A stretch of 64,000 nucleotides of DNA from Pegea sp. RAD2-039 (taxonomy: Eukaryota; Chordata; Thaliacea; Salpida; Salpidae), in NCBI GenBank assembly GCA_034620365.1, contig JAQGEQ010000170.1, forward strand, positions 434,001 through 498,000, written 5' to 3'. A model generated the notes under the pieces. The model saw nothing but the letters and a program-made list of their open reading frames with translations, was not told the DNA's origin and made no database searches. The translations under genes and the position numbers were made by a program. Of this stretch, positions 1-64,000 are shown in pieces; the stretch's first letter is position 1; every line of letters begins with the position of its first letter.

Positions 1-1240
1 GAATAAAACAAATTATAACCTAAAAGTTTTATCATGTTTTCTTTTTGTCAGATATATCAAATAAAATATCATTAAAAAAACATAATTCTTGTCTGAAGTC
101 AAGTGTTTGCGATGTTTTGGCATTTCCAAATTCATTTTTTATACAAATGAGATCAAAATAAAATATTCAAGACTGTTTTCAACATATCAAACTTTAGTTC
201 CATTAAGTTAGAATCTACTAACCGACACTTTTAACAGTTTTTAACTTTTCACGCGAATGTATAAATATTCAAACTATAATAATATTTACAAAATATCCAG
301 CATATAATGCTAAAGAGTACTTTTAGATGGTTTTAAATGTTCCAAGGTTATATTCAAATAATTTGAGATAAACAGAATTCATTTCTAATGTAGCTACTAC
401 TAAAGTATCTATTTTCAGATGCTTGACTTTTTAATTCTTTTAAACAATATTTTATCATATTTTGTTTTGTTGCATTTTATAAAGACATCGAATTGTTTGT
501 TCATTACTATGCTGGAAAAGGAGTTGAAGTGTAGGTCTTAGCCTCAGATTTAGCTACTTGTACTTATTACCTAATAGTTTCTATATATTTTGATCAACAG
601 TTAAATATGAGACGAATTAGAAAACCGACATCTTTTGTTTCTCTCAACCAGCAACACTAATATAGTAAAGTTTTTTTAATAGTATTTTGAAAAATAGATT
701 TTTGGTCAAATTACATTTTTTCAGAAATATTTAAAAAAGCAGAACTAAAAAACTTTATATATATAAACACTACTACCAGAAAAATGTTTTACTAAGAGGC
801 ACTTATGAGCTTTTATGACGATTTATACAGAAAGTTTTACAGAAATATTCTTATATTGCCCCAAGAAACTTACACTAAATTCTTACAGACTTGACTTAAG
901 TTAGTAAGAAATGATTTATTTGATTAATCAAAAAGTTAAAAAAAACTCCAAAGAAATTTATTACGACTAAAAATCTTTTAAAATTTTAACTCTCACAAAA
1001 AGTTTTGATTGAATCATTGCTCAAAGTTTTTCTTTTCAACGTTTACCATTATTTTATAACTTTTTGGATTGGAATTTACACTAAAAAAGATTTTGAAAAT
1101 AATTCAATGAATAATTCATTTGAATAACTGCTAATAACCTGTGATTAAGTTTTGTGGTGTATTTATTTATTATTATTTATTATATATTATTAACTTGGTA
1201 TATTTATTTATATATTTATTTATATACATATCACATACAT
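1..1240. other. AT-rich flank without a recognisable gene
   Basis: I see no coding region here. The stretch is very A+T-rich. From about 1150 to 1235 it turns into a degenerate run of TATTTA/TTTATA units just ahead of the LINE; this may be an insertion site or part of the element's 5' end. Confidence 0.6.
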
Positions 1241-1291
1241 TTATCTGACTTATAAATTTCATACTTTGGTGGGAGTTACTAAAAATCTATT

Positions 1292-2286
1292 ATGGAAACT
1301 ATGGTAGATACAAATGGCAGGACCTTGCGGTCAAAAGCTCCAAAAAACCCAAGCAAACCAAGTTCTTCAAAACAAGCTTGCAATGGCAATTGCCAAGCTT
1401 GTAACAAACCTTGCTCTGGTGAAGATATGGCAATAGATTGCATCAAATGCCTCTCTAGGTTTCACCTCACTTGTAGTGATGTGAGTAAAAAATTTTATGA
1501 TATATTGGAAAATAATAAAATGCAGCAAGTGGGATTTTGTTGGTGCTGCATTAAATGTAGATCTATGGACAAAACAACTACCTCGTCCAACACTAATACA
1601 AGCCTATTGTCCGACATCAGCAACACCATATCCACTGAATTGGCCAAATTTAAATCCGAAATTAGCAACGATGTTGCCAAAATCAATGAAAAGATTTCTA
1701 TCTTATCCAAATCTATGGATGAACTGGATGCCTCCACAAAGAAGCCTCTCACATGACCTCAGTTGTTGGTAATTCTGGATCCGAAAAAAATACTAGCGTG
1801 GTGCAACTTCTTGCCAAGAAGGTTACTGACACGCACAAAAAACTTACTCTGGACCGGGAGGATAGAGAAAACAATGTCATCATCTTTGGTGTCTCTGAGA
1901 CTGATAAAGACGATGACATCAAGACTTTTTATCAAATGTGCACTCAAAGCCTTGGTTTTGTGAACGCTCCAAAAGTTTCAATGACCAGACTCGGGGCAAA
2001 AAGAACAAATCATAAAAGACCGTTAAAAGTGTCCTTTCAGGAAAGATGGGACAAACGTAAGTTTCTTGCTAAACTGTATAAACTTAAGCAGGACGAAAAA
2101 TTCCAGGGCATCAGAGTAGCACATGATATGTGTGAAGATGATCGCGTAGAAAATAAGCGTCTTCTAAAAGAGGCGTACAGCCGAAATCAGAAAGAGCAAG
2201 CAACTGATTTCAAATACAAAGTTCGAGGTCCACCATGGACTTTAAAGATTGTGAAGGTCTTTTCAAAAAACGGAAGTGCAAAATAA
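1292..2286 (+). pseudogene. LINE ORF1: zinc-finger (PHD-like) and RRM-like RNA-binding protein, split in two frames
   Basis: The first frame (1292-1756, 154 residues) starts at ATG and carries a Cys-rich PHD-type finger at about residues 30-90, with pairs of the form CxxxCxxC, CxxC and CWCCIKC, followed by a helical, probably coiled-coil, stretch. The second frame (1753-2286, 177 residues) contains RENNVIIFGV, the signature of the RRM-like domain in ORF1 of CR1/L2 elements, then a basic tail. The stop of the first frame and the ATG of the second overlap as ATGA at 1753-1756. In related elements these domains form one protein that binds the element's RNA, so I read this as a frameshift, although stop-restart coupling is formally possible. 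Confidence 0.8.
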
Positions 2287-5200
2287 CCACTGGACCCACA
2301 TCATCCTTATTCAACCTCTCTTTGCACAAAATTATTAATACTATGCTTCCAGCCCAAGATACCAGTACACAGAAGCCTACCACTAAATCTTACAAGTGTC
2401 AAAAAGACAATTTTTCTATTATATTAGGTATGTTTTTCAACGCACGGTCAATTGTCAACAAAATTTTCGAATTGAAAGCTCTTTTGCTTTCTCAAGATTT
2501 TACATTTGTTTTCATTACCGAAACTTGGTTGAAACCCTTTTATCCTGACTCCTTTCTGGATGACAGTGATCTTTTTCGTGCTTTGCGCTGTGACAGACTG
2601 TTTGATAGAGGCGGCGGTGTTTGTGTAATCTATAAAACATCACTGGCACCCATGATTTCAAGAATTAAGATAAATACCATTGACTGCCCAGGATTTGAGG
2701 TTATTGCTTTCAATTTTCATTACTCAAAGTCTAAGTTTTCCCGCTTTATATGTACCTACCTACCACCGTCTAAAGTTAACGATGATGTTACTATTAAGGC
2801 CTTATTGAAGGTTCTGAAAAGCCTTGTTTGTCCTGAGATTTATATTCTCGGGGATTTTAATTTTAGTAGAATTGATTGGAATAACCCAAATTTAGCATTC
2901 AATGGAAAAATGTTTAATTTGAATGGAGACAAAACTAATTTAGCCAATCTGAGTCATGTCTTTGTAAACTTCCTTGATGCCAATAATCTATCTCAGATGG
3001 TTACTTTTCCAACCCAAGTTAGTGGCAATACTTTGGATCTTCTCATCACATCAACAGCTGAGAACGTTATCTACGTTGATCAAAATGAACCTTTTGCTCT
3101 AACAAGCGATCACAACATGATTGAATTCAAGCTCCAACAAACTTTTTCTACGAACGTTAAAACTCCAAGCATACGGAACTTTTATCGTGGAAATTATAAC
3201 AGTATAAACAAGTTTTTATCAGGTGTTGACTGGATTTCTGTTTTCAACTCTACCGAAGACATCAATGATATCTACTCGAGGTTTACTAACATTGTTAATG
3301 AGTCAATTAAAAAGTTCATACCTTTATATAGAGTCAACAAAAAACCACTTGCCAAGATATTTAAGGAATTTACAGCATTTGAAAAACCTCTTATACAAAC
3401 AAACTAAAGCAGATCCTTCCATTAAACCTCTATACAAAGATCTTTGTCTAGTCTACAAGAAATCAGTTTATAGCTTCTATTTAGGAAAAGAAAGTGCAAT
3501 CTTATCTTCACCTAGCAAGAAAACGTTTTTTTGGCTTCATTAATCACAAGCTTAAGGCGAGATCTCATCTACCTCCCTTGATTGATAACGCCAATCAGAT
3601 GGTGATGGAACCAAAGAATAAAGCTGAATTGCTAAACAAACAATTTGAAAAGGTTTTTATAACCGATGATGGCAATACTCCTACTATTTCCTACTCCAAT
3701 ACCCTTTCAAATATCTCTGAGATGGTAGATCTAGACATAACAGTTGATATAGTATCTAAGGCTATTTCTTCTCTAAAATCAACAGTTTCCAACACCCCAG
3801 ATCAAATCCCAGCTTTATTTTTAAGAAAAAGTACTTCTTCTTTAGCGCTACCCTTATCGCTACTCTTTAACATGACTCTTAAGCGGGGAAGACTTCCACA
3901 AATTTGGAAGAATGCTATTATTACTCCAATTTATAAGAAGGGTCCTAGAAACACTGCACTTAACTACAGACCAGTTTCGCTAACTTCGGTTATCTGCAGA
4001 ACTCAAGAACATATCATTCACAACCATATAACTAGCCATTTGACGGAGCATCATCTAATATCTGATGTCCAGCATGGCTTTGTTAAGCAAAGATCTTCTT
4101 TGACTCAACATCTCACTTTTTTCAATGAGCTTACAGCTCATTACGAAAGTAATACTCCATGTGACATCATATTCCTTGATTTTGCTAAAGCGTTTGATTC
4201 TGTTCCACACAACAAGCTCATTACTGTATTGAAAAACATAAAAATCAGCAACTCTATCTTAAAATGGATTGAAGATTTCTTATCAGGTAGAACCCAACGA
4301 ACCCGTGTAGAAAGATCTTTATCTCCTAGTCAAATCACCAGCGGCGTTCCTCAGGGCTCCGTTCTGGGTCCACTTCTCTTTTTGATTTTCATTGAAGACC
4401 TCATCAGAAGACTAATAACAGTAGACAATGTCAGTGTGTTGTGTATGCAGATGACATCAAGCATTAATCAAGACATTATCTGGTTCTCACTCAAAACTCC
4501 AAACTGCACTAAACATTGTAGAAAACTGGTCTGCGAATCGGCAACTTAAAATCCAGCCAACAAAGTCTGAAGTTATAACATTCTCCCGTAAGCCAGCTGC
4601 CAACTTCAGCAACCAATACTACGTCAATGGATCTATTCTTGAACGAGTATCCTCAGTCATAGACCTCGGCATTACTCTGACATCTGACTTCAAATGGCAC
4701 AGTTATGTTTCCAGAATCTTTGGAAAATCTATCAAGCTTGTCCACCTCATCATAAAGACTTTTAATTCTAAAGATCCATAGTTTTTCGTCAACCTTTTCA
4801 AACTGTACATACGCCCTATTCTTGAATACAATGTCAGTGCATGGATGCCATATCAAGTTGGTGATATCAGAAAAATCGAATCTGTTCAGACAACATTTAC
4901 GAGATTAGTTTGTAGGAAACTTAATATCAAAAACAAAAGTTATAAGCATCGCCTCAGCTTCTTCAATCTAGATACTTTGGAAATCCGAAGAATTAAATAG
5001 GACCTTATTCTGATTTTTAAAATTATTCACAACCTAATTGATCTTCAGTTTGATGACTTTTTCTCCATTAGTCCCTCCCTCAAGTTATATCAACTTAGAA
5101 GACATAAATTACATCTTAATAAGCCCACCCCACCAGCTACGTTAACCAGATTAAGTTTTTTCTCATACCGCACAATCAGTACATTGAACAATCTGCCATC

Positions 5201-5290
5201 AGAGATTGTCATGTCAAAATCACTGGTGTTGTTCAAGAAAAAGCTGAATTGTTATAATATCGCCAACATTGCTATTTCTAAACTGTGAAT
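2235..5290 (+). pseudogene. LINE ORF2: endonuclease and reverse transcriptase, frameshifted
   Basis: ORF2 overlaps the end of ORF1 by 52 bases in another frame. The first segment (2235-3407) is the apurinic-type endonuclease that nicks the target: ITETWL near 2515-2532, TYLPPS near 2752-2769, GDFN near 2851-2862 and SDHNMIEF near 3107-3130. The reverse transcriptase begins near 3500 in a different frame and shows PIYKKGPRN and NYRPVSLTS, LDFAKAFDSVPH near 4170-4206, and SGVPQGSVLGPLLF near 4338-4380. The catalytic YADD (4444-4455) lies in yet another frame. The thumb/C-terminal part follows to about 5290 with VENWSANRQLKI and ITLTSDFKWHSYV still readable. At least three frame changes make this copy inactive as it stands. 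Confidence 0.85.
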
Positions 5291-5467
5291 TTTTCTCTTT
5301 TACAATACTATGATTCTGTGCAATTCTTCATTGTCATATGCTTTTTCGTTTACACGTCAAATAGATCTAATTTGTGAGAATGTGTGTTAGCGAGAGGTGC
5401 TCTCTTTAGGCACCCTCCTTCACATTTATTGTAATAAATAAATAAATAATTGAGAAAGTGAAAATGT

Positions 5468-6280
5468 TCAAACATTGTCGGTAAAGTATGGATGCCTAAG
5501 TGTTACACCTGCAGTTATTCTTTTAGCAGGATTACAAACAATTAGCTGAGATATAAGATCGTGACCAACTTTTGACAAATTTGGTAAAAGTGATGCCCAG
5601 TTAGGACTAGATGGGTAGGAAGGAAAGGGCTGATATTTAGGCAGATTTCGAAAACCAAATATGCGGCGTAATTGGTCATCTACATCACTACCAGGAAACA
5701 AAGGGACTCCAGCATTAGATATTTCAGCAAAAATACAACCAGCACTCCAAGTATCAATAGTAGTATCCACATAGTACATCAGGTGGTCTATACCATAAAT
5801 TATCAACTTCAGATGAAAGATAATTATCATCAATTGCCAAAGGTCTTGCTTCTCCAAAACCAGCAATCTTTATCGTTCCATTTTCATCGATTAATACATT
5901 TGCTGGTTTCAAGTCGCAATGCAAAAACTCATACTGTGACAAAACCTTAAACCTATCATCAATTGAAACTTTAATAATCGAGTAGTTGCACGTCCTATTG
6001 ATTTCCCTCTAGTTTCAACATACTCTTGCTGCAAGTACTCAAAATATAAAGCAAATTTTCTTCCATTCCACATAACTCCATTTAAGTTGACGATATTTTC
6101 ATGTTTTAGTTCTTTTAAGGCAACAATTTCACGAATAAAAGTTCTAGGAATTCCTTCGCCTGTACGGTTGAACAGAATTTCTTTAAAAGCAACCATTTCG
6201 CCTGTTTCTCGGTTTCGAGATTTGTAAACAGCTTTGTAGGACCCTTCAACAATCGTTCCAATTGTTTCGTATTTGTCCAT
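5468..6280 (-). pseudogene. CDK5-like pseudogene, copy 1 of a tandem array
   Basis: An intronless CDK5-like kinase copy in three reading-frame pieces: 6280-5909, 5942-5754 and 5866-5468, with frame changes near 5925 and 5765. The N-terminal half matches the intact copy at 10710-11582 only about 45% at protein level. Its activity motifs are lost: the glycine loop reads VEGSYKAVY, the PSSALRE helix reads PRTFIRE, HRD is HCD and DFG is GFG. In contrast 5509-5630 and 5657-5764 look identical by eye to 10751-10872 and 10935-11042; the piece between them is rearranged and shorter, so the coding region here is deleted relative to the intact gene. A catalytically dead relic, possibly patched by gene conversion. 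The LINE at 1260-5450 ends about 17 bases past its stop codon. Confidence 0.9.
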
Positions 6281-7930
6281 GTTGAAATTTTTCGTAGAAT
6301 AGTTTCAAAAAATATTATTTAAAAGTAAACCTACAGAGTTTGATTTTCTGAAACAAAATAGAATCCTTATGAACTACTTGAATTTTGGTACTTGTTACTT
6401 TTATCATTTCTTTTGTCACTGTTCAATAAAGCAAGCAAAGATCGCTTATTACTAAAAAGTCAGAGATTTTTTCACTTATAAAAGATAAAATAAGCTCCTA
6501 CATGCATACTTCCACAAAAAAAACTTTTAGTAGAAGTAATTTATACAGGTCTATATATATATAAATATATTTTATTATAAAGGTCTTTTTTCTTTTTTTA
6601 TAATATTGTTCGTAGTTTTTAAACAGTACACTTAAGTACAATTAAATAAACAGTACAAGTATAGAAAAATGAATATAATCTTTTTTTAGAGTTTTTTTAT
6701 AGTTTTTGAATAAGATGAAAAGCTAAATTGTTCTTTTTCAAGGAGTTTAAACCATATTTTAAAGCCCAAACTACTCGAAGAATATACATGAAAAATTAAG
6801 ATAAAAAAAATCATATCAAAAAAAGGTTTACTTTAAATATTAAGATAAAGTACAAATTTGGTGACATGATTTTTGAAGATGGTCACCGAAAGGAGATAAA
6901 TACAACTGATAATGACCTTGAGTTTTGCTTCTTGTTGTATTAAGTTTTATTTGATTAAGATGTGTGTGCTGAGCAAAAATTAAAATTCTTAAAACAAAAA
7001 AATGGTTACCAACACTGGATAAAACTAAAGAGAAGACAAATTTAGTACTTAAAATGTTTAGAAATGAAAAATTTTATAAAATATAAATTAAAATTTTGTA
7101 ACTATCATCGATAATAATAAAAATAAATAAAATTCAAAAAAGAATTTAGAGAGAACAAAATAAAAAAATCTATAAGAATAATAACAATATTATAAAATAA
7201 TAATTCTAATACATCCATATAATACTGATAACTAGTTGCTATAAAATATCTTGATCGTTGAAAAACTCACGACCAAAGCTGCCTTAAATGAAACTTGTAG
7301 TAACGAACATTTTATTTATACGGATAGAATATTAAGTATAACGTTCAGTAATGTAAAAAAAATGATTAAAAATCAGTTTATGTTCCATTTCTAAATCAAT
7401 TTATTATAAAAAAGCTTTTCTAGGTTCAAAAATATCAAGCATAAATGAGTAAAACATGAAATAAGAAAAGCTTTCACAATCAAATGGTGGAAACAAAATG
7501 TATATTCTATAATTTCTAAAAAATTTCAATTGATATAAGCTAACATAAACAGCTACTAAAATGTTTTTTAATAGAAAATAAGTAGTCGTAGACAAAAATT
7601 ATAAATATCAAAGAAAACGTTAGTATATTGAAAAAGTTGCACAAAAATAAAGAATTTATCAGCTGTCAACATTAGTTATGACGTACAAAAAGTTGCTTGA
7701 ATCTTTAAACACTCATTAAATGATCTTAGAAGAAACTTCTAGCACACTAGCAACAAAGTATTTATTTTTCTATCGTTTTATTATAATCACCAATTTACAA
7801 TCTAAACAGAAAATATACATTCGATGTCCAAATCGAACACAACTTATACATCCGGCGTGAGCTTAATGACATTTAGAAAAGAAAATGTAGGAATCGGGAG
7901 ATAGTAATCGCTGGTAGTGACCTGGTAGTG
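6281..7930. other. AT-rich spacer of the CDK5 array
   Basis: I see no gene. The segment around 7400-7500 resembles 9480-9545 (shared words such as GAGTAAAA, AAGCTTTC, GAGCTTTCATAAT). This suggests that the duplicated unit of the CDK5 array includes non-coding flank and has a period near 2.0-2.1 kb. Confidence 0.4.
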
Positions 7931-7949
7931 ACCTGGTAAAACCTTTTTA

Positions 7950-8299
7950 CTGTGACAAAACCCTAAACCTATCATCAGTTGAAGCATTAACGAGCGTGTA
8001 GTTGCAGGTTTTATTGAATTTCCATGAACTTCAAAATACTTTTTTAAATTTAACTCAAAGGTCTCAAAAACTAAAGTTCATATTGTTTCATTCTGAATAA
8101 CTTCATTTAATTTGACAATATTTTCATGTTTTAGTTCTTTTAGAACAGAAACTTCACGCATCAGTAAACCAGGAGCTTCTTTATTTTTAGTGAGTTGAAT
8201 TTTTTTCAAAGTAACTATTTCACCAGTTTGGTTTCTAGCTTCGTAGACGGTTTCATATGCTCCTTTGCCAGTCTCTTTAATTGTTAAATATTTCTCCAT
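7950..8299 (-). pseudogene. CDK5-like pseudogene, copy 2 (N-terminal part only)
   Basis: Starts at an ATG (8299) with MEKYLTIKETGKGAYETVY and runs through the glycine loop, the ATP-binding lysine region (IVTLKKIQL) and LKELKHENIVKLNEV, with the PSSALRE helix replaced by APGLLMRE. A stop follows IQNETI near 8080. Beyond it, similarity continues in the same frame (TLVFETFELNLKKYFEVHG, ATTRSLMLQLMIGLGFC) to about 7950 and then fades. It thus covers about residues 1-124 of 290 and lacks the catalytic loop, activation loop and C-lobe. No introns. It is closer to copy 3 (both read VNEVIQN or LNEVIQN) than to the intact gene. Confidence 0.85.
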
Positions 8300-8714
8300 G
8301 CTCGGAAATTTTCTGAGTAGGTCTGTTTTCTAAAAAGTTCTAAAAAAAGTTAGAGAGTTCAGGCTCGTTGAATAAGTGAAAAATAATGCAACTGTTATAA
8401 CAAAACAACTTTAATAAATACTTTGAATATGTTTCTTTGGAAACAGACAACGAAAAATATGAAAACACATTTCAAATAAATGCTCATCACTTCTTGAAGT
8501 TCACAACTCAAGCATTATTCACAACTTTGAAAAATTAATGAGTAAAATTTCATTCAAAATAAATGTAATCAGTAGATAGTTATATCTTGATTATCAACAA
8601 AAGGTTGCTGAAAGTGGCTTTTGCCTATTTTTAAAGTAAATCAAACACTGTATGTGATTAAAAATTCCAGTGGATATAATTCATTTCTTTACAAGACATG
8701 AGAGACTTCTAAAC

Positions 8715-8900
8715 GTTTTGTAAACTGAAGTATTAATGAGCGTACGATTGTGGGACCTGTTATAACCACAGATTCAAAAATATTTCTTCAAATCTTACTT
8801 AAAGTACTCAAGGCCAAATTTATTCTGAATTACTTCATTTACTTTGACAATATTCTCATGTTTTAGTTTTTTAGGATATAAACTTCACACACTTAAAGCT
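8715..8900 (-). pseudogene. CDK5-like relic, copy 3
   Basis: A short, strongly decayed fragment reading LKHENIVKVNEVIQN, then DLKKYF and RTLILQF, with several internal stops. It corresponds to roughly residues 55-118 of the intact CDK5. No start codon or kinase lobes remain. Same strand as the other copies. Confidence 0.7.
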
Positions 8901-10630
8901 TGAAACTTTTCAATTCTTTTCAATTCATATTTGAAAAATTTTCAGTAAGCGCTTCTTTCGAAATTTTTTAAGATGGAGAAATTGAAGGTTATATTTACGG
9001 AAATACTAATGTGATTTTTTAAAGATAGATATTAAGCAGATTTGTAAAGTATTTTAGTATAAAGCGGTTCTTTTATAAAAAGTCATAGAAATAAATTATC
9101 ATGAAAAGCTTTCAAGTTTCTTTACAACATTTTATAGTTTAAATTTACTTATCGAAAATATTAAAATATCAACGTTTAATTGTTAACCAGTAAAATCCAA
9201 TTCAAATGTAAATTCAATCATTTGTAGAATTTATATTGTAAATAAACAAAAGATAACTTTCAAAATTTGTTCATTCGACTTAAACATTAGAGGATTGACC
9301 AAAACAACAACATTTTAAAGGTGATAATATATAAAAGAAGCTATAATATAAGCATCTAAACCCCGTTACCAAAGCTATTTTACTTACAAACTTTAGTACT
9401 CAGGATTGTAGAATAAATTATCATAAAAACATAGAAATCAAGTTCTCTTCCACGTTTGAATTAACTTATTAAAAAAATGTTTCCAAATTAAAAAGCACCA
9501 AGTGTAACTGAGTAAAATATAAAGTATTAAGAGCTTTCATAATCATAAAACTAGAAAAATAAACAAAGTTTTAAAATAAGAAAAACTTAAATTAGAAGAC
9601 TAATGAAGAATATTAAAAGATAGATACACTAAGCTGAGACAATCTACCAGCAAAGTTTGTTCGTCAAAGTTAAGAGAATAGATTAGAAAAAAATTATAAT
9701 TTTACGGAACTTAATCCATGAAAATATCTACGATTGTGCTGCTAACAATACTTTTTTACTGAAACGGTAGAATTGCTGCTCTTATATCAATCATCCCTAA
9801 TTTTCTTACCTACAAATCAAACAGAACTTTGTCAATCGGTCATGAAATAGTTTAGATCTGCTCATCATTGAAAAATCTTCGAATGTTCAGCTCGAGTCAT
9901 CAGTTAAACTTCATCGGAACAAAGCAGCTCAAATTTTTCGAACCATCGACGTCGAATAACGCCAGATTGTCCATTAGCTTGATGACATCAATCAGCAAGT
10001 TGAAGTAGAAAAGAAGGAAACACATTTCTAATAGTAATAATAAGTAGTAGCTCTTCTGTTGAACTTCTAGCTCAAGTATTTATGCTGTCTACTTATTTGT
10101 CTATTAATAATTTGTCGGGAGGTCTAATACTATGATCTACAGTAAGATAAGTTTAAATAGAATCCTATAATTAGTATTATTTCGAAAATTCGAATGTGAC
10201 AATTTTAAAGCAGCATTTTATAAAGGTTTAAATATTTAAACATTTTCTTCAACTTAATTATACTAATATCTGAAATTCAAAATATTTCATTTTGCGAATG
10301 AACCATTTATACTTTGATTTCTACTAGATATTTTATACCAGATTTCTGAAACTGCAATTAGCTTTAGTATCTAAACATAGATAAAGTTACAAAGAAACAA
10401 TCTCAAATTAAAATATTTATTCAGTAATTTTGGTTCTAATACTTTCTGGTTGCACAAAAAGTTAGTAAAAAATTATGTAAAAACGTTTTATTATATTATG
10501 ATCAAAACTGAAAAAGAATGAAAGCCAAGAGAAATGTAATACAATTATGAAACTTATTTAAATTAAAGATCTAAAATTCATATTTATAAAGATTTGAAGT
10601 AACATCACTAACATTATTTCTACAAGAATT
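8901..10630. other. Spacer of the CDK5 array; one small GC-richer island
   Basis: Mostly A+T-rich with no clear gene. The part at about 9870-10025 is less A+T-rich than its surroundings and holds a 41-codon minus-strand reading frame (10025-9900, containing LFDVDGSKNL). I cannot identify it; it may be a relic of an older element or chance. Confidence 0.35.
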
Positions 10631-10631
10631 T

Positions 10632-10637
10632 TTTATT
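10632..10637 (-). other. Poly(A) signal candidate for CDK5
   Basis: AATAAA on the minus strand, about 73 bases past the CDK5 stop codon. Confidence 0.45.
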
Positions 10638-10709
10638 GCATGAATTTGAACAAACATAAAAAAGAGTTTTGATGAAAACTGATTAAATGATTAAGAAAAA
10701 GTGAAAAAA

Positions 10710-11582
10710 TCACACAGTATTGATAAAGTATGGATGCCTAAGTGCTACATCTGCAGTTATTCTTTTAGCAGGATTACAAACAATTAGCTGAGATATAAGA
10801 TCGTGACCAACTTTTGACAAATTTGGTAAAAGTGATGCCCAGTTAGGACTAGATGGGTAGGAAGGAAAGGGCCTAAAATCCGGCAATTTTTGAACACCAG
10901 GCCAAGAATGATTGGTTGGAGTTCCTAATACACGAAATATGCGGCGTAATTGGTCATCTACATCACTACCAGGAAACAAAGGGACTCCAGCATTAGATAT
11001 TTCAGCAAAAATACAACCAGCACTCCAAGTATCAATAGTAGTTGAGTAATATTTGGCACCAAATAATACATCAGGTGGTCTGTACCATAAAGTAACAACT
11101 TCAGCTGAAAAACAATGAACTGGAATTCCAAAAGATCTTGCCAGTCCAAAATCAGCCAGTTTTAATTCTCCATTTTTATTAATCAATAAATTTTGAGGTT
11201 TCAAATCACGATGTAAAATATTATTACTATGACAAAACTCTAAACCTTTCATCAATTGAAGCATAAAGGAACGTGTAGTTGCAGCTTCTATTACATTTCC
11301 ACAAGTATCAAAATATTTTTTCAAGTCTTGTTCACAGTATTCAAAAACTAAAGTCATCTTCCTCTCACTATGTAATATATCATATAGTTTTACAATATTC
11401 TTATGTTTTAGCTCTTTTAAGATACAAATTTCACGTAAAGCTGAGCTTGGGACCCCTTCATCATCATCATCTAGTTGAACTTTTTTCAAAGCAACTATTT
11501 CCCCTGTTTCCTGATTCTTAGCTTTGTATACTGTTCCATAAGTTCCTTCACCAATTTTTTCAATTTTTACATACTTGTGCAT
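10710..11582 (-). CDS. CDK5: Cyclin-dependent kinase 5, intronless and intact
   Basis: A 290-residue Ser/Thr kinase, close to the 292 residues of vertebrate CDK5. CDK5 is activated by p35/p39-type partners rather than by a cyclin and acts in neurons on the cytoskeleton and on vesicle traffic. Visible motifs: glycine loop [11 protein letters not shown] (residues 11-21), ATP lysine in VALKKVQL, the CDK5-specific PSSALRE helix, HRDLKPQN, the DFG magnesium motif in [14 protein letters not shown], and an activation segment [19 protein letters not shown] with the CDK5-type Ser instead of the Thr of other CDKs. All catalytic residues are present and the frame is open throughout. Animal CDK5 genes normally have many introns, so this is probably a retrocopy, but one that looks functional. 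Three decayed copies lie downstream on the same strand. Confidence 0.95.
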
Positions 11583-14500
11583 TTTTGAAAACTTTTGAGA
11601 CAGTTTACTAAAAGATATCTTTTAATGTTTTTAAATAGAAATAATAAAGTTTAGTTTACTTAATATATAAATGTTTATGTGAGTTTGCACTAAAAACAAA
11701 TTTTGTTTCACAATTCGTTCAATCAAATATTTACATGATAAAAAATTAAGAAAAAAATAAATAATTAAAATAATATTTTAAACTAATGCTTTTATTAATT
11801 TTTAAATTATAAAATTATTAATTAAAAATAATTAAAAGAAGAAAAATCCCAGCTTAAAACCAATGAAATTTATTTTAGAAAAAAAATTCGATTAAATGAT
11901 TTATTGATGATAGACATCAATAAGAATTTTTTGAAAGTTGTACTTAGAAATCTATATTGGTGTTTTAAAAATTACTTAAAATTTAAACTGAAAAAAAAAT
12001 GAAAATATATATTAGTACTTACTAATATATAAGCTTTTTGTAAATATCTACAAACCAAAACATATTGGGTAATGATAATTATGATAATATTTGGTATTGA
12101 TATAATTATGAGCAAATTATCATTAAATGATATTTTATAATAAACTTTTAAATTTGTAATAAAATTGTACAGTTTTTGAGATAGTAAATCATAAAAGATA
12201 AATTAATAAAAAAACCATTATTAAATGTTGTCTTCAATAGTTTAATGAAACATCAAAATATGATAATTATAAAATAATGTAAGAGATAATAAAAACTGTT
12301 CTATAAAAAGAAGAAAAACAACAAAACCTTCAAGAAACTCTGAAAGTTATAAATTAAAAAACTAACAGTTTAAATAAGTAGAAAAATTATTAAGTAAAGA
12401 ATTATAATATGAAAATTGAATACAAATATATTATGATTAATAATAGTACTATAAAAAAAATTTTAATTTCATACTATTCAAACATTTTGAAATGATATAA
12501 ATATTTGTTCAACTATCTTCATAAAACTTAATTTTAAATCTGAAAAAATAAATATCTTTTTAAATATTAAAGTGATTTAACATTGGTAAATAACAACTAT
12601 ACAAAATGAATTATTACAATCAACTTTATATTATCTTTATATTATTGTTTTATAAATTTATCATATCAAGCTTTATATTGAAATTCGAATAAAGAGTTTA
12701 TTTTATAAAACTTAAAGACACATTGAAGTATAATAATAAATATACATTTAAGGTACATTGAAATATTATTGATAAATATATATGGGTGCATATCTAATAA
12801 CCCATTATAAAAGTACTTTTCTCAGTATATAAAATTTGTTGATAAAAACAACATATAATATAGAATTACCCAATACGATCAAACAATCATAAATTAATGA
12901 GCCAAACCTAAGACGGAAGTTATGTCATTTACAAAAATAAACAATTTCTTAAAAACCATTTTAGCAGCCTAATTTACAATTTTTACTAATATTTGCCTTA
13001 GTGAACTAAAAAACAATTAAAGTTTATTTGAAAAAAATCCATTTTGTTTCTAAAGCTCTGTTATGAAAGTTACTTGGCCCAAAACAAGTTAAATAATTGT
13101 TTTAGCTTAGGTTTTTAAGAAAACTATTTATGGAAAGTATTTTGCAACTTTTAACCCCATAAAATGTTTTATCGTAAGCTAAAAAAGGTTTAACTGTGTT
13201 TAAATTTTGATTAATTAGGAGTTTGAGAATTAAAAACTTTTTATGTCAAGATCTTCATAGACTTGTGTAAAAAATCAAAACTAGCATTGTTTTAATTGTT
13301 AATATTTTTTATAGACTAATTGTTCATGATTTATTCAACTTATAAGAGCTAAATACAGTTTTAGTTTTTATATATTAAGCAAGTTCATTTTACAATAACA
13401 AGATTTTTAAAATATACATCATTTGCCTTAAACTACGTGCAATGTTATTTAAATATAACCATGCGACATACTTGTTAAGATTTATGGCCATTAAGTAGGT
13501 TTTATTCACCTAAATTCGTCAACTGGTACTTTTAAACAACTTTTTATAATTTAAGTTTTAGACTGTTTGATTAATCTTAATGACTAATTCTATAGACTAT
13601 AAAGCTTCCAAAAAGGTTTGAAAAAAATTACCCAGTTTTTGACATAAGGCTCTTTCTATCAGACAAAGAACACAGCAGTGGTTAAATTATCAATATTTAG
13701 TTATAAACAGCGATAACTAGAAAAAAACTTAAAACTGCATCAAGTTCACAAATAGGTTCTAATGTACAAAATCTTATACGACAAAAGTTAAAAAACTTAA
13801 GCTTGCAAGCAATTTCTACAACAAAGAAAGATAAGATAATTAAATAAAGTATTTTTTCTTAAAAAATGAATGCAAAAAAGTATGAATATAATTAGTGAGG
13901 TAATTATGAGTTCATCATTAAGGATTACACAAAACATTAATTAAAGATAGTTTACTGAATACGGATTGTGATTTTTAAAAAAATCAGCCACCTGAACATA
14001 ACAGCTAATTACTAAAGTTTCAATATAGCATAAAGATTTTTAAAGAGTTTTTACCAAAAGCAGAATATATAAACATGGTATACAAGTGTTATATCAAGTC
14101 CAAATGACATTTCTAAAATATAAGTTTAAGATATTTAGTAGCTTCAAACATTTGATCAAATCAATATTTTAAAGGAAGTTTTCTCTTTGTGAAATAATAT
14201 TCTATTTTTACAGTTCTTGTCTACTATTTATCTATATTTAAGAAACTTATTTGAGAACTCATAATAAAATAATAATTGGTTGCGCGGTATGTAAGGAAGC
14301 TTTTGGAAGGAAGCAACATGGTAGGCGTCTTCTATAGTAATTATAAAAGTGTACATAATCTTTGTGGTTTACAAATTATGTATGATCGACTACAATAGTA
14401 TTAAACCAAACTAGTAGAGAACTTAGATTTACAAAAACAATACTCCACTATTTATTTATTTCTATAATATAAATAGACGCTAGTTTTTCTAATATATAAT

Positions 14501-15377
14501 AAAATCCTATTTAGTTTTATAAGTAGTGGATATTGAAAATCAACAAAATTTTTATTAATTGTTTGAAACACTGTTCTTATAAAATAAAATCTGTTTGTAT
14601 GAATGTCGAATATGTAAGATGCTAATGATAATAAAATACTCTAATGTCTGTGTGATTGTGTTTTGTTCAATTTTATTGCTTTGTTTTGCTTAATGACACA
14701 TACTTTGTTTACATAAGGTAAATATCAGCTACAATTATGATTAGTGAATATATAAAGAATAAAATAATCTTTTGCTATTTTATCATATGAAGAAAATATT
14801 TTCTTTTAAAGTTTTGTTATTTTGAATAAACTTTAAGAAATGTTATTTTGATTATTTATGTTTTGGTTTTATTAATTAATCAAGTTAAGCAATGTTAAAG
14901 AGTTTAAATTTTGTAATACTTAGAATATAAGGAAAAGAAAAATGGTAATCAAAATCAACTTTTTTTATCTTTACTAATTATTTGACTTATAACTTTATAA
15001 ATGTTTTAATTAGTAAGCTATATTGTAAGCCATAAGTTAATTAGCTGTAATTATTAATTGGTTCAGAAATACAGTAATTAATCCTATATTGACATTAGTA
15101 TTTGGAAATGTGTGATGATAATAACTAGTTTATTTTAAAATGACTAATTATTGATTCATAACAATTAACATTTCTCTTTTAGTAACTAAACACTTTCCAA
15201 TGTTTATGAAAAGTTTTGATAATATATCTTATTATTTAAAAATATTTATTATTGGTTTTATGAAACCTTACTATTATTCAAATTAATTATAAATTGTTTG
15301 CATTTTATTTAGGTTTTAATTAAAGTTTAACAATTTTTCTTTTTTTTTAATAAGAATTTAAACAAATTTCGACAAAA
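11583..15377. other. Long AT-rich intergenic region
   Basis: About 3.8 kb with no coding region, RNA gene or clear repeat that I can support. It separates the divergently transcribed CDK5 (-) and amphiphysin (+) genes, so both promoters must lie here. Just before the amphiphysin ATG there is a pyrimidine tract ending TTTTTTTTTAATAAG at about 15339-15354, which would serve as a splice acceptor. Confidence 0.55.
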
Positions 15378-18300
15378 ATGCCTGGTGACGATGATAGTGG
15401 TAACCATGCCAACAAACATGATGGCAGTGGACGATTAAAAAAGAATATGTCAAAAATGGCTTTTAGGAGCAAAGAAATGGTGATTTAACTGATCAGTATA
15501 GATCAATGATGTGAACAAGGATTATTTAGATGCTCCGGACTCTGGGAAGAACAGATGAGACCAAAGATGAGATCATTGACAATTACATCCACTTAGTCAA
15601 CAAACAACAGATCCAAGCACAAAAATTCCTTCGTGAACTTAAACTTTACATCTCATCCATCCAAGGTACGTGATGCTACGTCATAACGATGACGTCATCA
15701 AAGTGTTTCCTTTACAGCAATGAAACATGCATCAGCTAGTTTCTACCAATCAATCAGCGGAATATACGAAGAATCTTGGAGTGGTCATGACGTCATTTCC
15801 GGTTTACATAAAGTATTTGTCACCGTAAAAGCGCTCGACTCTTTCAACAAATCTTTTTCGACGGCAGAGATCAGATGAACTCTATGATCAGCTTCATCAC
15901 AAGCTCAATGACGTCATCATACATCCTTTGACGCTCTACTCACATCAGGTGATTGAGATGATTTGTCATTTCGCCCAATAACACCTCAATTGTAGTGTAA
16001 TGAAATTAGAGTGAAAGTAAATAAGCGAGGGAGGAAATTGGTCGATTTCGATGCTGCGCGACGAAATTACCACCAAATTCAAGGTGCGAAGAAAGTCGAC
16101 GATGTCAAGTTGAAAAAGGTGACGTCATAAGTGTGATGACGTGATCATATGTAACGTCGATGTGTCGAGAAGGCGAAGGAACAAATGAATATAAGCGGAA
16201 GAAAGTATGAAGATCTGAACGCGGAGCTACATCAGCAACTTCCTGATCTTTATGATGCGCGTGTCTTGTTGTTTGCTAATATTGTCACTGATATCTCAAC
16301 GGCTGAAAACTGTTTCTATGGCGAGATGTCGGAAGTTCGTAGCAGTCGACTATCGCGTTTGTGACGTCATCGCTATTTTCACGTAGGTCCGAGGCAAGTT
16401 GTTGTTGATGGCGGAAACTTTAAAAGAAAATTTCTCTCATGGCGGATTCCATATTCAGCGCTTATACTCGCCCAAGTGAGTGACGTAGTTGATGACGTAG
16501 ATGATGATGTAGTTGATGACGTCATATGTTCGTAGATATCCAAAAGAAGAGATAGAAAATGATCAGAGCAATGATGCTGCTACGTTACCTTGTAGTGATC
16601 GACTTACTTCAAGTGACGCGGCTTCGTATCGAACTGATGACGTCACATGTGACCAGGGGTCGCCTAGCAACCAGTTAGTGATCAGTGATTGGCTGATGGT
16701 CGGTTTAATTTGTTTGTTGATATTTGAAGAGAGAGTAATTATGTCAACGTCATCACCTTTCCTATTCCTTCACAGTCTCGAGATGATGACGTCACTGATG
16801 ACGTCACTAACCTCGCTGCGAACAAAATGGCGAAGGTGAAAACTTTTTATTTTTTTAATTTGAAAAATTTCAGATTTTTTGTATTGAAAATAATTTTGAT
16901 GTTCTTTGTTAAATATTTGGTGAAATAATTTCACTTTCGAGTGCCTGAAGCAAGATAACTTGAATTTGAAATACGGAAATAATTATTCGTTCAACAAGTG
17001 ATTATTAGCAATAGAAGCAGTTTAGTGTGAAAAAGGTAATTTAATAAATACAATCTCAAGTAATTGATCGATCAATTGATGTGTTGATGCTTTTGTAATC
17101 CAATTATTCAATCTTTTTTGCTCATTAAGCATTCATTAACTTGTGGATACCAACAGCTTTTCAAAAATTCAAGTTTTTAGGCAACAAATCAGGTTTTTCA
17201 ATTTTCGGGAGCTTTTATTGACCCTTACACCCATTTCTTTAATAAATATTAATCAAATAGAAGACATACTGGGTGATAAGATCAGTTTCTCTGTTTTTAT
17301 TCTTTCTTTATCATCAGCTTACATTTAAATATTCGGAAATCTATTTGAACAATTATTTGAATAATTTTGTTAATTGGTTTATTCTAAGTGTTTCCAAATA
17401 TCTTTTTTAATTTACTTTGAAAACTGTAGATGCTTATTTGTAGGTTTTAATGAAATACAGTTTATTTTACATTTAGAAGTTTTTCGATAAAAAGACAACT
17501 GCTGATATTTGAATAACTTTAATGAAATTACAATAAAAGTATTTAAAACAATTTAAATTGTTTAACTCGTGACAATGTAATATTTGTATAAAAATAAACA
17601 ATTTTTTATCTAATTTGATTTAACAATAAACTAATTTATTACTTTTGAAACTTAGAATGATTTTCTTAAAGTTATTTTTTACATATTTTCAATTATATAT
17701 TTTTTATTGTTGTGATTTTTTGATTGAAACAAAATTGAATAAAGTTTCTTTAATTTGAACTACTTCTGAAATATTCGAAACTTCCAGAAAAAAGATTTCC
17801 TCTTTGACTTACCATCAAATTATTTTTACAATTTAACCAACAAAATCTGCTAAAAATCATTTCTAAAAAATAATTTCAACAGAAGCTTTCTAAGCTAATT
17901 GTCTTTTCAGCCAAATAATTAAATTTTTAAACTTAATTACAGAGCTCTCTTGAAAATCAATTTAAAAGATTTTTATAAATATTTGAAATGTTGAATTAGA
18001 TTAAGTTGGTTTTCAGTTTTGGAATTTCAATCACTTTTTACTTTAGAAACAAAAAGAGAAAAAAGCTCCAATTGCAGCACCTCGACTAACGCCAACACCG
18101 CCAAAGAGTTCTCCTCCTGATAGCGCTCTGGATGATGAAGACACATCAGATACAAGTGACGAGGAGTCTGTAAACGAGGTTTCTTCCTTTTTATTTTCAT
18201 TTACTTTTTTCATTTTGAACAATTTCGCTAAAAGGCTGCAGCAGAAGTTGAAGAGGGTTTCCAAACAAAATTCAGAAAATTTTTTCAAAAAACTCAGCAG

Positions 18301-19697
18301 CAACCCTCAGAAACAAACAAATCTCCACTTTCTCGTTTGCTCAATCGCAAGTCACGTGACTTCAGTGACGATAAGATATCAGATGTTCCCTATGACGAGT
18401 CACCATTTGTTGCAAAAATCACAAAGGCTGAAGACTCGATACCCAAAGTGCACCGATCAGCTCCACCTAAACCTCCAGGAAGTTTCAGCAAAGGGAAAGT
18501 CCCCGTTGTGGTCACAAGCAAAAGCGATGACGACATGAAAAACGGAGAAAAAACAGCAAAAGATGACGTCACCATGGCTTCGCATACTGATGAATCTGCT
18601 ATAGTTTATGACGTCATCAAACCAGCGTCTGAAGGAAGCAATGACGTCATCAGATTGCTGCCACTAAATTCTGAAGTTTTGAAGATTGAATCTGATGACG
18701 TCATCACTAACAGTACAAAAGCTGTTGATGACGTCATCACTAACAGTAGAAAAGCTGTTGATGACGTCATCACTAACAGTACAAAAGCTGTTGATGAGGA
18801 CGTCACTGCTATATCAGAAGTCGAAAGTTTAAATTCAGGTCGTTGTCTTGACCATAAAGATACTAAAAGCGATGACGTCACTTCCCAATCGTCAACAGAC
18901 GAATCAGATGTTAGTGAATTTATCAATCGAATATCTACTGATGACGATGATGACGTCACTCTCAACGAGGTGACTGCAACAACCAATCAGCGATCAGAAC
19001 AAAAATTTGTTTGGCAAAAAATCAGAGAAATTATTTTCAAACAATTTTTATAATTTTCATAAATTTGCATCAAACAAAAATTATTACCGAATCATCCTAA
19101 ATAATTATTTTATATTTTTAATCTTTATTTTATATCAACTGATCTTCATCATTTACATCAACTGATCTTCATCATTTACATCAACTGATCTTCATCATCT
19201 CTTTCTTCCAGAAACTTCTCTCCCATCATGATTCGCCAATGGCTTCACCTTCTCATGACCACGTGACGAAAGAAGTGATCGAAACAAGTGAGTACTGACG
19301 TCATCACTTGCTGAAGTCATCATTTGAATTTGAACAGACGATAAAACGAAGCAACTGGGCAACAATGGAATTCTGCCACCTCACTACATTTACACGGTCA
19401 GTCAACCTGTCCTCTTAGTCAGATGGTATCCAGCTTTCTGTCCAGGTTCAAGCTCAACATAGGTACACTGGCGAGGACAATGATGAACTATCGTTCGAGA
19501 AGAATGACGTCATCTACGTAGTCGAGTTTCCTGATCCTGATGAACAGGTATCTCATCCAACCATTTTTTGCTCTTCCTGATAATCAAGTCTTTAGGATGA
19601 AGGATGGCAAATGGGAGTGTTGAAATCTGCTTGGGATTGCGATGTTTCCATGGCAACCAGGGGTCTTTTCCCCGAAAATTTTACGAAGAAAATTTGA
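15378..19697 (+). CDS. AMPH: Amphiphysin / BIN1 family protein (N-BAR and SH3)
   Basis: A membrane-curving scaffold of endocytosis and T-tubules. Proposed exons: 15378-15479, 15530-15665, 15718-15812, 15868-15948, 15996-16118, 16170-16334, 16387-16475, 16536-16677 (3' end uncertain), 16776-16835, 18047-18178, 18235-18969, 19212-19287, 19338-19396, 19446-19547, 19596-19697; about 732 residues, phases consistent. Exons 1-7 encode the N-BAR domain (residues 1-264), with the amphipathic helix [10 protein letters not shown], then [24 protein letters not shown] and [13 protein letters not shown]. The middle is acidic, with [22 protein letters not shown] and many DDV[IT] repeats. The SH3 domain ends it: [26 protein letters not shown] and [11 protein letters not shown]. 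Ten introns are only 47-60 bases. No clathrin/AP2 box was recognised. Could be called AMPH or BIN1; invertebrates have one ancestral gene. Confidence 0.9.
16836..18046 (+). other. Long AT-rich intron of amphiphysin
   Basis: The only long intron of this gene. It starts GTGAAA after LAANKMAK and ends TTTACTTTAG before [12 protein letters not shown] see no exon or element inside it. Its base composition is like the intergenic DNA, unlike the short introns around it. Confidence 0.6.
18693..18795 (+). repeat. 33-base in-frame tandem repeat in amphiphysin exon 11
   Basis: Three copies plus a partial fourth of a 33-base unit encoding [11 protein letters not shown], separated by one or two base changes. 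Each copy holds one TGACGTCA. The repeat keeps the reading frame. Confidence 0.9.
19134..19202 (+). repeat. Three tandem copies of a 23-base unit
   Basis: ATCAACTGATCTTCATCATT plus TAC is repeated three times, the last copy slightly altered, directly upstream of the acceptor at 19211 in amphiphysin intron 11. It forms part of the pyrimidine-rich end of that intron. Confidence 0.9.
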
Positions 19698-20189
19698 CAG
19701 CGACATCTGGTGACCGCATAATGATTGACGAATCACAACGTTTGTAAATAGATCAGTAAATGATTCTTGTCACGCATCAATGAGTTTCTGCAATCTTTCA
19801 AACCTATCAGTGCCTCAGATTTGTTTCACGTCAGGGAAATTCCCTTTTGCGTACGGTTCTTCTTCCTAATTATTTGATGATCGAAATTTCTGTAGTTTAT
19901 TTTATTCTGTTTTTGATTTATATCACTGCTAGTAAATAATTCTCCTTCGATCACCAACTTGATACTAAATTGAAGCAAATTCAATTTTGATTGCAGTAAA
20001 ATTAAATTCACTTTGAAATCATGTCTTATTATTGAGTCATGTGATTAATGATTAGTAATCCTTGATTCATAATTGATTTGTGAAGTAGTTGGTGGAGATA
20101 AGAGAGAAATTCTTCAAAATAGTTCTCGTCAAGAAGCTACCATAAGTCTGATACTAGAAAAGCAGTTACAGATAAATTCAAAATCAGCT

Positions 20190-20600
20190 GTTTGTTCATC
20201 AGCTCGCTAGATCAGGAATTCGGTGATGTTGTTAGCCACTTGACTGCTAATCTATTTTACTTTGAAGTCAGGGTTCGAAATCCTCTATCCGTCGTCAAGG
20301 ATACGGGCATATCGCGCTATATAACGCCATCTATCGTGCTCCGAAAATACCTGCCATCGGGTAATTAGTGCCACTGCCTCGGATTGGTTCGGTAGCCAGA
20401 AAATTTACAATCTGTTGACCTCGAGGCCACTAAGTCAGGTCACTGGGCCGTGTCACTAAACAACTAATCTAAATGTAGAAGTAGCTCCTCTAAAATAGAA
20501 TCCCTGCGCTCGCAGACTTCCTTCATCTGCTGCTCTGTGCATCTAAGCAATGCAAGATCTAGATCTGTGCATCTAAGCAATGCAAGATCTAGATCTAACA
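20190..20600 (+). mobile_element. tRNA-Ser(GCU)-derived SINE
   Basis: The head at about 20192-20290 aligns with tRNA-Ser(GCT): an anticodon arm TTGACTGCTAATCTA (20240-20254), a long variable arm as in serine tRNAs, and a box B GGGTTCGAAATCC at 20271-20283. Box A near 20213-20230 is degraded. A GC-richer unrelated body follows to about 20530, ending in a 30-base tandem pair. It is too divergent to fold as a working tRNA, so it is a SINE rather than a tRNA gene. It lies between amphiphysin and ACADL. Exact ends and target-site duplications were not established. Confidence 0.75.
20535..20594 (+). repeat. Perfect 30-base tandem duplication at the SINE tail
   Basis: CTGTGCATCTAAGCAATGCA followed by AGATCTAGAT occurs twice in a row (20535-20564, 20565-20594) with no difference. 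It may be the SINE's 3' repeat or a duplicated insertion site. Confidence 0.9.
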
Positions 20601-20643
20601 AGTAACTCTAATCAATCATTAAACTTCGATAAATAGAAATATC

Positions 20644-20649
20644 TTTATT
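20644..20649 (-). other. Poly(A) signal candidate for ACADL
   Basis: AATAAA on the minus strand, about 180 bases after the ACADL stop codon. Confidence 0.4.
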
Positions 20650-20827
20650 TAAACAAATTTTCGAAATATTTTGATTTAATAATGAAGAAATTGAAGTTGT
20701 TAGCGGAGATAGAAGTTTAGAAGAAAATAATAAGATGTTAAAACATTTTAATACTTTGAGAAAATTAGAGATTTCATGAAAGTAAGAAGAAAATTAGTTG
20801 AGAAACAGCTGGTTGGTTGATTTACAG

Positions 20828-22310
20828 TTAACTCTTTACAATAGTGCGAGCAATTAGCTCTTTCATAATTTCGTTGCTTCCACCATAAATTGTTTGTACA
20901 CGAGCATCTAGATAAGCCTTAGCGACTGGATATTCCATCATATAACCCCAACCACCATGTAATTGAACACATCTGTAGGCCACGGTGTTATTGAGGTCTG
21001 TAGACCAATATTTAGCCATAGAAGCGGTGGCAGAGTCGAGTTTCTTTTCATCGTGAAGCTTATTACAATTATCGATGAAAGCACGACAAACAGCGACCTT
21101 TCAGAAAAACAAATTGAAGATTACCAGGAAGATAAATAGATGATGTACTTACCTCTGTTTTAATTTCAGCAAGAGTATGTTGGATTGTTTGGATTTGAGC
21201 GAGAGTTTTACCGAAAGCCTTTCTCTGCTTCACATAATTTCGTGTTTCTTCGAAGAGGAACTCACAAGCAGCTGTACAGATATTAGCAATCAACAGACGT
21301 TCTTGTGGAAGTTCTTGCATCAGTTGATAGAATCCTTTGTTAACTCCTTTTTCACCTCCAAGAACAGCAGATGCAGGGACTCGGCAATCTTCAAAAAACA
21401 GCTCTGATGTGTCCTGCATCAGCTTGATTAATAATAGAAGAACAAATGATAAAATCAACCTGAGCTTTAAGTCCCATCTTGTTTAATTTCTTGCCTTTGA
21501 TAAAACCAGGAGTTTCTGCATCAACTAGAAACAAGCTGATGCCATGAGCATTTGATTTAGCAGTTTTATCAGTGACAGCAACTACTACAGCTACATCTGA
21601 CATCCAACCATTTGTAATAAATACTTTACTCCCATTCAGAATCCAGTCATCTCCATCTCTTTTAGCAAATGTTCTTACACCCTACAAAAAATCAAATAAT
21701 TTCAAATATAAAAATCGAATTGGAAAATTTTACATTTTCATTTTTTAAACTTAATTTTATGGATATTCACCTGAAGATCACTTCCTGCACCTGGTTCAGT
21801 CATTGCAATGCATCCAATCTTCTCACCAGCAGCCATAGCTGGGATATACTTCTCAATTTGCTCTTTGGTACCATAATTAACAACATAAGGCATTACAATA
21901 TCTGAATGAAGAGCGAAACCAGGTCCAGAACAGTTCACATAACTTTGTTCTTCATGTACTATCATTGCTGATAACCAATCTCCACCAACACCACCAAAAT
22001 CATCTGAAATAGCCACTCCTAACAACCCTAGTTCACCAGCTTTTTTCCAGCACTCTCTACTAACTTCTCCATTCTTTTCCCATTCATTGTGATAAGGAAG
22101 AACTTCTTCATTGAAAAACTTCCGGCAAGACTCACGAAACATATCATGCTCTTCACTGAATATAGCTCTTGTTCCAACATCCATCATGTTGGATGTTTGA
22201 AATCCTTCCATCCTATCATGCTTTCTTTTTGTAGTTGTTATGGATCTTTTAATTAAATTTGAAGACTGAAATCTTCTGATTGAGAACAACACAGGCTTAA
22301 CAAATGACAT
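20828..22310 (-). CDS. ACADL: Long-chain acyl-CoA dehydrogenase, mitochondrial
   Basis: Catalyses the first, FAD-dependent step of mitochondrial beta-oxidation on long and branched acyl-CoAs, passing electrons to ETF. Four exons on the minus strand: 22310-21771, 21681-21460, 21413-21153, 21097-20828, with introns of 89, 46 and 55 bases; every junction is phase 0. The product is 430 residues, the same as human ACADL. A basic, Ser/Arg-rich N-terminus (RRFQSSNLIKRSITTTKRK) fits a mitochondrial presequence. Signatures: MTEPGAGSD, WILNGSKVFITNG, ACEFLFEETRNYVKQRKAFGK, CVQLHGGWGYM, and IYGGSNEIMKELIAR at the end. The ACADL/IVD subgroup uses a catalytic Glu in the CEFLFEE helix, which is present, rather than one near the C-terminus. 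The translation start is 5 bases downstream of a TTTTAAG sequence that could be a splice acceptor. Confidence 0.95.
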
Positions 22311-25300
22311 TTTAACTTAAAATTTTCATTTAATGACAAATAAACTAAAAAAAAATAAATTTTTAAAACAGCTTATCAATATCTATTGAGAACAATTTAT
22401 TGAAAATAGTAAAAATTATAGTATTAAAAAAATTCAATTCATTTAAATTTTGAAACATTTCAAGATTAAAAAAAAAATTGTATTAAAATTATTATGATAT
22501 CAAATAGAAAAATGTAATTTGATTTTAAATTAAGGATTTCAGCACAGGATCATTTTAAATATCAAAATAAAAATTTATATAAAATTATAAGCAATCTAGA
22601 AGGTTTAAGAAATATTAGATAGATTTTTAATTTTATAAATTTGTTAAAATTTTTTTATTATTTGACATATTATAAGTTACATGTGATTAAAAAACCAAAA
22701 GTTTTATGATATATTTTGTAAACAAGAGATGTAGTTTAAAACCAAACAAAACAATTTTCAAATTTTTCCTACAAATTGATAGCATAGTTAGGAATGATAA
22801 AAAAAGTTTAATAATCTTTAACTTTTAAATAATTTATTTTATAAAAGTAATAATTTAGAAAGTTGTAAATAAATTTATCTAAGAATTACAATTTAACATT
22901 AAAAATTATTACTAATTTTTTCATTAATTAAAGTCTATTATAAAAATTAAATCTTTCTATGAATAGTTACTGCCAATATAAAAGCTGTTTTCGATTAAAC
23001 GTGGATTTAATGTATCAAAATAATGATAATTGTAGAACAAACAATCCAAGCGTATTTGAGAAGAGGGTTGCACCATTTCCTTGATAAGTTTTGTAATTTT
23101 ATTAAAATACCTTTTAGATCAAACTTTACTTGGAAAAAATTCAAGTTTTTAGCTAAAATTATTTCTATCCTAATGATTGAAAAATTATTCTAGATAAAAA
23201 TCATGATTTCAACAAAATCTGAAAATTATTAGTAAACACTATTATAACAATTTAACAATTTTTAATTTGAAACGTTGATTAGCAAGTAAGTACGAAGTCC
23301 AGAGCTATAACTTTTATGACATTGAACAGATATCCTACAGTGGTTATTTTTATAAAAGTTACTAATGAGTGAAAATTTAATCATTTTTTGCTTACTACAA
23401 ATATAAATATATTTTTATTTATCTAATTTCAAAAATTAAGTTGTAGGTCCAAGACTTTTAGAAGCAGATCGATTTCCAAGTAGCACTTAGATTAAAAATA
23501 TAAAGTTTTGAAAACTAAGTAAGTCAATACTAATCATTAAACAGATTTACAAACTTGAAATTCATCAAAATAGAAGTTAAAGATAATTCATAGAAAAGCC
23601 TGTTGCAGGTTGGAAGTTTTTTTTCAGAACAATAGTAAAGAACTATTATTTAATTTAAGAAACAGGAGTACCTTCTTCAAGCTTTATAAAATATTTCTAG
23701 AAATTTTTGTAAAAGTCCTAAATATAGGGCACTTTGAAGTGCAACAACTTTTAAATAGTTTTGGGAGTTTTTGATTAGAAAATGTAAAAACTAATAAATA
23801 AGTAGCTAATAAAAGATGTACAAGTTATGACATTTAGTTGACCAATAACAATTTCTTAAACTTTGGGTCTTATAAAAGAAATTTGCAAATTAAACGCATA
23901 ACGCTTATCATTTTTTCGATTAAATTGTTATTAACAAAGATGTGGTTTAAGATTTTAATTTTGTTATTGACTTTGTTCCTATGTATGTATCTTAGATAAA
24001 CTATAGAAAGGCAATTATTTTGCTAATTTTAACCATATTGACTGAACTTTTGTAATACAAAATTTAATAGAATACAAGGTGTTGAAAACGGTTCTAAAGA
24101 AAGTTGAAGATTTGAATTTTATTCTTATTTCTTTTCAGTAAATAAGTCATTTTAATTCTTTGTTGCCTTCAAAAATTTTTCATCATAAAAAATGAGTTAT
24201 TCGATTATAGCGAAAAAATATGATCATAATCATAGAACTTTTGTTTTTGGGGATTCAAAGTCATTATCATTTGACCCCTATAACGTGTTGCTACAATCTT
24301 TAAAAACTGCTAAATACCCTATTTACGAGGCTCTGAAAATTACTCAAATTGTTGTTCTTCAAGTGAAACGGTTTGATCTTAAGGTTTTAGTAAGGATAAA
24401 TTCGGATAAAAACTGCAAAATTGTATTTTTAGTCTTATTATAGGGTACAATTTAAAAAAAGTAATTGTTTCGTAAAAACTTTCAAAATTGATTTCACCTT
24501 TTATGTTAAAAGAATGTATTTCGGTCATTCAATTTTACTATATAAAAGATTTAACAAAAAAATTAAGTTTCAAATTAAAATAAGATGAAATCATACTACA
24601 CTTCCAATAAAGCTCAAAAGTTTCTATTGTTTTTCTGACTTTTAAAACAAAGAGATATTATCCCAACATTACAAATTTGAAGCCGATGTCTTAAGAGCAT
24701 TACTTCAAAGAGAAATATTTGTTTCATAGATTTATCGGGATATTTTTTGTCCTTATAAGAAATAATATCCTCATTCAAATAATATATCAAAGATGTTCAA
24801 AAAATTACATTTGGATAGACAGCCTGAAGAAAAAAATTATAATAAGTGGCTGTAAAAAAGTAGTTTTTAAATAAATAAAAGTCAAAGTTTTTATTTGACT
24901 GTTTTTATATACTTTTCTTTTAATATAAATGTAATTTGTTTGAAGATTTTTATTGCAAAAAATAGTTATTTTATTTAAGCAAACAATTTTAGATTAAATT
25001 AATCCTAAAATTGCTATTTTTTTTATATCAAGACCTTTTTAACATTTTTGCATTTATATATTCTGTTTTACTTTTTGTTGATATATCATAATGAAAATAT
25101 GCAAATGTTGTTTGGAATAAAACTACAGTATAACACTAAGTCAGATTTGATGATTAAGAAGATTAAGTTGGCGTCTATATTTAAAAGTTTACTTGAAAAT
25201 TTCCATTGCAGTGGTTGTATTTCAAACAAGTTATAGATAAGCTATAAGTAGTTAATAAATAGTTCAAACAAATTTGTATTGCGACTTCAGAAAGCGTGAA

Positions 25301-26089
25301 AAGCTAATAAACATTTTACGTTTTGATTTTGTTTTCATTTGGTTGCAGTTTGACAAAACCGGAATCCGAAATATTAGAAAATAAAAGATTACTAAAATCT
25401 TGCATATAAGTAAAACTTATAAAAGTTTGATGATAAAATAACCTTTTAGTTACTTCAAGTATCTTCACCAAAATTACACCAAAGAGCTTTCCAAAAGTTT
25501 ATATAATCATATCTTCTTTGTTTTTACTTAAAATTATGGTTTGGAACTCTTTACAGACGTACCCATTTATAGCAATACTTCATAGACAATTTATCTTCTG
25601 TATGACGTACTGATCTGTTTCTTTTTAAACCTAAACTGGCAGCTGTCATCTACAAATAGAAAATGACGTCATCAGCCATTTGCAAGTAGATCTTCTTGCG
25701 TCGATTACGCTTGAATATCAAATTAACCTTGAAGATCTTCCCTATTACAAGCTGTATGTTTTTAAGTTTAAGCTATCATTAAAAATGACAGAAGGTATGG
25801 GCCATACTAAAATGTCAAATTAGAAAAGTGTGACAAATTCTATCAGCTCATTTCATAACATTTTAATTTTGTTTTTATCTTACCTTTAAATATTTTTAAG
25901 CTTTCTGTACACTTTGATTTAAGTTATTAACTTTTAATAAAATGATATAGAGTATTGCTATTCAATCGTAAAAATAAATTTCTGTCCTATTCATCTATCA
26001 TAAGTAACTTTTAATCAAATTAATAAATAATTTTAAACAAACCGACTGTCTGCAAAAAACTGTTAATTTTTGCAACAAATGCAAAAAGT
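22311..26089. other. AT-rich intergenic region
   Basis: No coding region is supported. Open frames at 24192-24443 and 25048-25236 have no recognisable domain and the composition of random AT-rich DNA. One isolated TGACGTCA occurs at about 25663 inside a slightly GC-richer stretch (25620-25760). Confidence 0.55.
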
Positions 26090-26095
26090 TTTATT
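26090..26095 (-). other. Poly(A) signal candidate for the myosin light chain gene
   Basis: AATAAA on the minus strand, about 63 bases after the stop codon at 26158-26160. Confidence 0.5.
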
Positions 26096-26157
26096 TTTCA
26101 CGAATTGAAAAACGTGAAAAACTCATCAAATCTCAACCTCTTAATTTGAGATCGCAA

Positions 26158-26613
26158 TCAACCTTCCATCATGTTTTCACAGAATTTGGCGTAGTTCACA
26201 TTTCCGTCGACATCTTCTTGTCCTGCCATCAAGGAATCTACCTGGTCTTCCTTCATCTTCTCACCCAAGGTGCATAAGACATGACGCAACTCAGCCGCCA
26301 TGATGGTTCCATTGTTTTCCTTGTCGAAGATCCTTAGACCTTCAATGAAGTCTTCAAGACATCCAGGTTTCAATGTCTTTGCCATTTGACTCATGATAGG
26401 GAGGAATTCTTCAAAGGTGACCTTCTTCACTGTCATTTCTTCTTTTTTGGGATTTCCTAGAACTTGCATCACTTCAGCATTTGAAGGATCTTGTCCGAAA
26501 GCTCTCAAGACATCTCCAACTTGAGCGTAAGTGATGTTGCCTTCCGAGAAGGTATCAAACAGCTCGAAGCCATCTCTCATCTCTTGTATTTCAGTCTCAC
26601 TAAAGTCTGTCAT
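26158..26613 (-). CDS. Myosin essential (alkali) light chain, intronless
   Basis: A 151-residue EF-hand protein of the MYL1/MYL3/MYL6 group, equal in length to vertebrate MYL6. It wraps the first IQ motif of the myosin neck and stiffens the lever arm. Family signatures: RDGFELFDTFSEGNITYAQ, DVLRAFGQDPSNAEV, VLGNPKKEEM, FEEFLPIMSQMAKT, EGLRIFDKENNGTIM, ELRHVLCTLGEKM and NYAKFCENMMEG. The first loop (DTFSEGNITYAQ) and the last lack most calcium ligands, as in essential light chains; the third loop (DKENNGTIMAAE) is closest to a canonical one. There is no N-terminal Ala/Pro-rich extension, so it resembles the short MYL6-type form. The whole frame is one exon, though a 5' untranslated intron cannot be excluded. 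Calmodulin and troponin C fit less well. Confidence 0.93.
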   Translation of the reverse strand: MTDFSETEIQEMRDGFELFDTFSEGNITYAQVGDVLRAFGQDPSNAEVMQVLGNPKKEEMTVKKVTFEEFLPIMSQMAKTLKPGCLEDFIEGLRIFDKENNGTIMAAELRHVLCTLGEKMKEDQVDSLMAGQEDVDGNVNYAKFCENMMEG

Positions 26614-27525
26614 GCTTCACTACTTAATTGTAACAACAAAAAACAATAAACTCTTGCACTAAGCTGAATTTACTTTTATATTATCTTTAACCTTTTTTCT
26701 TTCTCTTTTAATTTCCAGTTGTCAATGAAGTCATCAATTCTAGAAATTACTATCCTCCTTATGAGGTAATATCAATTAAGAAATGTATTTAATGGTTTAA
26801 TGTTTTTAATTCAGTTTTTCAGTAACTTTAATTTCAGTTATTTGAAAAATTAATTCTAATTTTAGGAAACGTGTTCTTACAGCAAATCTACAAAAGAACT
26901 ATTTTTAAAGCATCAGAAATATGACTCAAAACAACAGAAATAAAATTATAAGAATAAAAAGTAATATTCTAAACACATAACTTTTATTGAATTGTGTTTT
27001 TTAATTCAAATTCTTTTTGATATTTTACTTCTTAGAAGTGTTCTTTACTATATGAACTTTTATAAATTACACAAAGTTGAAATTGTTTCAGATATTCTAT
27101 AAACCTTAAAATATTTCAAACTTAGAAAACAATTACTACAAACGTTAAGATTTATGTTTTTATGAAAAAAAAAACATTGTTGGGTACCAATTGTTTCAAA
27201 TAAGTTGAAAGCAAAGGTTTTTTTTTTTAAGTTCTAACCACGTGTAAAACGATTTATCTAGATATAACATTCTAGTTAAACAGATTTATATACAAATACA
27301 TCATGAAATAAATAAAAAAATACTAGCATTAATAAAACTTTATAATTTTATTGTTTTATGTGATTTTCTTTTATCACTATTGAATTTTTCTCTAAAAATA
27401 TCTTTTCTTTGATGATATATATAAATAACTTAATAACAGATTACCAAATATCTCCAACTTTTCACATTAACATCTAATTATTCTGTATTGAAAAAATTAT
27501 ATTGATTAACTTTTCATTAGTATGT

Positions 27526-27655
27526 GCTTTTTGTATGCAAACATTTTCCTTGTCTGGTTAAAGATTTAAAAAGTCATAAACAAAGTTATTGCTTTTTGTA
27601 TGCAAACATTTTCCTTGTCTGGTTAAAGATTTAAAAAGTCATAAACAAAGTTATT
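27526..27655. repeat. Perfect 65-base tandem duplication
   Basis: 27526-27590 and 27591-27655 are identical by eye; a third partial copy (GCTTTTT) follows. The unit begins GCTTTTTGTATGCAAACATT. It contains ATGCAAA-like octamer DNA, but no function is evident. Confidence 0.95.
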
Positions 27656-28073
27656 GCTTTTTGGATAATTATTCAATATTATAAATTCTTTAAAATGCAT
27701 TTTTGAAAAAAAAAAAAAAAAGTTTAAGTAAAGATTTAAGCAGTTTGTAAATTTGACAAATAAAAAGCTTATTTAAACTAAAAGAATCAACTATTGATGA
27801 TATACAACATTTTCAAATGACTAGCTGACAAAGCTTGAGGTTACAAAAAGGTCCTTTTACAAAAATTTTTGAATTCACTAGAAATCAACAGAATGTCTTA
27901 ATAGATCCTGTTACCATCAAAATTTAAATTTAAATACAATTTTGGTTTAATTTATTCAATCCTTTAATATCTGTGATATCTTGAACTGTATAGCAGAAAG
28001 TTGCCTCGTTGCACATGTAAATGTCATTCAAATAAACTCGCTTACTTGCTTATAGGGGTTTCTGTGTGACACA

Positions 28074-28112
28074 GCACACCACAAAGCTGTGTTACTTACC
28101 GTTGTGGTGCGC
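28074..28112. repeat. Small inverted repeat (hairpin)
   Basis: GCACACCACAA at 28074-28084 pairs with TTGTGGTGCGC at 28102-28112, an 11-base stem with one G-T pair and a 17-base loop, in a locally GC-richer patch. It may be the core of a small MITE; no flanking duplication was found. Confidence 0.55.
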
Positions 28113-30184
28113 ATTTTATAATATATTAAAGCTCTCGTAAACAGTTATTATTATTACAGTATCAGAAAACTACTCCGCAAGGAATACATAAATTGGATCG
28201 ATACAAAAGAGTTCCTAGTTATGATTGGAAGAATTATTTTTCACCACATTTGTTACTTCATCTGTATAAGACTTTCTGATGTCTTCCCATGTCTCAGTTA
28301 AGTCTTAAATTGAGCTTTTCAAGTGTTTTCTTGAAAACCCGTGCACAAAAATACTACACAAATTCTGTACAAGTCAGCAAAGTGGATTTTATAGAAGCCT
28401 AAATTAAACTTTCTTTAATTGTTTCAAACACCTTCTTTTTTAAAATTATCAAAATTTTAAGTTGAATTTTTAACATATTTTTTTTATTAATTAAAACCGT
28501 TGAAGTCGGTCAACTTCAGAAAACAAAAAAGTAGTTTTGATTTAGTGCAACTTTAACATTTTGTTTATTCGTTGTTTTATTCTAATTTTATTCTAGCAGA
28601 ATATCTTCAATCAACTAAAAATAATTAAAGAAACTCAACATTTTCTAAAATATATGTTTTTAAAGATAGTAATTGTTTTGATATATGTGTTAGGCTATTA
28701 TGTACCTGGGGTCTTCAAATGGTGCTACAGACCTTTAAAAACCTTCAATAAAACTTACTCAAGCGCAAAAAGTTTCTGTAAGAATACTCGAGTCATTAGA
28801 AAGTATCTTTTTGCACATATAAGATATTTTTTGTTGCTTTATTATTAAAATCTTTAATAAAACTTATATTTGTGAACAAAAATTCATCAATTATTTGGTT
28901 TAGATAAAAATAATCCTTAAAAGTCATTTTCACTAGCTAATAAGTTTGTATTTTAAAAGAAAGTTTTAAAACTAAGAAGCTAGAGATTGAAGACTTCATG
29001 TACAATGTATGAATTTGCAAAACAAAGTATTAAAAATCTTAAGTAATATTGAAAGAAACTTCAAACTTTTATTTTTAAGATTTTAAATTTTGCTCATTAC
29101 TACTTGTTAACTTTCATTTTAAAATGTTTTAGTTCCCAGAAAATGTTTTCTAATCTTTTATCTACTTTTTAATCGCGCAAGTTGAAAATAAATAAAGATA
29201 ACTTGATCAACTTACAATGATGTCCAAGTAACAAAGCAGAGAGTAGCCTTGAAGCTGGAGTCTTTAAAATAGTTTTTACATGTTTGAAAGTTTTGATTCT
29301 ATTTATGAGTTTTATATGATGTGAAGCCATTAGAAACTGAGTTTCAGTATAGTCGAAGAAACTGATACATTTATAACATAGATTTATTCATAACATATTT
29401 CAAATGACAATGCTTTAAATGTTAACATAGTCTTCAAAGTTATATACGAGTTGATCATACTGATAGAAAAAAAGGTATTTTCAGTCGTATCAAACAAGTA
29501 CTTGGGAAAATATTTCTATTAAAGGTTTTAGAAGTTAATAATTTTGTTATTTAAGTAAAACCTAAAATTGGTTATTTGCACATACAATCACAGATTAGAA
29601 AGAAGAACGGAGGTTCGATTTCACAAAAAGTTCGATTTACTTCAAGTCATTGACGCAAGAAATAAAACACAAAATTCAAGATGCTAAAAAAACGAAGCAA
29701 GTATAGGAGGGGAGACTGTTGATTGTGAAGTTAATTTGTTTGAAAAAGAAATCCTCTCAAGTTAAAACAAACTTGTTGTGTATATTGGAGAAAGAATTAA
29801 TTTTTGTTCGTCTTACAAATTCAGCAGCTGGTAGAGAAAGATCAAGAAAGAAGTTGATAAACTACAGGCCAACTGACATCGAAGTTTTGGCAGTGATACT
29901 GATGTTATCGTTTGTAGTAATTATAAATCGAAGCAATGATTCGTTTGCAAATCATTGCAAGGGTCATTAGAGAGGATAACTAGTTACTGATCATGCAAAG
30001 TATTGTCAAGACCTGTCACTCACAACAAAAGAGATATCATAAAAGTTTAAGCTTCACGAAAGTGTTAAATTCAACATAGAATTGCCACAAAGAAAATTTT
30101 GTAAGTTGATGACGTCATGTGATTGAAATCAAGTGATGCTTGTCAAGATATGAAGATAATAATACAAAGATTAAATCCCGTCTG

Positions 30185-33100
30185 TCAAATTGGTTCCAAA
30201 AAATGCGCAATCTTTTCTTTCAGGAAAGCTTTAAACTTTTTGGGGAAATAATCCGAAGTTATGTTGTCCTTGTGGTAACCGGCTTCAAAATACCTACGCG
30301 GGTCTGCAAGTACATCAAACAAAGCCTGCCTGGTCCGACGTTGCTGCAACAAAAACATATTTTGTTACTCGCTGATCTCATGAAATGATACTTCATCAAG
30401 TGTATGGCAGAAACAAACCTTGAGAATATATTGAAAATCGTCAGGGTTCGCGAGTTTCGCATCTTTCGCGATGTCATTAACGACTCGATGATAATCAGCT
30501 AATTCCAAATAAGAAAAAGAAGTTTTGATTAATTGATGATTTTTTCAAAAAGATTTCTGAATTTTTGTAGATAACTTACCGTCATAAGTTACATAATAAA
30601 TTTGAAAGCCTTTCCACTCGCCAACACTATCAGACTCAAATGTGATTCGGTACATGGAAGCGTTCTCAGCATGAATCATTGGCGAGTTGTAAGTTTGACA
30701 GTGATTGATCGTAGGATTGTCACTATCTCCTGTAAATGATCAAATGAACTCAACAAAGTGTTCAAACGATGAGCAATACTTTTCTAAGTTTCAATTTTAT
30801 AGATCTAAACATGAAAAGACAAGAAGAAAAAGCAATTAAGAAACGATTTCTTCTCCATTTTCAAATGATTTTTTTATGAATACCAACTTTAATAGTTTTA
30901 ATAATGTTTCAAAAACAGCTATAAATGTTTAAATGATATCATAGGTACTTAAAAATCACAATTGAGTAATTTTCAACATTACTTTAAATATTCTTATAGA
31001 TTCAAACTAATGAAACAAAAAACTCGTTAAAACGGTTTACAGAAAACTTGATAAATGAGTTTTAAAAAGATTAATCGATAAAGAAATGTTATCTGATTGC
31101 TTTGAGAAGGTTTATGTTTTTATAGCTAATCTATAATGCCAGAATGAAAGACAATTTCAAGTAATTAGAAGCTAAAAGTTGGAATAGTTGAAATTAAAAC
31201 TCTTTTAAATAATTAAAAGTTTATTTAGAAATCATTTTTATGAATGAACTTCATTTTATTCAAATTAGTTATTTCCAACTTAGGGAATTGTTAGCCTCAC
31301 CGTCCTTCTCGAAACTTAACACGTCATCACATTCCAAAGAATCTCTGAACGGGATGTACATCTCAGGGATGACAATCAAGATCTTTCTGTTGTTCTCAGC
31401 TCGAATGGTCCATTCACATCGGATATTAGCTGAATAGTTTCCTGGGTAATTGGGAGACTCAATCACGCCCATAGGACCCACAAACTCCCCGCCACACTCC
31501 TTGTCTATCGATAAAATGAAAAGTCAACAAATAGACATTCAAACTTCTAATAAATCTTCATTATTGTGAAATTGACATAAATCAACAAAAATTCGATGAA
31601 AACTTCATCCAAATTACAAAATGAAAACATTAAATGAGGCATGTTGATTCCAAAACCTCACCCTGGCATTGATTGACGTCCCATTGTCCCTCTCTTGGAG
31701 TTTGTGATGTTCCTGGGCACTTGTAGCAAAAGTTAGTTGCTGAGTGAGGCTGGTAATGGTTTAGCGGGCACAACTCACATTCAGAATCCCCATTCTTATT
31801 ATGATAATGACCTTAAAAGATAACCACAAGTTGATGACAACATTTCAGAGATGATTTTGTGAAATATGTAAATCAACAAACCTCTGCTGCACAGAAAGCG
31901 TAACCCACACTCACTGAAAGATGTAGACGCCGTTTGTGAAGTATTTTTTTGTTGTGAGCCATATAGACATGTGAGACAGCTCACTCGACCGTAACCAGGT
32001 TGATATTTACCTAATGGACAAGGTGTACAAGGTACAAGTCCATTCGAAGAAAAATAACCAGGTTGGCAGATTTCTACAGAAAACATTTGTATAATTGGTT
32101 TAATTACAAAGGAGAGTAGAAAATTTTTACATTATCTATTCATATGTATCATTAATGATGATAATTTATATAAAGATCTTATAAGATCTGGCCAAGTTGT
32201 AAAACACTTTGATAATTAAAATATCAATTAGTAGAAACCTGACTGAAATTTAAAGTTTATAATGAAAGAGAGACTTTTTGAATTAATAAAAATGTTTGAA
32301 GAAATTGATACCCGCAATAAGAAAGCAAAATAGCTTTTTACAGTTAGAAAGTAGAAGACAATTTCAATCTATTTATATTTTAAGGATTTTTTAAAAAAGA
32401 AGTTAGGGTCTTGTTGCTATTTTCGTATTTGCTTTCTACATTCAAAAATGAGCTCATTAAAATCTCATTAAGGTCTTTTTAACAGCCAGCTTTAAACTTG
32501 AATTAACTTACTAAGTGGAATTTAACTTGAAAGCATATCCTTCCTGGCTATATTACATTAATCAAACAGTTTTCTTTTTTCATCTTATAACTTTTTTATA
32601 CATTTAAAAACCTTTCTTTAATTAATTGGAAGAAACAATTACTAACGTTTACACTCCATAGGCGAAGTTAGGCCAGTTCTGTTGTCGTCTGAAATTTCTA
32701 TAAATGGACATGATATACAATCCAGTTGACCTTTTTTATCTTGGAAAGTTCTTGAAGGGCACCGAAAACAAGTTTCAGAAGTTATGTTGAAAAAATATCC
32801 TTTTCCACATGGTTCTAAAAAGTAAATTGAAAAGTTTAAACGGAGCGAAAAAAAGTTTAGACCATTTTTGGCATTTCTTATTAAACTTGAATACATCTTC
32901 AATATGATGCTTTGAAAAGTTTATTTAGGAAATACTGAAAATACAAAACACTGAAGCTACGAATATTTTATTATTAATCGAAAGTTGAATGAAGTTTTTT
33001 AATGTTCCCTTGAAAGAGGAATAATAAGAAGATGTGAGAAATATTTGGAGCAAACGTTTAAGCTCAATATTAGAACTGTTTGTTTTTTATTATCTTTTAT

Positions 33101-36100
33101 AATTTAAACTTTTATGATTTGGTAAACCCTACATTTTGTTAATAATTTTAGACTAATTAAAACCGAAAGAGTTTTATAAATTAATTTTGACATAAATTTA
33201 AAATATAAGAAACATAAATGAGTTTAACTAAACAAATTACTTTTTAATTAACTTACAATTTAAATTTTTGATCAGAAAAGCCTAAAAAAAGTTTGATTTT
33301 AAACAATTATTTCTGCGTATTTAAAGAACAAAGCATTCATGTGACTCTATCTTAGTTTCCAAAACAATATACTGCTGGACGAAGTCATAAATTAATTTTC
33401 TTTCAAGATCGTGTAATAGGTTTAAATGGCATGATAAGAGATTAACAAGCCGCATATATGAATTTAAATGATAAAAATGGTAAAGTCTCGTTTCAGTCTT
33501 GTGTATTTTTGGTTAGCTGTTGCTGGTAGTAGTACTCTTTATTTGAGTTCATTTATTACTAAATAGTTGTCGTAAAAAGTTTTTATCATTTCTGGCTGCA
33601 GCCTAAGACACTCTACAGCAAGTCTAAGTTTTAATACTGATCAATTTAGAGAATTCTTAAAGTTGAAATCTAGAAAGATTGAAAACAGCAAGCACTCACC
33701 ACAAGCACCAAGAGAAGTTCTTTCATATCCAAGTCCACAGGGCCTCTGCTTCTTCACTTTCTTTTTTAAAACTAGAATTCCAGCATTGAACTTAAATTGA
33801 GAAGACTTCTTCATGAAATTAATGATTTTGTTCATCACTGACAAAACCATACTTTTGGAATAAATACAATTTCGTTCGCATTCTTTTGCTAAAAAACAAA
33901 TTTCAGAAAAACTTTGATTTTGTAGCTAATTTGTGGATAATTTTTGATTAAAAGTCCTTCTTGTTAAAGGTGGAAACTTCTCTTTCAACTTAATTTTTTA
34001 ACGGCAGCAATAAGTTCGGAGATGGCTACAAGTATTTTGATCAATTTTTTCCAACAATTTGCTTTGAAACTATCAAAACTTAGTTTTTACTTGCGATTTT
34101 TGTTTGCCTACTTAGGCAGGGATAATTTTCATGATTTTTAAAAGAAATAAACAATTATTTTTAGGTTGAATAAATTTAAAAGAAACAGTTACTTTTAATT
34201 CTAATAAATACTCAACAATGAATTATTTTAGTTTCTTAAATAGTAAAAAAGTGTATTAACAAAAAATAAAACTAGATAATTATATATTTATTTGAGTATT
34301 GGTTTACATATAACTTGAATGAATAAATAATTGATAATAAGTATTCGTTGAATAAATTGTTTTTTTTGAAAGCGATCATTTAAATTTAATGTTTATAAAA
34401 ATATATTAAATTATTACAAGTTTATTATAACTTTGGAATTGTTGCTTTATTTTAAAGATCTTTTATAGCTTAAAATTATTTTTTTTATTCTTGACTTATC
34501 ACTAAAATCATGAAAAAGATTTTGATCTTTAAAGTATGAAACGAATTGCAGTTGGGAACTCATTTCTGAAAACTTACTTTAAACTAATCAATAAGATAAA
34601 CTTCTATGACAAAATTAGAAATATCAAAAACCTTTGTATCTATGTTGAATCTCTACAAATAGTCTTCCTCTGGTTCTCTTTTCAATTTTTCTCTTCTTGT
34701 GTTTGAAAAAAGGTATGCAAGTTACACTCAAAGAACTAACACCGTGAAAAACTGAAATAGAAATAATAATCTATTAAAGTAACCTAATTTTAAAAGTCTA
34801 ATAATTAGGAAGTACATATATAAATCTACTAAAAAAGTAGGGTAGTTAAATACTTACAAAACATAACATCAGTGCTTGTATAAAATAAACATTAAACAAA
34901 TATTGTTATCATTTGATGTTAAGATCTTCAAAACTTTGATAATACAAAAATAAATCAGCTTCAAAAAAACATGTCATGTTAACTTACTATAATTAATAAT
35001 CTAATTGAAAAATATATCACTTGAAAAGCCGTTGAGTAAATTAATTATCATTTCTTGACTAACTTAATAAGTAGGCGGTCTTAATGTATTAATATCTAAA
35101 ATACTTTGCTCTCTCTTTTATTCAACTCTATTTTGATCTGAAGAGTCTTGTTGAGAAAAATCTTTTGCTTCAAATAGTGATTGCGAAATATCACTCGAGT
35201 CTATAATAGCTTTGCCCGCTCATACACTCACTAAAGTTTGTTGGAGTCAAGATTATTTTAATGAATAATAAAAACCTTTATTTGGACCTTGTCTTCTTAA
35301 TTAACTTTTCACAATGAAAAAAACCTTTTATCATTTTCAATTGTATAAGCCTTACCATACTGGCAAAGATTCTTTAACAGATTCAAGAGTCTTCAGTTTT
35401 TTAATAAAACGTGGTTAGAAATCGAGCTAACGCCTACAAACACCAATTTCTTCCATAAACTATCAGGTAGTAACGCTATTGCAGGTTAATTAGTTGATAA
35501 CTCTGCTAGCACAATACCACTGTTAACATGTTCACTACGTCTAGACATAGCATAATATACAAAGTAGAGATGTTAAGCTCAGTGCGCTGAACAACTTTGA
35601 ATGAAGTTGAGATTCAAACACGTTGTTTTATTGCAATATGAATCTCTTAAGCTAATTTAAAGTTTATTTTATCTATAAAATCATCATTCAATTTCACTTT
35701 GACATTTCTACTTAATTCTTAAAATACATTTTGGTAATCCTTTTTTGAAATCAAACTTTTATGTTTGAATTAAGATTTACAAAATGAAAAACTAATTACT
35801 TTTTAATACAAGTTTCAGAAGACTTAACGTCAAACTAAAGATTAAATCAAATTATGATAACAGTCTGTTTCGCAATTTGCTACAACCCATTTCAATAGAA
35901 ATGATTTATCACTAAAAGCTTCCAGCTACGCCTCTGCAATTTAAGATTATTATCGCTGTAAATGTAGTTAGTTATCACACTTTTCGAGTTAAGAGAACTT
36001 GACTTTCTTCTTCTGCTTCTTTTTTATCTCTGAATTTTCATTTCCTTTAAAGTATATTAAACCTATTAGTCAGTTAACTACTGCTATTCTATTTAATGGA

Positions 36101-39100
36101 TGTCTGTTACTTGACTGCATTAGATACACATAAATCATCTAATTGAAGTACAGCAAGAATTATGTGCAATCCAGCATGAAAGATTTTCTTCATTGAATAG
36201 ATTATAAATCACTTTTAAGGCTATCACAGCGATCATCATTTAATCATATTCTTTATCTTTGAGTGAGCAAACACATTTGTAGAATATAAAAAGGCTAGTA
36301 ATGTTTTCAGGGTAGAATCTACTAATTTTATAACAAGATTGAAACTATATTTAAAAGTTATTTTTACCATTTCTCTAAATTTTATTAAAATTTGCAATTG
36401 TATGACAACTCTAAGTATTCTTAAAATAAAATATGAAATTATAAGCAACAAAAGTTTTGTTATAAGACTAAAATTTTGAGACATCTTTTTATTTACCTGT
36501 TTTAATTTTTTTTGGTTTTAATCTTTTGAGTTTTTCCAGTGCACAAGATCTTGAGACAAAATGCTTGCGTACAATATATACTTTTCTTCCAGCTGTAAAT
36601 ATATTTTCAACATTTTATTATGAAAAAAATGAAATTACGGTTTAATAAATTCGAAAATAGGCTTATGTAATTTCAATGTTATTACTTTAGTTCGAGTAAT
36701 TTAAATAAGTTTAAAAATTATTTCAAATTTAAAAACTAATTTATTTCATTTGAATCAAATTGCAAATATAAACTTCTGATGGAAGTGAGAGTTTGTCTTA
36801 ATTAAGTTGGAAACTTATCTAAAGTCTGCACTTTTTCAACTTTCCCATAAAGGTCACTTATCTGACAGCTTATCGAAATTGCAAAGAAAACTTTCAACAG
36901 GAAATACAATAACTATCTTCAGATATGGTTAGTTTTCTATTCTGGTTTTCCTGTTTGCTTTGTTTTAATTTGTTGCTAATGGTAAATTATAAAATGGAAA
37001 TAATTTTTGAAAATAAAATTAAAATGATAATATTAATAGAAATAGATTTTATTAAAAGCTTTTAACAATAAAATTGAGTCAGGGAGTATTTCGCCGTAAA
37101 TTTGTAACTTTTCTTGAGATTAGTTTAAAACACTTTTCAATTGAGTTGAATAAATTAATATAATAAATCAAACAAAACTTAAGTGAAAAATTAAATTAAT
37201 TTTCCTAATATGAGAATTTAACAGTTTAAAAAACTATTTTTGCAAAAGTCTTAAAAAATCCACTTGAAACTGTGATGTTACCTCTAATGACCCAAGTTAG
37301 GAAAATATCGCAGCACATGATAAGACAACTCAAACACGTTTCTCTGATAAAGCTTTTGTTAACTTTTATAAGGAGATAGTAACATTTAGGATGTAAAGAT
37401 ACATAAATGCTGTAATTAATTAAAGTAGATTGTTGAATATCATCACCTGCACAAGTACTGTTGATAAGATTCGGCTCAAAGATAGAAAACAACTTTCGGC
37501 ATTTTAATTTCTTTGCTATACAAGTTGGTATCGGTTTTTCTCCACACAAAATATGAAAACTCGGTGGTTTAATTCTCTTGTTAAATTTTCCAATGTGAAA
37601 GACAGAAGCATTTTGACAGTCTAATACAATTCCTCTGTTAGTTCCTTTTGCAATTACTGGCAATGAGTTGCTGAACTGAATAGTCGAATTCTCAACTTGG
37701 CATTTACCTGAAAAATGAAAATACTGAACTGAAATCAAAGAAAATGATGTTGACATAACTTAAGCGGAACTTTTTAAAAAGCTTTGATTTTGAAACATTT
37801 GTTACTATCTGTTTATCGTTATTTTAAACAAACTTGCTTCTCATTAAAGCGATGTTTGTATTACTGAGCTTGAATTGTTTAAGCTAAGTTAACATTTTAG
37901 TGATACAAGAATTATTTCCGCGGTGTTTGCAGAAGTTCCCTCAACAATAGATGTCAATAGGTATAATTTGACGCTTACTTAGACAGTCGTGCCCATTTGC
38001 ATGAAGTACCGAGTTATTAACGCAACTGCAGTAGTAACTACCGTTTGTGTTTGTACATCTGTGGGCACATCCACCGTTGTTGATTGAACATTCGTCCCTA
38101 TCTGTTATTTTACAAGTAAATAAGACAACATGTAAATTGTGAAAAGTATTTGCAGAGAAATTAATATTATAAACAAACGATCATTATTACTACTATGACA
38201 TCTGCTTTTACATATATAATTTTCCCACTGAAAAATGAAATTCTATTGAGGCGCATCTTCAAATCCAGCGAGCATTTTTTGCCGAAATGCTTTGTGAGGC
38301 TTTGAAGATTAAAGAATTCAACCGCTGCTATTTTTCCTTTCTACTATAGCAACCAACAATGGCTCTGGGTGGTCTATAAGCATTGTTATTTTGTGAAAAT
38401 TAGCAGTCCAACTTCAAATTTAAAGTAGTCCAACCAAATTCGCCCTAATACATTAAAAGTGGACTTTAACTTGCTATTTGATAGCCTCAATGAGTAACAA
38501 ACTATTAACTAACCCTAGATCTTGATGTTTGATGCTGTATCTCTGCTGAAATACTTTTAATAAAGTTTTTCAGAAACTTCCTTCAATCTTACCTAAGTCA
38601 GTTGATACGAAAGCAAAATTTCTTTGATGCAACTTCACAGTCTTGTGATAGTTGAAGCAAAACATGATCTAAGCTACTTGTTTCCCACGCTTATTACTCG
38701 TAGGCCACGCGCGCACAAGACCATTTTCTTGTGAAATGAATCGGAAAGAAACATTCTGCTCTGTCTCTACTAAACCCCTCTCCCCTGCCCTCACCGAATC
38801 AAATAACAATACTAAGTCACAATTAGTTTAATTTATAGAAGTAGATACCTCCGCATCGCTTGGTGGAGTACAGCTCATAACCATCACGGCAACTACATCT
38901 GTAACTACCGATTGTGTTGATGCAATTGTGCTGACATGTCTCATTGAAAGTACACTCATCAATATCTGAAAAGGTAAAAAGAAATCAAACTAGAGAGGCA
39001 AAGTACCAAATATATCATCTTACAAAAGAAGAAAGATTAAAATCTAAGAGATGAGCAGCATCCATCATCGCAAAGATAGAGTTGCAAACTCGCTCTGTGT

Positions 39101-42100
39101 GGACTCAACCGTGACATAAGCGATGACAGATGTAAGATTGAAGACAACTTGAAGCTCTCATAACTGCCTGTTATCAGTTCGATCAGCAAAATAAGTTGTT
39201 GATGGTGTTTGGTAGAGTTTATTTCAAATGTAAGGCTTCAATGCAGAAGGGTTGGGCGAAATGCACATGGTGATGAACATCAGAAGAACCTCGCTCAAAA
39301 TTTCTTATCTTGTTAGTGGTACGCATGAGCAAATCCTATAAATCATTTTGCTGTCTCAACGCCGTCATTGAAGCCTTTCAAAGCTCATTGATGCATGACG
39401 CAGAAATGAAGAAAAGCACTAAACGTGTTGCAACAACAGTCAGAATTTTTAGGCATTTGCTCATCAACTAAAATTGAGCTTATCATAAGAATGTAGCTGA
39501 TTCAGGATAGTTTAGGATCTATGAAGATTTTAAAAATCGGGAAACTTAGATTTTAATCCGTTGGCTTTATGATGTCATCGTATTTTGTGTAAGATATTGA
39601 CGGGGGCAATCTTTTTAACTTACTAATACGCCGCAAAAAATCGATTATGAAACAAACGAAGATAAAAGCTCTTACCGATACAAGATTTCTGATCTGCATG
39701 TAGTCGGTATCCTTGTTGACATGAACATCTAAAACTACCAGGAGTATTGATACACCCGTGTTTGCATTGCATATTGTTTTCTTCCATGCATTCGTCAACG
39801 TCTTTTTGTTTTGTTTGTCCAGACAGAAAAATAAATACAAAAAACTCGTGTGAAAGTTGACTCGTTTACAACCGGCTAACATAACAACAATTTAAAACAA
39901 GCAAGCAGCAAAGATTTTTTAAATATGACTTTTCGCCAAGACAACGATATAAAACGTGACAAATGGTGTTAGGCGGCTTTTATTTATACAATTTCACTAA
40001 AGTTTTTTTAAATTACAAGTTGAAGCAGAAATGTTAATAGGACTCATAAAACCAAAAGCTAATTACTTTTTATAAAGACAGAATTGTTTTTATCAACTGA
40101 CCTTTGCAAGTGTGGTTGTCCGACATAATTCTGAAGCCTTTTTCACAATAGCACCAAGGACCACTGGGTGTATTTTCACATCGTTGAGAGCAATGTCCGT
40201 TTTTTACTTCACAAGTACCGCTTTCTGCAAGCACAATGCTAAATTCATTGCATTTATTTGATTTTTACAACTTTAAGTATCCAAGTTTTATGTGAAGCTT
40301 GAAAGTAAACATCACAAAGAAATTAAAGTAAAAATATTTCAGCAGAAAACTAACATTAAATAAGATATTCTAATTACTTATCATCAACTAGTATTACACA
40401 GTTTACTACTTGAGAAAATCTCTCCGTCAAAACTCACTCTCAACATGTTGGGGTCTTTTGCGGCGTCGAGCGCAGTGGATTCCATCAGGTAAAAGATCAT
40501 ACCCACGTCTACAGTCACATCTCTGCGATGTTTTACTCACTGGTAGACAACGTTGCTCACAACCACCATTCCTGATTCTGCAATTTTCTACAACAACCAA
40601 ATCAGGTTGTTTCAAATGTTTTGATTTGCTGTAAAACTTACTAAGACATCTGTTGCCTCTAGACAGGTAACCAGGGTGACAAGCACAGAAAGATGAGTTG
40701 TTTTTTACAGTGCAGATTTGCTCACAATTGTGATGACTGCAAAGACTTGCAACACCTGAACAGTGAATTGAATTTTATAACACTTAAGATGCAAACATTC
40801 ATGAATGGGCAATTAGCATCTAACTTCAAATATATATTAAGATATAATAAAAGTTTGATGAGAAAAATCGTTACAGAGTTTATAGATAGAGGTTACTTTT
40901 CTGAACCTTTTTCAAAATAGAAAAAAGAGTTTTGATATTTTTTTTTAAATAGTGGTTTTACATCTTTTCAAATAATTTAAAACTATAAGCGTTTGCAACC
41001 CGTAGCATATAAATAGTGTAGCAGATATCAACAAAAACAAATTATCTACTGGTTGAGTCTACTGTTTGAGATTAATATATCTGTGTATTGAAAGTGAAAC
41101 CCTTAGGAGGTTGCAACCTCTAGTTAGACTCTTAGAAATCTTACTTAGAAGTCTATACAAAACTTAAAATCAAACTAACTAGTGACAATCACATCAAAGA
41201 TGTTTTTTGTTGCATAATAAAAGTTTAAAACCTTTTAAAATAATATTTAAAATGATATTTTCAGTATCACTATCATATGATTTTTTAATTCTTATCACAA
41301 TAAAGGTCGTGCGTCAGAATATTTTCTACAAAAGCTTTTGTAGCGATGACTTATTTTGTCATTTAGATTACTAAAGTCAACTAATGATTTCATGTTTAAA
41401 ACTCAAGGTTCAAGTTGAAGTTACGCCAAATGAATTCCATCAACTTATACAAGCTAAACCATAAAATTTCTTCTCAATATCAGAATTGAAATAAAGAAGT
41501 GACGATAAAACATTTAAAGTTCTTCTACAGGTTTTTCTTGGAGACAATCCGTTCTTACTTGTTTCCTCAATGCATGAATGTGAATCAGCAGCTAGCCTGT
41601 ATCCTTGTTCACAAGAACATTTGTAGGATCCAAACGTGTTTTCACACGTGTGCTCACAACCTCCATTGTCTTCCTGACATTCGTTCTGATCTGAACAAAC
41701 ATAAATCACAAATATACATTATCAGCAGTGATAAGAAAGCCTCAGAAAAAGTCGTTTCAACTTTCCACGAGGTTTAGACATCCACAGGCTTGTGGGAAAC
41801 ATCTTTTACATAGTAAACGCAAATGATAAATTATGATATATACATAGGTTTGAGATCCTTAATTATAGCGGTTATTAGCTTTGAATTTCTCTGTTTTATT
41901 ATCGATGAAAGAAAAATGATTAAAAAGTTGATACTACTCACCAGAACATCGATTTGCAGAGTTCAGTAATTGAAAGCCGTAATGACAAGAACAATTAGTA
42001 AAATAACGATTACATATTTGGGAACATCCGTTTTTCCGAATGCAACGAACTGAAAAAACATGTTGCTTACATATTTGTATTTATTACTTAAATCTACATA

Positions 42101-43570
42101 TATATTTTGAATTATGAAGCGAAAAACGGTGGGAAGATGCCATAAATGCTTTTAAGAAATTTACTCATCTTCTATCCTGTTTATTCTATTCATAAATCTT
42201 ATTCTGCATGGAATTCTGCTGGAAACCTTTTATACGTTTAAATAATATGAATGGAAACCTTTTTTGATGCTTTGTTTTTATTACAGATAGAAAGTCTGGT
42301 TCATTTCTTTTGTTGTTTCGATTTGTTACATTTAAGCCGAATGTTTTTATTTCTATTTAAGCTATTCAAACACAGCCTCTTAAGCAGCCACGAAAATCAT
42401 TTTTTTGATAATTTACTTATTTGTTGTAAATCAAGTTATAAGACTTTTAGAATTTGATTAAGTCATTCCATTTTTCGTATTTTTACTTTAAACAATAAAT
42501 TTTCTAGTTAAAAAAGAAATAATATTTGGTCAACTATTTTCCCAAGAAACAACCTATCTTATGTTATCAAAGTCACTTAAAAGCTAAAATTTCTCAAAAT
42601 TTCATTTTGAAGTTTAACGTTAGTTTACACAAAGAGCTTTTTCAGTGACAGAAGGTCCCTAAGACAATAGAATAGAGGTAAGAGATTAATCAATCACTAT
42701 CTTTTACTAGTGGCTGATAAGGAACGAAACTTTATTTACTTCTTTTCACGTTTTTAACATTACAGCAGGTAAAATTTGACAGCAACTTACATAGTAAAAA
42801 ATTAGTTTTAAAGCGAGTCTTCATAAAAATTATTTGACAGATTGATAAAAGTTGGCTGTATGATGCAAATTTCCAAAAAGAATCTAATCTAATCACTATC
42901 ATCATAAAGTTTGGTGCTCAACATTGAAATCATTTTTCAAGTTTTAAGATTTGAAGATGTAGATAAGATGACAAACAAAAAATAAAAAAAAACTGATGAT
43001 ACATTCAATAAACCATTTGTAAGTATCTTCAGAACGATAAAGAAGTTTGAAAATAAACTTTTCAAAAATCAAAAAAATATTTATCAGATCTAAAGATAAA
43101 TCGCAGAAAATCTTTTTAAGGCTTAAAACTTTTAATAAAAGTTAAAGTTACAAATGAAAGTTAAAGCTCATTATAATAGTAGCAACAAAATTATTAGTTA
43201 ATTTAAACAGAATGATACAACGAACATTTTAATGTGTTAATTTGATGATATTTCACAATATTTGATTATCATTTTTGTAAGTTTATTTAGATTTTTGTTT
43301 TGTCCTTAAACAAAAACTGATATCTTAGAGAAAACTAAACAAACTGCATTAAAGTGTTTGACTAATAATTTAACATGCTTTATATAAACCAATAAAAAAT
43401 ATAAACTAAACTGAACCTAAAATTCATTTTAATGTCTTATATTATTTGTTTACAAAATCAAAAAACTTACTATGTTGTCGTTTCTTCTTGTTCTTGGTTG
43501 TTTCTTTCTGTCCACTGGTACGTAAGATTTGTAAAAAAATAAATGTTGCAAGAATTAATATAACCCTCAT
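30185..43570 (-). CDS. SCUBE: SCUBE family secreted protein (signal peptide, EGF repeats, Cys-rich repeats, CUB)
   Basis: SCUBE proteins are secreted or cell-surface glycoproteins; SCUBE2 helps release lipidated Hedgehog. Twenty minus-strand exons: 43570-43471, 42049-41942, 41690-41559, 40755-40642, 40587-40438, 40224-40102, 39801-39676, 38965-38849, 38101-37979, 37707-37447, 36592-36497, 34751-34632, 33888-33700, 32814-32647, 32073-31882, 31811-31662, 31504-31301, 30729-30580, 30498-30419, 30343-30185; 953 residues, nearly all junctions phase 1. Signal peptide [20 protein letters not shown]; eight EGF domains, one per exon (residues 34-364), several of them calcium-binding (DIDEC, DVDEC, RDEC); a spacer (365-523) with basic runs; Cys-rich GCC2/GCC3-type repeats (524-756); a CUB domain from ECGGEF and [11 protein letters not shown] to [10 protein letters not shown] (757-874); and the SCUBE tail ending [20 protein letters not shown] follows EGF 4, where vertebrate SCUBEs are also polybasic. 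The first EGF of vertebrate SCUBEs was not found. Confidence 0.95.
35560..35625 (+). repeat. Possible tRNA-like SINE relic in a SCUBE intron
   Basis: TTAAGCTCAGTGCGCTGAAC resembles a tRNA box A and D-arm. It is followed by AACTT-TGAATG-AAGTT, which can form an anticodon-like arm, and by GAGATTCAAAC, a weak box B. The acceptor stem is not evident. Very tentative. Confidence 0.25.
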
Positions 43571-45980
43571 AATTAGGCAAGTAAGTTGGTCCCATTAACA
43601 GAATGGAAAGGTTGAGGAAATACAAAAGAGCAACAGTTTGATTTAACCTCAAACTAAATTGCTTAGTGAGCAAACAAGAAAAGCAAAACAGGAAGCTGGG
43701 TAGTCTTCCTTATTAGTGAAACCGTTCAACTAAACCCGGCTCTTCCAGCTAACGTCTGGCAGTTCAACATATTTTTTGTCTCGTTTGCTAGAGAACGAGA
43801 GATGGTTAGCGACGTAGCAATCATGCATGACCAAGGACTTGCGGAAAAAAGGCAGATATAAGACACAATAAAAACTAGTTAGAACAAGCTTTGAAACATA
43901 AATGAGTGCTTTATTTTCACTTTGTTTTCAACTATTTGTTTGTATATAAAAATCAAACAAATTAGATTATAAAACAAACCAAAAAATTTAGTTTTAGCTC
44001 TAAATTCAGATATTTGAGCAAGTATTGAAACTGAACAAGTGTACTTTTACATTTCTTCTTCCACTTACTATTCGTGAAGCTTCATGCTACCGACAAAAAC
44101 CCAGCGTGAAGCTGACTCTATTAAATTATGGAAATCAACAGTCTCTAATGTGGATGCCTTTTCCTTGTTGTTACTTTTCTTTTCCTTCTTCTCTTTCTCA
44201 CCTTAGGCTTTGTCAAGCTTCGTCAGAATACAGCTCTCTCTTTCATAATGCGTGTTTGTTCAGTTCTTTCAAATTCACTAGAGCAGCATACTGGACAAAG
44301 AAGAGTTTAAGAACGATTTCATAAGCTTCTGAAAACCTTTTTACCTATATCTGCTACTGAAACACAAATAATACAGATTTAATAAAATGTAAATGTTTCG
44401 AAAGCGTAACAGAAAAAGCTCTCTCATTTACCTCAGATACAAGCCACCTTATATTGATTTAATCACTGAAATGTTAAAGATAAGTTTATAACAGTATAAA
44501 ATAAATCAATAGTAGTTAATTAAAATATATCTGTAATGAACATAATGCTTGGGCTTATTAAAGTACTTTAATATTTTTTCCTAGATTTAATTTACGTTGA
44601 CACTCATTTGCATATTTCATGAATTAATGGGTTTTATGTATCACTTGAAAATTTCATCTGAAGCAAATGATCAAAGATAAAACAGCTAGTTAAACTTTGA
44701 TGGCTTCATTTTCAGTATTAACAGGCTTCATTACAAATTTATGACACACTTAACGTCTTTTTAATTAATTTTATGTTTGTAAATTAGTTTGGTAGAAAAT
44801 ACCAAGTTTTAATTGATTATTTCATCTCATTAATAAACTTCAAAGATTTACAAAGTAATATATTATGTGTTTGAATACCATTAAAACGCTTATATTTACA
44901 AAGTATTCGTTAACATATTCAAAATATAAATGTATTTTGACAACAGATTTTGATTTAAGCAACAAATACAAACACGTTAATTCAAATTAATCTTTTAAGG
45001 AAATTTAAATTTTTTATCTGTAGATACTTTACTTAATTACTCTTATCTAATATTCACTACAAACAAAAACAACATGTTACCTATCTTCAAAGATACAATT
45101 GCATTAAATTTACTTTGCAATGTTATCTGCTTCTAGCAAAGATTGCATTTATACACAGTATGTTCAGTAAGCTTGGAATAACCCCAACTAAAGATTAAAG
45201 TCTTAACAAGCAAAAGTTAGCTTTACGTAAAATTATCGATCTTAACTACTTTACTAGTCTTGGCCATGGCTTACATGACGAATTTTCTGAGTTCAAGTAT
45301 TTGCTGAATTTTTTTTGATTGGATCTAAATTAAAAGTAGCCTCGCAAATAGTTACAAAAGATATATTTTAATTTAAGATATTAAATTCTTACACAGAATT
45401 TAATGATTCTTCATCTTCAATTAAAAGAAGAAAATTATTAGAGTAATGGCGTCGATATTATTTATCAATTAGGTACAAATTAGAGTATCTTTGAGATTTT
45501 AACCTCAGTCTAGAAAACATCTATCGAATCTAACTTAATTAGATGGTTTTTCTGTTTTATTAACTTTAGAAAAAATTCAGAAGTAAAACCACCAAGATTT
45601 TGTTCTTTAATAATTGTTAGATGTAAAAAAACTTCTTTGAGAAATTTACATGAAGACATTAAAAAGTGAAAATCATTTAAATTTGAATAAATTCTTCTAT
45701 TTTTCAACTAATTAAATATTAACCTGTCTGTTATTGTGAATTTTATATTCATTTTTTCAAATTGTTTGTTTTTACTAACTTTAAAACTACATATGTAAAA
45801 ATTGTTTTTCTAAAAGCCTGAGTTTAATTTCTAATAATTATCTAAAAGCATCTTAAATAAACAATTATAATAATTACAAACAAAATTTTGAAACAATGGT
45901 CAAAATTGTCTACTTTACTGCACTCAAAAGCATTCCACTGTGTCAATCAGCATGAAAAGCATTAGATACGGTTTAATTTA
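43571..45980. other. Region upstream of SCUBE; no coding gene recognised
   Basis: 43680-43870 and 44030-44330 are less AT-rich than their surroundings and lie just upstream of the SCUBE start, so they may hold its promoter or untranslated exons. On the minus strand GCCTAAG followed by GTGAGA near 44200-44210 would make a fair splice donor. The open frame at 44025-44324 (+) has no recognisable domain. The rest is plain AT-rich DNA. Confidence 0.4.
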
Positions 45981-45984
45981 AATT

Positions 45985-46285
45985 GGAACATGCTGTAGTT
46001 GTTTTGGCAACCTTGGTTGGCTACTATATTTTGCAAAATCTTATTTTAAAAGAAGATAGTTTGAAAGATCAAGAAAAATACTGATAGCAAAATTTGTCAG
46101 CCACAATTACCAGTAAAACTGAGAAGGGTTGTTCAAGCTAACGAAAGCATACAGAAGCTATCAATTACATTCGCTTTGAATCATCACCATCAACCTCTAT
46201 TTTCATCAGAAACTGATTTTCAATTGTCCTTTACAAGCTTACAACTGTTTGAAGCGGATTTAGAATTTAGTTATTGGAAGGTATT
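45985..46285 (+). other. Coding-like island of unknown identity
   Basis: Two consecutive open segments on the plus strand look protein-like rather than random. The first (about 45985-46083) reads LEHAVVVLATLVGYYI, then LQNLILKEDSLKDQEKY and a stop: a membrane-like helix with a charged tail. The second, in another frame (about 46085-46280), reads KLRRVVQANESIQ, LSITFALNHHHQPLFSSE and LFEADLEFSYWK, followed by GTATTT, a possible donor. The composition is less AT-biased than the flanks. No start codon or upstream exon could be tied to either. It may be exons of a small gene converging on MFSD9, or a pseudogene. Confidence 0.35.
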
Positions 46286-46326
46286 TTAAGAAGTGAAAAT
46301 AAATTTAGAAATAAATAACAAAAAAT

Positions 46327-49300
46327 TTAATAAACATAAGGTTTTTTTACGTGAATACTGTAAACTGAGTTGTATAAAAATAGTGAGCCTATAGCTGAAA
46401 AGAAGATAGAGATAATGATTGGAAAATTAGGATTGAAATCTAGAAATATCCCACAAACAAGAGGAGCTAGACCTCTCGCAAGGGCAACTGAGGAATTTGC
46501 TAATTGAGGAGCAGTATTACCCTGAAAAAAAAAGACAATTAATTTGAAGTTTGTAGAAAGTTGATGGAATTTACTTCAGTGGTTGTGTTGTGCCTAGCAG
46601 TAAGAACAACTGTACAAGCTCGAAATATATTGGTAGCTGTTGACAACAAAGTCATTCCTGTCATAAACCATGATAAATTAGGAGCTAGTGATATAACAGC
46701 AAATGCAATTGGTAGAAGAAAAGCAGCATGCATCTGCAAATAAACGTTCATTGCTTCATTTGCCGCCTCTTCAACACATTAGTTATGAGAGATGTGAAAC
46801 TAAGCATGAAGTCTACATCTACTAAACTTGAGAAATTTAAAGTTAACTTTGAGCAATTATTTTCAACCACCACCTGAAATTTTTCTACGTTTTCTTTGTA
46901 TAGATAAGAAACTGGACCTAAAACCAAACCAATAGCGCAGCTGATGGCAGCATTGTAGGTGATGACGAAACAAATTTGAGCAGCATTTAAGAAAGGATAC
47001 ATTTTCATTAACAAATAATAAAAATTGAGTCGAAAAACTATGACAGAAAAAGCCAATAGAAAGCAAGATGTAGTGAGTCCACTTTTAGTCTAAATTAAAA
47101 TATCATTGAGTTACTCAAAGCAAGTTCTGTTATGAAAACTGACAACGAACTTACTTGCCAATGAGCCGTGCTAACCACAGCCTGTCCAGTTTTTTCAATT
47201 TTTGCAGATTGGTATCTCATTAAAAGCTTTTGTTTATCCATCGTTAAGATTGTGTTTGAACTCGACAAAGAGTTCTCAGTTCCACGTAGCATAGGTTTAA
47301 GACAGATGAAAATTAGTAAACTGTTGAAGACACAGCAACAAGTAGATGCGAGATAACTGTAGTACATTGCTTCTTCGATTCCGAATTTCGCAACAAAGTG
47401 AGCAGCTAGAAATGATCCAATCATCAATCCCAAACTAGACAGCGAATTGATAAAACTGATTAAAGCAGTTTTATTCTTACTTTTATTAAATTCTAGTAAA
47501 CAGCACCTAACAAAATAATCAAATATTAATTAATTATTTCAAAAAAAAAATTCATTTTCTTAAATAATTATTGAAAGTACATATAACTTGTCTTCTTCTA
47601 GTATTAAGCAGCTTAATATTTAATAGAACAAGTCAAGATTACTGAAATATTCTGATAATAATATATTTACATAAAATTATGAGCTTATATATACCACATT
47701 AGTATCAAGATAGTTTTACCTCCATCTATAGAATACGTATAGATGGTAGAGTACCAAATATTAAATTATTTTCAGGTAATTATAAATCAGACTAAAAACT
47801 ACTGGGTCACAAGCTCAAGGCAGTCTTCCTTGAGAGAGAATACTTGATTAAAGTAAAAGAAAAACAAACAAAAGTCTTTACAAGCTGAATAAATGAACCG
47901 TAAGAATGTATCGCTTATTTTTAATCGATCACTCAAAGCCTGGGTTTAATAAATTAAAGGTTTACAAAGTTTTTAGACGACTTAATGTGTTTTTAGAGGC
48001 GCAAAAGATGACTTTATTATGGGACATAAACCAGTAATAGGTTAAAGCCGTCAAGCACAGAAACTTGGTTTAATAAAAAAAGGCCTGTTACAACCAACAA
48101 AGAATCTGAACAAAAGTTTCAAATTCGTCTGAAAAAAGCTGTTCATATATTAATTCTATAAACAATTTCTAAACAAGTATCCACTTATGTTGACAAGGGG
48201 TCAGTTTATACATTTAAGTTGGCATTTTAGAGTCATAGTTGAAAGTCCAAGTCCACAGAAGTATCAGGATTATTAGTTTATAAATTTCATGTTTAGGAAA
48301 GTTACAGAATAACTTGTTGTGCTGATAATTCATGTCAATAGTACCTTATTCAAATCTTTACCAACATTAACTGTTCTTAGCATATAGAAGAACAATTAGA
48401 GCCTAAAATATAAACATTCTCTTAACCACTACCATGCATAAAAGACAAACAAGTGACAATTAGTAACTCACCTACAAATATCTTGAGTAAATTTGACTGA
48501 ACCTAAAAAAGCTCTCATAACTGCATTAAGTAAAATATATTTGTATGAAAGACAGCATAATAAGTAACCAAATGCGGATAATGACACACAAAATCCAAAT
48601 ATTTTAGAACAACCATAAGCATTTGCAAATTGATTCTGTAAAACAATTAAGCTGCTAAAAACAAAAACTTCAATGAAAATAAAGTTTATGTGTGAAAAGC
48701 GTATAAAGACTTCAAAGAAATATATAATTTTAAATTGTACTTTAAAGCAATTAAAAGCTTTATAAAGTAAAATAAATAGTAAAAGTAGTGTCAAGATTTT
48801 GATTGTAAACAAAGAATATAGAGTTTATAATTTAACAATTAGTATTCACAACTTTTGCAAATTTTCCAAAATGGTGCAAAACTCGAATTAATATTTTTAA
48901 TATAGTATAATTGGCTTTAATAATAATGCTTGAAAAGAAAACTTACTATAGCGGAAGCAAAGATTAGTTGTGAAAAGCCAAATATTGAAGAAAATAAGCC
49001 GACAATACTTGCTCTATATCCTTCATAAATCAAATATTGTGGAAGTAATGCAATTATACAGCCCACTCCAATAAGATCCTGAAATTGTAATAAAGCTTAT
49101 TTTTACAACTAAAATAAGATACAGTAAAAAGATTGTATTATTTTCAAGCGTTGTATTTTTCAACAAACTAGAATTACATTTACAAGTAAAAGAAAAACAG
49201 ATTTCGATATTAATAATTATAATAAACATTCTTACAGAATGAAAAAGTTATAAAATGACATTATTTACTTATTAGTCGATAATTATTATTATTGATATTA

Positions 49301-49764
49301 CATAATAAAACTAGTGTTTATACTTGTGTAAAAAATATACAAAATTAAGAAATTTTATCAATACTTATTTGCAAATAAATTTCTCTAAAGAAATAAAAAA
49401 ATTATCTTTTTAAAGTCTTGAATTAAAATGAATATGTATTAGCTTATAGAACTGTCAGTATATGATTTAAACTAAAAATGCTTTGCAGTAAAAACTTGTG
49501 ACTATTTGTATAATACTATAAAAATGTTATTCTTGAATTTAAAGGAGAGAAAATAAAAAAACAATACAAACTTACAGTTTGTAAAAAGTAAAATAGTCAA
49601 ATATTGTACTCAAATAAAATAACCATGATGATTATAGTAATTGAAATGTAAATAGAGTGACTACTTATATTATATATTTTAAATAAAGTAATAAAATGAT
49701 AAATTTAACGACAACTTACAAGAAAACTAATAAAAATGATCAATCCAGTAGTAGACTTGTTCAT
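46327..49764 (-). CDS. MFSD9: MFSD9-like major facilitator transporter
   Basis: A 12-helix-type membrane transporter of the major facilitator superfamily; the substrate of MFSD9 is not established. Seven minus-strand exons: 49764-49720, 49078-48947, 48635-48472, 47506-47155, 47089-46874, 46733-46575, 46521-46327; 420 residues, phases consistent, against about 474 in human. Similarity to MFSD9 is clearest at DLIGVGCIIALLPQYL (helix 1), VGLFSSIFGFSQLIF (helix 2), LSAFGYLLCCLSYKYI (helix 3), GSVKFTQDICR (helix 4), LGLMIGSFLAAHF (helix 5), a loop of about 50 polar residues, then AIGLVLGPVSYLYKEN and ARGLAPLVCGIFLDF near the end. The loop between helices 2 and 3, usually GxxSDxxGRR in this superfamily, reads INQFANAYGCSK and has lost the motif. 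The end HVKKPYVY is short. Confidence 0.85.
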
Positions 49765-52573
49765 TATAAATATAAATTTTTCAAAGCTTTAATATTAAAA
49801 TAATTATAAAAAATTAATTTGTTCTGACAAAAATTATGACTATAGAATGCGTTGATTGCTTTTATTGAAATTGTTAAAAAGTAATACCATTAAACGTTCT
49901 ATATTTTAGTGTAGTAAATATATTTGTAAAAGAGCTACCAGTGTATATATTTTAAAAAAGTTTTGGAAATTTATAGCTATCAATAAAAATATATAACCTA
50001 CAATACATTTTTTTGCAAATTAAGTAAGGTATTTTTAAATATTCTCAAAAACTAAAAATATAGTTTTGTAAAGCTATAACTATTTCGATATAGATTAAAA
50101 CTTATAGAAAAAGTAAAACTTTTTGAAAATGCTGAAGCAAAATAGATCCCACATTAAATTAATTTAAAAATTTGTAATGAGATACTACATCTTTGCGCTT
50201 GCTAAAAAGCATACAAAATGTTAATGCAAAAATTAGATTATTTAATATTCTAACTGCTAAATTATACTGAGCATGAAAAACCGAATATTCGAAACGAGTT
50301 TATTTTACAGTTCACACATTTTTGGTTAATTTTGTGAAAAATTAAAAAAAAATTAACTGGATTAAAGTATTCATTTAGGTTTTAATGTAGGCTTTATTAG
50401 ATTAGAATATTTAACATGCAAAAAATGAATTAAAGGGATTTTAGTGTGCTAATTATTTTATATTTTTTGAAAATTGATTATCCAGTTAAAAATAACTTGA
50501 AAAGAGATTTATAATCTTATTAGTTAAAACTAACTGATTTTATTTCTAATTAAATGTCTGTTTTACTAATCGTATACCGAATTCAGGTAAGATCGCCAAT
50601 TCTAAAACATAGTTCTTACATTTAAACTGATTCTGACCGACATTTTTATTGGACCAGTTAATCTAGCTTCCTCAAAAAATCATGATAATATTTTGTTTTG
50701 TGGAACATATCACTAACTTAAATGCTAAAAACGTTATTAATAAAAAAGTATTATTTAATCAGATTTGTCAAAAGTTTTGTAAGTTTGTTTTAACTTATAG
50801 TTAAAATAATAAGAAAGCTCTCTTATATTTACATTTTAATATTTTACTGATCATATTTTTTAGAGGTACCATATTAAGAGAATAAATATTCAAGCTTATA
50901 TATTAAATTTTTTTATAATTTTCAATAGCCTGCTTTTTACGAGAAGTTTTAAATATTTAATAGGTTTTATAGCCGAGTAAACTTCTACAGTTAGTTCATT
51001 CACTAACAATTTTAAACTGAAGAAATTCTTTTGTATAACAAGTACTTTGGGTTCTTCTTCCGACAAAGCTCAAAAACTAATTCAAAATCTAGATTGGCAG
51101 ATAAAAGCTAATTAGCAAGCTGAACTTGTTAGTCGGTAAAGTTTTTCACAATCAGGCCAAAATAAAAAATCCATTTTATATTGAAATAGTCAATCAATGG
51201 TTATATTGATGCATTGGCTTTATACTGTATGTAGTAACTACATTTGCTTTTATGGAAAGACTCTTCCAAAAGATAAGATTTGAATGATGAACTTTTATTG
51301 ATTAAATAGTTCTTCTTGTTTATTAAAGTCGGATATTATATATAAATTTACTAATGACAACTTTTTAAGCAAAAAATAAAATATTACAAACATCACTATT
51401 AGTTTTGTCCACTGTTTAACTTCATTCTATAGGTAGCAGCGCGATTTGAAAAATATAAAACATTGCTACAACTACCTAATTCTTTATTGACATTGTGTAA
51501 ATGATTAACATTTACCTTAATTTTTGCTTAGTCTCATAAAATACTCCAGCGGCTAAATGTTTGGAAATTGCAGGATTTAAGTCATGAGAAATTCATGAAA
51601 ATCTTTGAAAGTCTTCATACATAATTAACTATTTTTACTCAACAAAATTTATTCATTTATATCGATAAATATCTATTCATATTTTATTAAATTTATTGCA
51701 AGAAAATAAATTTATAAATCTAAATCTTATTTTGTTGAATTTTACTGTTTTAACATTAGTTAAATTTGCCTCATTCACAATTTGATCCAAAAAAATAATT
51801 ATAAATTCATAGTACACTAGAATTAACAGAAAGACAAAAACTAATTTGGTTTTTACAATTGTTCAGCAGAAAAGACAATAAAATGTTCGAAGAAATATAT
51901 GAAAAATTATAAGAATTTTAATGATAATCAACTAACTAGTGAAGAAATAAAAATCAGAAGTAAACATTGCTGTAAAAAAGAATTGAATAAAAGAAGCAGA
52001 AAGCAATGAATTTAAACTGATTACTTAGAAGTGCCACTGATTCTTAAATTAAAGATAAACTTTAAAAACTGAAATTATTGGAATGTGCATTTGAAGATCA
52101 GGTGCTGATGATTTATAAACAGTATAACAGCAGAGTTATTGAAGAAAATTATTGGAAACATAATTAATAAATTTTTAAGATCACTAGTTAATAGAAGATG
52201 GGTGTTTGTACAACATAAAATCAAATTGTACAACATTATCTGCTTAGAAATTGAAAATAACCCACAAATATCTCGATTTACATTTGTTCAAAAGATTTGG
52301 TAATTTTGGTGGTAGCTACATTTTGAAAGTAACGATATCTTATACCTTTTAAATTGCAAAAATAAAGGCAAGGGTTTTAGTATTTGATTTAAAGTTTTTA
52401 ACTAGATTTGTTAGAAGGCAAGCAACAAATGAACAAAGAAGCCATTAAGCAATGTTTTGAAGAATCGCAAGAAAAAGACTTAGATCATACAGTGACAATG
52501 ATTTGATAGAAGTTCCAAACTGATGAAGTTAAAGCAGATTGAAGATAAATCATATGTTATGAGATGTTGTAGG
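49765..52573. other. AT-rich intergenic region
   Basis: No gene, RNA or repeat that I can support. It separates MFSD9 and the cordon-bleu gene, both on the minus strand, so it holds the MFSD9 promoter and the 3' end of the cordon-bleu transcript. Confidence 0.6.
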
Positions 52574-55500
52574 CTAATTTTCCAATTTCTTATCATCAGA
52601 AATGACTTGTTTGAAAGCGCTGGCGCCAAGAAACTTCTTGTAATAGCTTGGAAGGCTTGAACGTTGTGTTTTAGCAATTGCTAGGTGATAAAATTATGAC
52701 TTGTGAGGCTTATAAAAATTTAATAGATTTATTAAAAGTTTAGTAGAAGAGTTAGATAAATGATTAACAAATACTTGAGAGATTTAATGATAGTAGTAAA
52801 TACATTTCTCAACTAAATATCTTTTTTAACAAACCTTTTGCTTTGAAAGATTCTTCTTTGTTTGAATTTGTTAAATGTTGCCGTTTTATTTCACCGTTAT
52901 TAAGCAACTCTACCCCTCCTATAGGTGCAGCACTGAAATTTTCATGCTCTACCTAAAATAAAAGCTTTTCGATAGAGACAATAGATTTGAAAAGTTGTAA
53001 AACCTGTTGTTTAGACTGTGGAATAAATTTAAAAATTTTTGGACTATTATCTCGTAAGTCATTTAAACTTCCATCTCCTTTTAGAAGTTTAAATGACTCT
53101 TGCTGCTTCAATTTCTTTTTTGATTCTTCTTCAGCTGTTTTCTTCGAGTTTTTCCTCCTCATTTTTTCAATCTTTTCATGAAGATCTTTAATCATTGCTT
53201 CAGTCTCTTCTTCAGGAGACATGCCATCATTAATAAACGACTAAAGAACCAAATATCATTTAACAAAATAGTGATTCACTAATCAAATTGCACTAACAGC
53301 TGACGGAGGCTTGGATAGAGAAGTTTTTGATTTTACAGAAGCAGCAGCCTGCAAGTTAACGAGAAGTTTTGTGTCTAAGCTCTTCTTCCATCTATCTTCC
53401 TTTTTCTGTGGCTGTAACAACAAGTTGATAATAAAATGATAAAATTGTCGACAAGCGAACCTTTTCACTTTCAAGTTTCTTTTCAGCATTAGAAACTTCA
53501 GTAGGTTCTATTTTCAGCTTTTCACATAAATCTTCTTCAATGTCTTCTGCCTGCACCAAACAACTTTCATCAAAATGTTCAAATTTCACAAATACAATTC
53601 TGACTTTCACATCCAAACTTGTTGAAGTCTGAAGATCTTCAAAGAGTGAATCCGGAGGTGGCGGGAAATCGTCATTAGATGCTACTGAGCTTACATCATC
53701 TGCAACCACATCTTGCAAATCATCAAGATCTTTTAAGACATCATCTAAGACTTCCTTGAAAATGTTTAACAAAATTGATTTAGAGGACAAGAAGGAAAAG
53801 AAATGAAAAATATTTCAAAAATAGAAATAAATGGAAAATATTTGTTGGAAAGTTAAACAAATCAATTTGAATGTTTACTTGATTGTGTCAACAAACTAAA
53901 TAGTGAAAAACATTATTCAAATTAGAGCTGAAAAAGTTGATCAGACCTTAGTTAAGGAAGATGTGGTAGATGAAGCTTCGGTCACATGATCACAATCACT
54001 AGGAGTCGGGTCTTCATCTTCATCAATTTCATTCTTGAAAATTATTTGAAAAATTATGAAAAAAATGAAATTGCTACCAATCTAAACATCAATCATATAT
54101 CAATTGTAGGCACTTAAAAAAGAAATTGATTTTACTGAAGAATGTTGCTCAGTACAAACATAAGTTTATTTCTCTCAATTTCATTATTTACACTTGAATT
54201 TATTTACTCGTTTTGTTGAAATATTTTTGAGGTTTGAACTTTTGTTGAATAAACTTTTTTCAGCAAATCAAATTCGATAAGAAAAATTCACTTTTTTAAT
54301 TTTGTCATTTAATTCATCTTCTAGTTGAGACTTTTCTTCATCTGATCTTTGAATCTCTTCATTGTCAGCTTTTGATGACGTAATTACTTCTATATCCGTA
54401 CAGCTAACAGATGGGGTCTCCTGATTATCCTTAAAATCTTTTTCAGAGGAATCATCCGATGACGTCATTAGGGATTTAGATGATTCTCTGGTAGCTATAT
54501 GTGACAAACGATCTGATAAATGATAATATGAAGATGAATACAATCAAGAAACCTTCTTCAAGTTCATTCAAAACTTCTTTTTCGTCCAGATTTTCTACAA
54601 AATTAAAAACAAATCTTCAAAAACCACAAATTTATTTGAGGCCAGCAAGAAATACCGGAAGCAATTTTCATTATTAAATTTACTTCTTAATTTAATCAAG
54701 ATATTTAATTTATAATTTATTAATCAGGAATTTGGTCTTCAAAATTAAGTTTAGCTTTTTGACATCCGGTTTGAATGAAAACTAAAATAGGTGAACTTAT
54801 GTAGCAGTAAAATAGAAATCAATCAACCCTAGCCAATAACAAATTAAATAATCAGTAGAGAAATCGGAAAACCAACAGGAAGACATAATATACAAAATTG
54901 AAATTTAAAACAAAATCAATTAATAAAATAGACAGATGAGAAATAAAACGAAGAACTGTTTGATAAACATGTATGGAAAGATAAGAAGTTGGTTGAAGGT
55001 GGAAAAGGGCGGAATTGGAAGAATGGTGCGGAGATGTTTACAGCATAAATATTTCATCTATAAATATTTGATAATAGTTCACTTCTTTATTGGTGTCTAT
55101 ATTTTAGATTAAAACAATTAACAAATAATTCATCAACGAAAAAATTCCAAGAAAAAATATTGTAGACGTGATTAAAATAAGTGGTTCAAAATGGATCGTG
55201 ACAGAAATGGCCTGTATAAGTCAGTGACCTTAAGGTTAAAATGTGTAAAATTGATGTCAAAAACTAACCTGTTACGTTAGATGCTATTTTATCACAATCC
55301 ACAACTTCAGAGTTTGGTTTCTGTTCAAATAAAAAACTGAAATTTAAACTATTCAAAAATAAAAAAAAGTTCTTTAATAAAGCTGCAAAATATTAATTCT
55401 ATAAAAACTTGCTTCTAACCAAATTTGTAATAAGCTTAGAAAGAAGAGTTAAAAAATGAATAAAAACCTCATTAGAAAGATCGTGAAGATTTCCATCAGC

Positions 55501-56830
55501 TATCTTAGTTGCTACAGGAGGCGGCGGGGCCCGATTTTTTTCTAAAAATATTTTCAAAAAAAAATTAAAGAAAGACAAAAAAATTTTAATCAAATTTGGT
55601 GGCTGACAATTTCGACAAACAAAGAAATCTATTGAAAAGTATAAAAATCTTCTTCAAACTGACTTTTTGTTTCTTTGTTAGTCTTCCCAGGAGGTACCGG
55701 AGCTTTACGCTTTGTATTTGTTTTTATCTCTACAAAAAATAAATAAAAATATCTGAGAATTTCTAAAAGCTCAAAAACAAACCATTCTTTTCTAAAAGAT
55801 AAACTTCTCTTAGATTGTAATCATTTAATGTTAAATTTGTGTCCAAAGGCTTGTTCCCAAAATCAGGATGACAAAAATGTAATGAAGATTTGACGCCATT
55901 ATTAAGATGAAGCTTTGTACAAACCAAATCAAAAATATTTTGCAAAGGAATATTTGGATTTACTCTCAGAATGCTTTGACGTTGTCTTGTCAACCGAACC
56001 AACAAACGTACAGTTGTCTAAAATTTAAAATAATATTCACCTAAATCTAAATTTAGATCTATCATCTTTTCCAAAAATTTATTCTCAGATATTTGTGGTT
56101 CTTTGAATATTACTTTGTTCAATCAAAAAAACTAAAATTAGTCATGACATCAACAACTATCAATATTTATGCATAAAAATTAAAACAGACTAATAAGATT
56201 AAATTAGTTGATTAATTTAAGTTAATATACGCTAGAAGAACTGAAGAACAACTTATTCATTTATATATTAAATTTATGAATTAAAATTATTCTTAATTTA
56301 TAGTAGAAATATCTAACCTCTAACTTTGTAGGTGGTTTTGGGGCTATTGCCTTTTCAATTAACTTTTGAGATTTTAAGATCACCATCTTAATGCCAGCAT
56401 TGCTAACTTGTAAAGAAGCCTTACGTTTGCTAGAGTTCTTGTTGATCTTTGAATCATTCATCAGAAAGTCGATTGAATGAGTTTGAGGAGATAATTTGAA
56501 CTTGGTGCAGAGAATAGTCCGTAAATCACCAATTGGAGTTCTGTATTCATTCATAAAATCAAACTATTAGAACATTTTCTTTTATCAAATAACTATTTAT
56601 GTTGAAAAAGTAAAATAAAGTTGACTGTTTAGATAATTCAATCCTAAAACAAAACAATACTTTCAAAATAAATTGAAGGTGTTTGAATAAGAAATTATCA
56701 AGAATAAAACTTACTTATTTGAAACTTTTGTTTCAACAATTTCATTTTGTGGTAATAAAACTCTTAACACAATTGTTGAGCCTTTAAAACTGTCAGTATC
56801 TATCGAATTTTTACTTTGTATGTCTTCCAT
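52574..56830 (-). CDS. COBLL1: Cordon-bleu / COBLL1 family protein
   Basis: Cordon-bleu proteins shape actin-rich structures. Fourteen minus-strand exons: 56830-56715, 56540-56318, 56017-55783, 55729-55664, 55541-55468, 55320-55269, 54594-54553, 54512-54292, 54033-53947, 53754-53461, 53411-53298, 53240-53004, 52952-52835, 52680-52574; 661 residues, all phases consistent. The Cobl ubiquitin-like region spans residues 15-190: STIVLRVLLPQNEIVETKV, TPIGDLRTILC, then TTVRLLVRLTRQRQSILRV, NPNIPLQNIFDLVCTKLHL and DYNLREVYLLEKN, matching COBLL1 closely. Two KRAP-type basic-proline motifs follow, KRKAPVPP and KKNRAPPPP. The remainder is acidic and Ser-rich, with FPPPPDSLFEDL, then a Lys/Glu coiled-coil-like helix (HEKIEKMRRKNSKKTAEEE). 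No WH2 actin-binding motif was recognised. The ATG follows TTTATCATTTAG by two bases, which looks like a splice acceptor. Confidence 0.87.
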
Positions 56831-59080
56831 AACTAAATGATAAAATATAAGAATAAGATAAATAAAAAAAACATTTACATAAAGTAGTTTATTTAAAAAA
56901 AACTCTAAAATAGTTATTATCATCTATTTACTACAATATTAGAAATGTAATTAGATCACAGTTTATAGAAGAAAATACTTTTCAATTTTTCAAATTCAAA
57001 GAAAAATTTTGTCAAATAGGACAATTATAAAAAAAGGTATAATTACTTAAAGATATAAATTGAATAAAGCAAAAAACTGTATATCTTTCAGATGATCAAA
57101 GTCAAGGCTTAAATTATCAAAATAGTTACCACCTTACAAAAAGTTTCAATAACAAAATTGAAAAAAGTTACTTTTAATTAACTTCTAAAATTTATATGAT
57201 TAATATAATATTACTAAGAATATTAACAAACTTGAAAATAATTTTACAAAATCAAAAAAGCAAGGTATAAAATAAATAATCTAAACTCAAAAGACAATTT
57301 TTTTTTTCTAAATTTGATTTTTAATTATAAGAAACCTTCAGAATTGTAGCTAATTCCTATTGAGTTAAATATAAGTGAACCTAAGATACAATTGAAATAG
57401 GTTTTAATTTTGTCAAATTTGTTTATTTAACTCAATTTTACAGAATAATTTTCAGAAATTATTCTCACTTAAAAAATAATTATTATAAAAAAAGTACTTT
57501 AAATTATATATAATTGAAAATTAACTATTAATCTATAATTAGCATATATTAAACTCTATATTCTATATCATTATATCACAACTGATAGAGAAAATAAGGA
57601 AGTGATTAAAAATTAATCACTATAAAAACGTAGAAAGTATCCAATAACAAAAATACATCAAAAGTATTATTAGCCATAAAAGTATTATGTCAATGTAAAA
57701 CACTCAATGTCAAAAACATTAAAAAACAAACAATTATTAAAGAATAACTTCTACTTATCATCATGTTTATTAGCAAATTTTGAAATATCAATTTCTTACA
57801 AAACATAATTTGTAACATAAACAGATTTGTAATTTAAATGAAATTCTACAGACTAATGCAGATTATTCAAAAAAAAATTATAATTCAACTATTATAGCTT
57901 ATTTGTGTTGCATAATATCACATAGATATCCACCAAATTGTACACTGTTAAAAAGAAAACTTAAATTTCTTACGAAATGCAGTTTAAATATAACATCAAC
58001 AACAAAAATAGTACATGGACAAAATAATGAGATATTCATTTTTAGAGTGTTTACAAAAATGTACCTTTCTGGATTATTTTTATTTGGCTCCAAATTTCAT
58101 TTTTAACCAGAAAAGTTCAAAATCTTTTAATATCTGTAAGAAGTATTTACCATACAAAATCATCTATACAAATGTTGCGCATTTTGTTGAAAAGTGATAA
58201 TAATGCTTTTAGTTGAGATTTTAAATAATTACTGAATCAATGTATTCTCAAAAAGTTAATAAATTCCATAATGGAAGAAGAGTTTAGCTTTTCAATTATT
58301 CATTTTCTTACAATAATTTTTTTTACATTGTTTCAGGTAATTTTTATATGTAGATTATTGATGGTTGATTTTTATTTTAACTTTATCGATGTAATTTTCA
58401 AATGAGATTACTAATGAACCAAATTAAAACTAACGAGTCAATAAAGTTACAGAAAACAGTAAAATATCAGAAGCTTACAAGTTATAAATTACTTTTATCA
58501 GGACTTTTAATTATACTTTGATCAATTTTGAATGGAGTTTTTAAATTAAAAAAATATAATTTTAGTTGAACAGTTTGGACTACCAAACATAACAACAAAT
58601 AACTTGCCTTGGTTTTCTATATTATAAGAAATCCTATCATTTACATTAACTAGTAAGTTGTGTTCAAATATATTTTATCAAAAAGTTATACCTTATATAA
58701 TATACTTTATGTTAATTCTTTTAATTAGCTAAGTGGTTTAACTTGTTTTAAAATAGTTTGATTTTGTTATGTAAAAACTGACTATAACAATTCAAATATA
58801 TGGCTTCTTATTTCTATCCCTTTTATAGTTTTAATCGACTACTATTCAATTAAGAGTAACCAATAAAACTTACATTCTTACATATTGAAAGATCCTATCT
58901 ATTCACTGAATTGTTTAATAAAAATATTTTATTAAAACAAAGTTTATTACTTTTTGATCTCCTACATATTTTGTTGCTTTTAAACGATAGTAATTGTAAT
59001 AGATAAAAAAACTGTATAGAATCAAAGTTAATGAACTGTTACATCATTTATTCAGTAAAGTACCAAACAAAAACTCAATT
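56831..59080. other. AT-rich intergenic region
   Basis: No gene supported. The overlapping opposite-strand frames at 57899-58197 are in low-complexity AT-rich DNA with no domain. Confidence 0.6.
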
Positions 59081-59650
59081 GTTTTTAAAACACAATTTAA
59101 AATAAATAGTTTACCCATAATGCTTATTTGTTTGACAGTTTCTCAAACAGAAATTAAGCTTGTCAATGTCCAATGCTTTAGTTAGTTTGTCAGCATTATG
59201 TGTGGTTACCTTAGCCGATGTAAAAATAATCATTTTTCTACAGTCTTATTGAAGATAACTTGATTAAGAAATACCTAATTAGTTTAAGCGTGTATGAAAT
59301 ATTCAAAAGTATATTTTATATTTGATCATAAACTATTAAATCTTTCATAAAGCTTATACAGCTGTATTACTATAATCACAACAAATAACTTGTAGTAAAA
59401 TTTTTATTATGCAGTACCTCTACTTAATCTTCGTTTATATTTTGTATCCTGCTTATACAATAAACCAAAGTCCATGTAATCTTGTTTGTTTATCACATTG
59501 ATTACTCTTACTATTTGGTTTCATTTGTGGGGATTTTACTACAGCTTTATCATTAGATATTGTCTTTATTACAACTGAGTACCGTTGTTTTCATTAACAT
59601 GGTTATTAGAAATAACAGATTTTATCAAGTAAATGATAACAGATTTCAAA
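59080..59650 (-). mobile_element. Degraded Ty1/copia-like retrotransposon fragment
   Basis: A fossil piece of the RNase H end of a copia-type pol gene on the minus strand, recognised from THNADKLTKALDIDK near 59140-59205, which resembles the (D/N)xADxxTKxL motif at the end of copia pol, and from a weaker CDxSNTAV-like match further upstream. The fragment is heavily broken, with many disruptions, and no terminal repeats were found, so it appears old. The limits are approximate and the family call is tentative. Confidence 0.4.
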
Positions 59651-60092
59651 ACTAACATAATGTAATAAACCTTAGATTTTAGTAAGCTAGCAATCAATGT
59701 TGAATAAACGATAAGAATGCAAATCTTTCAAATTAATTATTGGAAAGCAATTTATCTACCTTTCTTTGATCGGAAAAAGTTATGAAAACGCTCTTTTGGT
59801 GGTATATATGATTAGTGTAGATGAAATTGTAAATTTTTAAAGCTTCTCACAAATCAAGTACTAACTGTTTGTATTAAAAAATGTTTTTTGATCTTAAAGT
59901 ATTACTTAATATTGTTGTTGTTGACATAAATTTGTCAAGAATATTCTTGATGTTAAAGAGATCAATATGCCTATCTGACAAGAAATTAAAATAAAAAAAC
60001 TTATAAGATAGCAACTATAACGATAAATTGAAGTTATTTTCAGTGGTAGTAATTTCAATTTCATTTGAATCGCTGAGAAGAAGGTAAATATT

Positions 60093-60178
60093 TACATACA
60101 CTTGCTTTCAGCTATGTCTGGAACATCTTTCTCACAATATCTATGTGATCCGGTGCAAAGGCTATTGCCTGTCACAAT
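60093..60178 (-). other. Isolated exon-like segment, Cys-containing, unidentified
   Basis: On the minus strand an acceptor CTTCAG is followed by about 85 open bases reading IVTGNSLCTGSHRYCEKD and PDIAESK, then a donor-like GTATGT. The base composition is clearly less AT-rich than the flanks. It lies downstream of the Wnt terminal exon. It recalls the first Cys pair and PD motif of Wnt N-termini but with shorter spacing, so the identity is open. It could be a leftover exon of a second Wnt or an unrelated exon. Confidence 0.3.
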
Positions 60179-61131
60179 CTGAAGTTAAAGGTTTACGTAG
60201 AAATATGAACACTAAAAGTAGAAAAACTGTTTTGTTACTTCCTGTTAGACAAGATAATTGAAAACTACAAAGTTAAATTTACTCAAAATATTTTACAAAG
60301 ATATACAATTCACTGCTAAGTCTTATGACATTTGTATTATAAAAACTGAAAAGTAACAACTTTAATTTCGTAATCACTTGCTTCTTATCTAATGACAGTT
60401 TATTTGTCTGCAATTTAGGTATTACAATGAAAAATAAACACTTGACATGTCCTTACCAAAATTTAAATCGGTTTTTCTTTATCGATATTTTGTGTATTGC
60501 TCAAATACGATTGGAAACCAATCAATAAAATGAATAAATAGAATACAATTTGGATTTTTAATCGTTGGTTTCATATGAGTTGCTTTATACTATACTGATG
60601 TGAAGTTTTATTGCTGCATGCTGCCTTAATATACTTTTTATATGTTTCAAATTTGTTTCATTAATAAAAAATTTGTAAAAATACAAAATTTGGACAATAA
60701 TTGGAATAGTTTAAGGAAGAATCCTAAAACATTTGTAGAATGCACTTGTTAAATTGTTCTTCAACAAGTGTATCACGATATTTTAATACCGAAAAAATAA
60801 ATCTAAATTTAAAACAAACAAGAATTTGAAGATTTTGCTGAAAAGGAAACTATAAACAAAATACATTGATGTGTTACAACCCGAAATTTAATGTAAAAAT
60901 AAGACGAATTAGTAATAAACGGCACGTTGAAAATATGAAGTGAAATGCTAAGCCTGCTAATGAGTTTAAACTTTACCTTTTAAAGGCTACATTGCAAAAC
61001 CTCTGATTGTATTTTCATTCCATACAGCTTGCAGTCTTGTCGGAAAAAGCTTCACAAAAGCATTTTCTTATTGTAAACACATAATGCTCCTAACTCCAAG
61101 CAACTAAAACGTCGCACTCTGGCCTTCCTTG

Positions 61132-63910
61132 TCAATTGCATACTGATATTCGATCAGTGCTATTACACTTCTTACAGTCCACATAACAACACCAATGGAA
61201 AGTACAATGACAATCTTCTTGCCTTGATTGAATAAAGCTTTTGTATTCTCTTCGACAGCACATACTTGAGCAACTGTTTGGTTGAGATGATGGTAATGAA
61301 TCGTTACAAAGGCGTCCATGGGTTCCATGGACAGTTATGGAAGGGTTTGGTAAGCAAAAAGAAGGCGAATCTTCATAAAAAACCATCACATTTTTGTTCC
61401 ATTGCTTAATGTCCAAAATGTCTCTTCTCTGATTTTGATTAATATATAATGAATTAACAGGATCTGATCGACGGCTGTTTGAATTTCTGTGGAATAATAA
61501 TTGATTTTTAAACATAAATAATTGTATTTTCTAATTGAGCCTTTTGTTCAATTGTTTATTTCATTTGAAAATTTTAATTTCATTTTGATTTAACTTTTTC
61601 ATAAATTGGTTTCAAGTATTCACGAATAATTTTATTTATCTGGACAATCCAATAAATCGACCCAATAAAAGTTATTATTCCATCTTCAGCCCTTAAAAGC
61701 TTTTTGTAGAAACATATTTCTTAGATATTCAATCAAATTCATTTTGAGAACTTAAAGATAGTTTTTCAATATTAATGTAAAAGACATCATTTACAGAAAC
61801 TCACTTTATTTTATTATCTACAACCATAATAATCTAAATAATGATAATAATAATAATCTAAACTTATCAAAGTTGAAAATATTCTAGTCAACTATCGTTC
61901 AAATCAGTTTCCAGAAAAAGCTAATTTCGTAAAGACTTTCACATTGACAGCACAAAGTGCATTTGAAAAACGTGATGACTGTTGGTTAAATTTAGGCAAA
62001 GCTCTCGTATTCAGAGATTTGTCAGGTCGTATGCCTCGGGTCATACTTTGTATTACATTCCGAAGTCTTTTTGCAACTTTTAAAAGCCTTCACAGTAATC
62101 GCTTAAGTCAAGACAATATTTTGTGGCTAAACCCCCCCCCCTTCTCTTGTCCACAATGTTTGAAAGCGGAAGTAGCTACGTCATCGACATCTAATTTCTT
62201 TAGTGAACACAGATATACACTGATAAACTGTAAGAATTTTGAATATTCCGATTAAGTTTACTTCCCTATGAGTTAAAGGTTGAATTTATAGAACCAATGA
62301 GATTTAAGGATGTTTTTGTCTTTTAGGTCAAAGTGAAGACGAACAAACTGTTCAAGCTGTTTGTACATTGATGAAAACCAAGAAGGTCGACTTTTAATAA
62401 CAGTTCTGTACCGCTCTCAACTTCATCAAATAATAACTTTCATTTTAAAACAAGTTTCTATTCATTTTTTGTGGTTAATATGTCATTTCAATTTAAGATT
62501 TTTATTGTAAAGTGTCTCACATTTGAGACTATTTATATCTGAATATTAATTTTTCTATAATTGAAACAAAATGATTTGAAAAATAAAATGCAAGTTTGTA
62601 TTTTTGACTTTTGTAAAATTTTATCCATCCTATATTGGCAAAACTATTTTGTGTTCAATCACTTTGTAGGGTAAATGAAAATACATGGCATGAAACCCAA
62701 AACAAAAAGAAATAGGATTAATTGAAACCCCCTTTTTCATTTTCGCAATAAACTTGAAAAGCACAGCCTTCTAATCATAAGACTTTCAAATGTAAGCAAT
62801 GAAATGTAAGAGCTTATATATATTGCAAAAGTTTAAAAGATTTTAACTAAAATTTACATTTACTTAAATTCCTGTTAATTACGTATACATCAACATTTTG
62901 AATTGTTGTTGTGAGAAAGTCGTTGTTAAAAATCAACTGTTTCAAAAGTATCCGTTTCTTGATCTCAGAATATCTTTTTTCCTTTTATATTTTTGTTGAA
63001 ATCATTGTTGATATTATTTTAAAACTTTAATCACAAACAGCTTTAGTTGTAAATTGTTTCAAACTTACGAAATATTAAGCAGGAAGGCACTTCGGTATTT
63101 CATCTTCAAAGTCTCAGCAACTTTTCGAAAATCTGGCGTTTGTTCCCAGCAGGACTGCTGACCACAACTTCCAGAGGGTCCATGACATTTGCAGCTATTC
63201 CTCATATTATGAGCAACTGCCTGTGGTGATTTGTAAATTACTTTTCTATATGATTCAAATAGTTAAATGAATTTATTAAACTATTGATGAAGTATTCTAA
63301 TCTGACCCAACTTGTCATTCAGTGATTTGTTTAAATCTTTCACGGAAACATGAAATTCAATATTCTAAATATTCAAACATTTTCTATCACTTAATTGATC
63401 AATTTTTTCGTTTATTGAATAAATAAATTTATTTCTATAAACATTTAGAGCAAATTTATTCTATTCTTGGGTGGCTTAAAATCGATGCTGATGTTTATAA
63501 CATCCACACAGACAGCTACAAAGTAGAAGTCACAGCAACTTAATCGTTTAAACGAAGTTTATACGATTTAAAATTATTTGTTTTTATACTGCAAAGCTTG
63601 TTATCAATAAACCTTATCTTTTGATGGCTTTTTCGTCGGCTTATTATAATTTGAGAGAATTATTCTACAAAATAACAAACTTTTCGTACCAAACGTCCAA
63701 CGCGGTTGTTATGCTTGCGAATTTTGGCCAGTAAATCGACGGAGTCGTCGGTGAAGTCGAGAAACTTTGCTGAAAATTCCATACCAAAGTTCACGTTGTG
63801 GTCACAGCCAGAATTCTGGAACACCTCATTTATTTCCTGTTTGGTCTGCCTCTCTTGTTTTTTATGTTTTTTCTGAAAGCCGCAACGAAAGTTTGATTTC
63901 AAATTTAAAT
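61132..63910 (-). CDS. WNT10: Wnt ligand, Wnt10-like, 3' part (gene continues past the window edge)
   Basis: Wnts are secreted, lipid-modified ligands for Frizzled/LRP receptors. Three minus-strand exons are visible: about 63900 (or 63872)-63681, 63220-63069 and 61486-61132, with phases 0 and 2 matching; the 5' exons lie beyond 64000. Family marks: GCDHNVNFGMEFSAKFLDF and HNNRVGRLVRK, the thumb hairpin CKCHGPSGSC that bears the acylated Ser in Wnts, SCWEQTPDFRKVAE, VMVFYEDSPSFC, HGTHGRLCNDS, the Cys-rich CHCTFHWCCYVDCKKC and the terminal ISVCN. HNNRVGR, FYEDSPSFC and CHCxFHWCCYV favour Wnt10 over other subfamilies, by memory of the family. Two usually invariant spots have changed: WxWGGC reads VFQNSGC, and CCGRGY reads CCRREY. 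Confidence 0.85.
61865..62590 (+). other. Unidentified coding-like segment nested in a Wnt intron
   Basis: On the plus strand, opposite to Wnt and inside its last intron, an open frame runs from about 61864 to 62255. It reads SKLIKVENILVNYRSNQFPE, TFTLTAQSAFEKRDDCW, NLGKALVFRDLSGRM and PPPFSCPQCLKAE. Its composition is much less AT-rich than the flanks. It includes a run of 10 C at 62132-62141. After a CTTTTAG acceptor at about 62327, a second piece reads SEDEQTVQAVCTLMKTKKV and stops near 62398; AATAAA follows near 62584. This looks like the 3' exons of a gene or of an inserted copy. I do not recognise the protein, and no 5' exon was found. Confidence 0.4.
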
Positions 63911-64000
63911 AAATTTTTGTGAATAGTATTTACTGTTAGAAATTGCCTCAACAAATTACATAATTTGTTTTCAAGTAAATCTAAACTTTTGATTACTTGA

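Follow-up and report, generated by a model that had tools for sequence, protein, structure and literature searches.

The cAMP response element (CRE), the palindromic octamer TGACGTCA, is the CREB/ATF consensus, and, as a half-site habit of bZIP proteins, it is preceded by a purine and followed by a pyrimidine, independently on each side. Of the words iterated in bacteria, HIP1 of cyanobacteria is present in coding DNA, and DNA uptake sequences and Chi sites, which are tied to transformation or RecBCD, are not palindromic. HIP1 reaches 300–2700 copies per Mb, an excess of 55–228-fold, for which methylation-linked mismatch repair has been proposed, and uptake sequences and Chi sites are likewise short words over-represented through a DNA-level process (accessible part of PMC4390886). 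Vertebrate CREs cluster near start sites, whereas those of Ciona show no such bias (excerpt of PMC1796609). In fission yeast, the ade6-M26 hotspot combines a CRE-like word in coding DNA with an ATF/CREB bZIP reader (PMC9775316, in part). In the Ciona notochord, TRTGACGTCA was found 10 times in a 1.8-kb Spalt-like enhancer region and described as an enhancer motif whose relevance varies; the available sections of that report mention no genome-wide or exonic excess (PMC11001920).

In the genome of Pegea sp., the exact CRE with purine and pyrimidine flanks likewise occurs, and it is identical in word and flank to the motif of Ciona, another tunicate (PMC11001920, as far as available). Unlike vertebrate CREs, it fills gene bodies, with up to 24 copies in 3 kb (locus L037, the densest among the stretches examined). 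As with HIP1, a palindromic octamer with palindromic extensions is in large, tens-fold excess genome-wide; the differences are the animal host, the regional clumps, the coincidence with a transcription-factor site and the small halo of one-off copies, which are common in many, not all, HIP1 genomes (PMC4390886, in part) and were not common in our clustered segments or 304-kb sample. From ade6-M26, it differs in that a complete CRE at ade6 gives no hotspot (PMC9775316, in part). In the literature, with preprints outside the scope, we found no report of a genome-wide excess of TGACGTCA in tunicates.

Excess of the CRE in the Window and in the Genome

CREs were counted as exact copies, and genome totals for words are complete counts. 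The window, that is, the whole 64-kb stretch analyzed, held 22 copies against 0.37 expected, and none of 100 shuffles reached 22. A sequence-only reading of this DNA had reported 19 CREs in one gene (15690–19512) and three outside it; the exact count gave the same numbers, with the outer copies at 25664, 30110, and 54460, one or two bases from the places noted. That reading had also proposed a genome-wide count against a Markov expectation. This yielded 27,792 copies in 105.7 Mb (263 per Mb) versus 440–552 expected, an excess of 50–63-fold over Markov models and 38.7-fold over base composition, while the reversed word, used as a control, fitted the model (969 observed, 966–1,024 expected). Therefore, the CRE excess is a lineage-wide feature of which the amphiphysin/BIN1-type gene is one dense example, and a function local to that gene alone is ruled out. 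The word ATGACGTCAT occurred 11,048 times genome-wide, compared with 121 for its reversed form, and its distribution was uneven: 37 copies in the first 2.0 Mb of contig C1, then 63 within the next 129 kb.

A 304-kb sample was assembled from the window and 24 stretches of 10 kb (240 kb) taken at even steps on contigs C1, C3, C4, C6, and C11 of the 387 contigs. The window supplied 22 of its 48 CREs, and the stretches, with 26 in 240 kb (0.11 per kb versus 0.26 per kb genome-wide), under-represent dense regions. Among the stretches, CRE number was not linked to G+C (Spearman 0.17, P = 0.44, n = 24). In 300-bp tiles of the whole sample, window included, the excess rose with G+C, from 4 CREs versus 0.58 expected in tiles below 0.30 to 30 versus 0.56 in tiles of at least 0.38. 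Chance or base composition as the source of the CRE number is thus ruled out by shuffles, Markov models, and sample counts. As a separate observation, the Ciona spliced leader is present in the genome as a tandem array, as fits a tunicate, whereas a mitochondrial COX1 search for species identity gave no match.

The Host Gene and Its Copies

The gene model was drawn from GT..AG sites and the open frame (table 1). The protein consists of a BAR domain (PF03114, E = 1.1e-19), a proline-rich and acidic linker, and a C-terminal SH3 domain that matches the BIN1 SH3 chain 5i22_A (E = 8.7e-19). This N-terminal BAR and C-terminal BIN1-type SH3 layout identifies the gene as a predicted amphiphysin/BIN1 orthologue. 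Of its 19 CREs, 14 are exonic and 5 lie in short introns, at similar densities (6.31 and 5.62 per kb), and none is in the 1,211-bp intron, an absence with a probability of 0.0006 at the density of the gene. Three of the 14 exonic copies belong to one 33-bp tandem duplication, which leaves about 12 independent copies. The copy in the SH3 domain encodes an Asp-Val that aligns with an Asp-Val of BIN1.

Table 1. Host gene and CREs of the window (window positions)
Feature	Position	Strand	Basis
Amphiphysin/BIN1-type gene, 15 exons, 739 aa	15378..19697	+	Gene model, domain matches
CRE in 52-bp intron 15666-15717	15690..15697	.	Exact count, gene model
Exonic CRE, phase 2, BAR domain, His-Asp-Val-Ile	15788..15795	.	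Count, gene model, Pfam
Exonic CRE, phase 2, BAR domain, Asn-Asp-Val-Ile	15909..15916	.	Count, gene model, Pfam
CRE from second base of 51-bp intron 16119-16169, overlapping splice donor	16120..16127	.	
CRE in 52-bp intron 16335-16386	16362..16369	.	Count, gene model
CRE in 60-bp intron 16476-16535, closing 12-bp tandem repeat (16481-16522)	16517..16524	.	
Exonic CRE, phase 2	16638..16645	.	Count, gene model
Exonic CRE pair, 12 bp apart (16787, 16799), phase 2	16787..16806	.	
1,211-bp intron, G+C 0.23, without CRE	16836..18046	+	Gene model
Eight exonic CREs, phase 2, linker exon 18235-18969 (starts 18564, 18609, 18642, 18696, 18729, 18762, 18873, 18951)	18564..18958	.	
33-bp tandem duplication, 3.2 copies, holding three CREs	18693..18797	+	
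CRE in 50-bp intron 19288-19337, 8 bp past intron start	19296..19303	.	
Exonic CRE, phase 2, SH3 domain	19505..19512	.	Count, gene model
CRE outside host gene, no coding segment by codon score	25664..25671	.	
CRE outside host gene, no coding segment by codon score	30110..30117	.	
CRE in possible minus-strand exon 54313-54495, other phase (Met-Thr-Ser)	54460..54467	.	

The labels of the outer copies rest on a codon score for which locus L038 was taken whole and L005–L012 served for training; it missed the exonic CREs at 15788 and 15909, so that its noncoding labels are weak. The possible exon at 54313–54495 had no Pfam match.

Codon Phase and Protein Composition

All 14 exonic copies read NNT-GAC-GTC-ANN and encode Asp-Val, and the gene model agrees with the earlier statement that the rest are in short introns and none in the long one. 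A special meaning of the common phase was not supported: codon usage outside the CREs of this gene predicts 0.71 in the phase observed, and in other open frames both phases occur, with the CRE also read as Met/Val/Leu-Thr-Ser. At locus L040, an open frame that matches no Pfam family has 3 of its 4 CREs in the other phase; Pfam, run on five open frames beside CREs, matched none of them. The phase is thus rejected as a signal; in the host gene it largely follows from codon usage and from what the protein tolerates.

The host protein has 19 Asp-Val pairs against 5.3 expected, and 15 of the 19 are written GAC-GTC (14 of these are the CREs) where about 2 are expected from the other codons of the gene. 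Hence, in the host gene, the CRE word sets the codons of Asp-Val pairs, and the excess of these pairs suggests that residues of the linker are set by it as well. Together with the similar exonic and intronic densities, these counts upheld the proposal of a DNA-level cause over protein selection. That Asp-Val-Ile/Thr motifs were themselves selected in the host protein, to which the 14 of 14 exonic copies would conform, is scarcely credible given five intronic copies at similar density and the Met/Val/Leu-Thr-Ser readings elsewhere, and as a general cause protein selection is excluded by the intronic copies.

Flanks, Neighboring Words, and Decay

The extended site RTGACGTCAY accounts for 23,214 of the 27,792 copies (83.5%), against about 25% under strand symmetry and 228 of 969 (23.5%) with these flanks for the reversed word. 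In 100 CRE sites (200 half-sites), A or G preceded the octamer in 92% of half-sites, the left and right bases were independent (0.52 equal, 0.51 expected), and clear bias spanned only about 3 bases per side. The earlier assignment to CREB/ATF agrees with the octamer and with these flanks, and probably applies.

Twenty clustered segments (21,030 bp) contained 93 CREs versus 0.39 expected, a ratio inflated by the choice of segments. To the stretches and the window, this set and the flank set add L001, L002, L004, L037, L038 (first 1,740 bases), and L040, selected for their close pairs or high copy density; L003 was omitted because it overlaps L002, and L042 was uncounted. In the segments, the 12 one-mismatch classes totaled 17 (9.8 expected), the C-to-T product 3 (2.2 expected), and TTACGTCA 6 (0.6 expected). 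In the 304-kb sample, the 12 classes totaled 81 versus 57, with the C-to-T product (27 versus 12.3) making up half or more of the excess, and genome-wide this product was 2.7-fold over expectation (11,070 versus 4,176). Some CRE decay therefore exists. With the CREs removed, observed/expected CpG in the clustered segments ranged from 0.30 to 1.48, a spread that points to no particular methylation state. Protection of CpG from methylation alone was rejected, as a 50-fold excess over a model with the present CpG frequency would be beyond it. Helical phasing gave no clear signal in 72 adjacent spacings of at most 400 bp, part of them at loci chosen because of close pairs (Rayleigh R = 0.07 for a 10.2-bp and 0.14 for a 10.5-bp period).

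Possible Origins of the Excess

The genome has more than twenty thousand copies of RTGACGTCAY, which crowd some genes and regions. We favor, with a probability of about 0.5, the explanation that a bZIP palindrome is iterated throughout the lineage and maintained in gene bodies at the DNA level, through weak selection for binding. The word would be read by a CREB/ATF-type bZIP dimer on gene-body chromatin, because the flank preferences are independent per side, as is usual for bZIP proteins; the genome has 12 matches to the bZIP_1 domain. The least certain step is that weak selection for binding would keep each CRE for an intragenic role in regulation or open chromatin; Asp-Val would be written into proteins where tolerated. 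Such weak selection per CRE would be workable because tunicate populations are very large. The Ciona evidence cuts both ways. In the Cnot11 element, the motif overlaps a needed AP-1 core, which counts for binding (PMC11001920, available sections), whereas TRTGACGTCA falls for the most part outside the minimal active elements, and mutation showed one CREB site and one divergent CREB half-site to be dispensable, which counts against a strong role per site (PMC7986045, PMC11001920, both in part). The 24 sites in 3 kb at L037 are far above the needs of ordinary gene regulation and also count against a binding role, as do the C-to-T and TTACGTCA excesses against the explanation as a whole. Moreover, binding alone does not explain the CRE-free long intron.

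Alternatively, the CRE might spread by biased gene conversion or repair without benefit to the organism, which we consider rather unlikely. A bound bZIP protein would, for example, shield DNA from meiotic breaks, and the unbroken, site-bearing allele would be copied over the other. The sharp word, small halo, indifference to exon and intron, and overriding of protein composition would suit such a drive, and in fission yeast ATGACGT, a CRE-like site, acts together with Atf1 as a meiotic recombination hotspot in an ORF (PMC9775316, in part). However, that site promotes recombination, and a break-promoting site would be expected to erode by conversion; the full CRE in ade6 is no hotspot, is unbound by Atf1-Pcr1, and gives no recombination boost (same source, available portion).

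It is improbable that a mutation or repair bias makes the word without binding function, as proposed for HIP1. The palindrome with its palindromic extension resembles that system, and 263 per Mb and 38.7-fold are slightly under the HIP1 ranges quoted (PMC4390886, in part), but one-letter neighbors, common in many HIP1 genomes according to the same source, are few near clustered CREs, and regional heterogeneity is strong, as for ATGACGTCAT on contig C1. We give equally little credence to an RNA-level signal, by which UGACGUCA in pre-mRNA would help splicing, export, or silencing escape. The copies in exons and short introns, two of them beside splice donors (16120, 19296), and the long intron without copies would fit, whereas flank preferences independent per side are those of a DNA dimer; the copies at 25664 and 30110 without a coding score also oppose it, a weak point given the exonic CREs that the score missed.

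A mobile or tandem repeat as the vehicle of spread is very doubtful. Repeats do carry the word: the 33-bp duplication holds three CREs, a CRE pair is repeated five times by a 1,740-bp unit on contig C38, some of the 6-bp spacers are found on more than one contig, kilobase-long arrays elsewhere in the genome match the 12-bp intronic repeat, and L042 has local duplicates of about 36 bp with CREs. Nevertheless, 500 bp of one 12-bp array stretch (L041) had no CRE, the host gene had a single full-length match among the matches listed, and close pairs listed on C1 had no identical spacers, although two adjacent ones at 2032274–2032332 are related. With flank bias clear for only about 3 bases per side, no common sequence beyond the word, as expected of a minisatellite or transposable element, was found in the 100 sites or the listed C1 pairs.

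Implications

In an animal lineage, a selected or self-propagating CREB/ATF palindrome, with a bZIP protein as its agent, may occupy sites by the tens of thousands, packed into gene bodies, where it would set codons and add Asp-Val; this tentative view, which falls somewhat short of an even chance, would make it the eukaryotic equivalent of the palindromes iterated in bacteria. The CRE excess, at 50–63-fold, dense in coding exons and showing little decay, indicates that a DNA-level force can outweigh protein composition in an animal, and it offers a direct test case of motif drive versus selection acting on weak sites when the population is very large. It also cautions that a CRE match in a tunicate enhancer says little about function, and it gives the unexplained iterated palindromes of bacteria an animal partner.

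Genome-Wide Excess of the CRE Octamer

The window contained 22 copies of the CREB/ATF consensus palindrome TGACGTCA (CRE), 19 of them at 15690-19512, and dinucleotide shuffles of the window gave a mean of 0.37 and a maximum of 2. Under a second-order model it topped all 256 palindromic octamers of the window by excess (22 vs. 0.40 expected), followed by AAGATCTT (14 vs. 4.1). The sequence-only reading had proposed a genome-wide count against a Markov expectation, and this count bore out an excess across the genome. We found 27,792 copies in 105.7 Mb, against 552 (order 1) or 440 (order 2) expected from models trained on 304 kb (sample stretches plus window) with CRE copies masked, a 50-63-fold excess. 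The reversed control word ACTGCAGT occurred 969 times, in agreement with its expectation of 966 or 1,024. The CRE excess is real, far beyond chance, DNA-level, and lineage-wide, and the gene carrying the 19 copies is an example of it, not an exception.

Several of the most over-represented octamers of the 304-kb sample overlap TGACGTCA; four other top octamers that were traced came almost entirely from one tandem array in a single 10-kb stretch (L025), where words such as CTGGTCCC and GCAACCAC reached 61-92 copies. A second palindrome of E-box type, TCACGTGA, occurred 4,614 times genome-wide (8-10-fold over expectation); its reversed form, at 237 copies, was itself 3-4-fold below expectation.

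The 24 sample stretches (10 kb each, G+C 0.286) held 0 to 6 CREs apiece (mean 1.08, variance 3.5). CREs occur in clumps. Of the first 100 ATGACGTCAT listed for contig C1, 37 were spread over its initial 2.0 Mb, and the other 63 fell within the 129 kb that follow. L037, a stretch chosen for close or dense CREs, packed 24 copies of TGACGTCA into 3 kb that resemble a gene with short introns.

Coordinates of features in the window and on other contigs of the genome
Feature	Location	Remarks
Host gene	window 15378-19697	15 exons
12-bp intronic repeat of host gene	window 16481-16522
Sole long intron of host gene	window 16836-18046	G+C 0.23, without CREs
33-bp tandem duplication	window 18693-18797	carries CREs
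Perfect 65-bp tandem duplication	window 27525-27663	2.1 copies
Dense domain	C1:2014525-2143133	about 129 kb; at least 63 ATGACGTCAT, irregularly spaced
Spliced-leader RNA gene tandem array (L039)	C4:1135044-1142202	units about 199 bp; leader identical to Ciona
12-bp unit array (L041)	C29:1020501-1021000	(ATCAACTACATC)n over the 500 bp read
1,740-bp tandemly repeated unit (L038)	C38:687004-693985	holds five CRE pairs, each with a 6-bp spacer

The Host Gene and Its Protein

A gene model built from GT..AG introns and the open frame, on sequence alone, predicted a 739-residue protein. Based on its BAR domain (E 1.1e-19) and a C-terminal SH3 with four matches among solved structures, all BIN1/amphiphysin 2 (best E 8.7e-19), the gene was called an amphiphysin/BIN1 orthologue. 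The distribution described by the sequence-only reading was reproduced by this model: 14 of the 19 CREs were exonic (2 in BAR, 1 in SH3, 11 between) and 5 were in short introns. Densities were 6.31 per kb in exons (2,220 bp) and 5.62 per kb in short introns (889 bp). None occurred in the 1,211-bp AT-rich intron (probability of zero 0.0006 at the gene's density), which could be a young insertion, its age being a guess.

The protein has 19 Asp-Val pairs vs. 5.3 expected from composition. Fifteen are written GAC-GTC, 14 of these within CREs, and about two would be predicted from the gene's other codons (GAC 19/59, GTC 12/34). The CRE in the SH3 domain coincides with an Asp-Val also present in BIN1. 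Therefore, the DNA word sets codon choice where the protein permits, and it seems to have added residues to the linker.

All 14 exonic copies do share one codon phase, as first noticed, 3 of them inside the 33-bp duplication, but a special meaning of this phase was not supported. TGA excludes one of the three possible phases, and host codons outside CREs predict 0.71 for the observed phase over the other permitted one. Other genes use both phases: 11 vs. 2 in L037, with exons judged by eye from open frames, and 1 vs. 3 in a 696-bp open frame of L040 (also chosen for its CREs), the minority being in the host gene's phase. Thus, the shared phase needs no special cause.

Repeats and Local Duplication

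Repeat spread was rejected as the main source, the one full-length match to the host gene among the matches listed being the gene itself. The 12-bp intronic repeat of the host gene resembles long arrays on C29, C247, C63, C200, C374, and C74; the 500-bp sample of such an array (L041) contained no TGACGTCA. CRE pairs with a gap of 0-30 numbered 5,280. Among the C1 matches listed no spacers were identical and two adjacent ones were related. The CRE excess is not mainly a repeat. Local duplication adds some copies, as in the host gene's 33-bp duplication, the 1,740-bp unit on C38, some 6-bp spacers recurring across contigs, and L042, another stretch of this genome.

Sharpness of the Word and Its Possible Reader

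In 20 CRE-clustered segments (21,030 bp) we counted 93 CREs where 0.39 were expected; picking segments for clustered copies inflates this ratio. More informative, the twelve one-mismatch classes there summed to only 17 vs. 9.8, the C-to-T product to 3 vs. 2.2, and the lone outlier was TTACGTCA (6 vs. 0.6); TCACGTGA reached 10 vs. 0.6. Across the 304-kb sample the twelve classes gave 81 vs. 57, including 27 vs. 12.3 for the C-to-T product, and genome-wide this product occurred 11,070 times vs. about 4,180 expected. Therefore, some decay of CREs occurs.

A purine preceded the octamer in 92% of 200 half-sites, the commonest triplet was TGA (65/200), and left and right flanks varied independently. 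The form RTGACGTCAY, the site preferred by CREB/ATF bZIP proteins, accounted for 23,214 of the 27,792 CREs; equivalent flanks surrounded 228 of the 969 copies of the reversed word. Symmetric half-sites that vary independently suggest binding by a dimeric protein, and the reader is likely a bZIP dimer; the genome has 12 bZIP_1 domain matches. Weak selection for binding or conversion drive may keep the copies.

Tunicate Features and Known Systems

A marginal glycosyl hydrolase 6 profile match (27.5 bits, cut-off 27) fits the cellulose synthase fusion known from tunicates. The Ciona spliced leader, ATTCTATTTGAATAAG (PMC7986045), had 272 exact matches genome-wide (149 + 123) and its reversed control none. 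Within the spliced-leader array (L039), GTAAGT follows the leader, and the Ciona Sm word AGCTTTGG was absent from the 500 bp read. Together with the sample G+C, these features led us to treat the genome as that of a tunicate.

Literature searches, preprints not covered, found no report of a genome-wide CRE excess of this kind. Judged from excerpts of the sources, the nearest analogue is HIP1 of cyanobacteria (PMC4390886), and the fission yeast M26 site is an ATF/CREB word active inside a coding frame (PMC9775316). An excerpt on Ciona CREs describes no start-site bias (PMC1796609), as expected if CREs lie throughout genes. According to part of a Ciona enhancer study (PMC11001920), TRTGACGTCA overlaps a needed AP-1 core in one element and lies outside the minimal elements in others; it was the sole significant motif, with 10 occurrences in a 1.8-kb region. 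The CRE habit may therefore extend to Ciona.
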